A stretch of DNA of 64,000 nt, taken from Streptomyces sp. SJL17-4 (GTDB lineage Bacteria > Actinomycetota > Actinomycetes > Streptomycetales > Streptomycetaceae). The first letter of the stretch is position 1. Each line of letters starts with the position of its first letter. The position numbers and the translations under genes were made by a program. Location: NCBI RefSeq assembly GCF_036826855.1, contig NZ_CP104578.1, positions 5,801,501 to 5,865,500 on the forward strand. Direction: 5' to 3'. Below are positions 1-64,000 of this stretch, in pieces. The notes below the pieces were generated by a model. That model was given only the letters and a program-made list of their open reading frames with translations. It was not told where the DNA came from and made no database searches.

Positions 1-899
1 TGCTGGGGGCCGTCCGCGAGGAGTTCGGGCTCGCCGACGACGCCGAGGTGACGACCGAGGCCAACCCCGACTCCGTGAACCCGGACTATCTGGCGGAGCT
101 GCGGGCCGGTGGCTTCAACCGGATCTCCTTCGGCATGCAGAGCGCCAAGCAGCACGTCCTGAAGATCCTCGACCGGACGCACACCCCGGGCCGCCCCGAG
201 GCGTGCGTCGGGGAAGCGCGGGCCGCCGGGTTCGAGCACGTCAACCTCGACCTGATCTACGGCACCCCCGGCGAGACCGACGACGACTGGCGGGCCTCGC
301 TCGACGCCGCCATCGGCGCCGGGCCCGACCACATCAGCGCCTACGCGCTGATCGTCGAGGAGGGGACGCAGCTCGCGCGGCGCATCCGGCGCGGCGAGGT
401 CCCCATGACCGACGACGACGTCCACGCCGACCGGTACCTGATCGCCGAGGACGTCCTCTCCGGCGCCGGCTTCGAGTGGTACGAGGTCTCCAACTGGGCC
501 ACGTCCGAGGCCGGGCGCTGCCTCCACAACGAGCTGTACTGGCGTGGGGCCGACTGGTGGGGCGCCGGCCCCGGCGCCCACAGCCACGTCGGCGGCGTCC
601 GCTGGTGGAACGTGAAGCATCCCGGTGCGTACGCCGCCGCGCTGGCCGCAGGGAAGTCGCCGGGGGCCGGACGGGAGCTGCTCTCCGACGAGGACCGGAG
701 AGTCGAGCGCGTGCTCCTCGAACTGCGGCTCAAGGAGGGCGTCGAACTGTCCCTCCTCAAGCCGGCGGGCCTCGCGGCGTCCCGCAAGGCCCTCGCCGAC
801 GGCCTGCTCGACGACGGGCCGTACGCCGCCGGGCGGGCGGTACTGACCTTGCGGGGGCGGCTGCTCGCCGACGCGGTCGTGCGGGACCTCGTGGACTAG
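1..899 (+). CDS. hemW: HemW heme chaperone, 5'-truncated
   Basis: This is the C-terminal part of the radical-SAM protein HemW, formerly called oxygen-independent coproporphyrinogen III oxidase-like. The open frame enters from the window edge at base 3, so the start codon and the CxxxCxxC cluster motif lie outside. What remains shows the family's V-T-T-E-x-N-P-D-S segment, the R-I-S-F-G-M-Q-S segment, the N-L-D-L-I-Y-G-T-P-G segment and the C-terminal HemW domain beginning around E-V-S-N-W-A. The family delivers heme to respiratory enzymes; true CPDH activity is not expected for the short HemW branch. The gene ends convergently against an efflux-pump gene, and the two stop codons overlap. The stop codon lies inside a 26-bp-period tandem duplication (873-925). 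Confidence 0.93.
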   Translation, partial: LGAVREEFGLADDAEVTTEANPDSVNPDYLAELRAGGFNRISFGMQSAKQHVLKILDRTHTPGRPEACVGEARAAGFEHVNLDLIYGTPGETDDDWRASLDAAIGAGPDHISAYALIVEEGTQLARRIRRGEVPMTDDDVHADRYLIAEDVLSGAGFEWYEVSNWATSEAGRCLHNELYWRGADWWGAGPGAHSHVGGVRWWNVKHPGAYAAALAAGKSPGAGRELLSDEDRRVERVLLELRLKEGVELSLLKPAGLAASRKALADGLLDDGPYAAGRAVLTLRGRLLADAVVRDLVD

Positions 900-925
900 C
901 GGTCGTGCGGGACCTCGTGGACCAG
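873..925. repeat. Tandem duplication across hemW stop codon
   Basis: A 24-bp unit beginning GCGGTCGTGCGGG occurs at 873-896 and again at 899-922, a period of 26 bp, and the match continues as (T/C)AG. The first copy carries the hemW stop codon and the last codons of the convergent MFS gene. The second copy has CAG in place of the stop. Confidence 0.9.
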
Positions 926-2110
926 GGGTCTTGCCGATCGGGCCGGGCCGGCCCCCTGTGGCGAGAGCACCCCGCGTGACGGCAGGGCGATGAGCAGTGC
1001 GCCCAGGACGAGGAGGCCGCTCGCCCACAGCGGTCCGAGCGTCCCCGCCCCGGTCCTGAGGGCGACGGCGGCGACGAGCGGTCCGGCGGCCGCCCCCACG
1101 TTGAGTGCCGCGGTCGCGTAGGAGCCGGCCATGGTGGGGGCACCCGCGGCCTCGTGGAGGACCCGCGCGATCAGGGTGCCGCCCAGTGCGAACGACGCCA
1201 TGCCCTGCACGAACACGAGGGTGAGCAGCGCTACCGGCTTGTCGGCCAGCACGGCCAGGGCGGGCCAGCCGACGAGCAGCAGCGGACCGCCGACCGCGAC
1301 GACCTGGCCCGGGTACCGGTCGGACCACCGTCCCGCGAGGGTGATCCCGGCGAAGGAGCCGACCCCGAAGAGGACAAGGGCGACCGGGACCCACAGGTCG
1401 CCGAGCCCGGCGGAACCGGTCACGACGGGCGCCAGGAACGTGAAGCCGGCGAAGGTCGCCGCGTTCACCAGGGCGCCGAGCAGCATCACCAGGAGCAGCC
1501 GCGGCCGCCTGAGCCGCGCCAGCTCCGCGCGCAGGTCCGGCACCTCGGCCGTGCCCTCCTGAGCGGGCCGCGCCGGGAATCCCCGGAGGACGCCGAGGGC
1601 CGCGGGCAGGCAGAGCGCGGCGACGGCCCAGAACGTGGCCCGCCAGTCGAGCAGCGTGCCGAGCAGCGATCCCGCGGGGACCCCGGCGATCGTGGCCACC
1701 GTCGTCCCCGACAGCAGCACGGCCAGCGCGCGCCCCTTCCGGTCCGGCGGCACGAGCCGGGTGGCGGTCGTCAGGGCCAGGGCCAGGAACCCGGCGTTCG
1801 CGAGGGCCGCGACGACCCTGGTGGCGAACAGGACGGCGAAGCTGGTGGTGACGGCGCCCAGGACGTGCGCCGCCGAGAACACGAGGACGAACCCGAGCAG
1901 GCTGGCCCGCACCGGCCAGGTGCGGGCGAGAGCGGCCAGGAGCGGGGCACCGACGATCATTCCGACGGCGAAGGCCGAGGTGAGCAGGCCCGCGCTGCCG
2001 ACCGTGACACCGAGGTCGGAGGCGATGTCCGGCACGAGGCCGGCGAGCATGAATTCCGAGGTGCCCATGGCGAAGACCGCCAGGGCGAGCAGAAAGAGCG
2101 GGAGGGGCAT
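896..2110 (-). CDS. Cmx/CmlR-type chloramphenicol efflux MFS transporter
   Basis: This is a 404-aa major facilitator with about 12 hydrophobic segments. The N-terminus (M-P-L-P-L-F-L-L-A-L-A-V-F-A-M-G-T-S-E-F-M) and the phrases G-L-L-T-S-A-F-A-x-G-M-I-x-G-A-P-L and R-V-V-A-A-L-A-N-A-G-F-L-A are characteristic of the Cmx/CmrA/CmlR chloramphenicol exporters of actinobacteria, so a proton-driven phenicol efflux role is likely; substrate range is inferred from family only. The start at 2110 is preferred over an upstream in-frame ATG at 2179 because a GGAG lies 7 nt before it and the membrane domain starts there. No dedicated regulator gene is adjacent. Confidence 0.85.
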   Translation of the reverse strand: MPLPLFLLALAVFAMGTSEFMLAGLVPDIASDLGVTVGSAGLLTSAFAVGMIVGAPLLAALARTWPVRASLLGFVLVFSAAHVLGAVTTSFAVLFATRVVAALANAGFLALALTTATRLVPPDRKGRALAVLLSGTTVATIAGVPAGSLLGTLLDWRATFWAVAALCLPAALGVLRGFPARPAQEGTAEVPDLRAELARLRRPRLLLVMLLGALVNAATFAGFTFLAPVVTGSAGLGDLWVPVALVLFGVGSFAGITLAGRWSDRYPGQVVAVGGPLLLVGWPALAVLADKPVALLTLVFVQGMASFALGGTLIARVLHEAAGAPTMAGSYATAALNVGAAAGPLVAAVALRTGAGTLGPLWASGLLVLGALLIALPSRGVLSPQGAGPARSARPLVHEVPHDR

Positions 2111-2449
2111 CGAGTGGCTCCGGGGTGAGGAGAATGACGGCAGAGGCATCTCGTCACCGCGGTCAGCACCCACGGGCACACGCGTCCGGCCGCGGAGGGC
2201 GGCGGGACGACAAGGTGGCAGAACTGCGAACCCAGCGGTCCGTAGGGACCCGGTGGTTCGGAGGGCCCGGTGGTTCGTGCGGCCTCAGGGGCCGTACGGA
2301 CGCAAGGGCCCGTGAGAACTCAGGGGTTCAGGGGCTGACGGCGTGACCGAAAGCCCCCGACGTGTCCGACTCGGGGCTCGACATGCCGCGCACGCTACCC
2401 GACCGGGCCCCGGCGAGGCACCCCCATTCGCACGGGGGCGGGAAGGCCC
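2111..2449. other. Gene-poor interval upstream of the efflux gene
   Basis: This stretch holds the promoter region of the leftward efflux gene and the 3' flank of the DUF3097 gene. I see no supported coding region. The only structures are a direct repeat CCCGGTGGTTCG (2249-2260 and 2266-2277) and a weak CCCCC/GGGGG inverted repeat near 2423-2440 that could end the DUF3097 transcript. Confidence 0.5.
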
Positions 2450-3250
2450 CTACGGCGCCGTCACGAAGTCGATCAGCTCCTCCACGCGGCCAAGGAGTTC
2501 CGGTTCCAGGTCCTTGTACGACGTGACCCTCGACAGGATGTGCTGCCAGGCCGCGCCCGTGTTCGGCGGCCAGCCCAGGGCCTCGCACACGCCCGTCTTC
2601 CAGTCCTGCCCCCTGGGGACCCGGGGCCAGGCCCGGATGCCCACCGACGCCGGTTTCACCGCCTCCCAGACGTCGATGTACGGGTGGCCGACGACCAGCA
2701 CGTCCGCCGAGGTCACCTGGGCGGCGATCCTCGACTCCTTCGAACCCGGGACCAGATGGTCCACCAGGACGCCCAGTCGGGCGTCCGGAGCCGGGGCGAA
2801 CTCCGCGACGATCGACGGGAGGTCGTCGACCCCCTCCAGGTACTCCACGACCACGCCCTCGATGCGGAGGTCGTCGCCCCAGACCCGTTCCACCAGCTCG
2901 GCGTCGTGGCGGCCCTCGACGTAGATCCGGCCGGCCCGCGCCACGCGCGCGCGTGCGCCCGGCACCGCGACCGAGCCCGAGGCCGTACGGGTGGGGCGGG
3001 CGGGGGCCGCGACGGGGCGGACAAGGGTCACCACCCGGCCCTCCAGGAGGAAGCCGCGCGGATCCATCGGGAACACCCGGTGCTTGCCGAAGCGGTCCTC
3101 CAGGGTCACCGTGCCCGCCTCGCAGCGGATCACCGCCCCGCAGAAGCCCGTCGTGACCTCCTCGACGACCAGATCACGGTCGGCCGGGACCTCGGGAACG
3201 GGTGCCGACTTCTTCCAAGGGGGTGTCAGATCCGGGTTGTAGCTGCGCAT
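2450..3250 (-). CDS. DUF3097 family protein
   Basis: This is a 266-aa soluble protein of the actinobacterial DUF3097 family, recognised by the N-terminal M-R-S-Y-N-P-D-L-T-P-P-W and the central V-E-G-R-H-D-A-E-L-V-E-R-V-W-G-D-D-L-R segment. That segment resembles a TOPRIM-like E-G-x-x-D motif, as found in primases and nuclease-like folds, but the biochemical function is not established. The start at 3250 is chosen because the family begins with this motif. A TAACGT hexamer (3258-3263, reverse strand) lies exactly 7 nt upstream and overlaps the stop of the preceding gene, so a leaderless transcript is possible. It follows the metallo-hydrolase gene by 10 bp and may also be co-transcribed with it. 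Confidence 0.85.
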   Translation of the reverse strand: MRSYNPDLTPPWKKSAPVPEVPADRDLVVEEVTTGFCGAVIRCEAGTVTLEDRFGKHRVFPMDPRGFLLEGRVVTLVRPVAAPARPTRTASGSVAVPGARARVARAGRIYVEGRHDAELVERVWGDDLRIEGVVVEYLEGVDDLPSIVAEFAPAPDARLGVLVDHLVPGSKESRIAAQVTSADVLVVGHPYIDVWEAVKPASVGIRAWPRVPRGQDWKTGVCEALGWPPNTGAAWQHILSRVTSYKDLEPELLGRVEELIDFVTAP

Positions 3251-3257
3251 TTCGGTG

Positions 3258-3263
3258 ACGTTA
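3258..3263 (-). promoter_or_regulatory. Candidate -10 for leaderless DUF3097 transcript
   Basis: On the minus strand TAACGT fits TANNNT and ends 7 nt before the ATG at 3250. No Shine-Dalgarno lies between them. Confidence 0.4.
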
Positions 3264-3989
3264 GGCCACCTGGAAGCGGCGTGCCAGTTCCTCCCGCTGG
3301 AGTCGTACGAACGTGGCGTCCACCACCGCCCCGTGCCCCGGCACGTACACCGCGTCCTCGCCGCCCAGCCGCAGCAGCCGGTCGAGCGCGTCCGGCCAGC
3401 GGGAGGGGATCGCGTCCGGGCCCGCCTGCGGTTCGCCCGACTCCTCGACCAGATCGCCGCAGAAGACCACCTCACGCTCGCCCGGCACCAGAAGCGCCAG
3501 GTCATGGCCCGTGTGGCCGGGGCCGACGTTCGCCAGGAGGACCTGCCGGCCGCCCAGGTCGAGCGTCCACTCGCCGGAGACCACGTGCCGGGGGGCCACC
3601 AGGACGTCCGCCGCCTCGGCCGCCGCCCGCGCGTCCAGGCCGTGCCGCACCCCGTCCCCGCGCAGCTCCTCCCGGTCCCGCTCCCGGCCGAGCAGCTCGT
3701 CCACGCCCACCGCCCCGAAGACCTCGGCGCCCGCGAACGCCGCCGTGCCGAAGACATGGTCGAAGTGGGGGTGGCTGAGTGCGATGTGTGTCACTCTCCG
3801 GCCGCCCGTCAGCCCCGAGATCTGCGTCCGCAGCTCGGCGCCCTCCGCGAGCGAGGAGCCCGTGTCGTACAGCAGCAGCCCCCGTTCACCCCGTACCAGT
3901 CCCACTGTGGCGTCCCAGCCGGGCAGCCGCCGGCGGCCCACGCCGTCGGCGAGCCGCTCCCATCCGTACGCTTCCCAATCCACGTCCAT
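3261..3989 (-). CDS. MBL-fold metallo-hydrolase
   Basis: This 242-aa protein has the metallo-beta-lactamase fold. The metal-binding signature is A-L-S-H-P-H-F-D-H (H-x-H-x-D-H) about 80 residues in, followed by a G-H-T-G-H-D segment, a C-G-D-L-V segment and a late Y-V-P-G-H-G-A-V-V-D histidine motif, which together supply a dinuclear zinc site. It is likely a cytoplasmic hydrolase; the substrate cannot be told from sequence. It is transcribed away from hrcA. A TAGCGT hexamer sits 6 nt upstream of the ATG, suggesting a leaderless message, and DUF3097 lies 10 bp downstream. Confidence 0.85.
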   Translation of the reverse strand: MDVDWEAYGWERLADGVGRRRLPGWDATVGLVRGERGLLLYDTGSSLAEGAELRTQISGLTGGRRVTHIALSHPHFDHVFGTAAFAGAEVFGAVGVDELLGRERDREELRGDGVRHGLDARAAAEAADVLVAPRHVVSGEWTLDLGGRQVLLANVGPGHTGHDLALLVPGEREVVFCGDLVEESGEPQAGPDAIPSRWPDALDRLLRLGGEDAVYVPGHGAVVDATFVRLQREELARRFQVA

Positions 3990-3995
3990 GCGGCG

Positions 3996-4001
3996 ACGCT
4001 A
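3996..4001 (-). promoter_or_regulatory. Candidate -10 for leaderless metallo-hydrolase transcript
   Basis: Minus-strand TAGCGT is followed by CGCCGC and then the ATG at 3989, so the predicted transcription start coincides with the start codon. Confidence 0.4.
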
Positions 4002-4022
4002 ACCGGTGGAGGCGCCGCCACC

Positions 4023-4053
4023 TTGCCAGGAGCGACGCCCGCCGCCGTACACT
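4023..4053 (+). promoter_or_regulatory. hrcA promoter
   Basis: TTGCCA at 4023-4028 and TACACT at 4048-4053 are spaced by 19 bp and place the transcription start close to 4060, just before the CIRCE operator. Confidence 0.5.
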
Positions 4054-4066
4054 GGCCGGGGGATCG

Positions 4067-4093
4067 CTGGCACTCGGACAGGGCGAGTGCCAA
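4067..4093 (+). promoter_or_regulatory. CIRCE operator for HrcA
   Basis: The arms CTGGCACTC (4067-4075) and GAGTGCCAA (4085-4093) are separated by 9 nt. The arms differ from the consensus TTAGCACTC-N9-GAGTGCTAA at only a few outer positions. The location between promoter and gene implies that HrcA represses its own operon. Confidence 0.93.
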
Positions 4094-4137
4094 AAGCGGA
4101 GCAACCGGAACGACGACGACAGCTGGAGGTGCGCACG

Positions 4138-5157
4138 ATGCTCAGCGAACGCAGGCTCGAGGTCCTGCGCGCCATCGTCCAGGACTACGTCGGGACGGAG
4201 GAGCCCGTCGGCTCCAAGGCGCTCACCGAGCGCCACAAGCTCGGCGTCTCGCCCGCCACCGTGCGCAACGACATGGCCGTCCTGGAAGAGGAGGGCTTCA
4301 TCGCCCAGCCTCACACCAGCGCCGGCCGCATCCCGACCGACAAGGGCTACCGCCTCTTCGTCGACCGGCTCGCCGGCGTCAAGCCGCTGTCGACGCCCGA
4401 GCGCCGGGCCATCCACAACTTCCTCGACGGCGCGGTCGACCTGGACGACGTCGTCGGCCGTACGGTCCGGCTGCTCGCCCAGCTGACCCGTCAGGTCGCC
4501 GTCGTCCAGTACCCCTCGCTGACCCGCTCGACCGTCCGGCACGTGGAGCTGCTCGCGCTGGCTCCCGCGCGCCTGATGCTGGTGCTCATCACGGACACCG
4601 GCCGCGTCGAGCAGCGGGTCATCGACTGCCCCGCGCCCTTCGGCGAGACCTCTCTCGCCGATCTGCGGGCCCGGCTCAACAGCCGGGTCGTCGGCCGCCG
4701 GTTCGCCGACGTGCCGCAGCTGGTGCAGGACCTCCCCGAGTCCTTCGAGGAACTCGAGGACCGCGCCACGGTCTCGACCGTGCTCGCGACCCTCCTCGAA
4801 ACCCTCGTCGAGGAGCACGAGGAGCGACTGATGATCGGCGGAACCGCCAATCTCACCCGCTTCGGACCCGACTTTCCCCTGATGATCAGGCCCGTGCTCG
4901 AGGCTCTTGAGGAGCAGGTCGTGCTCCTCAAGCTCCTCGGCGAGGCCAAGGAATCGGGCATGACCGTACGCATCGGGCACGAGAACGCCCACGAGGGGCT
5001 GAGCTCCACGTCCGTCGTCTCGGTCGGCTACGGTTCGGGCGGCGAGGCAGTCGCCAAACTCGGCGTGGTCGGACCGACCCGCATGGACTACCCCGGAACG
5101 ATGGGAGCGGTACGCGCAGTGGCACGTTACGTCGGACAGATCCTGGCGGAGTCGTAA
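4138..5157 (+). CDS. hrcA: Heat-inducible transcription repressor HrcA
   Basis: HrcA (339 aa) represses heat-shock genes by binding CIRCE, with GroEL modulating its activity. The N-terminal winged helix begins [11 protein letters not shown] and contains the family phrases G-S-K-A-L and [16 protein letters not shown]; the [15 protein letters not shown] segment is diagnostic. The central GAF-like and C-terminal domains are complete. The start at 4138 has a GGAGG 9 nt upstream. A CIRCE element stands in its leader, indicating autoregulation, and dnaJ follows with no gap (TAA immediately followed by GTG), so the two are translationally coupled. Confidence 0.97.
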
Positions 5158-6297
5158 GTGGCCACGGACTACTACGCCGTACTCGGCGTGCGCCGCGACG
5201 CGTCCCAGGACGAGATCAAGAAGGCCTTCCGGAGGCTCGCGCGCGAGCTGCACCCGGATGTGAATCCCGATCCGAAGACGCAGGAACGCTTCAAGGAGAT
5301 CAACGCCGCCTACGAGGTCCTCTCGGACCCGCAGAAGAAGCAGGTCTACGACCTGGGTGGCGACCCGCTGTCGGCCTCCGGCGGAGGCGGCGCGGGCGGC
5401 TTCGGGGCCGGTGGCTTCGGCAACTTCTCCGACATCATGGACGCCTTCTTCGGCACGGCCTCGCAGCGCGGCCCGCGCTCGCGGACCCGCCGTGGCCAGG
5501 ACGCCATGATCCGTCTGGAGATCGACCTCAACGAGGCGGCCTTCGGCACCACCAAGGACATCCAGGTCGACACGGCGGTCGTCTGTACGACCTGCTCGGG
5601 CGAGGGTGCCGCGCCCGGCACCTCCGCGCAGACCTGTGACATGTGCCGCGGCCGCGGCGAGGTCTCGCAGGTCACCCGGTCCTTCCTGGGCCAGGTCATG
5701 ACCTCCCGGCCCTGCCCGCAGTGCCAGGGCTTCGGAACCGTCGTCCCGACCCCGTGCCCCGAGTGCGCGGGCGACGGCCGGGTCCGCTCCCGCCGCACCC
5801 TCACGGTCAAGATCCCGGCCGGTGTCGACAACGGCACCCGGATCCAGCTCGCGGGCGAGGGCGAGGTCGGCCCCGGCGGCGGCCCCGCCGGCGACCTGTA
5901 CGTCGAGATCCACGAGACCCCGCACGAGACCTTCCAGCGGCGTGGGGACGACCTGCACTGCACGGTCACCCTCCCGATGACGGCGGCCGCGCTCGGCACC
6001 AAGGTGCAGCTGCAGACCCTCGACGGCCTTGAGGAGATCGACGTCCGTCCGGGCACGCAGTCCGGCCAGTCGATCCCGCTGCACGGCCGCGGCGTCACGC
6101 ACCTGCGCGGCAACGGCCGGGGCGACCTGATCGTGCACGTCGAGGTGCAGACCCCCGGCAAGCTCGACGCCGAGCAGGAGCGACTCCTGCGTGAACTGGC
6201 CAAGCTGCGCGGCGAGGAGCGGCCCACGGGGCAGTTCCAGCCGGGGCAGCAGGGGCTGTTCTCGCGGTTGAAGGACGCGTTCAACGGGCGGACCTGA
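5158..6297 (+). CDS. dnaJ: Chaperone DnaJ (DnaJ2)
   Basis: This is a type I Hsp40 co-chaperone (379 aa) that stimulates DnaK ATPase and delivers substrates. It has an N-terminal J domain with the H-P-D motif near residue 35, a Gly/Phe-rich linker, four C-x-x-C-x-G-x-G zinc-binding repeats (about residues 143-215) and the C-terminal substrate-binding domains. It starts with GTG directly after the hrcA stop codon and therefore belongs to the CIRCE/HrcA regulon; Streptomyces usually carries another dnaJ in the dnaK operon. Nothing is missing from the domain plan. A GC-rich inverted repeat ends the operon at 6322-6355. Confidence 0.97.
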   Translation: MATDYYAVLGVRRDASQDEIKKAFRRLARELHPDVNPDPKTQERFKEINAAYEVLSDPQKKQVYDLGGDPLSASGGGGAGGFGAGGFGNFSDIMDAFFGTASQRGPRSRTRRGQDAMIRLEIDLNEAAFGTTKDIQVDTAVVCTTCSGEGAAPGTSAQTCDMCRGRGEVSQVTRSFLGQVMTSRPCPQCQGFGTVVPTPCPECAGDGRVRSRRTLTVKIPAGVDNGTRIQLAGEGEVGPGGGPAGDLYVEIHETPHETFQRRGDDLHCTVTLPMTAAALGTKVQLQTLDGLEEIDVRPGTQSGQSIPLHGRGVTHLRGNGRGDLIVHVEVQTPGKLDAEQERLLRELAKLRGEERPTGQFQPGQQGLFSRLKDAFNGRT

Positions 6298-6321
6298 CCG
6301 GGGTCCGGAAGTCGGTGCGGG

Positions 6322-6355
6322 AGGGGCGGGATCGCGGTGACGCGGGCCCGCCCCT
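6322..6355 (+). terminator. Terminator after hrcA-dnaJ
   Basis: AGGGGCGGG (6322-6330) pairs with CCCGCCCCT (6347-6355). There is no T-tract, which is common for Streptomyces terminators. Confidence 0.6.
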
Positions 6356-6411
6356 TCCGTGACATGACGTACGGATTCGGCCCGGAAGCAGGGGCATGAC
6401 ACGATGCCCAT

Positions 6412-7491
6412 ATGTCCACCACCGCACTGAACGATCTCTCTCGGTTTCCGATCGTGCAGGCCCCCATGGCGGGTGGCGCCTCCTCCCCCGAGCTGGTCGG
6501 AGCCGTGTGCGCGGCCGGGGCGCTCGGCTTCCTGGCCGGCGGGTACAAGACGGCCGGAGGCCTCTACCAGGAGATCAAGCAGGTGCGCGGGCTCACCGCA
6601 CGCCCCTTCGGTGTCAACCTCTTCCTGCCGGAGTCCGGGCGGCCCGCCGACCCCGCCTCCGTCGAGGTCTACCGGCATCAGCTCGCGGGCGAGGCCACCT
6701 GGTACGAGACCCCGCTCGGTGAGACCGACGACTGCCGTGACGACGCGTACGACGCCAAGCTGGCGATCCTCCTGGAGGACCCGGTCCGGGTCGTCTCCTT
6801 CACCTTCGGCTGCCCCGCTCCCGAGGTCCTCGCCTCCTTCGCGCGCGTGGGAACGTTCACGATCGTGACCGTCACCTCCGCCGAGGAGGCCCTCGCCGCC
6901 CAGCAGGCCGGGGCGAACGCCGTCTGTGTGCAGGGAGCCGAGGCGGGTGGACACCAGGGCACGTTCCGCGACGACCCCGCCGACGACGCGCCGGGCACCG
7001 GACTGCTCGCCCTGCTCATGCTCGTCCGCGAGAGCGTCGCCCTGCCGATCGTCGCCGCCGGCGGCATCATGCGCGGCGCGCAGATCGCCGCCGTCCTGGC
7101 CGCCGGGGCGGATGCCGCCCAGCTCGGCACGGCTTTCCTCTGCTGCCCCGAGTCGGGCGCCCACCCGCTGCACAAGCGGGCCCTGACCGATCCGCTGTAC
7201 ACCCGGACCGCCCTCACCCGGGCCTTCACCGGGCGCCCGGCACGCGGCCTCGTCAACCGTTTCGTGCGCGAGCACGGGCCGTACGCCCCCGCCGCCTACC
7301 CCGAGATCCACCACCTCACCGCCCCGATCCGCAAGGCCGCCGCCACCGCGGGCGACGCCCAGGGCATGTCCCTGTGGGCCGGTCAGGGCCACCGTCTCGC
7401 GCGCGAACTCCCCGCCGGGCAACTGGTCGAGGTGCTGGCCGCCGAACTCGACACCGCTCTCTCCGAGCTGCCCCACAGGAGCGCCTCATGA
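6412..7491 (+). CDS. Nitronate monooxygenase (NPD family)
   Basis: This 359-aa FMN-dependent TIM-barrel protein belongs to the 2-nitropropane dioxygenase/nitronate monooxygenase family, which oxidises nitronates such as propionate-3-nitronate. Diagnostic segments are F-P-I-V-Q-A-P-M-A-G-G near the start, Q-G-x-E-A-G-G-H-x-G in the middle (residue 180 region, containing the proposed catalytic His) and V-A-A-G-G-I followed by A-A-Q-L-G-T-A-F-L. The stop overlaps the next start as ATGA, so rsmE is translationally coupled. CACGAT at 6400-6405 lies 6 nt before the ATG and could be a leaderless -10. The exact substrate is unknown. Confidence 0.9.
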   Translation: MSTTALNDLSRFPIVQAPMAGGASSPELVGAVCAAGALGFLAGGYKTAGGLYQEIKQVRGLTARPFGVNLFLPESGRPADPASVEVYRHQLAGEATWYETPLGETDDCRDDAYDAKLAILLEDPVRVVSFTFGCPAPEVLASFARVGTFTIVTVTSAEEALAAQQAGANAVCVQGAEAGGHQGTFRDDPADDAPGTGLLALLMLVRESVALPIVAAGGIMRGAQIAAVLAAGADAAQLGTAFLCCPESGAHPLHKRALTDPLYTRTALTRAFTGRPARGLVNRFVREHGPYAPAAYPEIHHLTAPIRKAAATAGDAQGMSLWAGQGHRLARELPAGQLVEVLAAELDTALSELPHRSAS

Positions 7492-8231
7492 CCGCACCCG
7501 TCTTCGTCGTCGACGCCGTTCCCGGCCCCGGGAGCTTCCTCCTTGACGGCCCCGAGGGCCGGCACGCCGTCTCCGTGAAGCGGCTGCGGGAGGGCGAGGA
7601 GCTCGTCCTCGCCGACGGCCGGGGCCGCTGGGCCGCCTGCGTGGTGCTGGCCGCCGAGGGCAAGGACCAGCTCACCGTGCGGGTCGACGAGGTCCACGAG
7701 GACGCCGAGGAGGAGCCCCGTATCACCGTCGTCCAGGCGCTGCCCAAGGGCGACCGGGGCGAACTCGCCGTCGAGACCATGACGGAGACCGGGGTGGACG
7801 CGATCGTGCCGTGGGCCGCCTCCCGCTGCATCACGCAGTGGAAGGGGGACCGGGGCCTCAAGGCGCTCGCCAAGTGGCGGTCCACCGCGCGCGAGGCCGG
7901 GAAGCAGTCGCGCCGCTCCCGGTTCCCCGAGGTCGCTGACCTGATGACGACCAAGCAGGTCGCCGCGCTGCTCGCCGGCGCCGACTTCGCGGCCGTGCTG
8001 CACGAGGACCGCGACCACCCGAGCGGCGCGCTCGCCACCGCCGAACTCCCGGAGAAGGGCTCGATCGTGCTGGTCGTCGGCCCCGAGGGAGGGGTGTCCC
8101 CGGAAGAGCTCGCCGCGTTCGAGGCGGCCGGGGCGAAGCCGTACCGGCTCGGCCGGAGCGTGCTGCGGACGTCGACGGCGGGCACGGCGGCGACGGCGCT
8201 CGTCCTGGGGCGCACCGGCCGCTGGAGTTAG
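7488..8231 (+). CDS. rsmE: 16S rRNA (uracil1498-N3)-methyltransferase RsmE
   Basis: RsmE (247 aa) methylates N3 of U1498 in 16S rRNA using S-adenosylmethionine. It has an N-terminal PUA-like domain (G-P-E-G-R-H-A-V-S-V-K-R-L-R-E-G-E) and a C-terminal SPOUT/trefoil-knot domain with V-G-P-E-G-G-V-S-P-E-E and the terminal L-G-x-x-V-L-R-T-S-T-A-G-T-A motif. It overlaps the preceding monooxygenase gene by 4 bp. Its stop codon lies inside a degenerate tandem repeat that also contains the stop codon of the convergent small gene. Confidence 0.95.
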   Translation: MTAPVFVVDAVPGPGSFLLDGPEGRHAVSVKRLREGEELVLADGRGRWAACVVLAAEGKDQLTVRVDEVHEDAEEEPRITVVQALPKGDRGELAVETMTETGVDAIVPWAASRCITQWKGDRGLKALAKWRSTAREAGKQSRRSRFPEVADLMTTKQVAALLAGADFAAVLHEDRDHPSGALATAELPEKGSIVLVVGPEGGVSPEELAAFEAAGAKPYRLGRSVLRTSTAGTAATALVLGRTGRWS

Positions 8232-8324
8232 GCGCGCTGCCGGGGCCGTGGGGCGTCACGGGTGCTGGAGTCAGGCGTTCCCCGGGCCGTACGGGCGTCA
8301 CGGGCGCCGGAGTCAGGCCTTTCC
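8221..8324. repeat. Degenerate 42-43-bp tandem repeat joining two gene ends
   Basis: Two full units (8221-8263 and 8264-8305) and a partial third (8306-8324) each start GCTGGAGT(T/C)AGGC or GCCGGAGTCAGGC. The rsmE TAG lies in the first unit and the TGA of the minus-strand gene lies at the equivalent place in the third. Confidence 0.8.
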
Positions 8325-8687
8325 CTGCCCGTCCCCTGTCGTCAGGGTGTCGTAGAGGGGCCAGCCGTCCTCGTCGTGGATGCCGTGGGCGGTCGGGAGC
8401 AGGCCGCGGGCCGCGGCCTCGTCCAGGAAGCGGCGTACGACGCCCGGCTCGTTCAGGTTGAGGATGGCGCCGTCGCCGGTCGAGGCGATGTCGCCGGCGC
8501 CGAACGGGTAGCCGGACACGATGCGGCCCGGCCCGTCCCGGAAGACCAGCCGGAGCTGGACGTGGCGGTTCTCCGCGCGGCGCAGGGTGAGGAACGTCAG
8601 GCAGTCCGGGTCGTGGTGGTGTCCGACCGTCCACAGCCACACCGTGGCGTCCACCGTCAGCCTGCGCGGTACGCGGTCCCGTCTCAT
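8313..8687 (-). CDS. Small hypothetical protein (124 aa)
   Basis: I do not recognise a named family. The 124-aa product begins M-R-R-D-R-V-P-R-R-L-T-V-D-A-T-V-W-L-W and contains H-H-H-D-P-D-C and E-N-R-H-V-Q-L-R-L-V-F segments. It has no signal peptide and no membrane segment, and looks like a compact alpha/beta domain rich in aromatic residues. The start at 8687 is chosen because TACACT (reverse strand, 8695-8700) lies 7 nt upstream, which would give a leaderless message, and because coding character ends there. It is convergent with rsmE and divergent from the AAA+ gene. Confidence 0.7.
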   Translation of the reverse strand: MRRDRVPRRLTVDATVWLWTVGHHHDPDCLTFLTLRRAENRHVQLRLVFRDGPGRIVSGYPFGAGDIASTGDGAILNLNEPGVVRRFLDEAAARGLLPTAHGIHDEDGWPLYDTLTTGDGQGKA

Positions 8688-8694
8688 CCGGCGA

Positions 8695-8700
8695 AGTGTA
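8695..8700 (-). promoter_or_regulatory. Candidate -10 for leaderless small gene
   Basis: Minus-strand TACACT is followed by 7 nt and then the ATG at 8687. Confidence 0.4.
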
Positions 8701-8725
8701 CGGAGCGAGCACCGGACCGACCCGG

Positions 8726-8756
8726 TGGACAGCGGCCCCCGCACGCTCCTTAGGCT
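8726..8756 (+). promoter_or_regulatory. Leaderless promoter of the AAA+ gene
   Basis: TGGACA (8726-8731) and TAGGCT (8751-8756) are 19 bp apart. The -10 ends 6 nt before the ATG at 8763 and there is no ribosome binding site. Confidence 0.5.
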
Positions 8757-8762
8757 GGCCGC

Positions 8763-10064
8763 ATGGCCGACGAGTCCCCCCTGATCCGCAGTCTGCGCGC
8801 CGCCGTGGCCGCCGCCCCCGGCGACGTACCCCTGCGTCTTCACTTCGCCGAACTCCTCCTCGCCGAGGGGCGGAACGACGAGGCCGTCGCGGAGGCGGCC
8901 GTCGCGCTCCAGCACGCGCCGGGGGACGCGGACGCGCGTGCGCTGATGGTGCGGGCCATGGGGATGCCGCCGGCCCCGGCCACCGCTCCCACGGAGCGCG
9001 CACCCGGCCCGGCCGCGCCCTCGGCCCCCACGGAGAGCGCCACCGAGCCGCCCGTGGGCCAGGCCCCCGCCTTCGACTGGGACGCCGCCGAGCAGCAGGT
9101 GCAGGACGTCGTCGGGCCCCGTTTCCTGGAGGACCCGCAGGCCGCCCAGGGCGAGGGTGCCGCCGGGGACGCCGACGCCTGGGACGTCGACGCGCCCGGC
9201 GCCGTACGCCTCGCGGACGTCGGCGGCATGGACGAGGTCAAGGAGCGGCTGGAGGCCGCCTTCCTCGCCCCCATGCGCAACCCCGAACTGCGCAGGCTGT
9301 ACGGCAAGTCGCTGCGCGGCGGCCTGCTCCTCTACGGGCCTCCCGGCTGCGGCAAGACCTTCATCGCGCGGGCCGTCGCCGGCGAGCTGGGCGCGAACTT
9401 CCTCACCGTCTCGCTCTCCGACGTCCTCGACATGTGGATCGGGGCCTCCGAGAAGAACATCCACGACATCTTCGAGACCGCCCGCCGCCAGGCCCCCTGC
9501 GTCGTCTTCCTCGACGAACTCGACGCCCTCGGCGCCAAGCGCTCCCGCACCCACCACAGCGGCCTTCGCAATGTCGTCAACCAGCTCCTCACCGAGCTCG
9601 ACGGCATCGCGAGCGGCGCCGGCAACGAGGGCGTCTTCGTGCTCGCCGCCACCAACGTGCCCTGGGACGTGGACATCGCCCTGCGCCGCCCCGGCCGCCT
9701 CGACCGCACCCTGCTCGTGCTGCCGCCGGACGCCACCGCCCGGGAGGCGATCCTCCGCTACCACCTGCGGGAGCGGCCCATCGAGGCCGTCGACCTCGGC
9801 AAGCTCGTCAAGGCCACCGAGGACTTCTCCGGCGCCGACCTCGCCCATGTCTGCGAGACGGCCGCCGAGGCCGCGCTCCTCGACTCCGCGCGCAGCGGCT
9901 CCGTACGGCTGATCACCACCAAGGACCTGCTGGGCGCGGCCAAGCAGATCAAGCCGTCCACCGAGCCGTGGTTCGCGGCCGCCCGGAACGTCGCCATGTT
10001 CGCCAACGAGGGCGGCCTGTACGACGATCTCCTCGCCCACCTCAAGCGGAAGCGCAAGCTGTGA
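8763..10064 (+). CDS. AAA+ ATPase with N-terminal helical repeat
   Basis: This 433-aa protein has one classical AAA+ module of the Cdc48/FtsH-like type. It shows Walker A G-P-P-G-C-G-K-T, Walker B V-V-F-L-D-E-L-D, sensor L-A-A-T-N and arginine-finger segment R-R-P-G-R-L-D-R. The first 65 residues look like one or two TPR-type helical hairpins, followed by a Pro/Ala-rich linker. No protease domain is present, so it probably remodels a partner protein. The likely partner is the TPR membrane protein encoded next, whose GTG overlaps this stop codon (GTGA). The gene appears to be transcribed without a leader. A role as a cytoplasmic unfoldase or assembly factor is an inference. Confidence 0.85.
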   Translation: MADESPLIRSLRAAVAAAPGDVPLRLHFAELLLAEGRNDEAVAEAAVALQHAPGDADARALMVRAMGMPPAPATAPTERAPGPAAPSAPTESATEPPVGQAPAFDWDAAEQQVQDVVGPRFLEDPQAAQGEGAAGDADAWDVDAPGAVRLADVGGMDEVKERLEAAFLAPMRNPELRRLYGKSLRGGLLLYGPPGCGKTFIARAVAGELGANFLTVSLSDVLDMWIGASEKNIHDIFETARRQAPCVVFLDELDALGAKRSRTHHSGLRNVVNQLLTELDGIASGAGNEGVFVLAATNVPWDVDIALRRPGRLDRTLLVLPPDATAREAILRYHLRERPIEAVDLGKLVKATEDFSGADLAHVCETAAEAALLDSARSGSVRLITTKDLLGAAKQIKPSTEPWFAAARNVAMFANEGGLYDDLLAHLKRKRKL

Positions 10065-11155
10065 CCGCGCCGACCGCGCTCCTGCGCGCCGAGGCCCTGT
10101 ACGACACAGGGCGGTTCGCGCAGGCCGGGGAGCTCGTGGCCCAGCACCTGGCGAGCGAACCGGAGGACGCCGAGGCGCTCGTCCTGCTCGCCCGCTGCCA
10201 CCACCGCGCCGAGGACCACCAGGCCGCCCTGGAAGCCGTGGACGCCGCGCTGCGCGCCGAACCCGAGCTGCTCATGGCCTGGCTGATGCGCGTCCAGATC
10301 CTCCTCGAACTGCGGCGGTTCCAGGAGGCCGAGACCGCCGCCCGGTACTCCGTGCGGCTCGCCCCGCAGTACTGGGGCACCCACTACGCCCTCGGCACCG
10401 CCCTCGCGCAGTTCGCGGAGCACGCGCGTACGCCCGCGCGTACCGTCGAGGCGTACGAGGCGGCGCGAGCCGCCGTCAGCCTCGCCCCCGAGGAGGACGC
10501 CGCCCACTTCCTGGTGGGGCTCACCGCCCAGCGCCGGGGCGACCACGCCACCGCGCAGCGGGCGTACGAGGCCGCCCTGCGGCTCAACCCGCAGAGCAGC
10601 GAGGCCCACAACAACCTGTCCCTGCTGCGGCTGCGGCGGCGCTGGTTCCGGCGCGGGGCCTGGACCCAGGCCGCCGAGGGCTTCGTCGCCTCCGCCGCGC
10701 TCGACCTCCAGGACCGCAAGGCCCGCTACAACCTGGAGGCCATGGCCTGGAACACCGTCGCCGGGGCGCGCTGGGTGGCCCTGCTCGGTTTCATCGCCTC
10801 GACGTTCGGCGCCGCTCCGGCCCGGAGCGGCGACACCGGCGCGGACGCGATCGTGCCGTTCGTGATCGGCGTGGCCGTGATCGTCGGCGCCTGGGGCGGC
10901 TGGGTGCTGTGGATGAGCCGCCGGGTGCCGCCCCGGCTGCGCCGCCCGATGCTCCTGGTGGCCCGCTCCTGCCGACCGGTGATCGCGATGGCCACCGCCG
11001 TGGGGCTGCTCGGGCTCTACTCGGTGGTGTCGATGGCCCTCTGGTCCTTCGACGCCGGAGTGGTCGGCGGACTCGGGACGCCGCTGTTCTGGGCCGTGAT
11101 CATCACGTACTGGGTGAGCCGCTCGGCCCTCAACCGGCGCGCGCCCAAGGACTGA
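10061..11155 (+). CDS. TPR-repeat membrane protein
   Basis: This 364-aa protein consists of several tetratricopeptide-like repeats over about residues 1-195 (A-L-Y-D-T-G-R-F-A-Q-A..., H-R-A-E-D-H-Q-A-A-L-E-A..., R-R-G-D-H-A-T-A-Q-R-A-Y). After a basic R-R-R-W-F-R-R patch the C-terminal part contains three or four hydrophobic segments. It begins with GTG overlapping the AAA+ stop codon, so the two are synthesised together. The arrangement suggests a membrane-anchored adaptor displaying a cytoplasmic TPR domain to the ATPase. The substrate or pathway is unknown. Confidence 0.8.
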   Translation: MTAPTALLRAEALYDTGRFAQAGELVAQHLASEPEDAEALVLLARCHHRAEDHQAALEAVDAALRAEPELLMAWLMRVQILLELRRFQEAETAARYSVRLAPQYWGTHYALGTALAQFAEHARTPARTVEAYEAARAAVSLAPEEDAAHFLVGLTAQRRGDHATAQRAYEAALRLNPQSSEAHNNLSLLRLRRRWFRRGAWTQAAEGFVASAALDLQDRKARYNLEAMAWNTVAGARWVALLGFIASTFGAAPARSGDTGADAIVPFVIGVAVIVGAWGGWVLWMSRRVPPRLRRPMLLVARSCRPVIAMATAVGLLGLYSVVSMALWSFDAGVVGGLGTPLFWAVIITYWVSRSALNRRAPKD

Positions 11156-11230
11156 CCTGGGACACGGCGGCGCCCGCGGCGGCGGATAGCATGCGCGTGT
11201 AGCGACCGACGAGGCGAGGAGGCCCGGGCC

Positions 11231-11590
11231 ATGGCCGGAGAGCCGCAGAGCGACTGCCTGTTCTGCAAGATCGTGGCGGGGGAGGTGCCCGCGACGATCG
11301 TGCGCGAGACGGAGACGACGCTCGCGTTCCGCGACATCAACCCGCAGGCGCCCAGCCACGTCCTGGTGATCCCGCGGCTCCACTACCCGGACGCCGCCTC
11401 CCTGGCCGCCGCCGCGCCGACCGTCGCCGCCGACATACTGCGCGAGGCCGGAGAGATCGCCGCCCAGGAGAAGGTCGACGGCAGCGGCTTCAGGATCGTC
11501 TTCAACACCGGCGCCGGCGCGGGCCAGACCGTTTTCCACGCCCACGCGCACGTGCTCGGAGGCCGCGGCCTCAACTGGCCCCCCGGCTAG
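11231..11590 (+). CDS. HIT-family nucleotide-binding hydrolase
   Basis: This 119-aa histidine-triad protein is of the HinT class, which hydrolyses phosphoramidates and adenylylated substrates. The N-terminal [11 protein letters not shown] motif carries two cysteines typical of actinobacterial members, and the active-site triad is F-H-A-H-A-H-V near the C-terminus. The ribosome binding site GAGGAGG lies 8 nt before the ATG, and a TAGCAT hexamer at 11187-11192 may be the -10. It precedes the tRNase Z gene by only 13 bp, so the two probably share a transcript. Confidence 0.93.
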
Positions 11591-11603
11591 GCCGGCAGCC
11601 ACC

Positions 11604-12509
11604 ATGTCCGTACGGGAACTCGTCGTGCTCGGGACCGCCAGTCAGGTCCCGACCCGGCACCGCAACCACAACGGCTATCTGCTGCGCTGGGACGGAGAGG
11701 GCATCCTCTTCGACCCCGGTGAGGGCACCCAGCGCCAGATGCTGCGCGCCGGGGTCGCCGCGCACGACATCCACCGGATGTGCGTGACGCACTTCCACGG
11801 CGACCACTCGCTCGGCCTCGCCGGGGTGATCCAGCGGATCAACCTCGACCAGGTCCCGCACCCGGTCACCGCGCACTACCCGGCGAGCGGGCAGCACTTC
11901 TTCGAGCGGCTGCGGTACGCGACGGCCTACCGCGAGACGGTGGAACTGGCCGAGGGGCCGGTGGCCGCGGACGGGCCGCTCGCCGTCACCGACGCGTACA
12001 CCCTCGACGCGCGCAGGCTCTCGCACCCCGTCGAGTCGTACGGCTACCGGCTCACCGAGCCCGACGGGCGCCGCATCCTGCCCGAACGGCTCGCCGCGCA
12101 CGGCATCAAGGGTCCCGACGTCGGCCGGCTTCAGCGCGAGGGCGTCCTGAACGGCGTGACCCTCGACGACGTCAGCGAGGTCCGGCGCGGGCAGCGGTTC
12201 GCCTTCGTCATGGACACCCGGCTCTGCGACGGCGTGCACGCGCTCGCCGACGGCGCCGACATGCTCGTCATCGAGTCGACCTTCCTCGACGAGGACGTCC
12301 GCCTCGCCACCGACCACGGCCATCTGACGGCCGGACAGGCCGCCGCGGTCGCCCGGGACGCGGGCGTCCGGCATCTCGTCCTCACCCACTTCTCGCAGCG
12401 CTACTCCGAACCGGCCGAGTTCGAGCGGCAGGCGAGGGCTGCCGGGTTCGAGGGCGAACTGAGCATTGCCCAGGACCTCATGAGGGTCCCCGTACCGAAA
12501 CGAACGTGA
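11604..12509 (+). CDS. rnz: Ribonuclease Z (tRNase Z)
   Basis: This 301-aa endonuclease removes 3' trailers from tRNA precursors that lack encoded CCA. It is an MBL-fold protein with the zinc motif T-H-F-H-G-D-H at residues 62-68 (H63, H65, D67, H68), an early [13 protein letters not shown] loop, a G-E-G-T-Q-R-Q segment and the [11 protein letters not shown] motif near residue 265. The internal G-x-L-x-x-G segment and full length argue for an active enzyme. Its stop is separated by 2 nt from the next ATG, or overlaps an alternative GTG, which implies coupling to the deaminase gene. Confidence 0.94.
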
Positions 12510-12511
12510 AC

Positions 12512-13510
12512 ATGCCCGTACCCAAGGCCGAACTGCACCTCCACATCGAAGGCACCCTCGAACCCGAGCTGGCCTTCGCGCTCGCCGCACGCAACGGCGT
12601 CACCCTGCCGTACGCGGACACCGCCGCCCTGCGCGAGGCGTACCGTTTCAGCGACCTCCAGTCCTTCCTGGACCTCTACTACGGCCTGATGGCGGTCCTG
12701 CGCACCGCCGAGGACTTCACCGAGCTCACCGACGCCTATCTGGAGCGGGCCGCCGCCCAGGGCGTCCGGCACGCCGAGATCTTCTTCGACCCGCAGGCGC
12801 ACACCGCCCGCGGCGTCCCCATCGGCACCGTGATCGAGGGCATCGGCGCCTCCCTCGACCGCTCCGAGGAGCGGTACGGGATCTCCACCCGGCTCATCAT
12901 GTGCTTCCTGCGCGACGAGTCGGCGGAGTCGGCGCTCGCGACCCTGGACGCCGCGAAGCCCTACCTGGACCGGATCACCGGGGTCGGGCTCGACTCCGCG
13001 GAGGTCGGCCACCCGCCGGCCAAGTTCCGCGAGGTGTACGAGGCCGCCGCGGCGCTCGGCCTGCGCCGCGTCGCCCACGCGGGCGAGGAGGGCCCGGCGG
13101 CGTACATCCGCGAGGCGCTCGACGTCCTCGGCGTGGAGCGGATCGACCACGGGCTGCGCTGCATGGAGGACCCGGAGCTCGTCGACCGGCTCGTACGGGA
13201 GCGGGTGCCGCTCACGCTCTGCCCGCTGTCGAACGTGCGGCTGCGGGCGATCGACGTGCTGGCCGACCACCCGCTGCGGGCGATGATGGCGGCGGGGCTG
13301 GTGGTGACCGTGAACTCCGACGACCCGGCGTACTTCGGCGGCTACGTCGGCGACAACTTCGACGGGGTGCGGGACGCGTTGGGGCTGACGTCGGAGCAGC
13401 TGCGCGAACTGGCGCGGAACTCCTTCGAGGCGTCGTTCCTGGAGGATGACGAGGCGCGTCGGGCGCGGTATCTGGCGGAGGTCGAGGCGTACGGGTTCGG
13501 CGGGGAGTAG
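12512..13510 (+). CDS. Adenosine/adenine deaminase
   Basis: This 332-aa zinc-dependent amidohydrolase has the metal ligands H-L-H-I-E-G (H9, H11), the catalytic H-A-G-E-E-G, the D-H-G motif and N-S-D-D-P-A-Y-F near the end. The phrase F-F-D-P-Q-A-H-T-A-R-G-V and the substitution of E-G for the D-G of true adenosine deaminases match the adenine deaminase branch (yeast Aah1, Pseudomonas PA0148 type), so adenine salvage may be the real role even though such proteins are often labelled adenosine deaminase. A GTG at 12506 overlapping the rnz stop is an alternative start. A 16-bp tandem repeat follows the stop codon. Confidence 0.88.
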   Translation: MPVPKAELHLHIEGTLEPELAFALAARNGVTLPYADTAALREAYRFSDLQSFLDLYYGLMAVLRTAEDFTELTDAYLERAAAQGVRHAEIFFDPQAHTARGVPIGTVIEGIGASLDRSEERYGISTRLIMCFLRDESAESALATLDAAKPYLDRITGVGLDSAEVGHPPAKFREVYEAAAALGLRRVAHAGEEGPAAYIREALDVLGVERIDHGLRCMEDPELVDRLVRERVPLTLCPLSNVRLRAIDVLADHPLRAMMAAGLVVTVNSDDPAYFGGYVGDNFDGVRDALGLTSEQLRELARNSFEASFLEDDEARRARYLAEVEAYGFGGE

Positions 13511-13519
13511 GCGGGCGGC

Positions 13520-13551
13520 GGGTGGGAGCGCCTGCGGGTGGGGGCGCCTGC
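13520..13551. repeat. 16-bp tandem repeat after the deaminase gene
   Basis: GGGTGGGAGCGCCTGC (13520-13535) is repeated with one difference at 13536-13551, starting 10 nt after the stop codon. Confidence 0.85.
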
Positions 13552-13582
13552 GGCGGGCGTTCCCCCACCCCGCCCCTTCCCG

Positions 13583-13626
13583 TAACCGGGGGCTCCGCCC
13601 CGGACCCCCGCGCCTCAAACGCCGAC
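13583..13626. terminator. Streptomyces intergenic repeat with CCGGGG/CCCCGG stem
   Basis: The sequence contains GGGGGCTCCGCCCCGGAC followed by CCCCGCGCCTCAAACGCCG, a form I recognise as a high-copy intergenic element in Streptomyces genomes. CCGGGG (13586-13591) pairs with CCCCGG (13598-13603). Its place between convergent genes suits a bidirectional terminator. Confidence 0.6.
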
Positions 13627-13638
13627 AGGGCTGAGGTT

Positions 13639-14967
13639 TCACCCCCGGTCGCTCGGCCTCGCCAGCCTGTAGGTCGACTTCACGAGGCGGCGACGACCCG
13701 CCGGGACCCGGATCGGTGCGACCTCCTGCTCCGGCGCGCCCATCTGCGGGACCGTCGGCGGTGTCGCCGCCGCCGTGCCCGCCAGGACCGCGCCCGCCGC
13801 GCCGCCCCTGCGCCGTACCGAGCCCGGGACCAGTGGGCGGCCCGAGACGTGGCGGGCCACCGCCGTCATCGGGATCGCGACGAGCAGCAGCAGGGCGCAC
13901 AGGACCACGCCCATGCCCGGGTACCCGGCGCCCTCCGACAGGAGGCTGCCCGCCAGGGGGCCGCACGCCACGCCCAGGGAGGACGCCGCGCCGACCAGGA
14001 CCGCCCAGCGGCCCCGGGGGTCGAGGGAGGCGGCCAGGCCCAGGAGGTAGGACAGGACCACCGGGTAGCAGGCGTTCCACAGGATCTCGCCCGTCGCGAA
14101 GGAGGTGAGGTCCTCCGCCGCCGAGCTGAGCAGGACGCAGGCCGCGATGAGGACCGTGCCCACGCCGATCGGTACCGCCCGGCCCAGGCGGGAGCCCAGC
14201 GCACCGGCCGCCGTGACCCCCAGGAGCCCCGCGCCGAGCGCCGCCGCGAAGACCGCGCCGACGGTGACCTCGGAGAGGCCGGCCTGCGTCAGGCCGATGC
14301 GGCCGCTCACGCCCCACAGCGCGTTCTGGGAGAGGGACCAGAGCAGGATGCCGCCCGCCAGGACCGCGCCCGCCGTGCGGTGGGGGAGCGGGCCGGTCGG
14401 GGCGGTCTCGCGGGGCTCCCGGGTCGCGCCCGGCAGCCTGCCCGTCAGCGGCCACACCAGGGCCGCCGCGCAGGCGATCGCGAGCAGCGGCGGCGCGTGG
14501 CCTCCCGCCAGGTGCGGGAGGGTGAGGTAGAGCGCGCCCGCCGTGGCCGAGACCGAGAGCAGGCCGAGCGTCGAGGCCCGGTGCGGGTCCCGCTGTCCGG
14601 AGATCCCGGCCGCCGCCACCGCCGTCGCCGTACCCGAACCGAGGCCGCCGAGGACCGCGCCCGCGACCACCAGGGGCACGAGGCCGGTCGCGGCGGCGGA
14701 GCCGTATCCCACCGCCATCGCGAGCAGGCCCGCACGGGCCGCCCGGCGCGGTCCGATGCGGTCGCCGCGCGCGGCGAGCGTGAAGCCCGCGGTGGAGGAG
14801 CCGAGGAGCAGGACGGACCCCACGAGGCCCGCCTGTGCCGGAGTGAGGCCGAGCCCGGCGGAGAGCCGGCCGACGACGGTCGGCAGCAGGTACGGGGCGA
14901 GGTAGCCGGCGGTGAAGAGGGAGACGAGGGCGACGAGGGCCCCCGGGACGCGCGGGCGCGACGACAT
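13639..14967 (-). CDS. MFS transporter, substrate unknown
   Basis: This 442-aa protein has about 12 predicted membrane segments starting V-P-G-A-L-V-A-L-V-S-L-F. The cytoplasmic loop R-G-D-R-I-G-P-R-R-A-A-R after the second segment corresponds to the MFS signature. The C-terminal tail is basic and unusually long for the family. The start at 14967 is preferred over an upstream frame because hydrophobic coding begins there and a GGA lies upstream. I cannot assign a substrate. The gene is divergent from the sugar-kinase gene across a 269-bp intergenic region with a palindromic site, and convergent with the deaminase gene. Confidence 0.82.
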   Translation of the reverse strand: MSSRPRVPGALVALVSLFTAGYLAPYLLPTVVGRLSAGLGLTPAQAGLVGSVLLLGSSTAGFTLAARGDRIGPRRAARAGLLAMAVGYGSAAATGLVPLVVAGAVLGGLGSGTATAVAAAGISGQRDPHRASTLGLLSVSATAGALYLTLPHLAGGHAPPLLAIACAAALVWPLTGRLPGATREPRETAPTGPLPHRTAGAVLAGGILLWSLSQNALWGVSGRIGLTQAGLSEVTVGAVFAAALGAGLLGVTAAGALGSRLGRAVPIGVGTVLIAACVLLSSAAEDLTSFATGEILWNACYPVVLSYLLGLAASLDPRGRWAVLVGAASSLGVACGPLAGSLLSEGAGYPGMGVVLCALLLLVAIPMTAVARHVSGRPLVPGSVRRRGGAAGAVLAGTAAATPPTVPQMGAPEQEVAPIRVPAGRRRLVKSTYRLARPSDRG

Positions 14968-15187
14968 GGGCGTTCCAGGAACTGAACGGAGAAGTGAGAC
15001 GGCGCCCGGTGAGCCACGGGGTCGCGGCACCATGTGTATCAAGCATCCGACTGGGCGGAGAAGGTGGATTCCCCCGATTCGGTCCGTGATACGGGTCACA
15101 ATGGGTTTGGGTTCGAGTGGGATGGGTATCGCGCGAGCGTCGCGTTGCGTCGCCCCGCCTCTCGAGCCCCATCGGGCACACTGTCCA

Positions 15188-15209
15188 GATCGGCACCGCG
15201 GTGCCGATC
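15188..15209. promoter_or_regulatory. 22-bp perfect palindrome, candidate operator
   Basis: GATCGGCACCG followed by its exact reverse complement lies 27 bp before the PfkB start codon. CACACT just upstream may be the -10, so a bound repressor would sit on the transcription start. Confidence 0.6.
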
Positions 15210-15236
15210 CACGCACCACGACCGGGGAGTTCCGCC

Positions 15237-16355
15237 GTGAGCACAGCAAGGGGAGACCAACCGCAACAGGACGCCGGGGTCGACCCGTTGGTCTGCCTGC
15301 GCGAGCCCACCGACCCCGCCTGTGACGTCTTCCTGACCGGCACGGTCTTCCTCGACATCATCTTCACCGGCCTCGACTCCGCCCCCGTCCGCGGCACCGA
15401 GTCCTGGGCCCGCGGCATGGGCTCCAGCCCCGGCGGCGTCGCCAACATGGCCACCGCCCTCGCCCGGCTGGGGCTCCGCACCTCCCTCGCCGCCGCCTTC
15501 GGCGACGACCACTACGGCGAGTACTGCTGGGACGCGCTCGAACAGGGCGAGGGGATCGATCTGTCGCTCTCCCGCACCGTCCCCGGCTGGCACTCCCCGG
15601 TCACGGTCTCCATGGCCTACGAGGGCGAGCGCACGATGGTCTCCCACGGCCACGAGGCCCCGCCGCTCGACGGCGCCCTGCCCGCCTACCCGCCGCACGC
15701 GCGCGCGGCCGTCGCCTCCCTCGTCCCCGGCCGCGACGAGGACTGGGTCGCCCAGGCCGCCCGCGGCGGCGCCAAGGTCTTCGCCGACGTCGGCTGGGAC
15801 GACACCGGCCGCTGGGACCTGGCCGGCCTCACCGACCTCGCGCACTGCGAGGCCTTCCTGCCCAACGCCACCGAGGCGATGCGCTACACCCGCACCGACT
15901 GCCCCCGGGCCGCCGCCCGCGCCCTCGCCGACAAGGTCCGCTACGCCGTCGTCACCCTCGGTTCCGAAGGCGCCTACGCCGTCGACGGCGCCACCGGCGA
16001 GACCGCCGAGGTCCCCGCCATCCAGGTCTCCGCCCTCGACCCGACCGGCGCCGGGGACGTCTTCGTCGCCGGATTCGTCACCGGCACCCTCGCCGACTGG
16101 CCGCTCGCCGACCGCCTCGCCTTCGCCGGGCTCACCGCCGCCCTCTCCGTCCAGGAGTTCGGCGGCTCCCTGTCCGCCCCCACCTGGGGCGAGATCGCCG
16201 CCTGGTGGCAGCACGTCCAGGGCCACGAGAGCCAGGACCCCGAGGCCCTGCGCGACCGCTACGCCTTCCTGGAGCGGCTCCTCCCCGCCCCCGCGCGCGC
16301 GTGGCCGCTGCGCAGGGCCGTGCCGACGATCGGGTTCAGAGCGGCCCACTCGTAA
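15237..16355 (+). CDS. PfkB-family carbohydrate kinase
   Basis: This 372-aa ribokinase-fold enzyme phosphorylates a sugar or nucleoside. Signature 1 is G-G-V-A-N-M-A-T-A-L-A-R-L-G, and signature 2 is D-P-T-G-A-G-D-V-F, with the catalytic Asp at residue 274. The GTG start at 15237 has GGGGAG at a good distance. Downstream of signature 2 the family's helical segment is complete, and about 65 extra residues follow. The substrate is not evident. The perfect palindrome in the leader suggests control by a dimeric regulator, and the divergent MFS gene could be its transporter, though this is only positional. Confidence 0.88.
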   Translation: MSTARGDQPQQDAGVDPLVCLREPTDPACDVFLTGTVFLDIIFTGLDSAPVRGTESWARGMGSSPGGVANMATALARLGLRTSLAAAFGDDHYGEYCWDALEQGEGIDLSLSRTVPGWHSPVTVSMAYEGERTMVSHGHEAPPLDGALPAYPPHARAAVASLVPGRDEDWVAQAARGGAKVFADVGWDDTGRWDLAGLTDLAHCEAFLPNATEAMRYTRTDCPRAAARALADKVRYAVVTLGSEGAYAVDGATGETAEVPAIQVSALDPTGAGDVFVAGFVTGTLADWPLADRLAFAGLTAALSVQEFGGSLSAPTWGEIAAWWQHVQGHESQDPEALRDRYAFLERLLPAPARAWPLRRAVPTIGFRAAHS

Positions 16356-16461
16356 TCCGCTACAGCCTTGTCGGACCCGAGTCGTAGGCTTGGTAACCCA
16401 GAGGCGGTCGAGCGGCGACAGCCCTGCATCGGGAGGTGTGTGCAGGCCACAGTGCCGGCCC

Positions 16462-17526
<1,065 letters not shown>

Positions 17527-17538
17527 AACGCAGAACAC

Positions 17539-18036
17539 ATGTCGATCGACGTCAACAACGAGTCCGGTACCGAGGTCGACGAGCGGGCGATCCTCGACAT
17601 CGCCCGCTACGCGCTCGCGCGGATGCGCATCCACCCGCTCTCCGAGCTCTCGGTGATCGTCGTGGACGCGGAGGCGATGGAGCAGCTCCACATCCAGTGG
17701 ATGGACCTGCCGGGTCCGACGGACGTCATGTCCTTCCCGATGGACGAGCTGCGCCCGCCGGTGAAGGACGACGCGGAGCCCCCGCAGGGGCTCCTCGGTG
17801 ACATCGTGCTCTGCCCCGAGGTCGCCACCCAGCAGGGCAAGGACGCGCCGACGGAGCACTCCATGGACGAGGAGCTCCAGCTGCTCACCGTCCACGGCGT
17901 GCTCCACCTCCTCGGGTACGACCACGAGGAGCCCGACGAGAAGGCCGAGATGTTCGGCCTCCAGGCGGCGATCGTCGACGGCTGGCGCGAGGAGAAGGGC
18001 CTGACCGGCCCGTCCCCGGCGCCGACCGTCTCCTGA
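17539..18036 (+). CDS. ybeY: rRNA maturation endoribonuclease YbeY
   Basis: This 165-aa zinc-dependent endoribonuclease takes part in 16S rRNA 3'-end maturation and ribosome quality control. The metal-binding motif [11 protein letters not shown] is present near residue 117, and the N-terminal alpha/beta fold with T-D-V-M-S-F-P-M-D is typical. It lies between phoH and the CNNM gene with very short gaps (12 and 5 bp), so it is part of a single transcription unit. No element is missing. Confidence 0.96.
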
Positions 18037-18041
18037 CCCCG

Positions 18042-19337
18042 ATGGACGTTTCGCTGATCCTCGGCGCGGTGGCCCTGGTCGTCGTGGCCTGGCTCGCCGC
18101 CTGCGCCGAGGCCGGTCTCGCGCGCGTCTCCAGCTTCCGCGCCGCCGAGGCCGTACGGTCCGGGCGGCGCGGGGCCGAGAAGCTCGCCCAGATCGCCTCC
18201 GACCCCACCCGCTATCTCAACGTGGCGCTGCTCGTCCGCGTCGCCTGCGAGATGGCGGCCGGCGTCCTCGTCACGTACGCCTGCCTCGAAGCCTTCCCGG
18301 AGACCTGGGAGGCGCTGCTCGTCGCCATCGCCGTGATGGTCCTCGTGTCGTACGTGGCCGTGGGCGTCTCGCCGCGCACCATCGGCCGCCAGCACCCGCT
18401 GAACACGGCGACGGCCGCCGCGTACGTCCTGCTGCCGCTGGCCCGGATCATGGGGCCGATCCCGCAGCTGCTGATCCTCATCGGCAACGCGCTGACCCCG
18501 GGCAAGGGCTTCCGCAAGGGCCCCTTCGCCTCCGAGGCCGAGCTGCGGGCCATGGTGGACCTCGCCGAGCAGGAGTCGCTGATCGAGGACGAGGAGCGCC
18601 GCATGGTGCACTCCGTCTTCGAGCTGGGGGACACGCTCGTACGGGAGGTGATGGTGCCCCGTACCGACCTCGTCTGCATCGAGCGGTACAAGACGATCCG
18701 TCAGGCCCTCACCCTCGCGCTGCGCTCCGGCTTCTCCCGTATCCCCGTCACCGGGGAGAACGAGGACGACATCGTCGGCATCGTGTATCTGAAGGACCTG
18801 GTCCGCAGGACGCACATCAACCGGGACTCCGAGGCGGACCTGGTGTCGACGGCGATGCGGCCCGCCGCCTTCGTGCCCGACACCAAGAACGCCGGTGACC
18901 TGCTGCGCGAGATGCAGCAGGAGCGCAATCACGTCGCCGTCGTCATCGACGAGTACGGCGGCACGGCCGGGATCGTCACGATCGAGGACATCCTGGAGGA
19001 GATCGTCGGTGAGATCACCGACGAGTACGACCGGGAGCTGCCGCCGGTCCAGGACCTCGGCGGGGGCAGCCACCGGGTCACCGCGCGCCTCGACATCGGC
19101 GACCTCGGCGAGCTGTACGGCCTGGGGCCCGACGAGTACGACGACGAGGACGTGGAGACCGTCGGCGGACTGCTCGCGAAGGCGCTCGGCCGGGTTCCGA
19201 TCGCGGGCGCCAAGGCGGTCGTGGAGCTGCCGGACGGGCGTTCGCTGCGGCTGACGGCCGAGTCCCCGGCCGGCCGCCGGAACAAGATCGTCACCGTTCT
19301 CGTGGAACCCCTGGAACCGGAGGAGAAGCAGGCATGA
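18042..19337 (+). CDS. CNNM/CorC-type membrane protein with CBS domains
   Basis: This 431-aa protein has an N-terminal CNNM transmembrane domain (DUF21, four hydrophobic segments within residues 1-160), a CBS pair (R-E-V-M-V-P-R-T-D and I-V-G-I-V-Y-L-K-D-L) and a C-terminal CorC/HlyC transporter-associated domain with the E-D-I-L-E-E-I-V-G-E-I-x-D-E motif. Such proteins, often called hemolysin-family proteins, are linked to magnesium or cobalt transport. The start is 5 bp after ybeY. The stop overlaps the next gene as ATGA. Confidence 0.93.
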   Translation: MDVSLILGAVALVVVAWLAACAEAGLARVSSFRAAEAVRSGRRGAEKLAQIASDPTRYLNVALLVRVACEMAAGVLVTYACLEAFPETWEALLVAIAVMVLVSYVAVGVSPRTIGRQHPLNTATAAAYVLLPLARIMGPIPQLLILIGNALTPGKGFRKGPFASEAELRAMVDLAEQESLIEDEERRMVHSVFELGDTLVREVMVPRTDLVCIERYKTIRQALTLALRSGFSRIPVTGENEDDIVGIVYLKDLVRRTHINRDSEADLVSTAMRPAAFVPDTKNAGDLLREMQQERNHVAVVIDEYGGTAGIVTIEDILEEIVGEITDEYDRELPPVQDLGGGSHRVTARLDIGDLGELYGLGPDEYDDEDVETVGGLLAKALGRVPIAGAKAVVELPDGRSLRLTAESPAGRRNKIVTVLVEPLEPEEKQA

Positions 19338-19687
19338 CCCCCGACGAGCTGCGCGCCTTCTGCCTGGACTTCAACGACGCGACGGAGGAGTTCCCGTTCG
19401 GACCCGACGTCTCCGTCTTCAAGGTCGCCGGGAAGCTGTTCGCGCTCTCGTGGCTCGAATCCGAGCCGCTGCGGGTCAACCTCAAGTGCGATCCGGACGA
19501 CGCCGTACGGCTCCGTGAGGAGCATCCGGCGATCGCCCCGGGCTATCACATGAACAAGCGGCACTGGAACACGGTGACCGTCGGAGAGCTCCCGGACCGC
19601 ATGGTCCGGGAGCTCGTCGAGGACTCGTACGACCTGGTGGTCGCGGGTCTGCCGAAGGCCGTACGGCTCCGCCTCGACAGGCCGTAG
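19334..19687 (+). CDS. MmcQ/YjbR family protein
   Basis: This small (117 aa) protein of the MmcQ/YjbR family has a CyaY-like fold and has been proposed to bind DNA. Recognisable segments are F-P-F-G-P-D-V-S-V-F-K-V-x-G-K-L-F-A-L and P-G-Y-H-M-N-K-R-H-W-N-T-V. It overlaps the CNNM gene by 4 bp, ending the phoH-ybeY-CNNM unit. A run of nine C residues (19711-19719) follows. Confidence 0.9.
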   Translation: MTPDELRAFCLDFNDATEEFPFGPDVSVFKVAGKLFALSWLESEPLRVNLKCDPDDAVRLREEHPAIAPGYHMNKRHWNTVTVGELPDRMVRELVEDSYDLVVAGLPKAVRLRLDRP

Positions 19688-19727
19688 TCCGCGACGGGCC
19701 GCGGCTCTCTCCCCCCCCCGGTCTGGT

Positions 19728-21143
19728 TCAGGACCGGCGCCGCAGGCCGAGGCCGACCAGGACCGCCGTGCCGAGGACGATCGCCGCGTCCAGGACGAGG
19801 ACCGTGCGGACGCCCCCGTACAGGTCACCGCCCGTGGTGGCGAGCACGCCGAGCAGCGGGATGCCGATCGTGAGGCCGACCTGCTGGGTGGTCGTGACCA
19901 GGCCCGTCGCCAGGCCCTGCTCCTCGTCCGGGACGCCCGAGGTGACGGTCAGTCCGTACGAGATGATCGCGCCGAGGTGGCACATCGAGGCCAGCGAGAC
20001 GGCGACGGTCGCCAGGACCACGCCCGACTCCTCGCCCAGACCGAGCAGCGCGGCCGTCAGCACGCCCTGACCGGCCAGCGAGCCGACGAGGGTGGCGCGG
20101 GCGCCGATCCGGCCGATCACCTTCGGCGCGAGCATGCCGGCCACGACCGACATCACGCCCTGCACGCCGAAGACCAGTCCGGTCGCGAAGGCCGACAGGT
20201 CCAGCGTCTCCTGCAGGTAGAGGGTGAGGACGAAGACGACGGTCGACATCATCGAGAAGGTGATCAGACCGCCCAGGTTGCCGAAGGCGACCGTGCCGCG
20301 CCGCAGCATCGGCAGCGACACCAGTGGGGCCGCGTGCCGGGACTCGACCCGCACGAAGACCGCCAGCAGCACGATCCCCACCACCAGACCGACCAGCACG
20401 TCCGTGCCGCCGAAGCCGCGCTCGGCCGCCGTCGACAGGGCGTAGATCAGGGCGAGCAGACCACCGGTGACGGTCACCGCGCCGGGCACGTCCAGCCGGG
20501 GCCGCTCCGGGGTGCGGGACTCGGGGAGCAGGCCGGGGGCCAGCGGCAGCACGATCACGGCGAAGAGGGCGAGCAGGCCCATGGTGGAGCGCCAGCCGAG
20601 GGTGTCCGTCATGACGCCGCCGAGGACCATGCCGACGGTGAAGCCGAGCGAGAGCAGGGTGCCGGAGATGCCGAGCGCCTTGTCGCGCAGCGGGCCCTCG
20701 GGGAAGGTCGTGGTCAGCAGGGACATGCCGGTGGGCACGATCGCGGCGGCGCCGATGCCCTGGAGGGCGCGTCCGGTGAGGAAGGAGGCCGGGTTCCAGG
20801 CGAAGGTGGCGAGCAGCGAGGCGAGACCGAAGAGGGCGAGTCCGGCGAGGAACAGCTTCTTGCGTCCGTAGAGGTCGCCGACGCGGCCGAAGAGCAGCAG
20901 GAAGCCGCCGGAGGGCAGCGCGAAGGCGGTGACCGCCCATTGGAGGGCGGACTGGCCGAGGCCGAGGTCGGCGCCGAGGACGGGCAGCGCCACGTTCAGC
21001 ACGGAGAAGTCGAGCGCGACCATGAACTGGGCGGCGCACAGCACGAAGAGGATGAGCCGGGTGCGGCCGGTGAGGGCCGGGGGAGAGGCCTGAGAGGCGG
21101 CCTCGGTTCCGGTGTCCGACGGGGGAGAGGTCAGGGTTGCCAT
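19728..21143 (-). CDS. DHA2-type multidrug MFS transporter (module 1)
   Basis: This 471-aa transporter has about 14 membrane segments and DHA2 (14-TMS) family features: A-L-D-F-S-V-L-N-V-A-L-P in the first segment, G-R-V-G-D-L-Y-G-R-K-K (motif A) and a G-x-x-x-G-P-L-like motif C variant (G-F-T-V-G-M-V-L-G-G). It is probably a drug/proton antiporter. It is divergent from an MmyB-like regulator 91 bp away, and the pair repeats the organisation of 54559-57125. Together they interrupt the phoH...era backbone between mmcQ and the deaminase-like gene. Confidence 0.88.
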   Translation of the reverse strand: MATLTSPPSDTGTEAASQASPPALTGRTRLILFVLCAAQFMVALDFSVLNVALPVLGADLGLGQSALQWAVTAFALPSGGFLLLFGRVGDLYGRKKLFLAGLALFGLASLLATFAWNPASFLTGRALQGIGAAAIVPTGMSLLTTTFPEGPLRDKALGISGTLLSLGFTVGMVLGGVMTDTLGWRSTMGLLALFAVIVLPLAPGLLPESRTPERPRLDVPGAVTVTGGLLALIYALSTAAERGFGGTDVLVGLVVGIVLLAVFVRVESRHAAPLVSLPMLRRGTVAFGNLGGLITFSMMSTVVFVLTLYLQETLDLSAFATGLVFGVQGVMSVVAGMLAPKVIGRIGARATLVGSLAGQGVLTAALLGLGEESGVVLATVAVSLASMCHLGAIISYGLTVTSGVPDEEQGLATGLVTTTQQVGLTIGIPLLGVLATTGGDLYGGVRTVLVLDAAIVLGTAVLVGLGLRRRS

Positions 21144-21187
21144 GCCCCCACCCTCGGCGGCCGGGAACAAGGGTGGGGAGCGGGTAC

Positions 21188-21211
21188 TTATCCTGTTGGT
21201 CGTACCACCAG
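21188..21211. promoter_or_regulatory. Operator-like region of MFS/MmyB module 1
   Basis: TTATCCTG (21188-21195) is shared with the second module. It overlaps an inverted repeat CTGTTGGT-CGT-ACCACCAG (21193-21211, 7 of 8 arm positions paired). This is the likely site where the adjacent regulator acts on both divergent promoters. Confidence 0.5.
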
Positions 21212-21234
21212 GCATCCAGGGGGAGGAAGCACAC

Positions 21235-22122
21235 GTGGCCACCGCTCTCGAGAGCACCACGATGAAGCAGCACCGACTGGGCGAACTGCGCGAGTTCCTG
21301 ATGAGCCGTCGGGCCCGGGTCAGTCCGGCCGAGGCGGGGCTCCCGGACGGCGGTCCGCGCCGCCGGACGCCGGGCCTGCGCCGGGAGGAGGTCGCGGTCC
21401 TCGCGGGCGTCGGGGTCTCCTGGTACCAGTGGCTGGAGCAGGGCCGGGACATCACGGTCTCGCCGCAGGTGCTCGACTCGGTGGCGCGGGTGCTGCGGCT
21501 GAGCCCGGCGGAGCGGCGTCATCTGTACGTCCTGGCGGCGCTGAACCCGCCGGCGCCGGAGACGGCTCCGGAGGACCGGGACATGTGTGACGGGCTGCGG
21601 CGGCTCATCGACGCGTGGATGCCGTTCCCCGCGCACATCATGGACGCGTACTGGAACACCGTCCTGTACAACGACGCGGCGGCGATCGTGCTCGGGATGA
21701 GCCCCGACACCGTGCAGAACTGCCTGGTCGCCTTCTTCACCGACCCGCTGTACCGCACCCGCCTGGGCCACTGGGAGGAGATCGCCCCCCGGGTCGTCGC
21801 CCAGTTCCGTTCGGCGTGCTCGGAGAGCCCCGACGACGAGGGCTTCCGGCAGGTCGTCGAGGAGGTCAAGGAGCTGAGCCCGGAGTTCGCGGAGCTGTGG
21901 GAGCGGCGGGACATCCTGCCCGGCGGCCAGAACCGCAAGGAGCTGGAGCATCCGCTGGTCGGCACGCTGTACGTCGAGGCGACCCAGCTCAGGGTCCCGG
22001 CCCGCCCCGACCTGGTGATCGTGCTCCACACCCCGCTGCCGGAGGCCGGTACGGCGGAGAAGCTGGAGTGGCTGGTGTCGCCGGAGGGGCGCCGCGGGGC
22101 GATGTACCCGGTCGCGGGCTGA
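21235..22122 (+). CDS. MmyB-like helix-turn-helix regulator (module 1)
   Basis: This 295-aa regulator has an N-terminal XRE-type helix-turn-helix with the hallmark R-R-R-T-P-G-L-R-R-E-E-V-A and W-Y-x-W-L-E-Q-G-R segments, and a C-terminal MmyB-type ligand-binding domain (A-Y-W-N-T-V-L-Y-N-D-A-A and E-L-W-E-R-R-D), which in relatives may bind small or fatty-acid-like ligands. GTG 21235 follows GGGGGAGGAAG; an ATG at 21262 is a possible alternative. It is divergent from the DHA2 pump and is the obvious candidate to control it. The stop codon is within a tandem repeat (22112-22203). Confidence 0.88.
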   Translation: MATALESTTMKQHRLGELREFLMSRRARVSPAEAGLPDGGPRRRTPGLRREEVAVLAGVGVSWYQWLEQGRDITVSPQVLDSVARVLRLSPAERRHLYVLAALNPPAPETAPEDRDMCDGLRRLIDAWMPFPAHIMDAYWNTVLYNDAAAIVLGMSPDTVQNCLVAFFTDPLYRTRLGHWEEIAPRVVAQFRSACSESPDDEGFRQVVEEVKELSPEFAELWERRDILPGGQNRKELEHPLVGTLYVEATQLRVPARPDLVIVLHTPLPEAGTAEKLEWLVSPEGRRGAMYPVAG

Positions 22123-22203
22123 GCTTCGTGGTCGTCGCGGGGCCGAGCTTCGGGGTCGTCGCGGGAACCGAGCCTCGGGGTCGTCGCGGGCTGAGTTCCG
22201 GGG
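22112..22203. repeat. 24-25-bp tandem repeat over regulator stop codon
   Basis: Roughly 3.5 units of the form GGGCTGAGCTTCGTGGTCGTCGC, with variants, run from the last codons of the regulator to just before the -10 of the next gene. The stop codon TGA is in the first unit. Confidence 0.85.
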
Positions 22204-22209
22204 CGCACC

Positions 22210-22215
22210 TATGCT
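22210..22215 (+). promoter_or_regulatory. Candidate -10 for leaderless deaminase-like gene
   Basis: TATGCT is followed by 6 nt and the ATG at 22222. There is no Shine-Dalgarno. Confidence 0.5.
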
Positions 22216-22221
22216 CAGGGC

Positions 22222-22584
22222 ATGACACTCAGCAGCGAGCACGGCGACCTCGGCGCCGAGGACCTCAAGATCATCACGCTGGCGCGCAGCGCCCGCGCCC
22301 GTAACGGTGTGCCCGAGGGGGCCGCCGTACGGGACGAGACCGGTCGTACGTACGTGGCGGGGACCGTGGAGCTGGAGTCGCTCAAGCTGAGCGCGCTGCG
22401 GACCGCGGTCGCGATGGCCGTGGCCAGCGGCGCCCAGTCCCTGGAGGCGGCGGCCGTCGTGTCGAGCGCGGAGTCCGCCTCGGACGAGGACCGCGCGGCG
22501 GTACGGGACCTCGGCGGGCCGGAGACCCCGGTCCTGCTGGCGGGTCCGGACGGACAGCTGCGCGTGGCGGTCACGGCGGGCTGA
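22222..22584 (+). CDS. Cytidine-deaminase-fold protein without zinc ligands
   Basis: This 120-aa protein aligns by eye with cytidine deaminases (E-D-L-K-I-I-T-L-A-R-S-A-R-A-R and V-R-D-E-T-G-R-T-Y-V-A-G-T-V). The catalytic motif that should read H/C-A-E and P-C-x-x-C is replaced by L-E-S-L-K-L-S-A-L-R-T-A-V, and no cysteine occurs anywhere. It therefore cannot be a normal zinc deaminase and is probably a structural or regulatory homologue. In relatives this gene sits between the CNNM/MmcQ genes and era; here accessory genes lie on both sides. It ends at a strong UUCG-loop terminator. Confidence 0.8.
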   Translation: MTLSSEHGDLGAEDLKIITLARSARARNGVPEGAAVRDETGRTYVAGTVELESLKLSALRTAVAMAVASGAQSLEAAAVVSSAESASDEDRAAVRDLGGPETPVLLAGPDGQLRVAVTAG

Positions 22585-22623
22585 GCGACTCGGCCGCCCC
22601 ACGGGCGAGCGACGAGAACAGGA

Positions 22624-22657
22624 CAGGAGGACCCGGCGTTCGCGCCGGGTCCTCCTG
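22624..22657 (+). terminator. Strong terminator, UUCG tetraloop
   Basis: A perfect 15-bp stem (22624-22638 with 22643-22657) encloses TTCG and is followed by a T-rich stretch. Confidence 0.92.
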
Positions 22658-22680
22658 CCTTTGTGTCTTTGTGAAGGATC

Positions 22681-22710
22681 ACCGCATCTTCTCTTGCCTT
22701 CCCATGCGGT
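22681..22710. promoter_or_regulatory. Inverted repeat upstream of the secreted-protein gene
   Basis: ACCGCAT (22681-22687) and ATGCGGT (22704-22710) are perfect arms around a T-rich centre. It may be part of the promoter or leader of the gene at 22816. Confidence 0.35.
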
Positions 22711-22815
22711 CTGCGTCTCAATGAACACCGGTTCGCCCGACGGACCGTCAGATCTCCACCATCCACGCAGTGTCCGCACCCCTGCGTTCGCCATCGGAAG
22801 GGGTTCGAACTCGCC

Positions 22816-23295
22816 ATGAGAAGCAGAAGCACCTTAGGGACCGTCGCGGTCCTCGCCGGAGGACTCGCCGCCGCCTCGCTCGCCTTCGCGCCGACGGCCG
22901 CCGCCGTCTCGCCGGGCTCGGCCACGGCGACGTACGACTGCGGTACGTGGGGCGGCGGCGGCGCCACCCTCGTCGCGACGCAGAACGGAACGGCCGCCAC
23001 CATCACCGTCACCTCGGCCGTCACGACGCCGATCGCGGTCGGCGCCGACCAGATCAACGCCACGCTGACGATGGCCAAGGCCGGCGGCGGTACGAGGGTC
23101 TTCACCGGCAAGAAGAACCCGCCGCTCGCCGGCGGGGGGTCGGTGGTCATCGGCCCGCTGAGCGGGACCGTCGCCTCCGGTGACAGCCTCAACTCGTACT
23201 TCGCGGGTGTCGCCCTGAAGATGGTGATCTTCGGGATCACGGTGAACTGTGACGCGGTGACCTCCCAGTCGCCGGGCCCGTTCGTCTTCAGCTGA
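22816..23295 (+). CDS. Small secreted protein of WxL-like surface cluster
   Basis: This 159-aa protein has a Sec signal peptide (M-R-S-R-S-T-L-G-T-V followed by a hydrophobic core and A-A-A-V cleavage region near residue 30). The mature part is a Gly/Thr/Ala-rich beta domain with two cysteines (in D-C-G-T-W and N-C-D-A). Its segment K-K-N-P-P-L-A-G-G-G-S reappears as K-K-N-P-P-V-P-G-K-G-S in the larger protein encoded next, showing that the two share a domain. Function is unknown; the context suggests a partner or ligand of the surface complex. GGAAGGGG precedes the start. Confidence 0.78.
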   Translation: MRSRSTLGTVAVLAGGLAAASLAFAPTAAAVSPGSATATYDCGTWGGGGATLVATQNGTAATITVTSAVTTPIAVGADQINATLTMAKAGGGTRVFTGKKNPPLAGGGSVVIGPLSGTVASGDSLNSYFAGVALKMVIFGITVNCDAVTSQSPGPFVFS

Positions 23296-23310
23296 GCCCG
23301 TACCGACCGG

Positions 23311-23337
23311 ACCGGTGTCGCCCTGGGCGGCACCGGT
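23311..23337 (+). terminator. Terminator after small secreted protein gene
   Basis: ACCGGTGTCGCC (23311-23322) pairs with GGCGGCACCGGT (23326-23337) with one G-U pair and a 3-nt loop. Confidence 0.75.
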
Positions 23338-23404
23338 CTCCGTCGTGTTCCGGCACCCTGGAAGAGGCGGCTGACCTGGGGAAACGTCTCCCGGCCCGAG
23401 GATC

Positions 23405-23433
23405 TTGACAGTATCTGATGGGTCATCAGTCGA
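23405..23433 (+). promoter_or_regulatory. Promoter with CTGATG/CATCAG operator
   Basis: TTGACA (23405-23410) is a consensus -35. Between it and the expected -10 lies the perfect inverted repeat CTGATG-GGT-CATCAG (23415-23429), so a regulator could block the promoter of the WxL-like gene. Confidence 0.6.
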
Positions 23434-23511
23434 TGTCTTTCGCTTGCATTGACTTCTCTCCGCCCGCAGCCGTCAATGGCGCCCACTCATCCCTCAGGAG
23501 GGGGCACACCC

Positions 23512-24843
23512 ATGGCACTCACCCGATCCCGGGCGGCGGCCCGAAGACGGCGCTGGACCGCCGTCCTCGGCGCCACCGCCCTCGCGGTCGCAGGAGGCGC
23601 GCTCGCGGCCCCGGCCGGCGCGACCACCACCTCCCAGCCGGTGGAATTCCAGACCCGCTGCGTCCCGCCGCCGATCGCCGGCATCCCGCCCATCACGGGC
23701 ACGACCACCGCCGAGATCACCGTCGACAAGAGCAGCCCCAAGGTCGGCGACACGGTCACGGTGACGTACACGATCACCAAGCCCGCCGCGTCCAACCCGG
23801 TCGACCTCGCGCTCCCGGCCGACATCATGACGCCCAGCGGCAAGGTCGTCCTCGGCGGCGCCCAGACCGGCGCGGTCACCGTCAACGGCCCCAAGAAGAA
23901 CCCGCCGGTCCCCGGCAAGGGCTCCTTCCCCGCCTTCTCGATGACCGGCACCTTCACGGTCACCCAGGCCGGGTCGATCACCCTCTCGCCCGGCGACTAC
24001 AACATCCACACCAGCTACCTCATGGAGCTGGACACCCCCTGTACGGTCCTCGACCCGCCCGCCCCGGTCTCCGAGACGGTCACGGCGAGCCCCGTGACCA
24101 GCCCCAACACCCGTGCGCTGGCGCTCGACACCGCGTCCGGCGACCCGGGCGTCCGGGTGACCGTCAACGGTTCCAAGTTCACCCCGCTCACCGACGTCAC
24201 CGTCGTCGGCCGCGCCGGAGCGGCGGAGACCGCGGACAGGATGACCGTCACGACCGACAGCGAGGGCTCCTTCGCCGCGCGTCTGAAGGTCAACGACGTG
24301 GCGACCACCGGCATCGTGGCGTACGAGGGCGGGGCCTGGGACCCGGACAAGGGCGCCGGCCCCGCCGCGTACAAGGTCGTCGTACCGGCGCCGCCGAACA
24401 GCCAGACGATCACGGCGGCCGTCACCGCGGGCGAGCTGTCCATGACCCAGGCCGGGGACGCCGTCCAGCTGTCGTCCGTCGACTTCGGTCAGGGCGGCGC
24501 GGCCACCGGCGACCTCAAGACGGTGACGGTCAAGGACTTCCGCGGCGGCCCCGCGGGCTGGTCCCTCACCGGCAAGGTCACCGACTTCACCGGCACCGGC
24601 GGCTCCATCGGCGCAGGGAACCTCAGCTGGACCCCGGCCTGCACCGCCAAGGCCGGCAGCCCCAGCACCTGCGCGGCCGGCTCGTCCGGTCCGGTCGGCA
24701 GCGGCGGCGCGACCCTCGCCTCCACACCGAACGGCGCCCTCACGGGCGGCGAGTTCACGATCGACGCGGGGCTCTCCCTCGACGTCCCGGCCTTCACGGC
24801 GCCGGGCTCGTACGCGGGCGTGCTGACGCTCACCCTGTCCTGA
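23512..24843 (+). CDS. Secreted multi-domain protein with WxL-like C-terminus
   Basis: This 443-aa exported protein has a signal peptide (basic R-R-R-R-W then a hydrophobic core ending A-P-A-G-A near residue 38), an N-terminal beta domain shared with the preceding small protein (residues about 60-190), an Ig/IPT-like middle domain (about 195-300) and a C-terminal WxL-like domain. The last contains K-D-F-R-G-G-P-A-G-W-S-L-T-G with W350-S-L352 and a second Trp at 373 (N-L-S-W-T-P), close to the Firmicutes WxL motif layout. WxL domains bind peptidoglycan non-covalently and assemble with DUF916 membrane proteins; exactly such a gene follows. AGGAGGGGG precedes the ATG. Confidence 0.8.
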   Translation: MALTRSRAAARRRRWTAVLGATALAVAGGALAAPAGATTTSQPVEFQTRCVPPPIAGIPPITGTTTAEITVDKSSPKVGDTVTVTYTITKPAASNPVDLALPADIMTPSGKVVLGGAQTGAVTVNGPKKNPPVPGKGSFPAFSMTGTFTVTQAGSITLSPGDYNIHTSYLMELDTPCTVLDPPAPVSETVTASPVTSPNTRALALDTASGDPGVRVTVNGSKFTPLTDVTVVGRAGAAETADRMTVTTDSEGSFAARLKVNDVATTGIVAYEGGAWDPDKGAGPAAYKVVVPAPPNSQTITAAVTAGELSMTQAGDAVQLSSVDFGQGGAATGDLKTVTVKDFRGGPAGWSLTGKVTDFTGTGGSIGAGNLSWTPACTAKAGSPSTCAAGSSGPVGSGGATLASTPNGALTGGEFTIDAGLSLDVPAFTAPGSYAGVLTLTLS

Positions 24844-24904
24844 CCACCGTGCGGGCCGGGCGCGCACCCGGCCGGCCCGCTCCGCACCCCGGGGGTGCCG
24901 ACTC

Positions 24905-25873
24905 GTGCGCACGCTGTACGTCCTCCTCCTGAGCGTCCTGCTGCTGCTCCTGGGCCCCGCCCCGCACGCGCGGGCCGCCGAGAACGGCGAGTGGGCCGTC
25001 TATCCGGCCGCCGCCCAGCTGGGCAGCCGCCCCTACTTCTTCCTCACCGCCGATCCGGGCTCCACGCTCACCGACCGGGTCACCGTCGCCAACAAGACGG
25101 CCGCCCCGCTGACCTTCCGGCTCTACGGCGCCGACGCCTACAACACCGACCGGGACGGCGGCTTCGCCGTCCGCACCCAGCGGGAGAAGCAGACCGGCGC
25201 CGGTGCCTGGATCACGCCGGAGCGGACCCGGATCACCGTCCCGCCCGGCTCCGCCGTCACCGTCCGGTACACGCTGACCGTCCCCGCCGACGCGGACCCC
25301 GGCGACCACCCCGGGGCGCTCGTCGCCCTCGACGAGCGGATCAGCCCCGGCGGGAAGGGCGCCGTCGCCGTCGGCGTCCAGCGCGCCGTCGCCGCCCGCC
25401 TCTACCTGCGGGTCAACGGGCCGACCGTGCCCGCCCTCGGCGTCGAGGACGTCACCGTCGACCAGGACCGGCCGCTGGTCCCCGGCGCCGGTACGAGCAG
25501 CGCGGTCGTCTCGTACACGCTGCACAACCGGGGCAACGTCACCCTCAACCCCAAGGTCGCCCTCAAGGCGGAGGGCCTCTTCGGACGCACCCTCCTCGAC
25601 CGCGACCTCGCCAAGGTGCCGTCCGAGCTGCTGCCCCGGCAGAAGATCCGGCTCACCGAGCGGTGGACCGGATCCCCGCAGCTCGACTGGGGTGACATCA
25701 CCCTCACCGCCACCGCGAAGGACGTCCGGGAGACGGGCACGGTCTCCTTCCTCGCCCTGCCCTGGCTCGCCGCCGCGACCCTGCTCGTCGGGGGCGCCGC
25801 GGGCCTCTTCGGCCTGCGGATCCGGCGGCACCGGGCGGCCCGCGCGGAGCCGGGGGCGCACGTGAGTACGTGA
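24905..25873 (+). CDS. DUF916/WxLIP-like membrane-anchored protein
   Basis: This 322-aa protein has an N-terminal signal peptide (V-L-L-L-S-V-L-L-L-L-L-G), two beta-sandwich domains resembling the WxL-interacting protein (DUF916 peptidoglycan-binding) region, with P-Y-F-F-L-T-A-D-P-G-S-T-L-T-D-R-V-T-V-A-N and V-R-Y-T-L-T-V-P segments, a C-terminal transmembrane helix (about 280-302) and a short basic cytoplasmic tail. It is probably the membrane anchor of the surface complex formed with the WxL-like protein encoded 61 bp upstream. GTG 24905 follows a G-rich ribosome binding site. The gene ends 30 bp before era. Confidence 0.82.
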   Translation: MRTLYVLLLSVLLLLLGPAPHARAAENGEWAVYPAAAQLGSRPYFFLTADPGSTLTDRVTVANKTAAPLTFRLYGADAYNTDRDGGFAVRTQREKQTGAGAWITPERTRITVPPGSAVTVRYTLTVPADADPGDHPGALVALDERISPGGKGAVAVGVQRAVAARLYLRVNGPTVPALGVEDVTVDQDRPLVPGAGTSSAVVSYTLHNRGNVTLNPKVALKAEGLFGRTLLDRDLAKVPSELLPRQKIRLTERWTGSPQLDWGDITLTATAKDVRETGTVSFLALPWLAAATLLVGGAAGLFGLRIRRHRAARAEPGAHVST

Positions 25874-25890
25874 GGTGGGCGCTCATCGGG

Positions 25891-25896
25891 GACAAT
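25891..25896 (+). promoter_or_regulatory. Candidate -10 for leaderless era
   Basis: GACAAT lies 7 nt before the ATG at 25904. Confidence 0.4.
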
Positions 25897-25903
25897 GGCC
25901 CCC

Positions 25904-26845
25904 ATGAGCGCTCGCAACCAAGAAACCGAAGCCGTCCACCGGGCCGGCTTCGCCTGCTTCGTCGGCCGCCCCAACGCGGGCAAGTCCACTCTCACGAACG
26001 CTCTGGTCGGTCAGAAGGTGGCCATCACCTCGAACCGGCCGCAGACCACCCGGCACACCGTCCGGGGCATCGTGCACCGCCCGGAGGCGCAGCTGATCCT
26101 TGTGGACACCCCCGGCCTCCACAAGCCGCGCACCCTCCTCGGCGAGCGGCTCAACGACGTCGTGCGCACCACCTGGGCCGAGGTCGACGTCATCGGCTTC
26201 TGCCTGCCCGCCGACCAGAAGCTCGGCCCCGGCGACAAGTTCATCGCCAAGGAACTCGCCGGGATCAAGAAGACCCCCAAGGTCGCGATCATCACCAAGA
26301 CCGACCTGGTCGACTCCAAGACGCTCGCCGAGCAGCTGATCGCCGTCGACCAGCTGGGCAAGGAGCTGGGCTTCGAGTGGGCGCAGATCGTGCCGGTCTC
26401 GGCCGTCGGCAACAAGCAGGTCCAGCTCGTCGCCGACCTGCTGATCCCGCTGCTCCCGGAGTCCCCGCCGCTCTACCCGGAGGGCGACCTCACGGACGAG
26501 CCGGAGCAGGTCATGGTCGCGGAGCTGATCCGCGAGGCCGCGCTCGAAGGCGTACGGGACGAGCTGCCGCACTCGATCGCGGTGGTCGTCGAGGAGATGA
26601 TCCCGCGCGAGAACCGCCCGGCGGACCGGCCGCTGCTCGACATCCACGCCAACGTGTACATCGAGCGCCCCAGCCAGAAGGGCATCATCATCGGCCCGAA
26701 AGGCAGCCGCCTCAAGGAGGTCGGCATGAAGTCCCGCAAGCACATCGAGGCCCTCCTCGGCACCCCGGTCTTCCTGGACCTCCACGTCAAGGTCGCGAAG
26801 GACTGGCAGCGCGACCCGAAGCAGCTGCGGAAGCTGGGCTTCTGA
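25904..26845 (+). CDS. era: GTPase Era
   Basis: Era (313 aa from this start) is an essential GTPase that binds the 3' end of 16S rRNA during 30S assembly. The G1 motif G-R-P-N-A-G-K-S-T, G2 Q-T-T-R-H, G3 D-T-P-G-L-H and G4 T-K-T-D are all present, followed by the KH domain with I-I-G-P-K-G. An ATG at 25895 would add three residues, but it is part of the presumed -10. The last nine codons plus the stop are repeated, with 15 nt of flank, exactly 130 bp downstream (26945-26990). Its grouping with ybeY, phoH and dusB fits ribosome maturation. Confidence 0.96.
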   Translation: MSARNQETEAVHRAGFACFVGRPNAGKSTLTNALVGQKVAITSNRPQTTRHTVRGIVHRPEAQLILVDTPGLHKPRTLLGERLNDVVRTTWAEVDVIGFCLPADQKLGPGDKFIAKELAGIKKTPKVAIITKTDLVDSKTLAEQLIAVDQLGKELGFEWAQIVPVSAVGNKQVQLVADLLIPLLPESPPLYPEGDLTDEPEQVMVAELIREAALEGVRDELPHSIAVVVEEMIPRENRPADRPLLDIHANVYIERPSQKGIIIGPKGSRLKEVGMKSRKHIEALLGTPVFLDLHVKVAKDWQRDPKQLRKLGF

Positions 26846-26990
26846 CCGCGCGCCTCCACCGTCCGGCCGGAGGACGGCGCAGCCGTCCGAAGCCCGTGCG
26901 GCCCCCGGGGCCGCACGGTGCGAGGGCGGCGTCGAGGGAGGGGTCCCGAAGCAGCTGCGGAAGCTGGGCTTCTGACCGCGCCCCTCCACC
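26815..26990. repeat. era 3' end duplicated 130 bp downstream
   Basis: A 46-bp block (26815-26860) covering the last nine era codons, the stop and 15 nt beyond recurs at 26945-26990 with one mismatch. Between the copies is a 23-bp inverted repeat (26895-26917, arms CGTGCGGCCCC and GGGGCCGCACG) that may be the terminator. Confidence 0.92.
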
Positions 26991-27008
26991 GGCGTCGCCG
27001 GTGAGCGC

Positions 27009-27260
27009 CTAGGCGCCTTCCTTGAGGACCCTCGACACGAGGGTCCTCTGCGCGTCTGTCAGACGCGGATCGGCGCAGTGCACTGTCCGGCCGTCGATGG
27101 TGATCTCGTACGAGAAGCCGTCCGGGACGCCCCGGGCGGCCTGGGCGTCCTCGGCGAGGACGGCGGTGGCCAGCGACTCCCACTCGGGGCCCGTCGCCTC
27201 CACCTCCGCCGACCGCTCGATGCCCGCGAAACCGCCCGTGCGCCGCACTCGAATCCGCAT
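27009..27260 (-). CDS. Emfourin-like protealysin inhibitor
   Basis: This 83-aa cytoplasmic protein matches the emfourin family, small inhibitors of protealysin-like M4 metalloproteases. It shows the characteristic beta-rich layout with R-I-R-V-R-R-T-G-G-F-A-G-I and a terminal L-x-x-V-L-K-E-G-A. It lies 21 bp downstream of the M4 protease gene on the same strand, so enzyme and inhibitor are made together. TACACA 6 nt upstream of its ATG is a weak candidate for an additional leaderless start. The assignment rests on family resemblance and the adjacent protease. Confidence 0.82.
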   Translation of the reverse strand: MRIRVRRTGGFAGIERSAEVEATGPEWESLATAVLAEDAQAARGVPDGFSYEITIDGRTVHCADPRLTDAQRTLVSRVLKEGA

Positions 27261-27281
27261 GGGACCTGTGTACCAGCCCGA

Positions 27282-28334
27282 TCAGTCGGTCGGTACGCCC
27301 ACCGCCGACCAGGCCTTCAGGACGGCCTGGATCTCCTCCCCGTCGCCGTACCGCGCCCGCGCCGCCGCCACCGTGGCCGCCGCGAACTCGGAGAATCGGG
27401 CCTCGGGGGTGAGCGTCCCGCCGGTCATCACGTCGTACCAGATCTGCCCGGCCCGCTCCCAGGCGTTCCCGCCCAGCTCGGTCGCCGCCAGGTAGAAGGC
27501 GTGGTTGGGAATGCCGGAGTTGATGTGGACGCCGCCGTTGTCGCGGCCGGTGCGGACGTAGTCGTCCATGTGGCCGGGCTGCGGGTCCTTGCCGAGGACG
27601 TCGTCGTCGTACGCGGTGCCCGGGGCCTTCATGGAGCGCAGCGCCGTCCCCTCCACGTTCGCGTGGAAGAGGCCCTCGCCGATGAGCCAGTCGGCCTGGT
27701 CGGCGGACTGGCCGAGCGCGTACTGCTTCACGAGGGAGCCGAAGACGTCGGAGACGGACTCGTTGAGGGCGCCGGACTGGCTGAAGTACTCCAGGTTCGC
27801 CGAGTACTGGGTGAAGCCGTGGGCCAGCTCGTGGCCGATGACGTCCACGGGGAGGGTGAAGTCGAGGAAGATCTCGTCGTCGCCGTCGCCGAACACCATC
27901 TGCTCGCCGTTCCAGAAGGCGTTGCCGTACTTCTCGTCGTAGTGGACGGAGGCGAGCAGCGGCAGCCCGGAGCCGTCGATCGAGTCGTGCCCGAAGGCGT
28001 GGAGGAAGAGGTCGAAGGTGGCGCCCAGGCCGGCGTACGCCCGGTTGACGGTGGCGTCCCCGGTCGCGGCGTCGCCCTCGCCGCGGACCTTCGCGCCGGG
28101 CAGCTCGGTGCCGCGCTCGCAGTCGTAGATCGTGCGGTGCGGCTTGCCGGCCTCGGCGGGGGCGAGCGTGGGCTCGGTGCCGGGCAGCGGCAGGATCCGG
28201 AACGTACGGGCCGAGGCGTCCGCGATGAGCGTGCGGCGCGCGGCCGCGGCGACGGCCGGGTTCGAGGAGTGCGCCAGGTGCTCCAGGAGGTGCGGGGGGA
28301 CGATCGAGCAGAAGACAGGCGTCTGGGGAGTCAT
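27282..28334 (-). CDS. Protealysin-like M4 metalloprotease
   Basis: This 350-aa thermolysin-family zinc protease has no signal peptide. The N-terminus has a short protealysin-type precursor with C-S-I-V-P-P-H-L-L-E near residue 10. The zinc site is H168-E-L-A-H172 with the third ligand E192 in G-A-L-N-E-S-V-S-D, and the catalytic His lies in H-I-N-S-G-I-P-N. Protealysin relatives are intracellular or exported by atypical routes, and self-process. The emfourin gene immediately downstream would keep it in check. The start at 28334 gives the family's precursor; longer in-frame versions run into non-coding sequence. Confidence 0.9.
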   Translation of the reverse strand: MTPQTPVFCSIVPPHLLEHLAHSSNPAVAAAARRTLIADASARTFRILPLPGTEPTLAPAEAGKPHRTIYDCERGTELPGAKVRGEGDAATGDATVNRAYAGLGATFDLFLHAFGHDSIDGSGLPLLASVHYDEKYGNAFWNGEQMVFGDGDDEIFLDFTLPVDVIGHELAHGFTQYSANLEYFSQSGALNESVSDVFGSLVKQYALGQSADQADWLIGEGLFHANVEGTALRSMKAPGTAYDDDVLGKDPQPGHMDDYVRTGRDNGGVHINSGIPNHAFYLAATELGGNAWERAGQIWYDVMTGGTLTPEARFSEFAAATVAAARARYGDGEEIQAVLKAWSAVGVPTD

Positions 28335-28418
28335 GCTCGCAATGTGGCACTGAGTGAGTCCACTGTCACGGGGTGAGACGAGGATTGGCGAAATGGAGTG
28401 ATGCGTCACTGTTCGCCC

Positions 28419-28446
28419 TTGACGCGGGCGCCGTCCCGCATACTGA
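28419..28446 (+). promoter_or_regulatory. Candidate leuA promoter
   Basis: TTGACG (28419-28424) and TACTGA (28441-28446) are separated by 16 bp. A second TANNNT, TAGGCT at 28478-28483, stands just ahead of the leader peptide. Confidence 0.5.
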
Positions 28447-28493
28447 TACGGGACGTCCGTCTCCGACGTCCCTGGGCTAGGCTGCGGCACATC

Positions 28494-30400
<1,907 letters not shown>

Positions 30401-30413
30401 CCCGGTCCCCGAC

Positions 30414-30452
30414 GGACGGCCCCCGCACCCTTCCGAGGGGCGGGGGCCGTCC
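30414..30452 (+). terminator. leuA terminator
   Basis: GGACGGCCCCCGC (30414-30426) pairs with GCGGGGGCCGTCC (30440-30452), followed by CGTTTCC. Confidence 0.88.
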
Positions 30453-30739
30453 CGTTTCCTGCCCGGGTCATGTTTCCGGGCTCGGCGCCACCCCGGAGGG
30501 TGATCTCGCGGCGACCGCTTCGGCCATCGAGTCCGGTGCGATCGGCCCGGTGGAGGCGGGCGGCGGGGCCGGCGAAAGCTTTCTGGCCTTCACAAAGCGC
30601 CGCCGCCGCGCCGTGCGGACGGTGACGTGTCTCGGCCATCTCCACGGTGAAGTCCTGACGGGGTGCTGACGCCACATCAAGGATGTGGCTAACATCACGC
30701 CAACGCCGGCAGTGCAGCCGGGCCGTTGAGGAGGTGCGT

Positions 30740-31432
30740 GTGCGGTCTGCCCGGAATTCACGTGGTGGGAAAGTGGGCGTCTGCGGAATCCGCACCTCCT
30801 GGAACACGGTCGGAGACGGCGAGTTCTTCTGCGAGGAGTGCGGCGGCGACCGCAACTACCGGCGCCGCACCGGCCGCCGCAGGTTCGCCGTCCTGGGGGT
30901 CCCGGTCCTGCCCCGGGGCTGTACGGGACCCGTCGTCGAATGCGCGGCCTGTCACACGCACTTCGGTACGGAGGTGCTCGACCACCCCACGACCAGCCGC
31001 TTCTCCGCGATGCTGCGGGACGCCGTGCACACCGTCGCCCTCGCCGTGCTCGCGGCCGGCGGCACCGACTCGCGCGCGGTCCTCGACCGGGCCGTGAGCG
31101 CCGTCAGGTCCGCCGGGTTCGCCGAGTGCACCGCCGTCCAGCTCGTCGACCTCGTCGAGGCCCTGGAGGCCGACACCGGGCGCTTCATGCCCGAGGTGAA
31201 CCCCGAGGGCACGCTCCTCGCGATCGAGCTGCACGAGGCCCTGGAGCCCCTCACCCCGCACCTGGCGCCCTCCGGGCGGGAGTCGATCCTGCTCCAAGCC
31301 GCCCGGATCGCCCTCGCCGACGGCGCCTACAGCCCCGCCGAGCGGGAGGTCCTGGGGACGGTCGGCAACGCGCTCGCGCTCGCCCCGGAAGACGTCGTAC
31401 GACTGCTCGCCTCGGCCCGGACGGTTTCGTAG
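30740..31432 (+). CDS. TerB-like protein with zinc ribbon
   Basis: This is a cytoplasmic protein of about 230 aa. The N-terminal part has two C-x-x-C pairs (F-F-C-E-E-C-G-G-D and V-E-C-A-A-C-H) forming a probable zinc ribbon; the C-terminal half is a helical TerB-like domain of the type labelled tellurite resistance (L-A-D-G-A-Y-S-P-A-E-R-E-V-L). GTG 30740 is preceded by GAGGAGG; GTG 30734 and 30776 are alternatives. The family role in tellurite resistance is not demonstrated for this form. The stop codon lies in a 23-bp tandem duplication. Confidence 0.8.
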   Translation: MRSARNSRGGKVGVCGIRTSWNTVGDGEFFCEECGGDRNYRRRTGRRRFAVLGVPVLPRGCTGPVVECAACHTHFGTEVLDHPTTSRFSAMLRDAVHTVALAVLAAGGTDSRAVLDRAVSAVRSAGFAECTAVQLVDLVEALEADTGRFMPEVNPEGTLLAIELHEALEPLTPHLAPSGRESILLQAARIALADGAYSPAEREVLGTVGNALALAPEDVVRLLASARTVS

Positions 31433-31463
31433 GGACGGACCGGACGGTGTCGTGGGGACGGCC
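31418..31463. repeat. 23-bp tandem duplication over TerB-like stop codon
   Basis: CGGACGGTTTCGTAGGGACG plus 3 nt (31418-31440) is repeated at 31441-31463 with three differences, one of which changes TAG to TGG. Confidence 0.88.
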
Positions 31464-31466
31464 CGC

Positions 31467-32846
31467 TCAGGGCGTGATGTTCTGGTTCAGCCGGAACACG
31501 TTGTCGGGGTCGTACCGGCGCTTGACCGTCCTCAGCCGGTCGTAGTTCTGGCGGTAGTTGACCCGTACGCGGTCCTGGTCGTCGGTGTCCATGAAGTTGA
31601 CGTAGCCGCCCTCCTGGGTGTGCGGGCGCAGGGCCGTGTCGTAGGCGCGGGTCCAGGCGATGTTGTGGTCCGAGTCCGCCAGGTCGGTCCAGGTGCCGCC
31701 GAAGGAGTGCGAGAAGACGGCGTCCCGGTACGCGAACGCGGTCTCCTCCGGGCCCACCCGGTGGCAGGCGCCGTCGATCGGGAAGATCGCCGTGTCCGAT
31801 TCGAGGGACGGCATCGTCGCGCCGTACTCCATGTGGGCCGCGATGGCTCCGTCGGAGAGTCCGCGGCTGAAGTTGCCCTTCCAGTAGTGGTAGAGCCCGG
31901 CCGGCAGCTGCTCGTCGAAGAGGGTGTTGACCACCGGGTACGGCATCCGCTCCATGAACCGGCCGATGACAGGACCGAGTCCGTCCAGGCGGGCGAGGAC
32001 CTTCTCGTCCTCCGCCTCAGGGCCGCTGAAGCAGGTGAAGACGGCGCAGATCGGGCGACCGTGCCAGCGCTCGGGGAGGAACGGTTCCTCCGGGCCCAGC
32101 GCGAGGACGAGGATCGGGTTCAGCTCCACGGGGGAGTCCGCGATCAGCTCGCGCCAGCCGCGCGCGACGTCCCCGTCGAGCGGGTAGCAGCTCAGACCGC
32201 CGAAGACGTCCGCGACCGGGTGCAGCCGGTACGCGAGGGAGACGGCGACGCCGAAGTTTCCGCCGCCGCCCCGCAGCGCCCAGAACAGGTCCGGGTTCCG
32301 CTCGGCGTCGCAGGTCACGAGGGTGCCCTCGGCGGTCACCACGTCCGCGGCGATCAGGTTGTCGCAGCTCAGACCGCACCGGCGGGCCAGGTGGCCCATG
32401 CCGCCGCCGAGCGTGAGGCCGCCGATGCCGGTCGTGGAGATCACCCCGCCGGTGGTGGCGAGCCCGAAGGCATGGGTGGCGTGGTTGAAGTCGCCCCAGG
32501 TGGCGCCGCCCTCGGCCCGTGCCGTACGGGCCTCCGGGTCGACCCGCACCCCGCGCATCCGGGACAGGTCGACGACGAGCCCGTCGTCCACGGTGCCGAA
32601 GCCGGCGACCGAGTGGGAGCCGCCGCGCACCGCCAGGGGGAGCTCGTGCTCCCGGGCGTACAACACCGCCGCCATCACGTCGCCGGCGTCCACGGCGTGG
32701 ACGACGACGGCCGGGCGGCGGTCGTGCAGGGCGTTGTAGACCCGGCGGGCCTCGTCGTACGAGGGGTCGCCGCGGGTCACGACGGTGCCGCGCACGGCAC
32801 CGCGAAGCGTGTCGGGATTGGTCAGGGGGTTGGTCGTGGTGGTCAT
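31467..32846 (-). CDS. Berberine-bridge-type FAD oxidoreductase
   Basis: This 459-aa flavoprotein of the VAO/PCMH family has an FAD-binding domain and a C-terminal BBE motif (D-P-D-N-V-F-R-L-N-Q-N). The sites for bicovalent FAD attachment are present: H78 in R-G-G-S-H-S and C161 in G-L-S-C-D-N-L. No signal peptide is visible. Homologues oxidise sugars or specialised metabolites, so the substrate cannot be assigned. It lies 80 bp downstream of the LuxR-type regulator on the same strand, which probably controls it. TACACC 6 nt before the ATG may be a -10. Confidence 0.88.
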   Translation of the reverse strand: MTTTTNPLTNPDTLRGAVRGTVVTRGDPSYDEARRVYNALHDRRPAVVVHAVDAGDVMAAVLYAREHELPLAVRGGSHSVAGFGTVDDGLVVDLSRMRGVRVDPEARTARAEGGATWGDFNHATHAFGLATTGGVISTTGIGGLTLGGGMGHLARRCGLSCDNLIAADVVTAEGTLVTCDAERNPDLFWALRGGGGNFGVAVSLAYRLHPVADVFGGLSCYPLDGDVARGWRELIADSPVELNPILVLALGPEEPFLPERWHGRPICAVFTCFSGPEAEDEKVLARLDGLGPVIGRFMERMPYPVVNTLFDEQLPAGLYHYWKGNFSRGLSDGAIAAHMEYGATMPSLESDTAIFPIDGACHRVGPEETAFAYRDAVFSHSFGGTWTDLADSDHNIAWTRAYDTALRPHTQEGGYVNFMDTDDQDRVRVNYRQNYDRLRTVKRRYDPDNVFRLNQNITP

Positions 32847-32926
32847 GACTCCGGTGTAGCCCGGTGGGCTTCCGGCGCGCATCGCCCGAATCACCCATGC
32901 TCCGGCAACCGGTCCGTATGGGCCGT

Positions 32927-34672
32927 TCAGACCAGGTCGTGCGCGTACGCGTAGGCCGTGGCGGAGGCGCGGGAGCCGACGCCCAGCTTGGCGAAGATGT
33001 TGTTCAGGTGCCGGGCGACGGTGTGCTCGCTGATCACCAGCTCACGGGCGATGTCCTTGTTCGTGCCGCCCGAGGCGACCAGCCGAAGCACCTCCGCCTC
33101 CCGCGCGGTGAGCCCGCCCGGGAGCCGCCGCCGCGACCCGCCGGTCAGCAGCGCCGCCGCGACCCGGGCGTCCGGTACGGCCCCGAGCCGTTCGAAGGCC
33201 GCCCGCGCGGTGCCGAGCTCCAGGCGGGCCGCCTCCTCGTCGCCCGCGGCCCGGCAGGCGGCCGCCAGCAGCATCCGTACCTGCGCGGCCTCGTACGGCA
33301 CCCGCAGCTCCAGCCATCCGGCGAGCGCCCGCCGCAGCGGGAGCAGCGCTTCGGGGCGCTTCTCGGCGAGGGCCACCGAGCCGAGGGCCGTGTCGGCCAG
33401 GGCACGCAGCAGGGGTACGTCTCCGTCGGCGTCTCCCGCGAGGGCGTCGAGGTCCGCCGCCGCCTCCGCCGCCCCGGCGACGTCACGGACGGCGAGCGCC
33501 ACCTCCGTACGGGCGGCAAGGAGGCGGGCCCGGCCCAGGACGTCGTGGTCGGGGTCGTTCCGGCAGGCCAGGGCCAGCTCGACGCCCGCCACGGCCGCGG
33601 CGGCCCGGCCCTGCGCGAGGCGAAGCAGCGCGAGGCCCGGCTGCGGGATGCGGCCCAGCTCGTGGGCGTGCCCGTACGAGACGGCGGCCGCTTCGAGGCG
33701 GCCCTGGCGCCGCTGGACGTCGCCGGCGGCGTAGTACGCGGCGGCGGCCGACTCCAGGCAGTCCACGGGCACCTCGCGGCAGGCCTGCCGGGCCTCGGCC
33801 TCGGCGAGCGCCCAGGCCCCGAGGAGGTCGAGGACCTCGACCCGGTGGGCCCGGCAGACGCCCCGGAAGGGGTTCTCGCCGGAGGGGACGGTCATGGGGG
33901 CCGGGGCCGTCTCCGTGGCGGCGTCCTTCGCCGCCACGTCCGTGTCCGGCGGGCGGCCCGTCCACGGCGGGGCGCACCACTCCATCGCCGCGTTCGTCCA
34001 CTCCACCGCCCGCGCGAAGTCGGCGGCCTCCATGCACTCGGTCAAGGCGAGGCAGTACAGCCAGCCCGTGACCATGCCGCTCAGTTCGCCCGCCGACACC
34101 GCGCACATGGCGTCGTCGAGGAGGGCGAGCCCCTCGGTCCTGCGGCCTGCCGCGAGGAGCACGTGGGACTCGGTGCGGCGGCTGAGGGCGAGCAGGTCGG
34201 GGCTGCCGCAGGCGAGGGCCAGGGCGGTCATGCGGCGGGTCGCGGCGAGGGCGGACGCGTGGTCGCCGTGCGCCGAGGCCTCCTCGGCCTCCGTCATCGC
34301 CAGGAAGCACTGCTCGGGGCAGTCGGGCAGGTCCTCCAGGTGGTGCCGGGCCCGGTGGAGCCAGCCGGCGGCAGCGGCGGGGCGCCCGAGACCGGCGTAC
34401 TCGTAGTACAGCCACCAGGAGGCGAGCCCGGCGCCCCGGTGGTCGTCGGCCGCGAGATAGGCGGCGTGCGCCCGGAGCCGGGCGGTCACGGACTCGTCGA
34501 CGTGCCCGGACCACCAGGCGGCGTCGGCGAGCACGGAGAGGTCGTCGGCGGTCAAGCCGCGCGAGGGGTGCCGGTCGTGGGCGTGAAGCAGCTCGTACGC
34601 CTCCGCCCAGGACTCACGCCCGGCGGCGTCCCTGGCGCGTTCGACCGCGTCGATCGTGGTGGGTACGGACAT
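32927..34672 (-). CDS. LuxR-family regulator with helical-repeat sensor
   Basis: This 581-aa protein has a long alpha-helical, TPR-like region rich in Ala, Leu and Glu (residues 1-500) and a C-terminal LuxR DNA-binding domain ([15 protein letters not shown] and [19 protein letters not shown]). No Walker motif is seen, so it resembles MalT-like regulators that have lost the ATPase part. Its ATG directly follows a perfect 21-bp-stem hairpin whose 3' arm carries the purine-rich ribosome binding site. The flavoenzyme gene downstream is its probable target. Confidence 0.85.
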
Positions 34673-34674
34673 GG

Positions 34675-34724
34675 CTCTCGCCCCTTCCCGGTCCTTTCAG
34701 GGTAGGACCGGGAAGGGGCGAGAG
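34675..34724 (-). terminator. 21-bp perfect hairpin: fprA terminator and luxR SD trap
   Basis: The arms 34675-34695 and 34704-34724 are perfectly complementary with an 8-nt loop. On the minus strand the hairpin follows the fprA stop by 11 nt and ends 2 nt before the regulator ATG. GGGAAGGGG in the 3' arm is the only ribosome binding site, so folding would both end transcription and hide the site. Confidence 0.85.
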
Positions 34725-34735
34725 CCTGCGCGGTG

Positions 34736-36106
34736 CTACTTGATCGCGCCGCTCGCGCGCAGCATGTCCTCGCGCTCGACGATCTTCACGCGCTCGCGGC
34801 CCTGCGGCTCGCCGAGTGCCTTCTCGGCGGCGTCCAGGGCGTACCAGCCCTCCCACGTGGTGTACGTGAGGCCCTTGCCCTCCAGGAAGGACACGACGGC
34901 GTCCGTCTCCGGGCTGTCGGGGGTGAGCAGGCGGCCGTTGGCGAAGTCGTCCAGGAGGTTCGCCACGGTCTCGTTGGCGTCGCCCTTGGTGTGGCCGATG
35001 AGGCCGACGGGGCCGCGGCGGATCCAGCCGGTGCAGTACGTGGACGCCATGTGCTCGCCGGTCTCCTCGACGACCCGGCCGCCCTCGTCCGGGACGGTGC
35101 CGCTGACGGCGTCCCAGGGGAGCTTGGGCAGCTCGTCGGAGAGGTAGCCGACGGCGCGGTAGACGGCCTGGACGTCCCAGTCCGTCGTCGTGCCGGTGCC
35201 CTTCACGTTGCCCGTGCCGTCCAGCTCGGTGCGCTCGGTGCGCAGGCCGACGACCCGGCCGTCCTCGCCGAGGATCTCGACGGGCGACTCGAAGAAGTGC
35301 AGGAAGAGCTTGTGCGGGCGGTCGCCGACGTCGCGGATCGCCCAGTTCTCCAGGGTCTTGGCGACCATGTCGGTCTGCTTGTTCTTGCGCCGCTCGGCGA
35401 TCGAGCCGTCGTCGTAGTCGATGTCCTCGGGGTTGACGATGACCTCGATGGTGGGGGAGTGGTCCAGCTCGCGCAGCTCCATGGGGCTGAACTTGGCCTG
35501 GGCCGGGCCGCGGCGTCCGAAGACGTGGATCTCGACGGCCTTGTTGGCCTTGAGACCGTCGTAGACGTTGGCCGGGATCTCCGTCGGCAGCAGCTCGTCG
35601 CCGGTCTTGGCGAGGATGCGGGCGATGTCGAGGGCCACGTTGCCGACGCCGAGGACGGCGACCTTCTCCGCTTCGAGCGGCCAGGTGCGCGGGACGTCCG
35701 GGTGGCCGTCGTACCAGGAGGCGAAGTCGGCGGCGCCGTACGAGCCGTCCAGCTCGACGCCCGGGATGCTCAGCGGGCGGTCGGCCATGGCGCCGGTCGA
35801 GAAGATCACGGCGTCGTAGAAGGCACGCAGGTCGTCGAGGTGGACGTCGGTGCCGTAGTCGATGTTGCCGAAGAGGCGGACCTGCGGCTTGTCGAGCACC
35901 TGGTGGAGGGCGTTGACGATGCCCTTGATGCGCGGGTGGTCGGGGGCGACGCCGTAACGGATGAGGCCGAAGGGGGCGGGCATCCGCTCGAAGAGGTCGA
36001 TGGACACACCCGGCTCGGCGGCGGCCTCGGACTTCAGCAGCGCATCGGCGGCGTAGATTCCGGCGGGGCCGGCGCCGACGATCGCGACCCGGAGGGGGCG
36101 GGGCAT
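34736..36106 (-). CDS. fprA: Ferredoxin/adrenodoxin-NADP reductase FprA
   Basis: This 456-aa reductase is of the adrenodoxin-reductase/FprA type and transfers electrons between NADPH and ferredoxins. It has the N-terminal FAD-binding G-A-G-P-A-G, the family's P-F-G-L-I-R-Y-G-V-A-P-D-H motif, the NADP-binding V-G-V-G-N-V-A-L-D-I-A-R segment and C-terminal G-W-I-R-R-G-P-V-G-L-I-G-x-T-K. The upstream region holds an iron-box-like sequence overlapping the presumed -10, and an array of CATAAG half-sites, so expression is probably regulated by iron and another signal. The transcript ends at the 21-bp hairpin. Confidence 0.93.
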   Translation of the reverse strand: MPRPLRVAIVGAGPAGIYAADALLKSEAAAEPGVSIDLFERMPAPFGLIRYGVAPDHPRIKGIVNALHQVLDKPQVRLFGNIDYGTDVHLDDLRAFYDAVIFSTGAMADRPLSIPGVELDGSYGAADFASWYDGHPDVPRTWPLEAEKVAVLGVGNVALDIARILAKTGDELLPTEIPANVYDGLKANKAVEIHVFGRRGPAQAKFSPMELRELDHSPTIEVIVNPEDIDYDDGSIAERRKNKQTDMVAKTLENWAIRDVGDRPHKLFLHFFESPVEILGEDGRVVGLRTERTELDGTGNVKGTGTTTDWDVQAVYRAVGYLSDELPKLPWDAVSGTVPDEGGRVVEETGEHMASTYCTGWIRRGPVGLIGHTKGDANETVANLLDDFANGRLLTPDSPETDAVVSFLEGKGLTYTTWEGWYALDAAEKALGEPQGRERVKIVEREDMLRASGAIK

Positions 36107-36152
36107 GACTGGGTTCCCTTCGCAAGCGACGTGGCGGCGAAGCCGCCGACAC

Positions 36153-36166
36153 TTAGGTCACCCTAA
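36153..36166. promoter_or_regulatory. Iron-box-like operator (IdeR/DmdR type)
   Basis: On the minus strand TTAGGGTGACCTAA matches 12 of 14 positions of the right part of the Streptomyces iron box TTAGGTTAGGCTCACCTAA. It overlaps TAGGGT, a likely -10, 47 bp before fprA. Confidence 0.5.
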
Positions 36167-36200
36167 ATAATGCACGTCGCGGAGCGGTACCCGCCCCCGG

Positions 36201-36238
36201 TCTATGGACTCATAAGCCGGACTTATGAGTTCCATAAG
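36201..36238. promoter_or_regulatory. Array of CATAAG/CTTATG half-sites, 11-bp spacing
   Basis: CATAAG (36211-36216), CTTATG (36222-36227) and CATAAG (36233-36238) alternate in direction at exact 11-bp intervals, with a weaker TCTATG at 36201. The central pair forms ACTCATAAG-N5-CTTATGAGT. The region is AT-rich against its surroundings and lies upstream of fprA. Confidence 0.7.
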
Positions 36239-36243
36239 TGAGG

Positions 36244-37077
36244 CTAGGCGGGCTCGGAGAGGTTGAGGGTGCCCGCGAAGGCCGAGACGGTCATCGCGAT
36301 CATGCCGCCGTAGGAAACGAGCCCGCCGAAGGCGCAGAACAATCCGAGGGCGAGCTCCCCGCGCCGCAGGAGCGCCGCCCTCGGCAGGATCACGTTCCCC
36401 GGCTCGTGCGGGTCGTAGCAGACCTTGACGGCCATGCCGCCCGCCCAGGTGGTCACCTGACGGATCAGGCCCGCCGGGTCCGTGTACAGGTACATTCCCG
36501 GCCTGTCCGGCACCTCCGCGGCGAAGGTCGTGATGCCGTGCCGCATCAGGCGCCACTCGCGGTACCAGCTCGTCAGCGCGACGACGCTGATGACGGTGGA
36601 CCCCGCCGCGGCGAAGCCCATGGGGAGGAAGAGCGCGACCCCGAGGGCCTCTCCGGCGACGGCGATGAGCACGCACAGGAGCGCGACCAGGGCGGTGGTG
36701 CCGAGCGACCACCGCTTGACGAGCCGCATCCTCCGTTCCCGCCGGTCGAGGGGCAGGGTCTGCGCCTCGACGAGCGCGGAACCGTCGGCCGCCGTGTCCC
36801 GGCCCGGAGTCCCGTCCAGGGCGGCGTTCACGTTCGCCGCGAACATCGTCGCCCCCGCCTCGCTCGCCCCCTCGATCCGGTGCTCCACCGGTACGGCCCC
36901 GGCCGCGGCCGTCAGCTCGACGGCGACCGCCCGCCCCTCGGCGCGCACCTGCCCGATCGCGGCCAGCGGGATCCGCATCTCCTCGCGGGCGGTGCGGAGG
37001 TACAGCGCGTCGCCCTCGAACTCGAGGGAGGTCTTCTTGCTGCCCTGCACGACGGGTATGGAGGGGTTGATCGACAT
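36244..37077 (-). CDS. Membrane protein with PH-like N-terminus, unknown function
   Basis: I cannot name this 277-aa protein. Residues 1-90 form a beta-rich, PH-like segment (L-E-F-E-G-D-A-L-Y-L-R-T and I-P-L-A-A-I-G-Q-V-R-A). Two hydrophobic helices follow at about 130-180, then a soluble region with P-G-M-Y-L-Y-T-D-P-A-G-L-I-R-Q-V similar to DUF3592-type proteins, and a final hydrophobic helix near the C-terminus. TACGAT lies 7 nt before the ATG, so the message may be leaderless. It is between the XRE regulator gene and fprA, all on the minus strand. Confidence 0.75.
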   Translation of the reverse strand: MSINPSIPVVQGSKKTSLEFEGDALYLRTAREEMRIPLAAIGQVRAEGRAVAVELTAAAGAVPVEHRIEGASEAGATMFAANVNAALDGTPGRDTAADGSALVEAQTLPLDRRERRMRLVKRWSLGTTALVALLCVLIAVAGEALGVALFLPMGFAAAGSTVISVVALTSWYREWRLMRHGITTFAAEVPDRPGMYLYTDPAGLIRQVTTWAGGMAVKVCYDPHEPGNVILPRAALLRRGELALGLFCAFGGLVSYGGMIAMTVSAFAGTLNLSEPA

Positions 37078-37084
37078 GGGCGCG

Positions 37085-37090
37085 ATCGTA
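37085..37090 (-). promoter_or_regulatory. Candidate -10 for leaderless membrane-protein gene
   Basis: Minus-strand TACGAT ends 7 nt before the ATG at 37077. Confidence 0.45.
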
Positions 37091-37107
37091 GAGGCAGGGC
37101 CGACGCC

Positions 37108-37728
37108 CTACCAGCCCTTCAGGCTCGCGACGAGCGACCAGCCGTCGACGCGGTAGACGGCCGCGTCGGTGCGCAGCTGCTCGACGCCGGACCGGACGAG
37201 ATCGTAGGCGCGCTGTGCCTGCTTCACCACCGCCGGACCGTCAAGGAGCGACCCCGTGAACGCGGTCTCCGTAAAGGCCGTTGGTGGCTGGTCCTCGAAC
37301 TCCATGAGCGTGAGCGTGCCGGTCATGTACGCGTGTGCGCCGACTGAGCGAGGCGGGACGGTCACCAGTGCTCGCCGCTCTCGGGCCGGCGTGGCGATGT
37401 GGTCCGGTGCCGCGGCCGTCACGGCCGGGCCGCCCACGGGGGTGAGCACCCCGTTCTCGTGCAGGATGGCCCAATACCCGGGCCCTGTATTGTCGGTGAG
37501 CTTGCGAACCGTGCGTTCGAAAATACCGCCGGTTTGTAGGACCCCGTCGATTCTCTGCGCCACATCCAACTGCGGCTTTCGAATTCCCTGCTCGAACAGG
37601 CCGATGTGCGCCCCCGAGACGAACACCCGTCCGCCCAGTTCCTCCTGCGTAAGCCCCGCAGCCTTCCTGCGCTCCTCGAGTGCCTCCCCGAAGAACACCC
37701 ACGCGTCCTGCTGCTTGCCTTTGGCCAT
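37108..37728 (-). CDS. XRE regulator with shortened DUF5753 domain
   Basis: This 206-aa regulator has an N-terminal XRE helix-turn-helix (E-R-R-K-A-A-G-L-T-Q-E-E-L-G) followed by a region resembling the C-terminal part of DUF5753 (V-G-G-P-A-V and P-P-R-S-V-G-A-H-A-Y-M-T-G-T-L-T-L-M-E-F). Normal XRE-DUF5753 proteins are about 280 aa; here the stretch that should contain the P-G-L-L-Q-T region and the E-R-Q-x-x-L helix is missing, with only a short linker. Frame and codon use remain intact, so it may be a reduced functional form. GGGGAG precedes the start. Two tiny genes are transcribed divergently. Confidence 0.82.
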   Translation of the reverse strand: MAKGKQQDAWVFFGEALEERRKAAGLTQEELGGRVFVSGAHIGLFEQGIRKPQLDVAQRIDGVLQTGGIFERTVRKLTDNTGPGYWAILHENGVLTPVGGPAVTAAAPDHIATPARERRALVTVPPRSVGAHAYMTGTLTLMEFEDQPPTAFTETAFTGSLLDGPAVVKQAQRAYDLVRSGVEQLRTDAAVYRVDGWSLVASLKGW

Positions 37729-37860
37729 GGACTAACTCCCCAAGGCCACGCCCCAGTTGTGCGACCTGCGCATCTGCCGATTCTACGGATCCCGCCCCAC
37801 CCTGGTGAGGCGAAGCAGGAAATGGATTCAGAAAGGCATACGTTGGTGAAGGAAGACATC

Positions 37861-38082
37861 ATGAAGACGACCACGGGGGCCATCGAAGCCGCACAAGAGG
37901 CAGTGACGGAATTGCGCGAGGCGCTCGCGAGGGCCGGAATCCGGCTTCCCTCGCTCGGGCTCGACGTCGTCACCCTCGCCGCCGATCCTCCGAGGCCGCT
38001 CGTCGAATTGGGATGCTGCACGGTGGAAACGGCACGGCTCCTCGCCGCCGCCCTACTGCCGGGGGAGGAGAGCCGGTCATGA
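37861..38082 (+). CDS. Small unknown protein (73 aa) paired with XRE regulator
   Basis: The 73-aa product (M-K-T-T-T-G-A-I-E-A-A-Q-E-A-V-T-E-L-R-E) has an amphipathic helical N-terminus, a central P-S-L-G-L-D segment and C-C-T-V-E-T-A near the end. It has no signal peptide. GAAGGAAG precedes the ATG by about 6 nt, and the stop overlaps the next ATG, showing coupling. Small proteins encoded beside XRE-DUF5753 genes in Streptomyces often act as cognate partners, but this is not a DUF397 sequence and I do not recognise a family. Confidence 0.7.
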   Translation: MKTTTGAIEAAQEAVTELREALARAGIRLPSLGLDVVTLAADPPRPLVELGCCTVETARLLAAALLPGEESRS

Positions 38083-38297
38083 CCGCACTGCCCATCGGGT
38101 CGTACGTCGTGGAGATCCGCACCGGGCGGGTCGGGAGAGTGATGGGGTACGAGGGGCCGTACGTCCAGATCCGCCCGCTCGGTGGCGGGCGGGAGTGGGA
38201 CGTGGAGCCCGAGGAGGTCCGGGAGGCCACTTCCTCCGAGCGCCTGAGCGCCGCCACGGCGCACGTCAACGCCCGGAGCCGGGGCGAAGTGCCTTGA
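38079..38297 (+). CDS. Small unknown protein (72 aa), possible SH3-like fold
   Basis: The 72-aa product begins M-T-A-L-P-I-G-S-Y-V-V-E-I-R-T-G-R-V-G-R-V-M-G-Y, a pattern like the opening strands of KOW/SH3-type barrels, followed by W-D-V-E-P-E-E-V-R-E-A and a charged tail. It overlaps the preceding gene (ATGA). The pair and the divergent shortened XRE regulator form a compact three-gene set of unknown role. Confidence 0.7.
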   Translation: MTALPIGSYVVEIRTGRVGRVMGYEGPYVQIRPLGGGREWDVEPEEVREATSSERLSAATAHVNARSRGEVP

Positions 38298-38378
38298 GCC
38301 CGCTCGGGTGAAGTCCCCCCGGCGGTCGGTTGGTCCATCCGCCGTGCTTGCGCTGCACGCACCCCGCAGCCCCGGTTA

Positions 38379-38416
38379 CGTGGTCGTCGCGAACCAGTTC
38401 GCGTTCGTTGACCACG
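38379..38416 (+). promoter_or_regulatory. Two-tier hairpin before the subtilase ribosome binding site
   Basis: CGTGGTC (38379-38385) pairs with GACCACG (38410-38416), and inside it CGCGAAC (38388-38394) pairs with GTTCGCG (38397-38403). The structure ends just before AAAGGA and could stabilise or control the transcript. Confidence 0.55.
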
Positions 38417-38428
38417 AAAGGAAACCAG

Positions 38429-39751
38429 GTGTTCGGGATGGCAGGACAAGGCCGGGTCGCGAGACCGGCGTACCGGCTGGCCGCGGTGTCCGCGGCGGCG
38501 GTGGCGTTGCTGGCGGGGGGACTCACGGGGGCAGGGGCGACGGAAGGGCGGGCCGCCCAGCCGGAGGGACGGTACGTCATCGTCCTGGAGGACTCGGCCC
38601 GTGACCGGCTCGACGCGATCGTGCGGGAGCACGGCCGGAACCACGGGGTGCGGCCGGGCTTCCGGTACCGGCACGCGCTGGTCGGGTACTCGGCGGTGGT
38701 GCCGGAGTCCCGGGTGGCCGCGCTGCGGGCGGAGCGGGACGTGAAGGCGGTGGCTCCCGACACGCCGGTGTTCGCCACCCAGCAGGTGCTGCCGACAGGG
38801 GTGGACCGGATCGAGGGCGACCTGAGCAGTACGGCCGCCGGGGACGGGACCGGTGCCGTCGACACTGCGGTCGCGATCCTCGACACCGGGATCGACGACG
38901 ACCACCGTGATCTCGACGTGGCCGGCGGGGTGAACTGCATGAATCCCGCGCGGCCCGGGGCCTGGAGGGACAACAACGGCCACGGCACCCACGTGGCCGG
39001 CACCGTCGCCGCCCGGGACAACGGCGACGACGTGGTCGGGGTCGCGCCCGGCGCCCGGCTGTACGCGGTGAAGGTGCTCGGCGCCAACGGCCGCGGCTCC
39101 GCCTCCAACATCATCTGCGGGCTCGACTGGGTGGCGAACAACGCCGCCACACTCGGCATCAAGGTCGCGAACATGAGCCTCGGCGGCGACGGCAGCGACG
39201 ACGGGAACTGCGGGTTCACCAACGAGGACCCGTACCACCAGGCGATCTGCCGCGTGGTCGACGACAGGGGCGTTCTGGTGGTGGCCTCGGCCGGCAACAG
39301 CGCCGACGACCTGGCCGCCCACCGCCCCGCCGCCTATGACGAGGTCCTCACCGTGACCGCCATGGCCGACTTCAACGGCCTGCCCGGCGGCGGCGCCGCT
39401 TCGACCTGCCGGACCGACGAGGACGACACCGCGGCGAACTTCTCCAGCTTCGCCGTCAGCGCCGCGGACGCCGCCCACACCATCGCCGGTCCCGGCGTGT
39501 GCATCGAGTCCACCCGCAACCGGGGCCGCACCACGGTCTTCTCCGGCACCTCGATGGCCTCGCCGCACGTGGCAGGCGCGGCCGCCCTCTGCCTCACCGG
39601 GCCCTGCGCGGGCATGACCCCGGCCCAGGTGGCCGACAAGCTCCGCGCCGACGCCGCCGCCCAGCCCGCCTCGTACGGCTTCGCCGGCGACCCGAACGCG
39701 CCCGTCACCGGTCGCTTCTACGGACACCTCGTCCACACCGGCGGCTACTGA
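38429..39751 (+). CDS. Secreted S8 subtilisin-like protease
   Basis: This 440-aa preproprotein has a signal peptide, an inhibitor I9-type propeptide (R-Y-V-I-V-L-E-D-S-A-R...) and a proteinase-K-like catalytic domain with triad D152 (I-L-D-T-G), H185 (G-H-G-T-H-V-A-G) and S375 (S-G-T-S-M-A-S-P-H). It probably matures extracellularly by autocleavage. GTG 38429 has AAAGGA at good spacing; an ATG nine codons' worth of bases later (38438) is an alternative. A 14-bp perfect terminator follows. No accessory C-terminal domain is present. Confidence 0.93.
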   Translation: MFGMAGQGRVARPAYRLAAVSAAAVALLAGGLTGAGATEGRAAQPEGRYVIVLEDSARDRLDAIVREHGRNHGVRPGFRYRHALVGYSAVVPESRVAALRAERDVKAVAPDTPVFATQQVLPTGVDRIEGDLSSTAAGDGTGAVDTAVAILDTGIDDDHRDLDVAGGVNCMNPARPGAWRDNNGHGTHVAGTVAARDNGDDVVGVAPGARLYAVKVLGANGRGSASNIICGLDWVANNAATLGIKVANMSLGGDGSDDGNCGFTNEDPYHQAICRVVDDRGVLVVASAGNSADDLAAHRPAAYDEVLTVTAMADFNGLPGGGAASTCRTDEDDTAANFSSFAVSAADAAHTIAGPGVCIESTRNRGRTTVFSGTSMASPHVAGAAALCLTGPCAGMTPAQVADKLRADAAAQPASYGFAGDPNAPVTGRFYGHLVHTGGY

Positions 39752-39766
39752 ACCAGCCCAGCCCAC

Positions 39767-39800
39767 GACGGAGCCCCGGGTACCGGCCCGGGGCTCCGTC
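39767..39800 (+). terminator. Terminator after subtilase gene
   Basis: A perfect 14-bp stem (39767-39780 with 39787-39800) has a 6-nt loop TACCGG. Confidence 0.92.
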
Positions 39801-39809
39801 GGCGTGCGC

Positions 39810-39815
39810 GAGAAT
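39810..39815 (+). promoter_or_regulatory. Candidate -10 for leaderless recO
   Basis: GAGAAT is followed by GGGCCC and the recO ATG at 39822. Confidence 0.4.
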
Positions 39816-39821
39816 GGGCCC

Positions 39822-40571
39822 ATGAGTCTGTTCCGCGACGACGGCATCGTGCTGCGCACCCAGAAGCTGGGTGAAGCGGACCGCATCATCACGATCCTCA
39901 CGCGCGGTCACGGGCGCGTACGCGCCGTCGCGCGCGGGGTGCGTCGGACGAAGTCGAAGTTCGGCGCGCGGCTCGAACCGTTCTCGCACGTGGACGTGCA
40001 GTTCTTCGCCCGGGGGAGTGAGCTGGTCGGGCGTGGCCTGCCGCTCTGCACCCAGAGCGAGACCATCGCCCCGTACGGCGGCGGCATCGTCACCGACTAC
40101 GCCCGCTACACCGCCGGCACCGCCATGCTGGAGACGGCGGAACGGTTCACCGACCACGAGGGCGAGCCCGCCGTGCAGCAGTACCTGCTGCTCGTGGGCG
40201 GACTACGGACCCTGTCCCGGGGCGAGCACGCCCCCCATCTCATCCTCGACGCCTTCCTCCTCCGCTCGCTCGCCGTGAACGGCTACGCCCCGAGCTTCGA
40301 GGACTGTGCCAAATGCGGCATCCACGGACCCAACCGGTTCTTTTCGGTCGCGGCGGGCGGTGTCATATGCGGCGACTGCCGGGTGCCCGGAAGCGTCGTA
40401 CCCTCTCCGGAGGCCATCGGCCTGCTCAGCGCGCTGCTCACCGGCGACTGGGCGACGGCGGACGCGTGCGAGCCGCGTCACGTCAGGGAGGGCAGCGGAC
40501 TCGTGTCCGCCTATCTGCACTGGCACCTGGAGCGCGGCCTGCGCTCGCTGCGGTACGTAGAGAAAAGCTAG
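39822..40571 (+). CDS. recO: DNA repair protein RecO
   Basis: RecO (249 aa) anneals single strands and helps RecF/RecR load RecA. The N-terminal OB fold starts [20 protein letters not shown], and a zinc-binding cluster C-A-K-C...C-G-D-C lies near residues 165-190. The start at 39822 gives the conserved N-terminus; there is no ribosome binding site, in line with a leaderless message. The uppS gene follows after 17 bp, the usual actinobacterial order. Confidence 0.96.
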
Positions 40572-40588
40572 GTAGGAGAGACCACGTC

Positions 40589-41413
40589 ATGGCCATCGCA
40601 CGACTGCTCGGTCGCCAGCGCCGGGAGTACAGCACCCCCGAGCCGCACCCCTCCGGCGCCCGCCCGCCGAAGCTCCAGTCCGAGCTGATCCCGGAGCACG
40701 TCGCGATCGTCATGGACGGCAACGGCCGCTGGGCCAAGGAGCGCGGCCTGCCCCGCACCGAGGGCCACAAGGTCGGCGCCGAGCAGGTGCTCGACGTGCT
40801 CCAGGGCGCGATCGAGATGGGTGTGGGCGCGATCTCGCTCTACGCCTTCTCCACCGAGAACTGGAAGCGCTCCCCCGAGGAGGTGCGCTTCCTGATGAAC
40901 TTCAACCGCGACTTCATCCGCAAGTCCCGCGACCAGCTCGACTCCCTCGGCGTGCGGGTGCGCTGGGTCGGCCGGATGCCCAAGCTGTGGAAGTCGGTCG
41001 CCAAGGAACTCCAGGTCGCGCAGGAGCAGACCAAGGACAACACCAAGCTCACGCTGTACTTCTGCATGAACTACGGCGGCCGCGCGGAGCTCACGGACGC
41101 GGCGCAGGCGCTCGCCGAGGACGTGAAGGCCGGTCGGCTCGACCCGGCGAAGATCACCGAGAAGACCATCCAGAAGTACCTCTACTACCCGGACATGCCG
41201 GACGTGGACCTCTTCCTGCGGCCCAGCGGCGAGCAGCGCACCTCCAACTACCTGATCTGGCAGAGCGCGTACGCCGAGATGGTCTTCCAGGACGTGCTGT
41301 GGCCGGACTTCGACCGCCGCGACCTGTGGCGGGCCTGTGTCGAGTACGCCCAGCGCGACCGGCGCTTCGGCGGCGTCGACCCGGCCGACATGGCCGTCCT
41401 CGACAAGGGCTGA
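40589..41413 (+). CDS. uppS: Isoprenyl (undecaprenyl) diphosphate synthase
   Basis: This 274-aa cis-prenyltransferase makes the C50-C55 polyprenyl diphosphate lipid carrier for cell-wall synthesis. Motif M-D-G-N-G-R-W-A (catalytic D43) and the later [11 protein letters not shown] and F-x-D-V-L-W-P-D-F motifs are present. TAGGAGAG precedes the ATG. The basic N-terminal 30 residues before the catalytic domain are normal for actinobacterial forms. The gene ends at an 11-bp-stem terminator shared with the convergent protease gene. Confidence 0.96.
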
Positions 41414-41428
41414 ACCCAGCCGTACGGA

Positions 41429-41466
41429 AGGCGCCCGCCGTCCCCTTCCCGGGGTGGCGGGCGCCT
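41429..41466. terminator. Bidirectional terminator, uppS and M4 protease
   Basis: AGGCGCCCGCC (41429-41439) pairs with GGCGGGCGCCT (41456-41466) between convergent genes. Confidence 0.82.
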
Positions 41467-41481
41467 CTCGTGTGTCCGGGA

Positions 41482-44199
41482 TCAGCAGGTGCCGGCGAAG
41501 TTCGTCCGGGTCACCACGTCAGTCGAGGCGGCCGACGTGTCCAGCCAGGCTGTCCGCTGCCCGTCGCCGAGCGACGGGGCCAGCTGGAAGCCGGAGGAGC
41601 AGGAGACCCTGCTGTACACCGGAGTACCGCCCAGCACGTCGGCGACCGGGGCCGTGTACACCTTGCCGATCGTGCCGCTCCAGCCGCCGAGGGCGCTCAG
41701 GGCGTCGTACGTCGAGTAGGCGAAGTACTCGTCGCTGACGGAGAACTGGCCGGAGTACGCCGAGGACGGCTTGCCGATCTTCTTCTTCTGGGTGAGATCG
41801 GCCAGCGGCGCCGACCAGAACGCGTCGCTGCTGAAGAGGAACGACGTCGTCTCGCGCCAGAAGACCCGGTCCCTGGTGAGCTGGATGTCCGTGATCTCGC
41901 CGAAGACGTAGGACTGGATCCGCACGCGCTGCGCGGTGCCGGCGGCGAGGTCGTACACGTTGATGTGATCGCCGTCGTTGTCCCGCCAGGCCACCTTGCC
42001 GTGCTTCATGGTCAGGCGGTCGGCGTTGGTGCCCGCGGCCGGGGTCAGATTGACCGTGGTGCCGTCCCGGTCCAGGAGCATGACGTCGGACTCGCCGTCC
42101 CGCTTGTCGATGTAGACGAGCCGGCCGTCCTCGGTCACGGGCTGAAGCTCGTCGCCCGGGCCGTCCACCAGCTCGCGGATCGGGCCCTGGCCCTGCTCCT
42201 GCGTGGAGTACACGCCGATGGAGTCGGCGGTGATACGGGTGAAGACGATGCGGTCGTCGTCGAGGGACGGGTCGAGGAGATGGGCGTCCTCCTGGGCCAG
42301 CTCGCGCTGCGGGTGCTTGCCGAAGCGGCCGACCGTGATGCCGAAGCCCGCTCCGCCCGCGTTCCACGCGACGGCGTCGCCGTGGCTGATCGCGTACACG
42401 TCGCCGTTGATCTGCGCGGCCTGCTCGTCGATCGCGCCGGCGTACACCTCGTACGCGGGCAGGACGTCGCCGGCGAGCGTGGTCCCGTCATGGGTGCCGG
42501 ACGCGCGTTCCCAGCCCTCCACGATGCCGTGCTCGTCGAAGGCCCTGGCGATCGCCTCGCGGTCGGCGGGGGAGGCCTTGAGCGACTTCGCGGCGAGGGT
42601 GACCGCGTTCCGCATGTCCGAGAAGCCGGAGAGCGGGGTCAGGTAGTTCTGTGCCGCCCGGTAGACGATCCTGTCGGCGAGCGCCGGGTCGAGGGCCTTG
42701 CGCATGTCCCACATCGCACCGGACACGACGGTCGAGTTGAGGTGCACCCCGCCGTTGTCGATGTCGAGCGAGACCGGGAGGTAGTCCTCGCCCGCGACCC
42801 GGCCGTCGTTCATGTCGCGCAGGGCGCACTCGTCGAGCGGCTTGGTGCCGTTGCAGAGGTACTCACCGATCAGGCCCGAGGTCGGGTCGGTCATGGCGAC
42901 GCCCTTGTCGGCGGTCTCCATCGCGTTGCCGAAGTAGTCGGAGATCGCCTCGTTGAGGGCGCCGGACTGGTTGAGGTAGACGAGTCCCGCGCTGTGCTCG
43001 GTGACGCCGTGGGTCATCTCGTGACCGACGACGTCGAGGCCGACGGAGAGCGGGACGCCGCCCATGTGGCCGTAGACCATCTTGGTGCCGTCCCAGAAGG
43101 CGTTGGCGTAGTCCTTGCCGTTGGCGGCGACGTTCACGACGGAGTGGATCGTGCCGCCCTTGCCGTCGACGCCGTCACGGCCGAGCCGGTCCTTGAGGTA
43201 CTCGTAGACCTTGCTCGCGTTGACATGGGCGTCGACCGCGCCCGAGCTGGTCGCCGTACCGGCGAAACGGTTCGTCGGGGAGGAGACGATCGTGGTGCCG
43301 TCCTTCACCGGGCCGTTGGCGACGTCCAGATAGCTCTGCCGGTTCGCGTCGTACGTGATGACCTGGCCGCCGGTCACCGGGAACATCGCCCGCGCCGAGT
43401 CGACCAGCGTGTACGAGCCCTCCGTCTCCCTGTTGACGTCGAGCGGGGTCTCCGTGCCGTCGACGCGGACGCCCGTGCCCTTCTCGGGGGAGGCGGCCGT
43501 CGCGGCGTCGAGGTTGTTGTACGAGAGGGCGATGCCGCCGACGTGGGCGTCGACGAAGACCTCCTGGCGCAGCGGCTCGCCGGCCGCCGTCGCACCCGTC
43601 ACCGTGAAGTGCCAGGCAAGCCGGCCGCCGTCCGCACCCGGCAGGACCGTCAGACCGTGGCCCTCGGTCGCCGTGCCCTCGGCGGCGGCGAGACGCGGGT
43701 CCAGGACGAACATCCGCCGCTCGGCGGTGGCCTCGGTGACCTTCGGGGTGGTGGAGACGGTCAGCTCCGGATAGAGCGTGCCCGTCGCGGAGGTCACGTG
43801 CTGACCGCTGTCGGCCGCCTCCGTCTGCACCGCGTACACGGCGCCGAAGACGGGCACGCCGTTCCGCTTCTGCTGGAAACGGACGGAGGACTGGCCGTCG
43901 GAGGCGCTCGTCCCGACCGTGGCGAGATCGGCCACCGGCACGCGGTACGTGTCCTGGTGTGCCTTCAGATGTGCGCGGGCCGCCTCCGCCGGGGTGCCCG
44001 GGCGGGCGGCGGCGCCGTCGAGGCCCTGGGTCATGCGGGGCGCGACCGTCGCGTCCCTCGTGGCGGCCGGGGTGGGCTCGTTCACCTCCTCGGCCCGCGC
44101 CGGTGCGGTCAGCAGGACCGAACCGGTCGCCGCCATGACCACACCGGTCGCGAGCATCCGGCGTATCCGGCCTGTCCGTCGGATTCTCTGAGTCCTCAC
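41482..44199 (-). CDS. Large secreted M4 metalloprotease with C-terminal propeller-like region
   Basis: This 905-aa exported protease has a signal peptide (R-R-T-G-R-I-R-R-M-L then a hydrophobic core ending A-P-A-R-A), an FTP/PepSY propeptide (residues about 60-250), a thermolysin-like catalytic domain with H-E-M-T-H-G and G-A-L-N-E-A-I-S-D, and about 330 further residues with repeated V-Y-D-L/V-Y-I-D-type strands suggesting a TolB-like beta-propeller. GTG 44199 is preceded by GGGGAGGG. A 10-bp inverted repeat lies in its leader. It is downstream of a LuxR-type regulator on the same strand that probably controls it. Confidence 0.9.
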   Translation of the reverse strand: MRTQRIRRTGRIRRMLATGVVMAATGSVLLTAPARAEEVNEPTPAATRDATVAPRMTQGLDGAAARPGTPAEAARAHLKAHQDTYRVPVADLATVGTSASDGQSSVRFQQKRNGVPVFGAVYAVQTEAADSGQHVTSATGTLYPELTVSTTPKVTEATAERRMFVLDPRLAAAEGTATEGHGLTVLPGADGGRLAWHFTVTGATAAGEPLRQEVFVDAHVGGIALSYNNLDAATAASPEKGTGVRVDGTETPLDVNRETEGSYTLVDSARAMFPVTGGQVITYDANRQSYLDVANGPVKDGTTIVSSPTNRFAGTATSSGAVDAHVNASKVYEYLKDRLGRDGVDGKGGTIHSVVNVAANGKDYANAFWDGTKMVYGHMGGVPLSVGLDVVGHEMTHGVTEHSAGLVYLNQSGALNEAISDYFGNAMETADKGVAMTDPTSGLIGEYLCNGTKPLDECALRDMNDGRVAGEDYLPVSLDIDNGGVHLNSTVVSGAMWDMRKALDPALADRIVYRAAQNYLTPLSGFSDMRNAVTLAAKSLKASPADREAIARAFDEHGIVEGWERASGTHDGTTLAGDVLPAYEVYAGAIDEQAAQINGDVYAISHGDAVAWNAGGAGFGITVGRFGKHPQRELAQEDAHLLDPSLDDDRIVFTRITADSIGVYSTQEQGQGPIRELVDGPGDELQPVTEDGRLVYIDKRDGESDVMLLDRDGTTVNLTPAAGTNADRLTMKHGKVAWRDNDGDHINVYDLAAGTAQRVRIQSYVFGEITDIQLTRDRVFWRETTSFLFSSDAFWSAPLADLTQKKKIGKPSSAYSGQFSVSDEYFAYSTYDALSALGGWSGTIGKVYTAPVADVLGGTPVYSRVSCSSGFQLAPSLGDGQRTAWLDTSAASTDVVTRTNFAGTC

Positions 44200-44223
44200 G
44201 AAGCCCTCCCCATGACGCACGTT

Positions 44224-44248
44224 CGCGAGGGTCTGAAGGACCCTCGCG
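44224..44248. promoter_or_regulatory. Perfect inverted repeat upstream of M4 protease
   Basis: CGCGAGGGTC-N5-GACCCTCGCG lies 25 bp before the GTG start. It could be the operator of the neighbouring regulator or a leader hairpin. Confidence 0.55.
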
Positions 44249-44344
44249 ACTGATGGGGTCGATGGTTCGGTAGAGGAGCTTCCGCTTACAAGGGGTGAGG
44301 CGCGGCGCAAAACCGCCCAGGCGTAAAGCCGCCTCGTGCCGCGC

Positions 44345-45391
44345 CTAAGGCGTGGGCAACCAGCCCGACTCCGCGGCGTGCCAGCCGAGTTGGAAGCGGG
44401 TCGCCGCCCCCACCGACTCCATGAGCTCGTGCAGGCGCCGCTGCACCGTCCGGTGCCCGATCCCCAACTGGCGGGCGATCGCCGCGTCCGTGAGTCCCAC
44501 GTGCAGCAGCGCCACGATCTGCCGGTCCACCGGATCGAGCGGGCCCGGCCCGTCGGACTCCGACCCCAGGACGGCCGGGTTCAACTCCCGGCCGAGCGCG
44601 AAGTACTGCTCGAACAGCGAGATCAGGGCCGTGAGCAGACCGCTGCGGTGCACCACCAGGGCCACCGGCTCCTCGACCGTCTCGTCCCGCTCCGGATCCA
44701 GCGGCAGCAGCGCCGCGTCGTCGTCGACCATCACCAGCTTGATCGGAAGCGACTCCGTCACCGCGATCCGCTGACCCTCCGACGCCAGGGTGGTGAGCCA
44801 CCGGGCCGCCCTCGGTTCCTCCAGCCACGCCCGCGCCACCACCGACCGCACGACCACACCCCGGCGCATCGTCTCGCGTTCGACCTCGTCGACGTTGTCC
44901 TCGAAGGTGATCGCGACCGGCCGGCCCATCGCCGGCACCAGCGACCGCACCTCGTGCCGCGCCTTCCGCTGCATCTCCACCAGCCGCCGCCGGATCGCCG
45001 CCGCCCCCGTCAGCACCTCCACCGGCGCCCCGCCCGTCCGGGACTGCGCCGCCCGGTGCCGCTCGGCCAGCTCCGAGACGAAGTGCTCGACCCGGTGCAG
45101 CGCCGACCGGCGCGACTCCAGGAGCGGGCCGAGCGCGAGGACGGGCGAAGCGGCCCGGTACCGTACGCCGTCCCCGTCCCGCTCGGCACTCGCGAGCCCC
45201 CGGTCGACCAGGCCCTGCAGCGCGCGGACGACGACCCCGGGGTCCGCGCCCGGCTCCGTGACCGACGCCGGGGTGCTGGCGGGCCGGTCGACGAGCAGCC
45301 GGTAGACGGCGTCCTGATCGGCGTCGAGACCGAGGAGCGACAACAGCGAGGAGTCGGGGGCCGGAGGCAGGTCCCTCGGCGTGCTCTCCAT
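44345..45391 (-). CDS. LuxR/TrmB-like regulator of protease gene
   Basis: This 348-aa regulator has an N-terminal winged-helix like TrmB (D-A-V-Y-R-L-L-V-D-R-P...V-V-R-A-L-Q-G-L-V-D-R-G-L), a middle PLD-like sensor region (I-R-R-R-L-V-E-M-Q and E-V-R-S-L-V-P), and a C-terminal LuxR-type helix-turn-helix (V-D-R-Q-I-V-A-L-L-H-V-G-L-T-D-A-A-I-A-R-Q-L). Proteins of this kind are found beside M4 protease genes in Streptomyces. GGGGGAAG precedes the ATG at 45391. It is transcribed toward the protease gene, 145 bp away, and divergently from the YcxB-like gene. Confidence 0.86.
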   Translation of the reverse strand: MESTPRDLPPAPDSSLLSLLGLDADQDAVYRLLVDRPASTPASVTEPGADPGVVVRALQGLVDRGLASAERDGDGVRYRAASPVLALGPLLESRRSALHRVEHFVSELAERHRAAQSRTGGAPVEVLTGAAAIRRRLVEMQRKARHEVRSLVPAMGRPVAITFEDNVDEVERETMRRGVVVRSVVARAWLEEPRAARWLTTLASEGQRIAVTESLPIKLVMVDDDAALLPLDPERDETVEEPVALVVHRSGLLTALISLFEQYFALGRELNPAVLGSESDGPGPLDPVDRQIVALLHVGLTDAAIARQLGIGHRTVQRRLHELMESVGAATRFQLGWHAAESGWLPTP

Positions 45392-45477
45392 GTGCTTCCC
45401 CCTCCGGCGGCCGACGACGGGGGCCAGGGTAAGCGGGAAGATCGAAAACCGGTACGGTCCCCGGTCGTTCGTACCGC

Positions 45478-45483
45478 TACGAT
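45478..45483 (+). promoter_or_regulatory. Candidate -10 for leaderless YcxB-like gene
   Basis: TACGAT lies 7 nt before the GTG at 45491, with no Shine-Dalgarno. Confidence 0.5.
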
Positions 45484-45490
45484 CGCCGCC

Positions 45491-46036
45491 GTGAACGAAG
45501 CGACGGAGCACACCACCCAGGACGGGCTCGAACTCGTCTACCCGCCCGTGTTCGCGGACGTGAGCGAGGCCGTACGGGTCCGGCTGCGGGCCACCCGCTG
45601 GTGGCGGGTGCTGCGGTGGGCGGCCCGCGGCGCCTGCGCGCTGGCCTTCGGAGTCGCGGCCCTCGCGCTGTTCCTCCCGCGGGAGCCCGAACCGGGGAAG
45701 GCCGTCGAGATGATCCTGCTCGGCCTCGTGGCTCTGGCCGCCGCGGAGCTGGCGCCGTGGGCGACCGCCCGCAGTGTCTTCCTGATGGCCCGGTCCCAGG
45801 GCGAGGCGCGGGCCGTCGTCGACGAGGACGGCGGGCGGTGGATCACCCGGGACACCGACGTCGTCGTCCGCTGGGCCATGCTTCCCCAGTACGTGGAGAC
45901 GCCGCGGCTCTTCGTCCTGCTCACCGCCCGGAGGACCGGAACCGGTTTCGCGTACCTTCCCAAGAGCGGGCTCGCCGGCCCGGCGGACCTCGACCGGCTG
46001 CGGGAGATCCTGGACCGGAACTCCTCCCGGGGGTGA
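45491..46036 (+). CDS. YcxB-like membrane protein
   Basis: This 181-aa protein has two membrane helices (about residues 40-62 and 72-92) and a C-terminal PH-like YcxB domain with V-V-R-W-A-M-L-P-Q-Y-V-E-T and F-A-Y-L-P-K-S-G-L motifs. The function of the family is unknown. It starts with GTG at 45491, seemingly on a leaderless transcript, divergent from the LuxR/TrmB regulator. After its stop the DNA carries five tandem copies of a 15-16-bp unit that also form the 5' arm of its terminator. Confidence 0.78.
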   Translation: MNEATEHTTQDGLELVYPPVFADVSEAVRVRLRATRWWRVLRWAARGACALAFGVAALALFLPREPEPGKAVEMILLGLVALAAAELAPWATARSVFLMARSQGEARAVVDEDGGRWITRDTDVVVRWAMLPQYVETPRLFVLLTARRTGTGFAYLPKSGLAGPADLDRLREILDRNSSRG

Positions 46037-46041
46037 CCCGC

Positions 46042-46118
46042 ACGCGAGAAGGCCCGTACGCGAAGGGCCCGTACGCGAGAAGGCCGTCCGCGAGAAGGCC
46101 GTACGCGAGAAGGCCCGT
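46042..46118. repeat. Five tandem 15-16-bp units
   Basis: Units of the form ACGCGAGAAGGCCCGT start at 46042, 46058, 46073, 46088 and 46103. Each can pair, fully or nearly, with the same downstream arm at 46127-46141. Confidence 0.9.
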
Positions 46119-46141
46119 ACCTCTCGGTACGGGCCTTCTCG
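46106..46141. terminator. Terminator built from the last tandem unit
   Basis: CGAGAAGGCCCGTAC (46106-46120) pairs perfectly with GTACGGGCCTTCTCG (46127-46141) around CTCTCG. It separates the YcxB-like gene from the convergent zur gene. Confidence 0.88.
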
Positions 46142-46164
46142 TATGTCAGGTCACCGCGTGGAGG

Positions 46165-46575
46165 TCACTTCCCGGCGCAGTCCGCGCAGGTGCCGAAGAT
46201 CTCCACCGTGTGCGCCACGTTCACGAAGCCGTGCTCCGAGGCGATCGCCTCGGCCCACTGCTCCACCATCGGGCCCTCCACCTCCACGGCCTTGCCGCAG
46301 ACACGGCACACCAGATGGTGGTGGTGGTCGCCGGTCGAACAGCGGCGGTACACCGTCTCGCCCTCGCTCGTGCGCAGCGCGTCGACCTCGCCCGCGTCCG
46401 CGAGGGACTGGAGCGTGCGGTAGACGGTGGTGAGACCGACCGAGTCGCCGCGGTGCTTGAGCATGTCGTGCAGCTCCTGGGCGCTGCGGAACTCGTCCAC
46501 CTCGTTCAGCGCCGCGGAGACGGCGGCACGCTGCTTGGTCGAGCGGCCTCGTACGGGGGGTCCTGCCGTCACCAC
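46165..46575 (-). CDS. zur: Zinc uptake regulator Zur (Fur family)
   Basis: This 136-aa Fur-family repressor has the winged helix with S-V-G-L-T-T-V-Y-R-T-L-Q-S-L, the histidine-rich metal motif D-H-H-H-H-L-V-C-R-V-C and a C-terminal C-A-D-C. It sits downstream of znuB in the zinc-uptake operon and should repress it when zinc is abundant. GTG 46575 has AAGGAGG 5 nt upstream; the adjacent GTG at 46572 is equally possible. Operon position and two Zur boxes before znuA support Zur rather than Fur or Nur. Confidence 0.92.
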   Translation of the reverse strand: MVTAGPPVRGRSTKQRAAVSAALNEVDEFRSAQELHDMLKHRGDSVGLTTVYRTLQSLADAGEVDALRTSEGETVYRRCSTGDHHHHLVCRVCGKAVEVEGPMVEQWAEAIASEHGFVNVAHTVEIFGTCADCAGK

Positions 46576-46646
46576 GGGGGCCTCCTTGGATCCTTGTCTG
46601 CCCCCGCCATTCTGCCAGTCCCCCACGGCGCTGAGTCCGGGCCGGA

Positions 46647-47540
46647 TCAGACCTTCACGTCGTCCGTGGGACGCCGGGTCGCCGGAACCGGTGCGTCACA
46701 CTTCTCCGCGCCCGCCTCGGCCGCCCGCGCCCGCCGTTTGGCGAGCGGCGTGGCGAGCAGGGTGAGCAGGACGAAGACGCCGATCGCGTACAGGACGATC
46801 GTCGCGCCGGGCGGCACGTCCTGGTAGTACGAGGTGACGGTGCCCGCCAGGGTGACCGTGATGCCCGTCACCACCGCGAGGACGAAGGTCGCGCGGAAGG
46901 ACTTCGACAGCTGCTGGGCCGCCGCGACCGGCACCACCATGAGCGCGCTGACCAGCAGCAGGCCGACGACCCGCATGGCGACCGTGACGGTCACCGCGGC
47001 CGTGACGGCGATCAGCAGGTTCAGGGCGCGCACCGGGAGGCCGGTGACCCGGGCGAACTCCTCGTCCTGGCTGACCGCGAAGAGCTGCCGGCGCAGACCG
47101 ACCGTGACGAGGACGACGAAGGCGGCCAGGATGCCGATCGCGGTGATGTCCTCCTCGGAGACCGTGGACAGCGAGCCGAAGAGGTAGGAGCTGAGGTTGG
47201 CGTTGGAGCCGGTCGGCGAGAGGTTGATCAGCAGGACGCCGCCGGCCATGCCGCCGTAGAAGAGCAGCGCGAGCGCGAGGTCGCCGCGGGTCTTGCCGTA
47301 CGCCCGGATCAGCTCCATGCCGACCGAGCCGACGACGGCGACCAGGGTCGCCATCCAGACCGGGCTGGAGTTCAGGAGGAAGCCGAGGCCGACGCCGGTC
47401 ATGGCGACATGGCCGATGCCGTCGCCCATCAGCGCCTGACGGCGCTGGACCAGGTAGATGCCCACGGCGGGCGCGGTGATGCCGACGAGCACGGCCGCGA
47501 GGAGCGCGCGCTGCATGAAGGCGAGATCGAGCATTTCCAT
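46647..47540 (-). CDS. znuB: Zinc ABC transporter permease ZnuB
   Basis: This 297-aa permease of the ABC-3 (metal) family has about eight membrane segments, including I-Y-L-V-Q-R-R-Q-A-L-M-G-D-G-I-G-H near the N-terminus, a family hallmark. It lies 16 bp after znuC and 71 bp before zur, so the order on the strand is znuA-znuC-znuB-zur. Confidence 0.93.
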   Translation of the reverse strand: MEMLDLAFMQRALLAAVLVGITAPAVGIYLVQRRQALMGDGIGHVAMTGVGLGFLLNSSPVWMATLVAVVGSVGMELIRAYGKTRGDLALALLFYGGMAGGVLLINLSPTGSNANLSSYLFGSLSTVSEEDITAIGILAAFVVLVTVGLRRQLFAVSQDEEFARVTGLPVRALNLLIAVTAAVTVTVAMRVVGLLLVSALMVVPVAAAQQLSKSFRATFVLAVVTGITVTLAGTVTSYYQDVPPGATIVLYAIGVFVLLTLLATPLAKRRARAAEAGAEKCDAPVPATRRPTDDVKV

Positions 47541-47556
47541 GATCAGGTCAGCTTCC

Positions 47557-48336
47557 TCAGGTCAGCAGACCCGTACGGAGCGGCTCCCCGGCCGCGTGCG
47601 GATGGACGTGGTCGTGGCCCGGCAGCGCGTGCTGGCCGAGGGCCTCCGGCGGCGGGCCGTCGTGGACGACACAGCCGTCGCGGAGCACGACCGCGCGGTC
47701 GATCAGCGGCTCCAGGGGGCCCAGCTCGTGCAGGACGAGGAGGACCGAGGTGCCGTCGGCGACCTGCTCGCGCAGGGTCGAGGCGAGGATCTCCTGGCTC
47801 GCGAGGTCCACGCCCGCCATCGGCTCGTCCATGATCAGGAGCTCGGGTTCGGAGGCGAGCGCGCGGGCGATCAGGACCCGCTGGTGCTGGCCGCCGGAGA
47901 GCGCGGAGACGGAGTCCTTGGCGCGGTCGGCGAGGCCGACGAGGTCGATGGCCCGCTCGACGGCGGCCTTGTCGGCCCTGGTCAGCCAGCCGAACCTGCG
48001 ACGGGCGAGCCGGCCGGAGGAGACGACCTCGCGGATGGTGGCGGGGACGCCGCTCGCGGCGGTGGTGCGCTGCGGTACGTAGCCGACCCGGGCCCAGTCG
48101 CGGAAACGCTTCCGCTCCGTGCCGAACAGCTCGATCGAGCCGCCGGTCAGCGGCACCTGGCCGATGACGGAGCGGACCGCGGTGGACTTGCCGGAGCCGT
48201 TGGCGCCGAGCAGGGCGACGACCTCACCGCGGTGGACGGTGAGGTCGACGCCGCGGAGGACGGGCCGGGCGCCGAGGGCGGCGGTGGCTCCGCGGACGGA
48301 GATGACGGCTTCCCGTTCCGGTGTCGGGGCTGCCAT
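47557..48336 (-). CDS. znuC: Zinc ABC transporter ATPase ZnuC
   Basis: This 259-aa ABC ATPase drives zinc import. Walker A G-A-N-G-S-G-K-S, signature S-G-G-Q-H-Q-R and Walker B L-L-I-M-D-E-P are complete, and the C-terminus carries a histidine-containing tail (G-H-D-H-V-H-P-H) typical of metal importers. The ATG at 48336 has AGGAGG 8 nt upstream. It lies 26 bp after znuA. Confidence 0.94.
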   Translation of the reverse strand: MAAPTPEREAVISVRGATAALGARPVLRGVDLTVHRGEVVALLGANGSGKSTAVRSVIGQVPLTGGSIELFGTERKRFRDWARVGYVPQRTTAASGVPATIREVVSSGRLARRRFGWLTRADKAAVERAIDLVGLADRAKDSVSALSGGQHQRVLIARALASEPELLIMDEPMAGVDLASQEILASTLREQVADGTSVLLVLHELGPLEPLIDRAVVLRDGCVVHDGPPPEALGQHALPGHDHVHPHAAGEPLRTGLLT

Positions 48337-48362
48337 GGCTCGTACCTCCTGCTGTGCGGTGA

Positions 48363-49385
48363 TCACTTCGCGCCGAGGGCCTTCTGCAGCGCGGCGAGGT
48401 TGGAGCGCATGACCTCGATGTAGTCATCGCCCTTGGACGTGTCCGTGATTCCCTCCAGCGGGTCGAGCACGTCGGTCTTCAGACCGGTGTCGCTCGCGAG
48501 GGTCTTGGCGGTCTTGTCGCTCGCGAGGGTCTCGAAGAAGACGGTGGTGACCTTGTCCTGCTTCGCGACGTCCTGGAGTTCCTTGATCCGGGCGGGGCTC
48601 GGCTCGGACTCGGGGTCGATGCCGGAGATGCCCTCCTGGTCCAGGCCGTAGCGCTCGGCGAGGTAGCCGAAGGCGGAGTGGGTGGTGATGAAGGTCTTCG
48701 TCGTGGTGTTCTTCAGACCGTTCGCGAAGTCGGTGTTCAGGTCGCCGAGCTTCTTGACGAGCGCGTCGGTGTTCTTCTTGTAGTCGGCGGCGTGCGCCGG
48801 GTCGGCCTTCTCCAGGGCGGTCCCGACACCCTTGGCGACCTCGGCGTACTTCACGGGGTCGAGCCAGATGTGCGGATCGGCGCCGGCTTCGGAGCCGTGG
48901 TCGTGACCGGCTTCCTCTTCGGCGTGCTCGCCCTCGGTGTGCTCCCCTTCGGCGTGCTCTCCTTCGGCGTGGGCGTGGCCTTCGTGGCCGACCCCGGTGC
49001 CGTGGGCTTCGAGCTTCGTGAGGGTGGCGGCGTCGACGGTGTTCTTGACGCCGGCCTGGGCGATCGCGTCGTCGACGGCGGGCTGGATGCCCTTGAGGTA
49101 GAGGACGACGTCGGCCTCGCCGAGCTCGCCGATCTGCTTCGGCTTGAGCTCCAGGTCGTGGGGTTCGACGCCGGGCTTGGTGAGCGTGTTGACGGCCACG
49201 TGGCCGCCGCCTATCTGCTCGGCCAGGAACTGCATGGGGTAGAACGACGCCACCACGTCCAGCTTGCCGTCGCTGCTCTTGGCTGCCGCGTCGGAGGTCC
49301 CGCCGCAGGCGGAGAGGGTGACGATGCCGAGCGTGGCGGCTGCGGCGATGGCGGTGGTGGATATGAGGCGGCGACGTACGTTCAT
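48363..49385 (-). CDS. znuA: Zinc-binding lipoprotein ZnuA
   Basis: This 340-aa substrate-binding lipoprotein has a signal peptide with lipobox L-S-A-C-G, the metal-binding E-P-H-D-L-E-L segment, a long His/Glu-rich loop (about residues 132-165, repeated E-G-E-H-A-E-G-E-H) and later metal ligands in T-T-H-S-A-F-G-Y. It captures zinc for ZnuBC. The start at 49385 is 7 nt after a -10 (GAAAAT), so the message appears leaderless; two Zur boxes overlap this promoter. An ATG three codons earlier (49394) lies inside the promoter and is less likely. Confidence 0.94.
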   Translation of the reverse strand: MNVRRRLISTTAIAAAATLGIVTLSACGGTSDAAAKSSDGKLDVVASFYPMQFLAEQIGGGHVAVNTLTKPGVEPHDLELKPKQIGELGEADVVLYLKGIQPAVDDAIAQAGVKNTVDAATLTKLEAHGTGVGHEGHAHAEGEHAEGEHTEGEHAEEEAGHDHGSEAGADPHIWLDPVKYAEVAKGVGTALEKADPAHAADYKKNTDALVKKLGDLNTDFANGLKNTTTKTFITTHSAFGYLAERYGLDQEGISGIDPESEPSPARIKELQDVAKQDKVTTVFFETLASDKTAKTLASDTGLKTDVLDPLEGITDTSKGDDYIEVMRSNLAALQKALGAK

Positions 49386-49399
49386 GACACTCATTTTCA
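49385..49399. promoter_or_regulatory. Zur box 1 (proximal)
   Basis: TGACACTCATTTTCA on the plus strand fits the TGAAAATNATTTTCA-type Zur consensus. It overlaps the -10 and the first base of znuA. Confidence 0.8.
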
Positions 49400-49422
49400 A
49401 CAAAACTGGAAACGATTGTCAA
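49393..49422 (-). promoter_or_regulatory. znuA promoter
   Basis: Minus-strand TTGACA (49417-49422) and GAAAAT (49393-49398) are 18 bp apart. The predicted start of transcription is at or next to the znuA ATG. Confidence 0.7.
49407..49421. promoter_or_regulatory. Zur box 2 (distal)
   Basis: TGGAAACGATTGTCA overlaps the -35, with its centre 22 bp from that of the proximal box. Confidence 0.8.
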
Positions 49423-49551
49423 TTGTCGTACGTGTGGTCCCGCCCACGCGGGACCTCGCACGGTCCTCTCGCCGAACCGATTTGATACGGGGGGCGTGCG
49501 CGCCGGTAACCTGAGGCATTCGCACTTCGTCGTCGTAATGAAGAGAGCACC

Positions 49552-50930
<1,379 letters not shown>

Positions 50931-50934
<4 letters not shown>

Positions 50935-50951
50935 TCGCTGATCGCTGATCG
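50931..50951. repeat. CTGATCG x3 over glyS stop codon
   Basis: Three perfect 7-bp units run from 50931; the first contains the TGA stop. Confidence 0.92.
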
Positions 50952-50960
50952 CGTACGGCG

Positions 50961-50993
50961 AAGCCCCCGGTTCCGACTCGGAACCGGGGGCTT
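50961..50993 (+). terminator. glyS terminator
   Basis: AAGCCCCCGGTTCC (50961-50974) pairs with GGAACCGGGGGCTT (50980-50993), followed by TCCCG. Confidence 0.92.
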
Positions 50994-51049
50994 TCCCGTT
51001 GCGCGGGGGCGGCGGGACGGCGGGGGTGTGGGGGTGTGGGGCGCGGGCC

Positions 51050-51640
51050 TCAAGCGGCGCGGAGGCCGCGGAGCAGCAGACTCACCACGGACTCGAACTC
51101 GGTCTCGATCGTGGGGCGCTGCCACTCCGGCGCGTAGCCCGGGTCGTGGAAGCGCGCGGTCGCGTAGAAGAGGGCGCGGGCGGTCGCGTCAGGGTCGGGG
51201 GCCGTGAACTCCGCGTCCCTGGCCCCCTCTTCGACGATCGACCGGACCTGGTCGATCAGGACGTCGATGTGCTGGTCGACCACCCCGCTGTTCTCGTCGA
51301 TCAGCACGCTGTATGTGGCGAACAGCTCGGGGTCGTCACCCGCCTTGTGCCGCTTGGCCTCGAAGAGGCGGGCGAACCAGTCGTGGAGCTTGGCCGGCGC
51401 CGCCAGGTCCGGGGCGGCCGTCAGCTCGGCGAGGGCGGTCTCGGTGCGCGAGAGCCACCGCTGGGTCACGGCCTCGCGCAGGGCCGCCTTCGTGCGGAAG
51501 TGGCGGTAGACGCTGCCGTGGCTGACGCCGAGGACCCGGGCCACGTCCACGACGGTCGCCTTCGCCGGGCCGTAGCGCCGCAGCACCTCCTCGGTTGCTT
51601 CGAGGATGCGCTCTGCGGTCAGGGTCTCGGTGGCGGCCAT
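51050..51640 (-). CDS. TetR-family transcriptional regulator
   Basis: This 196-aa TetR repressor has an N-terminal helix-turn-helix (V-V-D-V-A-R-V-L-G-V-S-H-G-S-V-Y-R-H-F) and a helical ligand-binding domain. Its start region adjoins the right end of a TnpB element: TACTGT (51647-51652, reverse) 6 nt before the ATG may be its -10, and any -35 now lies in element DNA. Before the insertion it would have followed the aldo/keto reductase gene by about 16 nt. A TGACAG/CTGTCA-type operator before that reductase makes it the likely target. Confidence 0.9.
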   Translation of the reverse strand: MAATETLTAERILEATEEVLRRYGPAKATVVDVARVLGVSHGSVYRHFRTKAALREAVTQRWLSRTETALAELTAAPDLAAPAKLHDWFARLFEAKRHKAGDDPELFATYSVLIDENSGVVDQHIDVLIDQVRSIVEEGARDAEFTAPDPDATARALFYATARFHDPGYAPEWQRPTIETEFESVVSLLLRGLRAA

Positions 51641-52908
51641 GGAATGACAGTACCTTTGACGTCCTCCCCGCCCTGACGGGCGGGGATTCCCCTGTGAGGG
51701 GTTCGGCCGGTCGCCCGGCCTACGGGTTCCTGCTTCACGGACCGGCCAGTGCCGAGGTCTCCACAGGCTGAGACCGCAAGTCCTGCGGCCTTGATGTTCT
51801 TCCCCGCGTTCACGTCGGCGTGCTCGCGGTGGCCGCAGTCAGGGGCTTTGCACACGAAGACCGCTTGGCTCTCACGGTTGCCTTCGGTGACGAAGCCACA
51901 GGCGGAGCACCGCTGTGACGTGTATGCGGGATTTACCTTCACCACCGACGTACCGGTGTACCGGGCGGCGCTGGTGAGGGCAAGTTCGAGGCGGTGCCAT
52001 CCCTTGTCGAGGATGGCCCGGTTCAGCCCGGCTTTCTGTCGGACCTGGCGGCCCGGCTTGGCGAGGGTGCCGGATGCGGATGCGGACATGTTCTTGATTC
52101 GCAGGTCTTCCAGGGCGACCAGCGCGTACGTCCGCACGATACGACCGGCGGTCTGCCCGCAGAAGTCCGCGCGCCGGTCGGTGACCCGGCCCATGATCTT
52201 GTTCATGCGAGCGCGGGTCTTGGCCTGGTTGGCGCTTCCTTTGTGGGTGCGGGAGAGCTGCTGTTGCAGGCGCCGGTACCGTGCGGCCTCGCCGGGCCGG
52301 ATGAATGCGCGATCGTGGAAGTCTCCGTCGCTGGTGACGGCCGCGAACTTCACGCCACGGTCGATCCCCACGGCGGTGCCCGGCATGGCGTGTCGTTCCG
52401 GGGTGGTGGCCTGGTCGTCGACAAGGAACGACACGAACCAGCGTCCGGCCTTGCGGGACACAGTCGCAGAGCGGATCTCGCCGCCGAGGGGACGAGACCA
52501 GCGGAACCGGACCCACCCCAGTTTCGGAAGTTTCGCTCGCCCCCACTTACTGCCCAGCCGCCCGCCCTGGATCTGTTTGGCGTCGGGGAACCGGAACGAC
52601 GGAGACCACCGGGTCTGCGACCGCCACCGCACCCGGAACGTGCCGTGCTCCCGGCATGCCCTGTCCAGGTCCTTGAGCGTCTGCTGCAGGATGTGCGACG
52701 GCGCGGCCTTGAGCCACGGATGCTCGCACTTGGCCTCGGCCAGCTCCTTGCACTGCGGGGCATAGTTCAACCACCCGCCGCGACGTCGGTACTCACGGCG
52801 CTGCTCCCGGCCGGTGTTCCACACCGCCCGACATACGTTCGCGAACTCCTCGCATTGCGCGGCCTGTTCGGCCGTCAGCTCAAGTAGATACCTACGACCA
52901 GACAGCAT
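51619..52908 (-). CDS. tnpB: TnpB, RNA-guided nuclease of IS200/IS605 element
   Basis: This 429-aa TnpB is an RNA-guided DNA endonuclease, ancestor-type to Cas12. The RuvC residues are present: D in G-I-D-R-G-V-K, E in V-A-L-E-D-L-R-I-K-N-M and D in H-A-D-V-N-A-G-K-N, as is the zinc ribbon C-S-A-C-G-F-V...F-V-C-K-A-P-D-C-G-H. No tnpA transposase gene is present. AGGAGG precedes the ATG at 52908. The frame runs through the element's right end into host DNA and stops 22 bp inside tetR, so about the last 11 residues are host-encoded. Confidence 0.93.
   Translation of the reverse strand: MLSGRRYLLELTAEQAAQCEEFANVCRAVWNTGREQRREYRRRGGWLNYAPQCKELAEAKCEHPWLKAAPSHILQQTLKDLDRACREHGTFRVRWRSQTRWSPSFRFPDAKQIQGGRLGSKWGRAKLPKLGWVRFRWSRPLGGEIRSATVSRKAGRWFVSFLVDDQATTPERHAMPGTAVGIDRGVKFAAVTSDGDFHDRAFIRPGEAARYRRLQQQLSRTHKGSANQAKTRARMNKIMGRVTDRRADFCGQTAGRIVRTYALVALEDLRIKNMSASASGTLAKPGRQVRQKAGLNRAILDKGWHRLELALTSAARYTGTSVVKVNPAYTSQRCSACGFVTEGNRESQAVFVCKAPDCGHREHADVNAGKNIKAAGLAVSACGDLGTGRSVKQEPVGRATGRTPHRGIPARQGGEDVKGTVIPWPPPRP
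51656..51800 (-). ncRNA. Probable omegaRNA (reRNA) scaffold at element right end
   Basis: In this family the 3' end of tnpB and the right end encode the guide RNA. On the minus strand the region folds into successive stems (GGCCGGGCGACCGGCC, CCCC-N5-GGGG, CCCCGCCC-N4-GGGCGGGG at 51666-51685) and stops at the element end. The guide would continue into host sequence starting AGGTACTGTCATTCC, the leader of tetR. The 5' limit is a guess. Confidence 0.6.
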
Positions 52909-52961
52909 GAGGACACCTCCTCCGGCTGGGGGAATGACGAGGCTTGTGCTCACGAGTTGTT
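51656..52961 (-). mobile_element. IS200/IS605-like element carrying tnpB only
   Basis: The proposed element spans about 1306 bp. Its right end (read on the minus strand) has the typical hairpin CCCCGCCC-GTCA-GGGCGGGG, then GAGGACGTCAA, and the left end begins AACAACTCG directly after CTGAC (52962-52966), the presumed target/TAM. There is no terminal inverted repeat or target duplication, as expected for this family. The boundaries could shift by a base or two because both flanks start with A. Confidence 0.75.
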
Positions 52962-52962
52962 G

Positions 52963-54000
52963 TCAGTGCTCGCTGTCCAGGTGCGCCATCTGCGCCGCCG
53001 GGTACCGCTCGCCGGCCGCCGAGCCCGCCGGGACGGCCTCCTCGATCGCGGCCAGGTCCGCGGCGTCGAGCGTGACGTCCAGGGCGCCGAGCGCCTCCGC
53101 GAGCCGGTCCCGGCGCCGGGCGCCGACCAGCGGGACGATGTCCGCGCCCTGTCGCTCGGCCTGCGCGAGGACCCAGGCGATCGCGGTCTGCGCGACGCTC
53201 ACGCCCTTGGCCTCGGCGAGCGCCCGCAGCCGGTCCACGAGGTCCAGGTTCCGCCGGAGGTTGTCGCCCTGGAAGCGCGGGCTCATGCCCCGGAAGTCGT
53301 TCGCCGCCAGTTCCCGGTCGGCGGTGAAGTGGCCGCTGATCAGACCGCGCGACAGCACCCCGTACGCCGTGATGCCTATGCCCAGCTCCCGGGCGGTCGG
53401 TAGGATCTTCTCCTCGATCGACCGCGAGATCAGGGAGTACTCGATCTGGAGGTCCGCGATCGGGGCCACGGCCGCCGCCCGGCGCAGGGTGTCCGCGCCG
53501 ACCTCGGAGAGCCCGATGTGCCGGACGTGCCCCGCCTCGACCAGCTCGGCGATGGCGCCGACGGTCTCCTCGATCGGCACGTCCGGGTCGACGCGGGCGA
53601 TCCGGTAGATGTCGATGTGGTCGGTGCCGAGGCGCTGGAGCGAGTACGCCGCGAAGTTCTTCACCGCGGCCGGCCGCCCGTCGTACCCGGTGAAGCCGCC
53701 CTCGACCGTGCGCAGGGCGCCGAACTTCACGCTGGTCAGCGCCTGCTCGCGGGCGGCCGCGGGGGCTGTGCGCAGCGCCTCGTTGATCAGCAGCTCGTTG
53801 TGCCCCATCCCGTAGAAGTCGCCCGTGTCGAGCAGGGTCACCCCCGCGTCCAGGGCGGCGTGGATCGTCGCGATCGACTCGGCGCGGTCGCTCTCGCCGT
53901 ACAGCGCGGACATGCCCATGCAGCCGAGGCCGAGAGCCGAGACCTCGGGCCCGGTGGTGCCGAGTCGGCGGGTGGGGACGGGACGGCTGGTGGTGGTCAT
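52963..54000 (-). CDS. Aldo/keto reductase lacking the catalytic His
   Basis: This 345-aa AKR has the (alpha/beta)8 barrel pattern with catalytic D-T-G-D-F-Y and K in T-S-V-K-F-G. At the place where AKRs have H (Y-x-x-H-R-V-D) it reads I-Y-R-I-A-R-V-D-P, so the histidine of the Asp-Tyr-Lys-His tetrad is Ala. A recognisable subgroup of actinobacterial AKRs has A-R at this position. GAGGAG precedes the ATG at 54000. The stop TGA forms part of the insertion target of the TnpB element. A 24-bp inverted repeat upstream is the probable operator. Confidence 0.88.
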   Translation of the reverse strand: MTTTSRPVPTRRLGTTGPEVSALGLGCMGMSALYGESDRAESIATIHAALDAGVTLLDTGDFYGMGHNELLINEALRTAPAAAREQALTSVKFGALRTVEGGFTGYDGRPAAVKNFAAYSLQRLGTDHIDIYRIARVDPDVPIEETVGAIAELVEAGHVRHIGLSEVGADTLRRAAAVAPIADLQIEYSLISRSIEEKILPTARELGIGITAYGVLSRGLISGHFTADRELAANDFRGMSPRFQGDNLRRNLDLVDRLRALAEAKGVSVAQTAIAWVLAQAERQGADIVPLVGARRRDRLAEALGALDVTLDAADLAAIEEAVPAGSAAGERYPAAQMAHLDSEH

Positions 54001-54062
54001 GGCTGTCTCCTCGGATTCGGGAAGCGATGGATCGGTGCGACACGACAACCATGACATGACCG

Positions 54063-54086
54063 ATGACAGATTTCAATATCTGTCAT
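54063..54086. promoter_or_regulatory. Inverted-repeat operator upstream of aldo/keto reductase
   Basis: ATGACAGAT-TTCAAT-ATCTGTCAT is a perfect 9-6-9 repeat 63 bp before the reductase start. CTGTCATTCC, its right arm and flank, recurs in the tetR leader. Confidence 0.7.
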
Positions 54087-54136
54087 TCCTTCTAGTGGTG
54101 CGGGGAAAACCGGGTGCCCGCGCCCAGGGGCCGGGG

Positions 54137-54142
54137 TAGCGT
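54137..54142 (+). promoter_or_regulatory. Candidate -10 for leaderless micro-ORF
   Basis: TAGCGT lies 7 nt before the ATG at 54150. Confidence 0.4.
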
Positions 54143-54149
54143 CCTCGGC

Positions 54150-54179
54150 ATGTCTTCGTTCTTCCAGATCTACGAGTGA
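54150..54179 (+). CDS. Nine-residue micro-ORF upstream of DUF6243 gene
   Basis: The frame reads M-S-S-F-F-Q-I-Y-E and ends 58 nt before the DUF6243 gene. The ATG is 7 nt after TAGCGT. It could be a leader peptide, but its short length leaves this uncertain. Confidence 0.35.
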   Translation: MSSFFQIYE

Positions 54180-54237
54180 GCGCCGTCTCCGGCAGCCCGA
54201 GTCAGACCACCGACCACCTCACTGACGGGAGAACACC

Positions 54238-54483
54238 GTGGCGAAGAGCCGCAACAACCTCCTCGGCGTCGGAGGACAGCGCAAGAAGCTGTCCCGAGCC
54301 GACCAGCACGGCAACGGCCAGAGCCGCACGGCGGCCCAGCGCTCCGCCGACGACCGCAAGCAGGACCTCCTGAAGAAGATGCGCGAGCGCACCCAGGGAG
54401 CCGAGACGACGGCCGACAGCGCCGACAACGCCGAGACGGCGGCCGACAACGCCGACGTCACCGGTGCCGCCGGCCAGGAGTAG
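54238..54483 (+). CDS. DUF6243 family small protein
   Basis: This 81-aa hydrophilic protein begins M-A-K-S-R-N-N-L-L-G-V-G-G-Q-R-K-K-L-S-R-A, typical of the actinobacterial DUF6243 group. The central region is basic and helical; the C-terminus has degenerate A-D-S-A-D-N-A-E/A-A-D-N-A-D repeats and is acidic. It starts with GTG after GGGAG. The strong charge separation suggests a nucleic-acid- or protein-binding role, but none is known. A 15-bp terminator follows. Confidence 0.82.
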   Translation: MAKSRNNLLGVGGQRKKLSRADQHGNGQSRTAAQRSADDRKQDLLKKMRERTQGAETTADSADNAETAADNADVTGAAGQE

Positions 54484-54502
54484 TCGGCGCCCTCGCATGA
54501 CG

Positions 54503-54537
54503 AAGGGCCCGGGGGTGTTCGCCACCCCCGGGCCCTT
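54503..54537. terminator. Bidirectional terminator after DUF6243 gene
   Basis: AAGGGCCCGGGGGTG (54503-54517) pairs perfectly with CACCCCCGGGCCCTT (54523-54537), followed by TTCCG. Confidence 0.9.
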
Positions 54538-54558
54538 TCCGCTCTCGATCCCCGCCCG

Positions 54559-56055
54559 CTAGCGCACCGTCCTCGGCAGGCGCAGTGCCAGCACCGCCGT
54601 CAGCAGCGCCATCGCCATCTGGATCAGCACCGTCACCGTCAGGGGCACGCCCGAGTCCACGGGTGCCGAGGCGGTGAGGCTCAGATAGAGCGTGCCCAGC
54701 GTGGCGACGCCCAGGGTCAGGGCCGTCTGCTGGGTCGTGACCATCACCCCGCTGCCCACACCCGCCCGCTCCGCCGGCACCTCGGACAGCACCACGCGGA
54801 AGAGCACCGGGAGCTGGAGGCCCTGCCCGACGCCCGCGATCGCCATGCCGGGCAGCAGGCTCGGCACCGACAGGTCCGGCCAGGAACGCCAGGCCGTCAG
54901 GGCGATGAGCCCGAGGCCCAGGGCCTGGAGCAGGGCGCCCACCGGCACCACGCGCGTGCCCCAGCGCCGTACGAGCCGCGGGCCCGCCAGCGACGCCCCG
55001 AAGAAGGCCACCGCCATCGGGACGAGCGCCAGGCCCGAGGCGACCGCGCCCAGACCGAGGCCCTGCTGGAGCGCCACCGCGATCACGAACATGAAGCCGC
55101 CGAAGCCGGCCGACAGCGGCAGCACGAGGATCAGTCCGCGCCGCAGCGACACCAGGTCGAGCAGGCTCGGGGGCACCAGCGGGGTGCGGCCCCGCCGGTC
55201 CGCCCGCCGCTCCACCCACCAGAACGCCCCCGCCGCGAACGGGAACGCCGCCAGCGCGAGCCACGTCCACAGCGGCCAGCCCGCCGCCCTGCCCTCCGTC
55301 AGCGGGGCGAGCAGGGTGAGCAGCGAGACCGCGAGCAGCAGCGTCCCCGCCACGTCCACCGGCGCCGGGCGGTCCGAGCGGGTCTCCGGGACCGTGCGGA
55401 CGGCCAGGACCAGGCCGGCCACCGCCACCGGCACGTTCACCAGGAACACCGCGCGCCAGCCCGAGCCCGCGAGGTCGGCGGCCACCAGGACCCCGCCCAG
55501 GATCTGTCCGGCGACCATGGACAGCCCCGCGGTCGCCCCGTACAGGCTCAGCGCCTTGGCCCGCCGGGCGCCCTCCGTCGACGAGTGGATGGTCGCGAGG
55601 ACCTGCGGCAGCATCAGCGCCGCCGCCGCTCCCTGCGCCACCCGCGCCCCGACCAGCGTCCAGGCGTCCGGGGCGAGACCGCAGGCGAGCGAGGTCAGAC
55701 CGAAGGCCGCCATGCCCGCGAGGAAGAGCCGCCGACGCCCGAAGAGGTCGCCGAGCCGCCCGCCGAGGACCAGCAGGACGGCGTACGACAGTCCGTACCC
55801 GGCGACGACGAGTTCCAGGAGCGCCGGGCCGGCCGCCAGGTCGTGGTCGATCGACGGAAGGGCGACGTTGACGATGAAGAAGTCGATCAGGGGCAGGGCC
55901 GCGCCGAGCAGGACGGTGAACAGGCCGAGCGAACCCAGCGCCGGCCGGTCGTGGGCGACGGGCGCGGAACCGGGCGGGGTGCCGCCCGGGGAAGAGCCCG
56001 GGGGAGAGGCCGGGGGAGAGGCCGGAGAACGGGGAAAAGCGGAGGTCGTAGTCAC
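54559..56055 (-). CDS. DHA2-type multidrug MFS transporter (module 2)
   Basis: This 498-aa transporter has about 14 membrane segments, preceded by a 40-residue Pro/Ser/Gly-rich cytoplasmic N-terminus. Motif D-F-F-I-V-N-V-A-L-P in the first segment and G-G-R-L-G-D-L-F-G-R-R-R (motif A) identify the DHA2 family. The GTG start at 56055 is chosen since the frame upstream runs into the promoter region. It is divergent from an MmyB-like regulator, the same plan as at 19728-22122. It is probably induced by its exported compound through that regulator. Confidence 0.86.
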   Translation of the reverse strand: MTTTSAFPRSPASPPASPPGSSPGGTPPGSAPVAHDRPALGSLGLFTVLLGAALPLIDFFIVNVALPSIDHDLAAGPALLELVVAGYGLSYAVLLVLGGRLGDLFGRRRLFLAGMAAFGLTSLACGLAPDAWTLVGARVAQGAAAALMLPQVLATIHSSTEGARRAKALSLYGATAGLSMVAGQILGGVLVAADLAGSGWRAVFLVNVPVAVAGLVLAVRTVPETRSDRPAPVDVAGTLLLAVSLLTLLAPLTEGRAAGWPLWTWLALAAFPFAAGAFWWVERRADRRGRTPLVPPSLLDLVSLRRGLILVLPLSAGFGGFMFVIAVALQQGLGLGAVASGLALVPMAVAFFGASLAGPRLVRRWGTRVVPVGALLQALGLGLIALTAWRSWPDLSVPSLLPGMAIAGVGQGLQLPVLFRVVLSEVPAERAGVGSGVMVTTQQTALTLGVATLGTLYLSLTASAPVDSGVPLTVTVLIQMAMALLTAVLALRLPRTVR

Positions 56056-56084
56056 GCCACCGACGATCCGCCGCCCCTCAGCCT

Positions 56085-56128
56085 GGTACCAGAGTGTCTT
56101 TATCCTGGTAGAAGCAGTACCTGGCACG
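56085..56128. promoter_or_regulatory. Operator-like region of MFS/MmyB module 2
   Basis: A CTGGTACCAG palindrome (56083-56092), TTATCCTG (56100-56107, identical to module 1) and CTGGTA...TACCTGG half-sites lie between the divergent genes. Confidence 0.5.
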
Positions 56129-56165
56129 GGGCTGACCGGCCCGGCACCCTGGGAGCGTGACGACC

Positions 56166-57125
56166 ATGACGACGGCCGAACCCGGTACGCGGCGACACGA
56201 GCTCGCCGCCTTCCTGCGCAGCCGACGCGAGCGCATCACCCCCGAGCAGGTCGGCCTGCCCCGGGGGCGCCGCCGCCGCACCCCCGGCCTGCGCCGCGAG
56301 GAGGTCGCCCACCTCTCCGCCGTCGGCGTCACCTGGTACACCTGGCTGGAACAGGCCCGCGACATCCAGGTCTCCCCGCAGGTCCTGGACGCCCTCGCCG
56401 GAGCCCTGCTGCTCGACCCGACCGAACGCAGCCACCTCTTCGCCCTCGCAGCCCAGAGCGACCCCCACCCCGAGACGGCCTGCCCGGCCGTCACCCCCGC
56501 GCTGCGCGCACTGCTCCACCAGCTGGAGCCCGTGCCCGCCTGCGTGCAGAACAGCCGGTACGACTTCCTCGCCTACAACCGCACCTTCGGGCGGCTCTAC
56601 TGCGACCTGGACGCGCTGCCCCGCGAGGACCGCAACACCCTCTGGCTCGCCTTCACCAACGAGGACTTCCGCGCCGCCTTCGGCGACCTCCCGGAGGTCC
56701 TGCGCGCGATGGTCGGCAAGCTCCGTGCCTCCATGGCCGAGCACCTGGCCGAACCCGCCTGGAAGGCGCTGGTCCGGCGGCTCCAGGACGCCTCCCCGGA
56801 GTTCCGCGAGCTCTGGGCCCGGCGCGATGTCGCCGATCTCGCCGGCCGCGCCAAGGTCATCCGAAACGCCCAGGTGGGCGTGCTGCACCTGGAACACACC
56901 AACCTCTGGCTCGGGCCGGCCGCCGGACCGCGCCTCGGCACGTACGTACCCCTCGACGAGGAGTCCCGGGCGCGGCTCGAACAGCTCCTGGAGCTCGCCG
57001 TACGAGAGGACACCGAGGCGGCCCGAGAGGCCCGGAGGTCAAGGGAGCCCCAGACGGCCAGGGCGGCCGAGGCCGCCGGTGGCGTACGGCCGGACCGAAA
57101 GGCCCAGGCCCTCACGGCCGCCTGA
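56166..57125 (+). CDS. MmyB-like helix-turn-helix regulator (module 2)
   Basis: This 319-aa paralogue of the regulator at 21235 has R-R-R-T-P-G-L-R-R-E-E-V-A-H-L and W-Y-T-W-L-E-Q-A-R-D in the DNA-binding domain and an MmyB-type sensor (F-L-A-Y-N-R-T-F and E-L-W-A-R-R-D-V). ATG 56166 has GGGAG at 10-nt spacing; GTG 56157 would be too close to it. The C-terminal 14 bp overlap the convergent DHA2 gene. It probably controls the divergent pump. Confidence 0.87.
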   Translation: MTTAEPGTRRHELAAFLRSRRERITPEQVGLPRGRRRRTPGLRREEVAHLSAVGVTWYTWLEQARDIQVSPQVLDALAGALLLDPTERSHLFALAAQSDPHPETACPAVTPALRALLHQLEPVPACVQNSRYDFLAYNRTFGRLYCDLDALPREDRNTLWLAFTNEDFRAAFGDLPEVLRAMVGKLRASMAEHLAEPAWKALVRRLQDASPEFRELWARRDVADLAGRAKVIRNAQVGVLHLEHTNLWLGPAAGPRLGTYVPLDEESRARLEQLLELAVREDTEAAREARRSREPQTARAAEAAGGVRPDRKAQALTAA

Positions 57126-58569
57126 GCGGCAGGTCCGCCTCGTCCGCCGCCTGCGGTTCGTCGTCCGTCTCCAGGCACCGCGCCGTCCGCTCCGCCGTGC
57201 GGCGGGCCCACTTCCCGCTGGTCAGCGCGCCGACCGCGAGGACGGCGAGGCCGCAGGCCGTCACGACCCAGTAGCCCGGCCTCGCCGCCGTCACGAAGTC
57301 GTCCGGGGACATCCCGGCGCCCACCCCCGTCGCGAGCACCGTGCCGACCACCGCCACCCCGAGCGTCTGCCCGACCTGGCGGCTCGTCGAGGCCACCGCC
57401 GCCGCCACCCCGGCCTGCGCCCGGGGCATCCCCGAGACCGCCGTGTTGGTGATCGGGGCGTTCACGAGACCGAAGCCGATACCGAAGAGCACGTATCCGG
57501 TGAAGAGCAGCGGATCGTGGGTCTCCGCCTCGAAGGCCGCGAAGAGCAGCGCCCCCGTCGCCATCGCCGTGCCCGCGAGCAGCAGCGGGAGACGGGGTCC
57601 ACGCGCGCCCGTGAGCCGCCCCGACAGCGGGGCGAAGACGAAGGTCATGCCCGCCATCGGCAGCACGTACAGGCCCGCGTCCAGGGGGGAGAGGCCGCGC
57701 ACCTCCTGGAGGTACAGGGTGTTCAGGAACAGGAAGCCGGCGAAGCCCGAGAAGGCGCTGATCGCGACGACGGTGGCCCCGCTGAACGGCGCGCTGCGGA
57801 AGAACCGCAGGTCGATCAGGGGTTCATGGCGCCTCGGCTCGTACACGAGGACCCCGGCGAGCGCCGCGACCGCGAGGCCGGCGAAGAGCGGGTCGGTCTC
57901 GATGATCGCGTACGTGAGGGAGCCCAGGAGCGTCGCCACCAGGAGCTGTCCGACCGGGTCGGGGCGCCGGGGCCGGGGCGCGCGGGACTCGGGGACGTAC
58001 CGCAGGGTGAGGAGCAGGGCGACGAGGGCGACCGGCAGGTTGACCCAGAAGATCGCCCGCCAGCCGACCGACTCGACGAGCACACCGCCCACCAGCGGCC
58101 CCAGGGCCAGGGAGATGCCGACGACCGCGCCCCAGACACCGATGGCACGCGCGCGTGCGGCGGGTTCGGTGAAGGTGTTGGTGATGATCGACATGGCGAC
58201 GGGGTTGAGCATCGAGCCGCCCACCGCCTGCACCGCCCGGAAGGCGATCAGCGCCTCCAGGTTCGGGGCGAGGGAGCAGAGCAGCGAGCCGAGCGCGAAG
58301 ACGACGAGGCCGGTCACGAAGACCTTGCGGCGGCCGATGCGGTCGGCGGTGGAGCCGGCCGGCATGAGCAGCGAGGCCAGGACCAGGGTGTACGCGTCGA
58401 TGACCCACTGCAGGCCGGAGACGGAGGCGTCGAGGTCGTGCCGCAGGGAGGGCAGGGCGACGTTGAGCGCGGTGTTGTCCAGGCTGACGATCAGCAGACT
58501 CATGCAGCAGATCGCCAGGACGACGAGCTGCCGACGACGGGGGAGCTGCGCGCGTGTGAGCTCCGGCAT
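57112..58569 (-). CDS. DHA2-type MFS transporter
   Basis: This 485-aa protein has about 14 membrane segments and DHA2 motifs (L-D-N-T-A-L-N-V-A-L-P, D-R-I-G-R-R-K-V-F, and G-P-L-V-G-G-V-L-V). It belongs to the EmrB/QacA-like drug exporters; the substrate is unknown. Its 3' end overlaps the MmyB-like gene by 14 bp, and its start is divergent from dusB with only 52 bp between. TACTAT 6 nt before the ATG suggests a leaderless transcript, with TTAGTTAG just upstream as a possible regulator site. Confidence 0.87.
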   Translation of the reverse strand: MPELTRAQLPRRRQLVVLAICCMSLLIVSLDNTALNVALPSLRHDLDASVSGLQWVIDAYTLVLASLLMPAGSTADRIGRRKVFVTGLVVFALGSLLCSLAPNLEALIAFRAVQAVGGSMLNPVAMSIITNTFTEPAARARAIGVWGAVVGISLALGPLVGGVLVESVGWRAIFWVNLPVALVALLLTLRYVPESRAPRPRRPDPVGQLLVATLLGSLTYAIIETDPLFAGLAVAALAGVLVYEPRRHEPLIDLRFFRSAPFSGATVVAISAFSGFAGFLFLNTLYLQEVRGLSPLDAGLYVLPMAGMTFVFAPLSGRLTGARGPRLPLLLAGTAMATGALLFAAFEAETHDPLLFTGYVLFGIGFGLVNAPITNTAVSGMPRAQAGVAAAVASTSRQVGQTLGVAVVGTVLATGVGAGMSPDDFVTAARPGYWVVTACGLAVLAVGALTSGKWARRTAERTARCLETDDEPQAADEADLPLRRP

Positions 58570-58575
58570 GTTCGG

Positions 58576-58581
58576 ATAGTA
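58576..58581 (-). promoter_or_regulatory. Candidate -10 for leaderless DHA2 gene
   Basis: Minus-strand TACTAT is followed by CCGAAC and the ATG at 58569. Confidence 0.55.
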
Positions 58582-58609
58582 CGGCTAACTAATGACCGGC
58601 GCAGTGCGC

Positions 58610-58615
58610 GACAAT
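58610..58615 (+). promoter_or_regulatory. Candidate -10 for leaderless dusB
   Basis: GACAAT is followed by GGGCCA and the ATG at 58622. Confidence 0.5.
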
Positions 58616-58621
58616 GGGCCA

Positions 58622-59782
58622 ATGACCGCGTTCTCCCCCCTTGCAATCGGGCCGCACATCGTGCAGCCGCCGGTGGTGCTCGCCCCCATGGCCGGCATCA
58701 CCAACGCCCCCTTCCGTACCCTCTGCCGCGAGTTCAGCGGCGGCAAGGGGCTGTTCGTGAGCGAGATGATCACGACGCGCGCCCTGGTCGAGCGCAACGA
58801 GAAGACGATGCAGCTCATCCGCTTCGACGCGACCGAGCAGCCGCGCTCGATCCAGCTGTACGGGGTGGACCCGGTGACGGTCGGCAAGGCCGTGCGGATG
58901 ATCGTCGACGAGGACCTCGCCGACCACATCGACCTGAACTTCGGCTGCCCGGTCCCCAAGGTGACGCGGAAGGGCGGCGGCTCGGCCCTGCCCTACAAGC
59001 GGCCGCTGCTGCGCGCGATCCTCCACGAGGCCGTGACCAACGCGGGCGACCTGCCGGTCACGATGAAGATGCGCAAGGGCATCGACGACGACCACATCAC
59101 CTACCTGGACGCGGGCCGGATCGCGGTCGAGGAGGGTGTCACGGCGATCGCCCTGCACGGGCGGACGGCGGCGCAGCACTACGGCGGTACGGCTGACTGG
59201 GACGCGATCGCGCGCCTCAAGGAGCACGTGCCGGAGATCCCGGTCCTCGGCAACGGCGACATCTGGTCCGCCGACGACGCCCTGCGGATGATGCGGGAGA
59301 CAGGCTGCGACGGTGTGGTCGTCGGCCGCGGCTGCCTGGGACGGCCGTGGCTCTTCGCGGACCTGGTGGCCGCCTTCGAGGGCAAGGCGGCCGACGGCGG
59401 AGCCGCTGAGGGGCACAGCGCGGCGCCGGGGCTGCGGGTGGTCGCGGACGCGATGGTGCGGCACGCGCGGCTGCTCGGGGAGTGGATCGGCGACGAGGCA
59501 CGCGGTGTCATCGACTTCCGCAAGCACGTGGCTTGGTACCTGAAGGGCTTCTCGGTGGGCTCCGAGATGCGCAAGAAGCTGGCGATCACCTCGTCCCTCG
59601 ACGAACTGAGCGCTCAGTTGAGCGAGCTGGACCTTGATCAGTCGTGGCCGGTGGGCGCGGAAGGCCCTCGGGGTCGTACGTCCGGAAACAACCGGGTTGT
59701 CCTGCCGGACGGCTGGTTGAAGGACCCGTACGACTGCTCCGGTGTGAGCGAGGATGCCGAGCTGGACACGTCCGGCGGTTGA
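58622..59782 (+). CDS. dusB: tRNA-dihydrouridine synthase
   Basis: This 386-aa flavoenzyme reduces uridine in tRNA D-loops. It has an FMN-binding TIM barrel with L-A-P-M-A-G-I-T-N near the start, catalytic C109 in N-F-G-C-P, and G-N-G-D-I and G-R-G-C-L-G-R-P-W motifs; the C-terminal helical domain is complete. The start at 58622 gives the family N-terminus and has no ribosome binding site. An insertion rich in Gly/Ala (A-A-D-G-G-A-A-E-G) before the helical domain is a local variation. Confidence 0.94.
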   Translation: MTAFSPLAIGPHIVQPPVVLAPMAGITNAPFRTLCREFSGGKGLFVSEMITTRALVERNEKTMQLIRFDATEQPRSIQLYGVDPVTVGKAVRMIVDEDLADHIDLNFGCPVPKVTRKGGGSALPYKRPLLRAILHEAVTNAGDLPVTMKMRKGIDDDHITYLDAGRIAVEEGVTAIALHGRTAAQHYGGTADWDAIARLKEHVPEIPVLGNGDIWSADDALRMMRETGCDGVVVGRGCLGRPWLFADLVAAFEGKAADGGAAEGHSAAPGLRVVADAMVRHARLLGEWIGDEARGVIDFRKHVAWYLKGFSVGSEMRKKLAITSSLDELSAQLSELDLDQSWPVGAEGPRGRTSGNNRVVLPDGWLKDPYDCSGVSEDAELDTSGG

Positions 59783-59843
59783 GATTCGGCCCCGATTCGG
59801 CCTTTCCGGGGGAGTGATCCTCGCCACCCTTGAGGGGGGTGGT

Positions 59844-59855
59844 GCTCAGATGAGC
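59844..59855. promoter_or_regulatory. Palindrome GCTCA-GA-TGAGC, copy 1
   Basis: This 12-bp palindrome is matched by a second one, differing only in the two central bases, at 59944-59955. Confidence 0.5.
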
Positions 59856-59880
59856 AGGTTACAAACGGCTGCATCGCCTG

Positions 59881-59908
59881 AAGGGTGGCACGGGGTGCCA
59901 CCCTTTTT
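59881..59908 (+). terminator. Rho-independent terminator after dusB
   Basis: AAGGGTGGCAC (59881-59891) pairs with GTGCCACCCTT (59895-59905) around a GGG loop, and T residues continue to 59908. Confidence 0.92.
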
Positions 59909-59943
59909 GCGTTCAAGACTTGAACACAAGTGCTCGGATGCGC

Positions 59944-59955
59944 GCTCATGTGAGC
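59944..59955. promoter_or_regulatory. Palindrome GCTCA-TG-TGAGC, copy 2
   Basis: This second copy is exactly 100 bp from the first and is extended by one base pair on each side (CGCTCATGTGAGCG, 59943-59956). It lies nearer ppdK and is a candidate operator. Confidence 0.5.
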
Positions 59956-60148
59956 GTGTTCTCTCTGGTTTGGGCCATGACGTCTTCGGGGTCTGAAAAC
60001 GGAAGCTACTTCTCGGTTACTTTCGAAGTGCTGGCGGACGGGTGGTTAAGGCCACGTGACCGCTAGGCGTACCTCCCCAGAAGCCTTCGATCTGGGTATG
60101 TTCCTCGCCGTCAGGGCAGCCAACCGAGTCATCGAGGAGTCGGGACCC

Positions 60149-62860
<2,712 letters not shown>

Positions 62861-62863
62861 GTC

Positions 62864-62920
62864 CTGCTGAACGGGGGGTCAGGAGCGGCGGTCGGGCCCT
62901 CCTGAACCCCCGTTCAGCAG
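62864..62920 (+). terminator. Long ppdK terminator hairpin
   Basis: The 22-nt arms 62864-62885 and 62899-62920 pair with a single mismatch around a 13-nt loop, starting 3 nt after the stop codon. Confidence 0.9.
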
Positions 62921-63010
62921 CGGGAATCCCCGAACCACTCCGGTACGACCGGGGTCGCCGTCGGTCACCTCATCACCCTCACCGGCCGCCGGCGGCTCCG
63001 GAATCACAGC
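62921..63010. other. Gap between two strong terminators, possible small RNA
   Basis: The 90 bp between the ppdK hairpin and the next terminator contain no gene that I can support. A terminator of its own suggests an independent short transcript or a longer ppdK 3' end. Confidence 0.35.
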
Positions 63011-63050
63011 GACGGGACGGACACCTTTGTGCGGAGGTGTCCGTCCCGTC
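63011..63050 (+). terminator. Second terminator downstream of ppdK
   Basis: A perfect 16-bp stem (63011-63026 with 63035-63050) is followed by GTTTGTTTGTTG. Confidence 0.92.
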
Positions 63051-63080
63051 GTTTGTTTGTTGAGCGGATGTGAGTAGTTG

Positions 63081-63115
63081 TTCAATTGCGCCTGATTGAA
63101 TTATTGGCCATTGAA
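63081..63115. repeat. AT-rich TTCAAT/ATTGAA sites
   Basis: TTCAAT (63081-63086), ATTGAA (63095-63100) and ATTGAA (63110-63115) occur in a locally AT-rich patch. The rest of 63116-63437 shows no gene that I can support. Confidence 0.4.
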
Positions 63116-63437
63116 CTTCCTCGTTCCTCCGCAAAGGACCCACCGCAAAGAATGGGGCGGGCGCGACCCCCGGATCCCCACCCGGAGGCCGCGCCCTTTA
63201 CCGATGCCGGGCAGGTGAGCCGCAACCTCGCCGACCGCCGCCGGACGGGCAAAGCCCCCCACGGTCTTCACCACGTCCCTCGGTCCTGAAGGTTTCCTGC
63301 CCGGCCCGTACAGCTTTTCGGTTCCGCCCCCATTGCCGCGATGCTTTTCAACTGTGGCTGAAACACCCTGGTAACGTGCAGTGATGCTGTGCATACTCGT
63401 CGTCGGGGGTGGTTGCGAGTGCACAGGTGGGGACTTC

Positions 63438-64000
63438 ATGCTGCGGATTCATTTCACCGGAAACGACCTGGCGGGGGTGCGGACCGCCGCCCGGCCCGAT
63501 GTTCTGTGGGAAACGATTCTCAGCTTTCACCGTTTAAGGGACCGGCGCGGCCCCGTCGTCTTCGGAGAATGGCGCTCCGAAACCCGGATGCGGCTCGGTG
63601 GTGAGACCCGGCTCCTCGCGGCGCTCGTCCCCAGCCGCGGCTATTTCCCCGACTTCCTGACGCCCGCCGAGGGCGTCCACGGGCTCGACGAGGGCCTTGA
63701 GGCGATCCGCGCGACCGACTCCGGCCGGCTCCGCGGCGAACTCTCGCTGCTCACCGCGGACCGCTCCGGCGGACGGACCGTACCCCATTCGCTGCGCGCC
63801 CTCGCCGACGGCGGCGCGGAGCCCTTCGACCGGCTCGTGGGGGCGCTGCGGAGCTACCACCGGGCGGCCGTGGAGCCGTACTGGCCGCACATCAGGGCCC
63901 GCGTCGAGGCCGACCGGGCCCGGCGCGGCCGCGCGCTCCTGGACGGCGGCGCCGACGAACTCCTCGCCTCGCTGCCGCCGATGCTGCGCTGGCGCGCGCC
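63438..64000 (+). CDS. DUF5937/ArsR-like regulator, 3'-truncated
   Basis: The frame is open to the window end (at least 187 residues). The N-terminus M-L-R-I-H-F-T-G-N-D-L-A-G-V-R-T-A-A-R-P-D followed by L-W-E-T-I-L-S-F-H matches the DUF5937 region that precedes an ArsR-type winged helix in many Streptomyces regulators; the helix-turn-helix itself would lie beyond the window. GGTGGGG precedes the ATG. An inverted repeat TTTCA-N8-TGAAA (63347-63364 region) and TGCA/TGTGCA elements upstream may be regulatory. Confidence 0.75.
   Translation, partial: MLRIHFTGNDLAGVRTAARPDVLWETILSFHRLRDRRGPVVFGEWRSETRMRLGGETRLLAALVPSRGYFPDFLTPAEGVHGLDEGLEAIRATDSGRLRGELSLLTADRSGGRTVPHSLRALADGGAEPFDRLVGALRSYHRAAVEPYWPHIRARVEADRARRGRALLDGGADELLASLPPMLRWRA

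Follow-up and report, generated by a model that had tools for sequence, protein, structure and literature searches.

A transposase-less TnpB element in a Streptomyces reductase-tetR junction that could still cut the empty allele

Introduction

Homing endonuclease genes are site-bound nuclease genes whose target is the empty allele. In IS1341-type elements tnpB stands alone and the Y1 transposase is absent. Retention by TnpB was reportedly treated by Meers et al. in 2023 (cited in PMC10711439).

Among described TnpB systems, cleavage of the donor joint has been demonstrated for ISDra2, with homing proposed (PMC8612924), and a preprint reports gene drive by TnpB on plasmids (PMC11870625). In the papers considered here, retention and drive are discussed alongside an active transposase or plasmids.

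Here we analyze a tnpB element of Streptomyces sp. SJL17-4, located between an aldo/keto reductase gene and a tetR gene in a 64,000-nucleotide stretch of contig NZ_CP104578.1 (the window; all coordinates refer to it unless another contig is named). The element resembles homing endonuclease genes in being a site-bound nuclease gene aimed at the empty allele, although in this case the nuclease would be RNA-guided and the homing is putative. With ISDra2 of Deinococcus (PMC8612924), it shares the TnpB domains, the catalytic residues, a right-end scaffold with a flank-derived guide, and a target motif (TAM) left of the insertion without target duplication. The TAM is TTGAT in ISDra2 and TGAY here, and in contrast to ISDra2 the present element contains no tnpA, lacks the left-end hairpin motif, and has its stop codon in a host gene. 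Cleavage of element-free alleles, predicted here, is common to the TnpB gene drive as outlined in that preprint (PMC11870625), whereas our element is a chromosomal, probably immobile copy with putative activity. Finally, the nuclease-dead TldR repressors (PMC13418256) likewise derive from TnpB and lie beside a host gene, but here the RuvC residues are intact and no TGAY-flanked target was found in the element's own genome.

From sequence comparison, we consider it fairly probable that the locus holds a transposase-less tnpB element of the IS200/IS605 type, inserted 3' of CTGAC where the reductase gene and tetR met in the ancestor, within the inferred promoter of tetR, and that its product could still cut empty alleles.

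Results

Layout and boundaries of the element

The main features of the locus are as follows.

52963..54057, minus strand: aldo/keto reductase gene, upstream of the element and co-directional with it
52962..52966, minus strand: CTGAC left of the element, serving as TAM in the predicted empty site and at the same time surrounding the reductase stop
51656..52961, minus strand: inserted element of 1306 bp, comprising a short left end, tnpB, the omega-RNA scaffold and the right end
52909..52961, minus strand: left-end remainder of 53 nt
51619..52908, minus strand: tnpB, 429 aa when counted from the ATG that aligns with relatives (PF01385, PF07282, PF12323), stop inside tetR
51656..51669, minus strand: right-end motif GGGGAGGACGTCAA, from comparison with related elements
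51641..51655, minus strand: first 15 nt of the inferred guide, adjoining the right-end boundary and identical to empty sites in five genomes
51050..51640, minus strand: tetR gene, with the inferred -10 (TACTGT) and the start codon inside the guide region

Read on the minus strand, the end of the reductase gene, GAGCACTGAC (52971-52962), is followed by the element (52961-51656), by AGGTACTGTCATTCC (51655-51641), and by the tetR ATG (51640). The right end was located by an end motif common to related elements, and both ends were located by comparing the joined flanks with empty sites. In elements from other actinobacteria, this type of right end reads GGGGAGGA(C/A)GTCAA, with minor variants, and gives way to unrelated sequence; this shared motif fixes the right boundary here between GTCAA and AGG. 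Removal of 51656-52961 joins CTGAC to AGGTACTGTCATTCC-ATG, and the reductase stop codon TGA (52965-52963) lies inside the left CTGAC. The first-pass annotation, which gave the element as 51638-52968, had placed it correctly while taking in a few flank bases on each side. No tnpA or Y1 transposase gene is present among the reading frames of the element interval.

Empty alleles and the target motif

The sequence TGAYAGGTACTGTCATTCC, that is, TGAY followed by the 15-nt guide, was found with at most one mismatch in 14 of 392 genomes of the genus, in all 14 at an aldo/keto reductase-tetR boundary and in five of them exactly. At the element-free junction of one genome (G292), which has a 16-nt gap, the identity with the joined flanks runs unbroken for 81 nt (22 on the left and 59 on the right), and at that of another (G167) for 85 nt (5 and 80, respectively); runs of this length across the joined flanks exclude chance. 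In two more genomes, G186 and G262, the reductase stop is joined directly to the guide sequence, with one guide mismatch each. That the element entered on the 3' side of a short target motif and left no target duplication is seen from these empty sites and from TGAY in related elements. Several expectations of the first-pass annotation are borne out by this comparison: relatives without the element carry the junction of CTGAC and guide target that its removal would restore, and the proposed ancestral arrangement with a 16-nt gap exists in G292.

The TAM was assessed in related elements, 57 loci being scanned. TGAY directly precedes the element tip CGG in all 11 left ends that were anchored (seven TGAT and four TGAC), two of which, L051 and L090, have an identical flank; only the inner left end served as anchor, since the left-end motif pattern itself required TGAY and was left unused for the TAM. 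These counts point to TGAY as the TAM, and CTGAC fits it. Natural empty sites and related elements thus back the reading of CTGAC as left flank and of the right flank, followed by the tetR ATG, as guide.

The left CTGAC may or may not be the original TAM, and we hold the two histories in even balance. The element could have inserted at a longer spacer, such as that of G167, with a later deletion joining the interior of its left end to the reductase stop. The closest tetR relatives include G167, where CTGAC directly precedes the guide sequence in a long spacer; CTGAC is found at the reductase stop in 13 of the 14 empty junctions; and a left end of 53 nt, against 122-140 nt in related elements, suggests a deletion. 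On the other hand, in the junctions of G292, G186 and G262 the TAM is provided by the reductase stop. The conclusion on guide and TAM is unchanged in either history.

No TnpB was found at the junction in 29 other reductase loci (from 61 genomes) and in 29 other tetR loci (the best of 219 matching genomes, a set overlapping the first). A set of 61 relatives of G167 and a further draw of 338 genomes of the genus yielded genomes that were already covered; in the latter draw the filled junction occurs in the host alone. Many relatives have other junctions, for instance GGGTACGGTC, which is without TGAC, and the target is thus confined to a portion of the genus.

That the guide matches the junction it interrupts, a central point of the first-pass annotation, is true by construction, the right flank being what supplies the guide; this is definitional for TnpB of IS200/IS605 elements and not special to this one. 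In the host genome, two sites were found with up to three mismatches, namely, the filled site, with two mismatches that both fall in the TAM, and a three-mismatch site with GGAC instead of TGAY; a TGAY-flanked copy of the target was absent up to three mismatches. The filled site would be spared because GTCAA, and not TGAC, precedes the guide match. As in homing-type systems, the recognition site, read from sequence, corresponds to the allele without the element, and insertion abolishes this site.

The predicted right-end RNA scaffold

51656..51785, minus strand: inferred omega-RNA scaffold of 130 nt, extent approximate, from alignment with 21 relatives
51666..51685, minus strand: terminal hairpin CCCCGCCC-GTCA-GGGCGGGG, from sequence, alignment with relatives and fold

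The last 130 nt of the element, taken on its own strand, fold better than shuffled sequences (z -2.46), and the consensus fold has 16 pairs, five of them with double-sided changes, its covariation term being weak (-0.44 kcal/mol). Two Rfam families match the same strand below their gathering scores, RF00062 at 51641-51761 (E 7.8e-5) and RF02656 at 51665-51702 (E 0.079). The latter is an omega-RNA family (PMC12558985). We predict a right-end RNA scaffold that ends at the fixed motif, the flank then serving as guide; the inferred guide extends beyond 15 nt into the tetR coding region.

Copies in the host and in the genus

One copy of the element is present in the 8.54-Mb host genome. A DNA search of this genome returned the element itself and one hairpin-like match of 26 nt without tnpB, 96% identical to the terminal hairpin region of the omega-RNA (L002, 1501-1526; G000:C1:2051229-2051254). 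A protein search returned three other TnpBs with 31-33% identity. At two host loci, G000:C1:3839159-3840820 and 4637590-4639160, a Y1 transposase accompanies a distant TnpB, whose identity over the matched stretch is 33%. The closest copies elsewhere in the genus have about 80% DNA identity, and they match in the element alone, not in these flanks. In five loci from other actinobacterial genera (L046, L048, L049, L050 and L055), a Y1-transposase-like frame seems, by eye, to end just before tnpB.

The TnpB protein

The presence of the OrfB_IS605 and TNB domains, the RuvC D-E-D residues and the zinc ribbon identifies the protein as TnpB of the IS200/IS605 type; an upstream GTG at 52953 would lengthen it to 444 aa. 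It aligns with the solved TnpB chains 8h1j and 8bf8, which we take to be those of ISDra2. For conservation counts and for the tree, we used 117 aligned homologues of length 370-470, drawn from the best 120 of 1122 proteins above threshold. With residue numbers counted from the ATG at 52908, D183, E267, C334 and C337 are invariant in this set, and D365, C353 and C358 are found in 116 of 117 homologues, the remaining one having a gap. The host protein retains D183, E267 and D365, so that the RuvC residues are intact, as had been read in the first pass, and it keeps all four zinc cysteines. It deviates at five of 137 near-invariant positions, a rate exceeded by only five of the 117 homologues; one of the changes is L34R, at a position where all other aligned homologues have leucine.

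The dN/dS ratio against 12 relatives is 0.19-0.25, matching the level among the remaining comparisons (median 0.215 over 66 pairs). Where five relatives agree in a codon, the host gene has 14 synonymous and 11 non-synonymous changes, which falls within the range of the five themselves, 10:2 to 5:6. Much of the tnpB divergence is probably older than the insertion. Nuclease activity, though putative, is plausible.

Nine Streptomyces relatives have their tnpB stop 35-37 nt short of the right end, and other elements stop elsewhere, some of them past the right end. In the host copy this stop is lost.

51689..51701, minus strand: CCCCTCACAGGGG in place of CCCCCTCATAGGGG, which carries the tnpB stop TAG in close relatives

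The frame overruns the right end by 37 nt into tetR and thereby acquires the flank-encoded ending GTVIPWPPPRP. Frames past the right end are seen in other elements too, for example, in L041, L043, L049 and L077.

An insertion apparently shared by four strains

A search with the last 48 residues of the protein found four proteins among 65 candidates, all of which end in VKGTVIPWPPPRP. Besides that of the host, they come from Streptomyces gardneri (391 aa), Streptomyces sp. NPDC056549 (429 aa) and NPDC059695 (376 aa). With the tail removed, exactly these four form a clade in the 117-protein tree (local support 0.999), with identities of 87-91% among themselves and of at most 84% to the others of the set. 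Two of the three proteins from other strains have internal losses, of 38 and 53 residues. The same flank-encoded tail within one clade is most simply explained by one old shared insertion, either inherited or copied, and, as far as protein tails rather than DNA can tell, the other three strains seem to carry it at the same site. A protein search with TetR did not return these three strains.

The location of the element at the tetR start, the reading of tnpB into tetR with a stop inside that gene, and the retention of the extended frame in all four tail-sharing proteins could also be accounted for if the insertion, or a TnpB ribonucleoprotein, controlled tetR or the reductase operon, for example by TldR-like repression or by translational coupling of tnpB and tetR. 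We regard such host regulation as highly improbable, since the RuvC residues are intact, unlike those of TldR, and the genome lacks a TGAY-flanked copy of the target within the mismatch limit given above. Moreover, the shared extended frame is partly an effect of ascertainment, as the search required that tail, and the four overrunning elements named above have such frames as well. A TldR-type repressor in particular was rejected, given D183, E267 and D365 and the absence of a trans target with TGAY up to three mismatches.

The left end and mobility

In 16 related elements with the left-end hairpin motif, 122-140 nt separate the TAM from the tnpB start; here this distance is 53 nt and the motif is missing. 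Thus the hairpin of the right end is present and the left-end hairpin motif is absent, and by its ends the element is a truncated derivative rather than an intact mobile element. Matches to the motif in L049 and L098 were set aside by eye as matches to coding sequence. The motif is also absent from the Streptomyces elements L041, L054, L070, L094 and L095 and from other rows of the comparison table, some of which have chance matches; with these five Streptomyces elements lacking a match, either this feature is not unique to the present copy or the motif misses some forms. Without the hairpin motif, excision by a transposase is unlikely, and the element is probably immobile. For the same reason, retention of the element after transposase excision, the role put forward in the first-pass annotation, is unlikely to be its present one.

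The lost left end raises the question of a dying relic, an old insertion that now cuts nothing and persists because it is harmless. We treat this as a tentative alternative, somewhat doubtful but to be taken seriously. The missing hairpin motif, the single copy in the genome, the internal losses (38 and 53 residues) suffered by two of the other three proteins with this tail, and the changes at five of 137 near-invariant residues, including L34R, are consistent with it. It is opposed by the state of the host copy, in which the reading frame, the three RuvC residues, the zinc ribbon and the scaffold at the right end are all intact, and by pairwise dN/dS as low as between other copies, though much of that divergence probably arose before the insertion. 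We prefer the reading in which a truncated tnpB element could still act on empty alleles.

Putative promoter and operator of tetR

A GGTACnGTC motif recurs shortly before tetR start codons in relatives, with its counterpart in the window at 51641-51655, which suggests the -10 element (TANNNT) of a leaderless tetR transcript. In the ancestor, the junction read TGACAG-GTA-CTGTCA, which forms a perfect inverted repeat; its half-sites are found again upstream of the reductase gene (TGACAGATATTGAAATCTGTCA), and the insertion may thus have split a TetR operator. At 54064-54085, upstream of the reductase gene, the inverted repeat TGACAG-N10-CTGTCA is kept with few variants in relatives and is likely a TetR operator.

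In 18 loci (L004, L005, L119, L120 and L150-L163), the reductase identity is 84-96%, at least 88% in 17 of them, whereas the identity of tetR to that of the window falls into two classes, 63-66% and 81-90%. The tetR gene behind the reductase looks in these loci as if it had been swapped by recombination. The tetR identity in L129-L147 is intermediate between the two groups.

Discussion

New here is an insertion that seems common to four strains; the present copy also seems to have lost one transposon end. Among the matches listed in our literature search, no site-orthologous TnpB in Streptomyces is described in titles and abstract openings.

We propose the following course of events. The tnpB transcript would run through the right end of the element and would be processed into an omega-RNA with the guide AGGTACTGTCATTCCATGG..., and TnpB would then cut empty alleles flanked by CTGAC. 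As the copy is probably not excisable, what would remain for it, if TnpB is active, is to eliminate or convert, in the manner of homing, those empty alleles that enter from related strains; in some lineages decay may have begun. Thus this may be an immobile, site-bound TnpB, still able to cut empty alleles and perhaps decaying. The stronger claim, that a TnpB without transposition has persisted at a single promoter in different Streptomyces species through nothing but RNA-guided homing into empty alleles, we consider unlikely; if true, the element would amount to a homing endonuclease gene that is guided by RNA and tied to one site.

The mechanism itself is already known, and this locus is an unusual natural test case for it. 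A filled allele, exact empty alleles, a left end without the hairpin motif, and an insertion that has apparently diverged across four strains form a natural experiment, which makes it testable in harmless soil bacteria whether TnpB homing alone is enough to hold an element in place.
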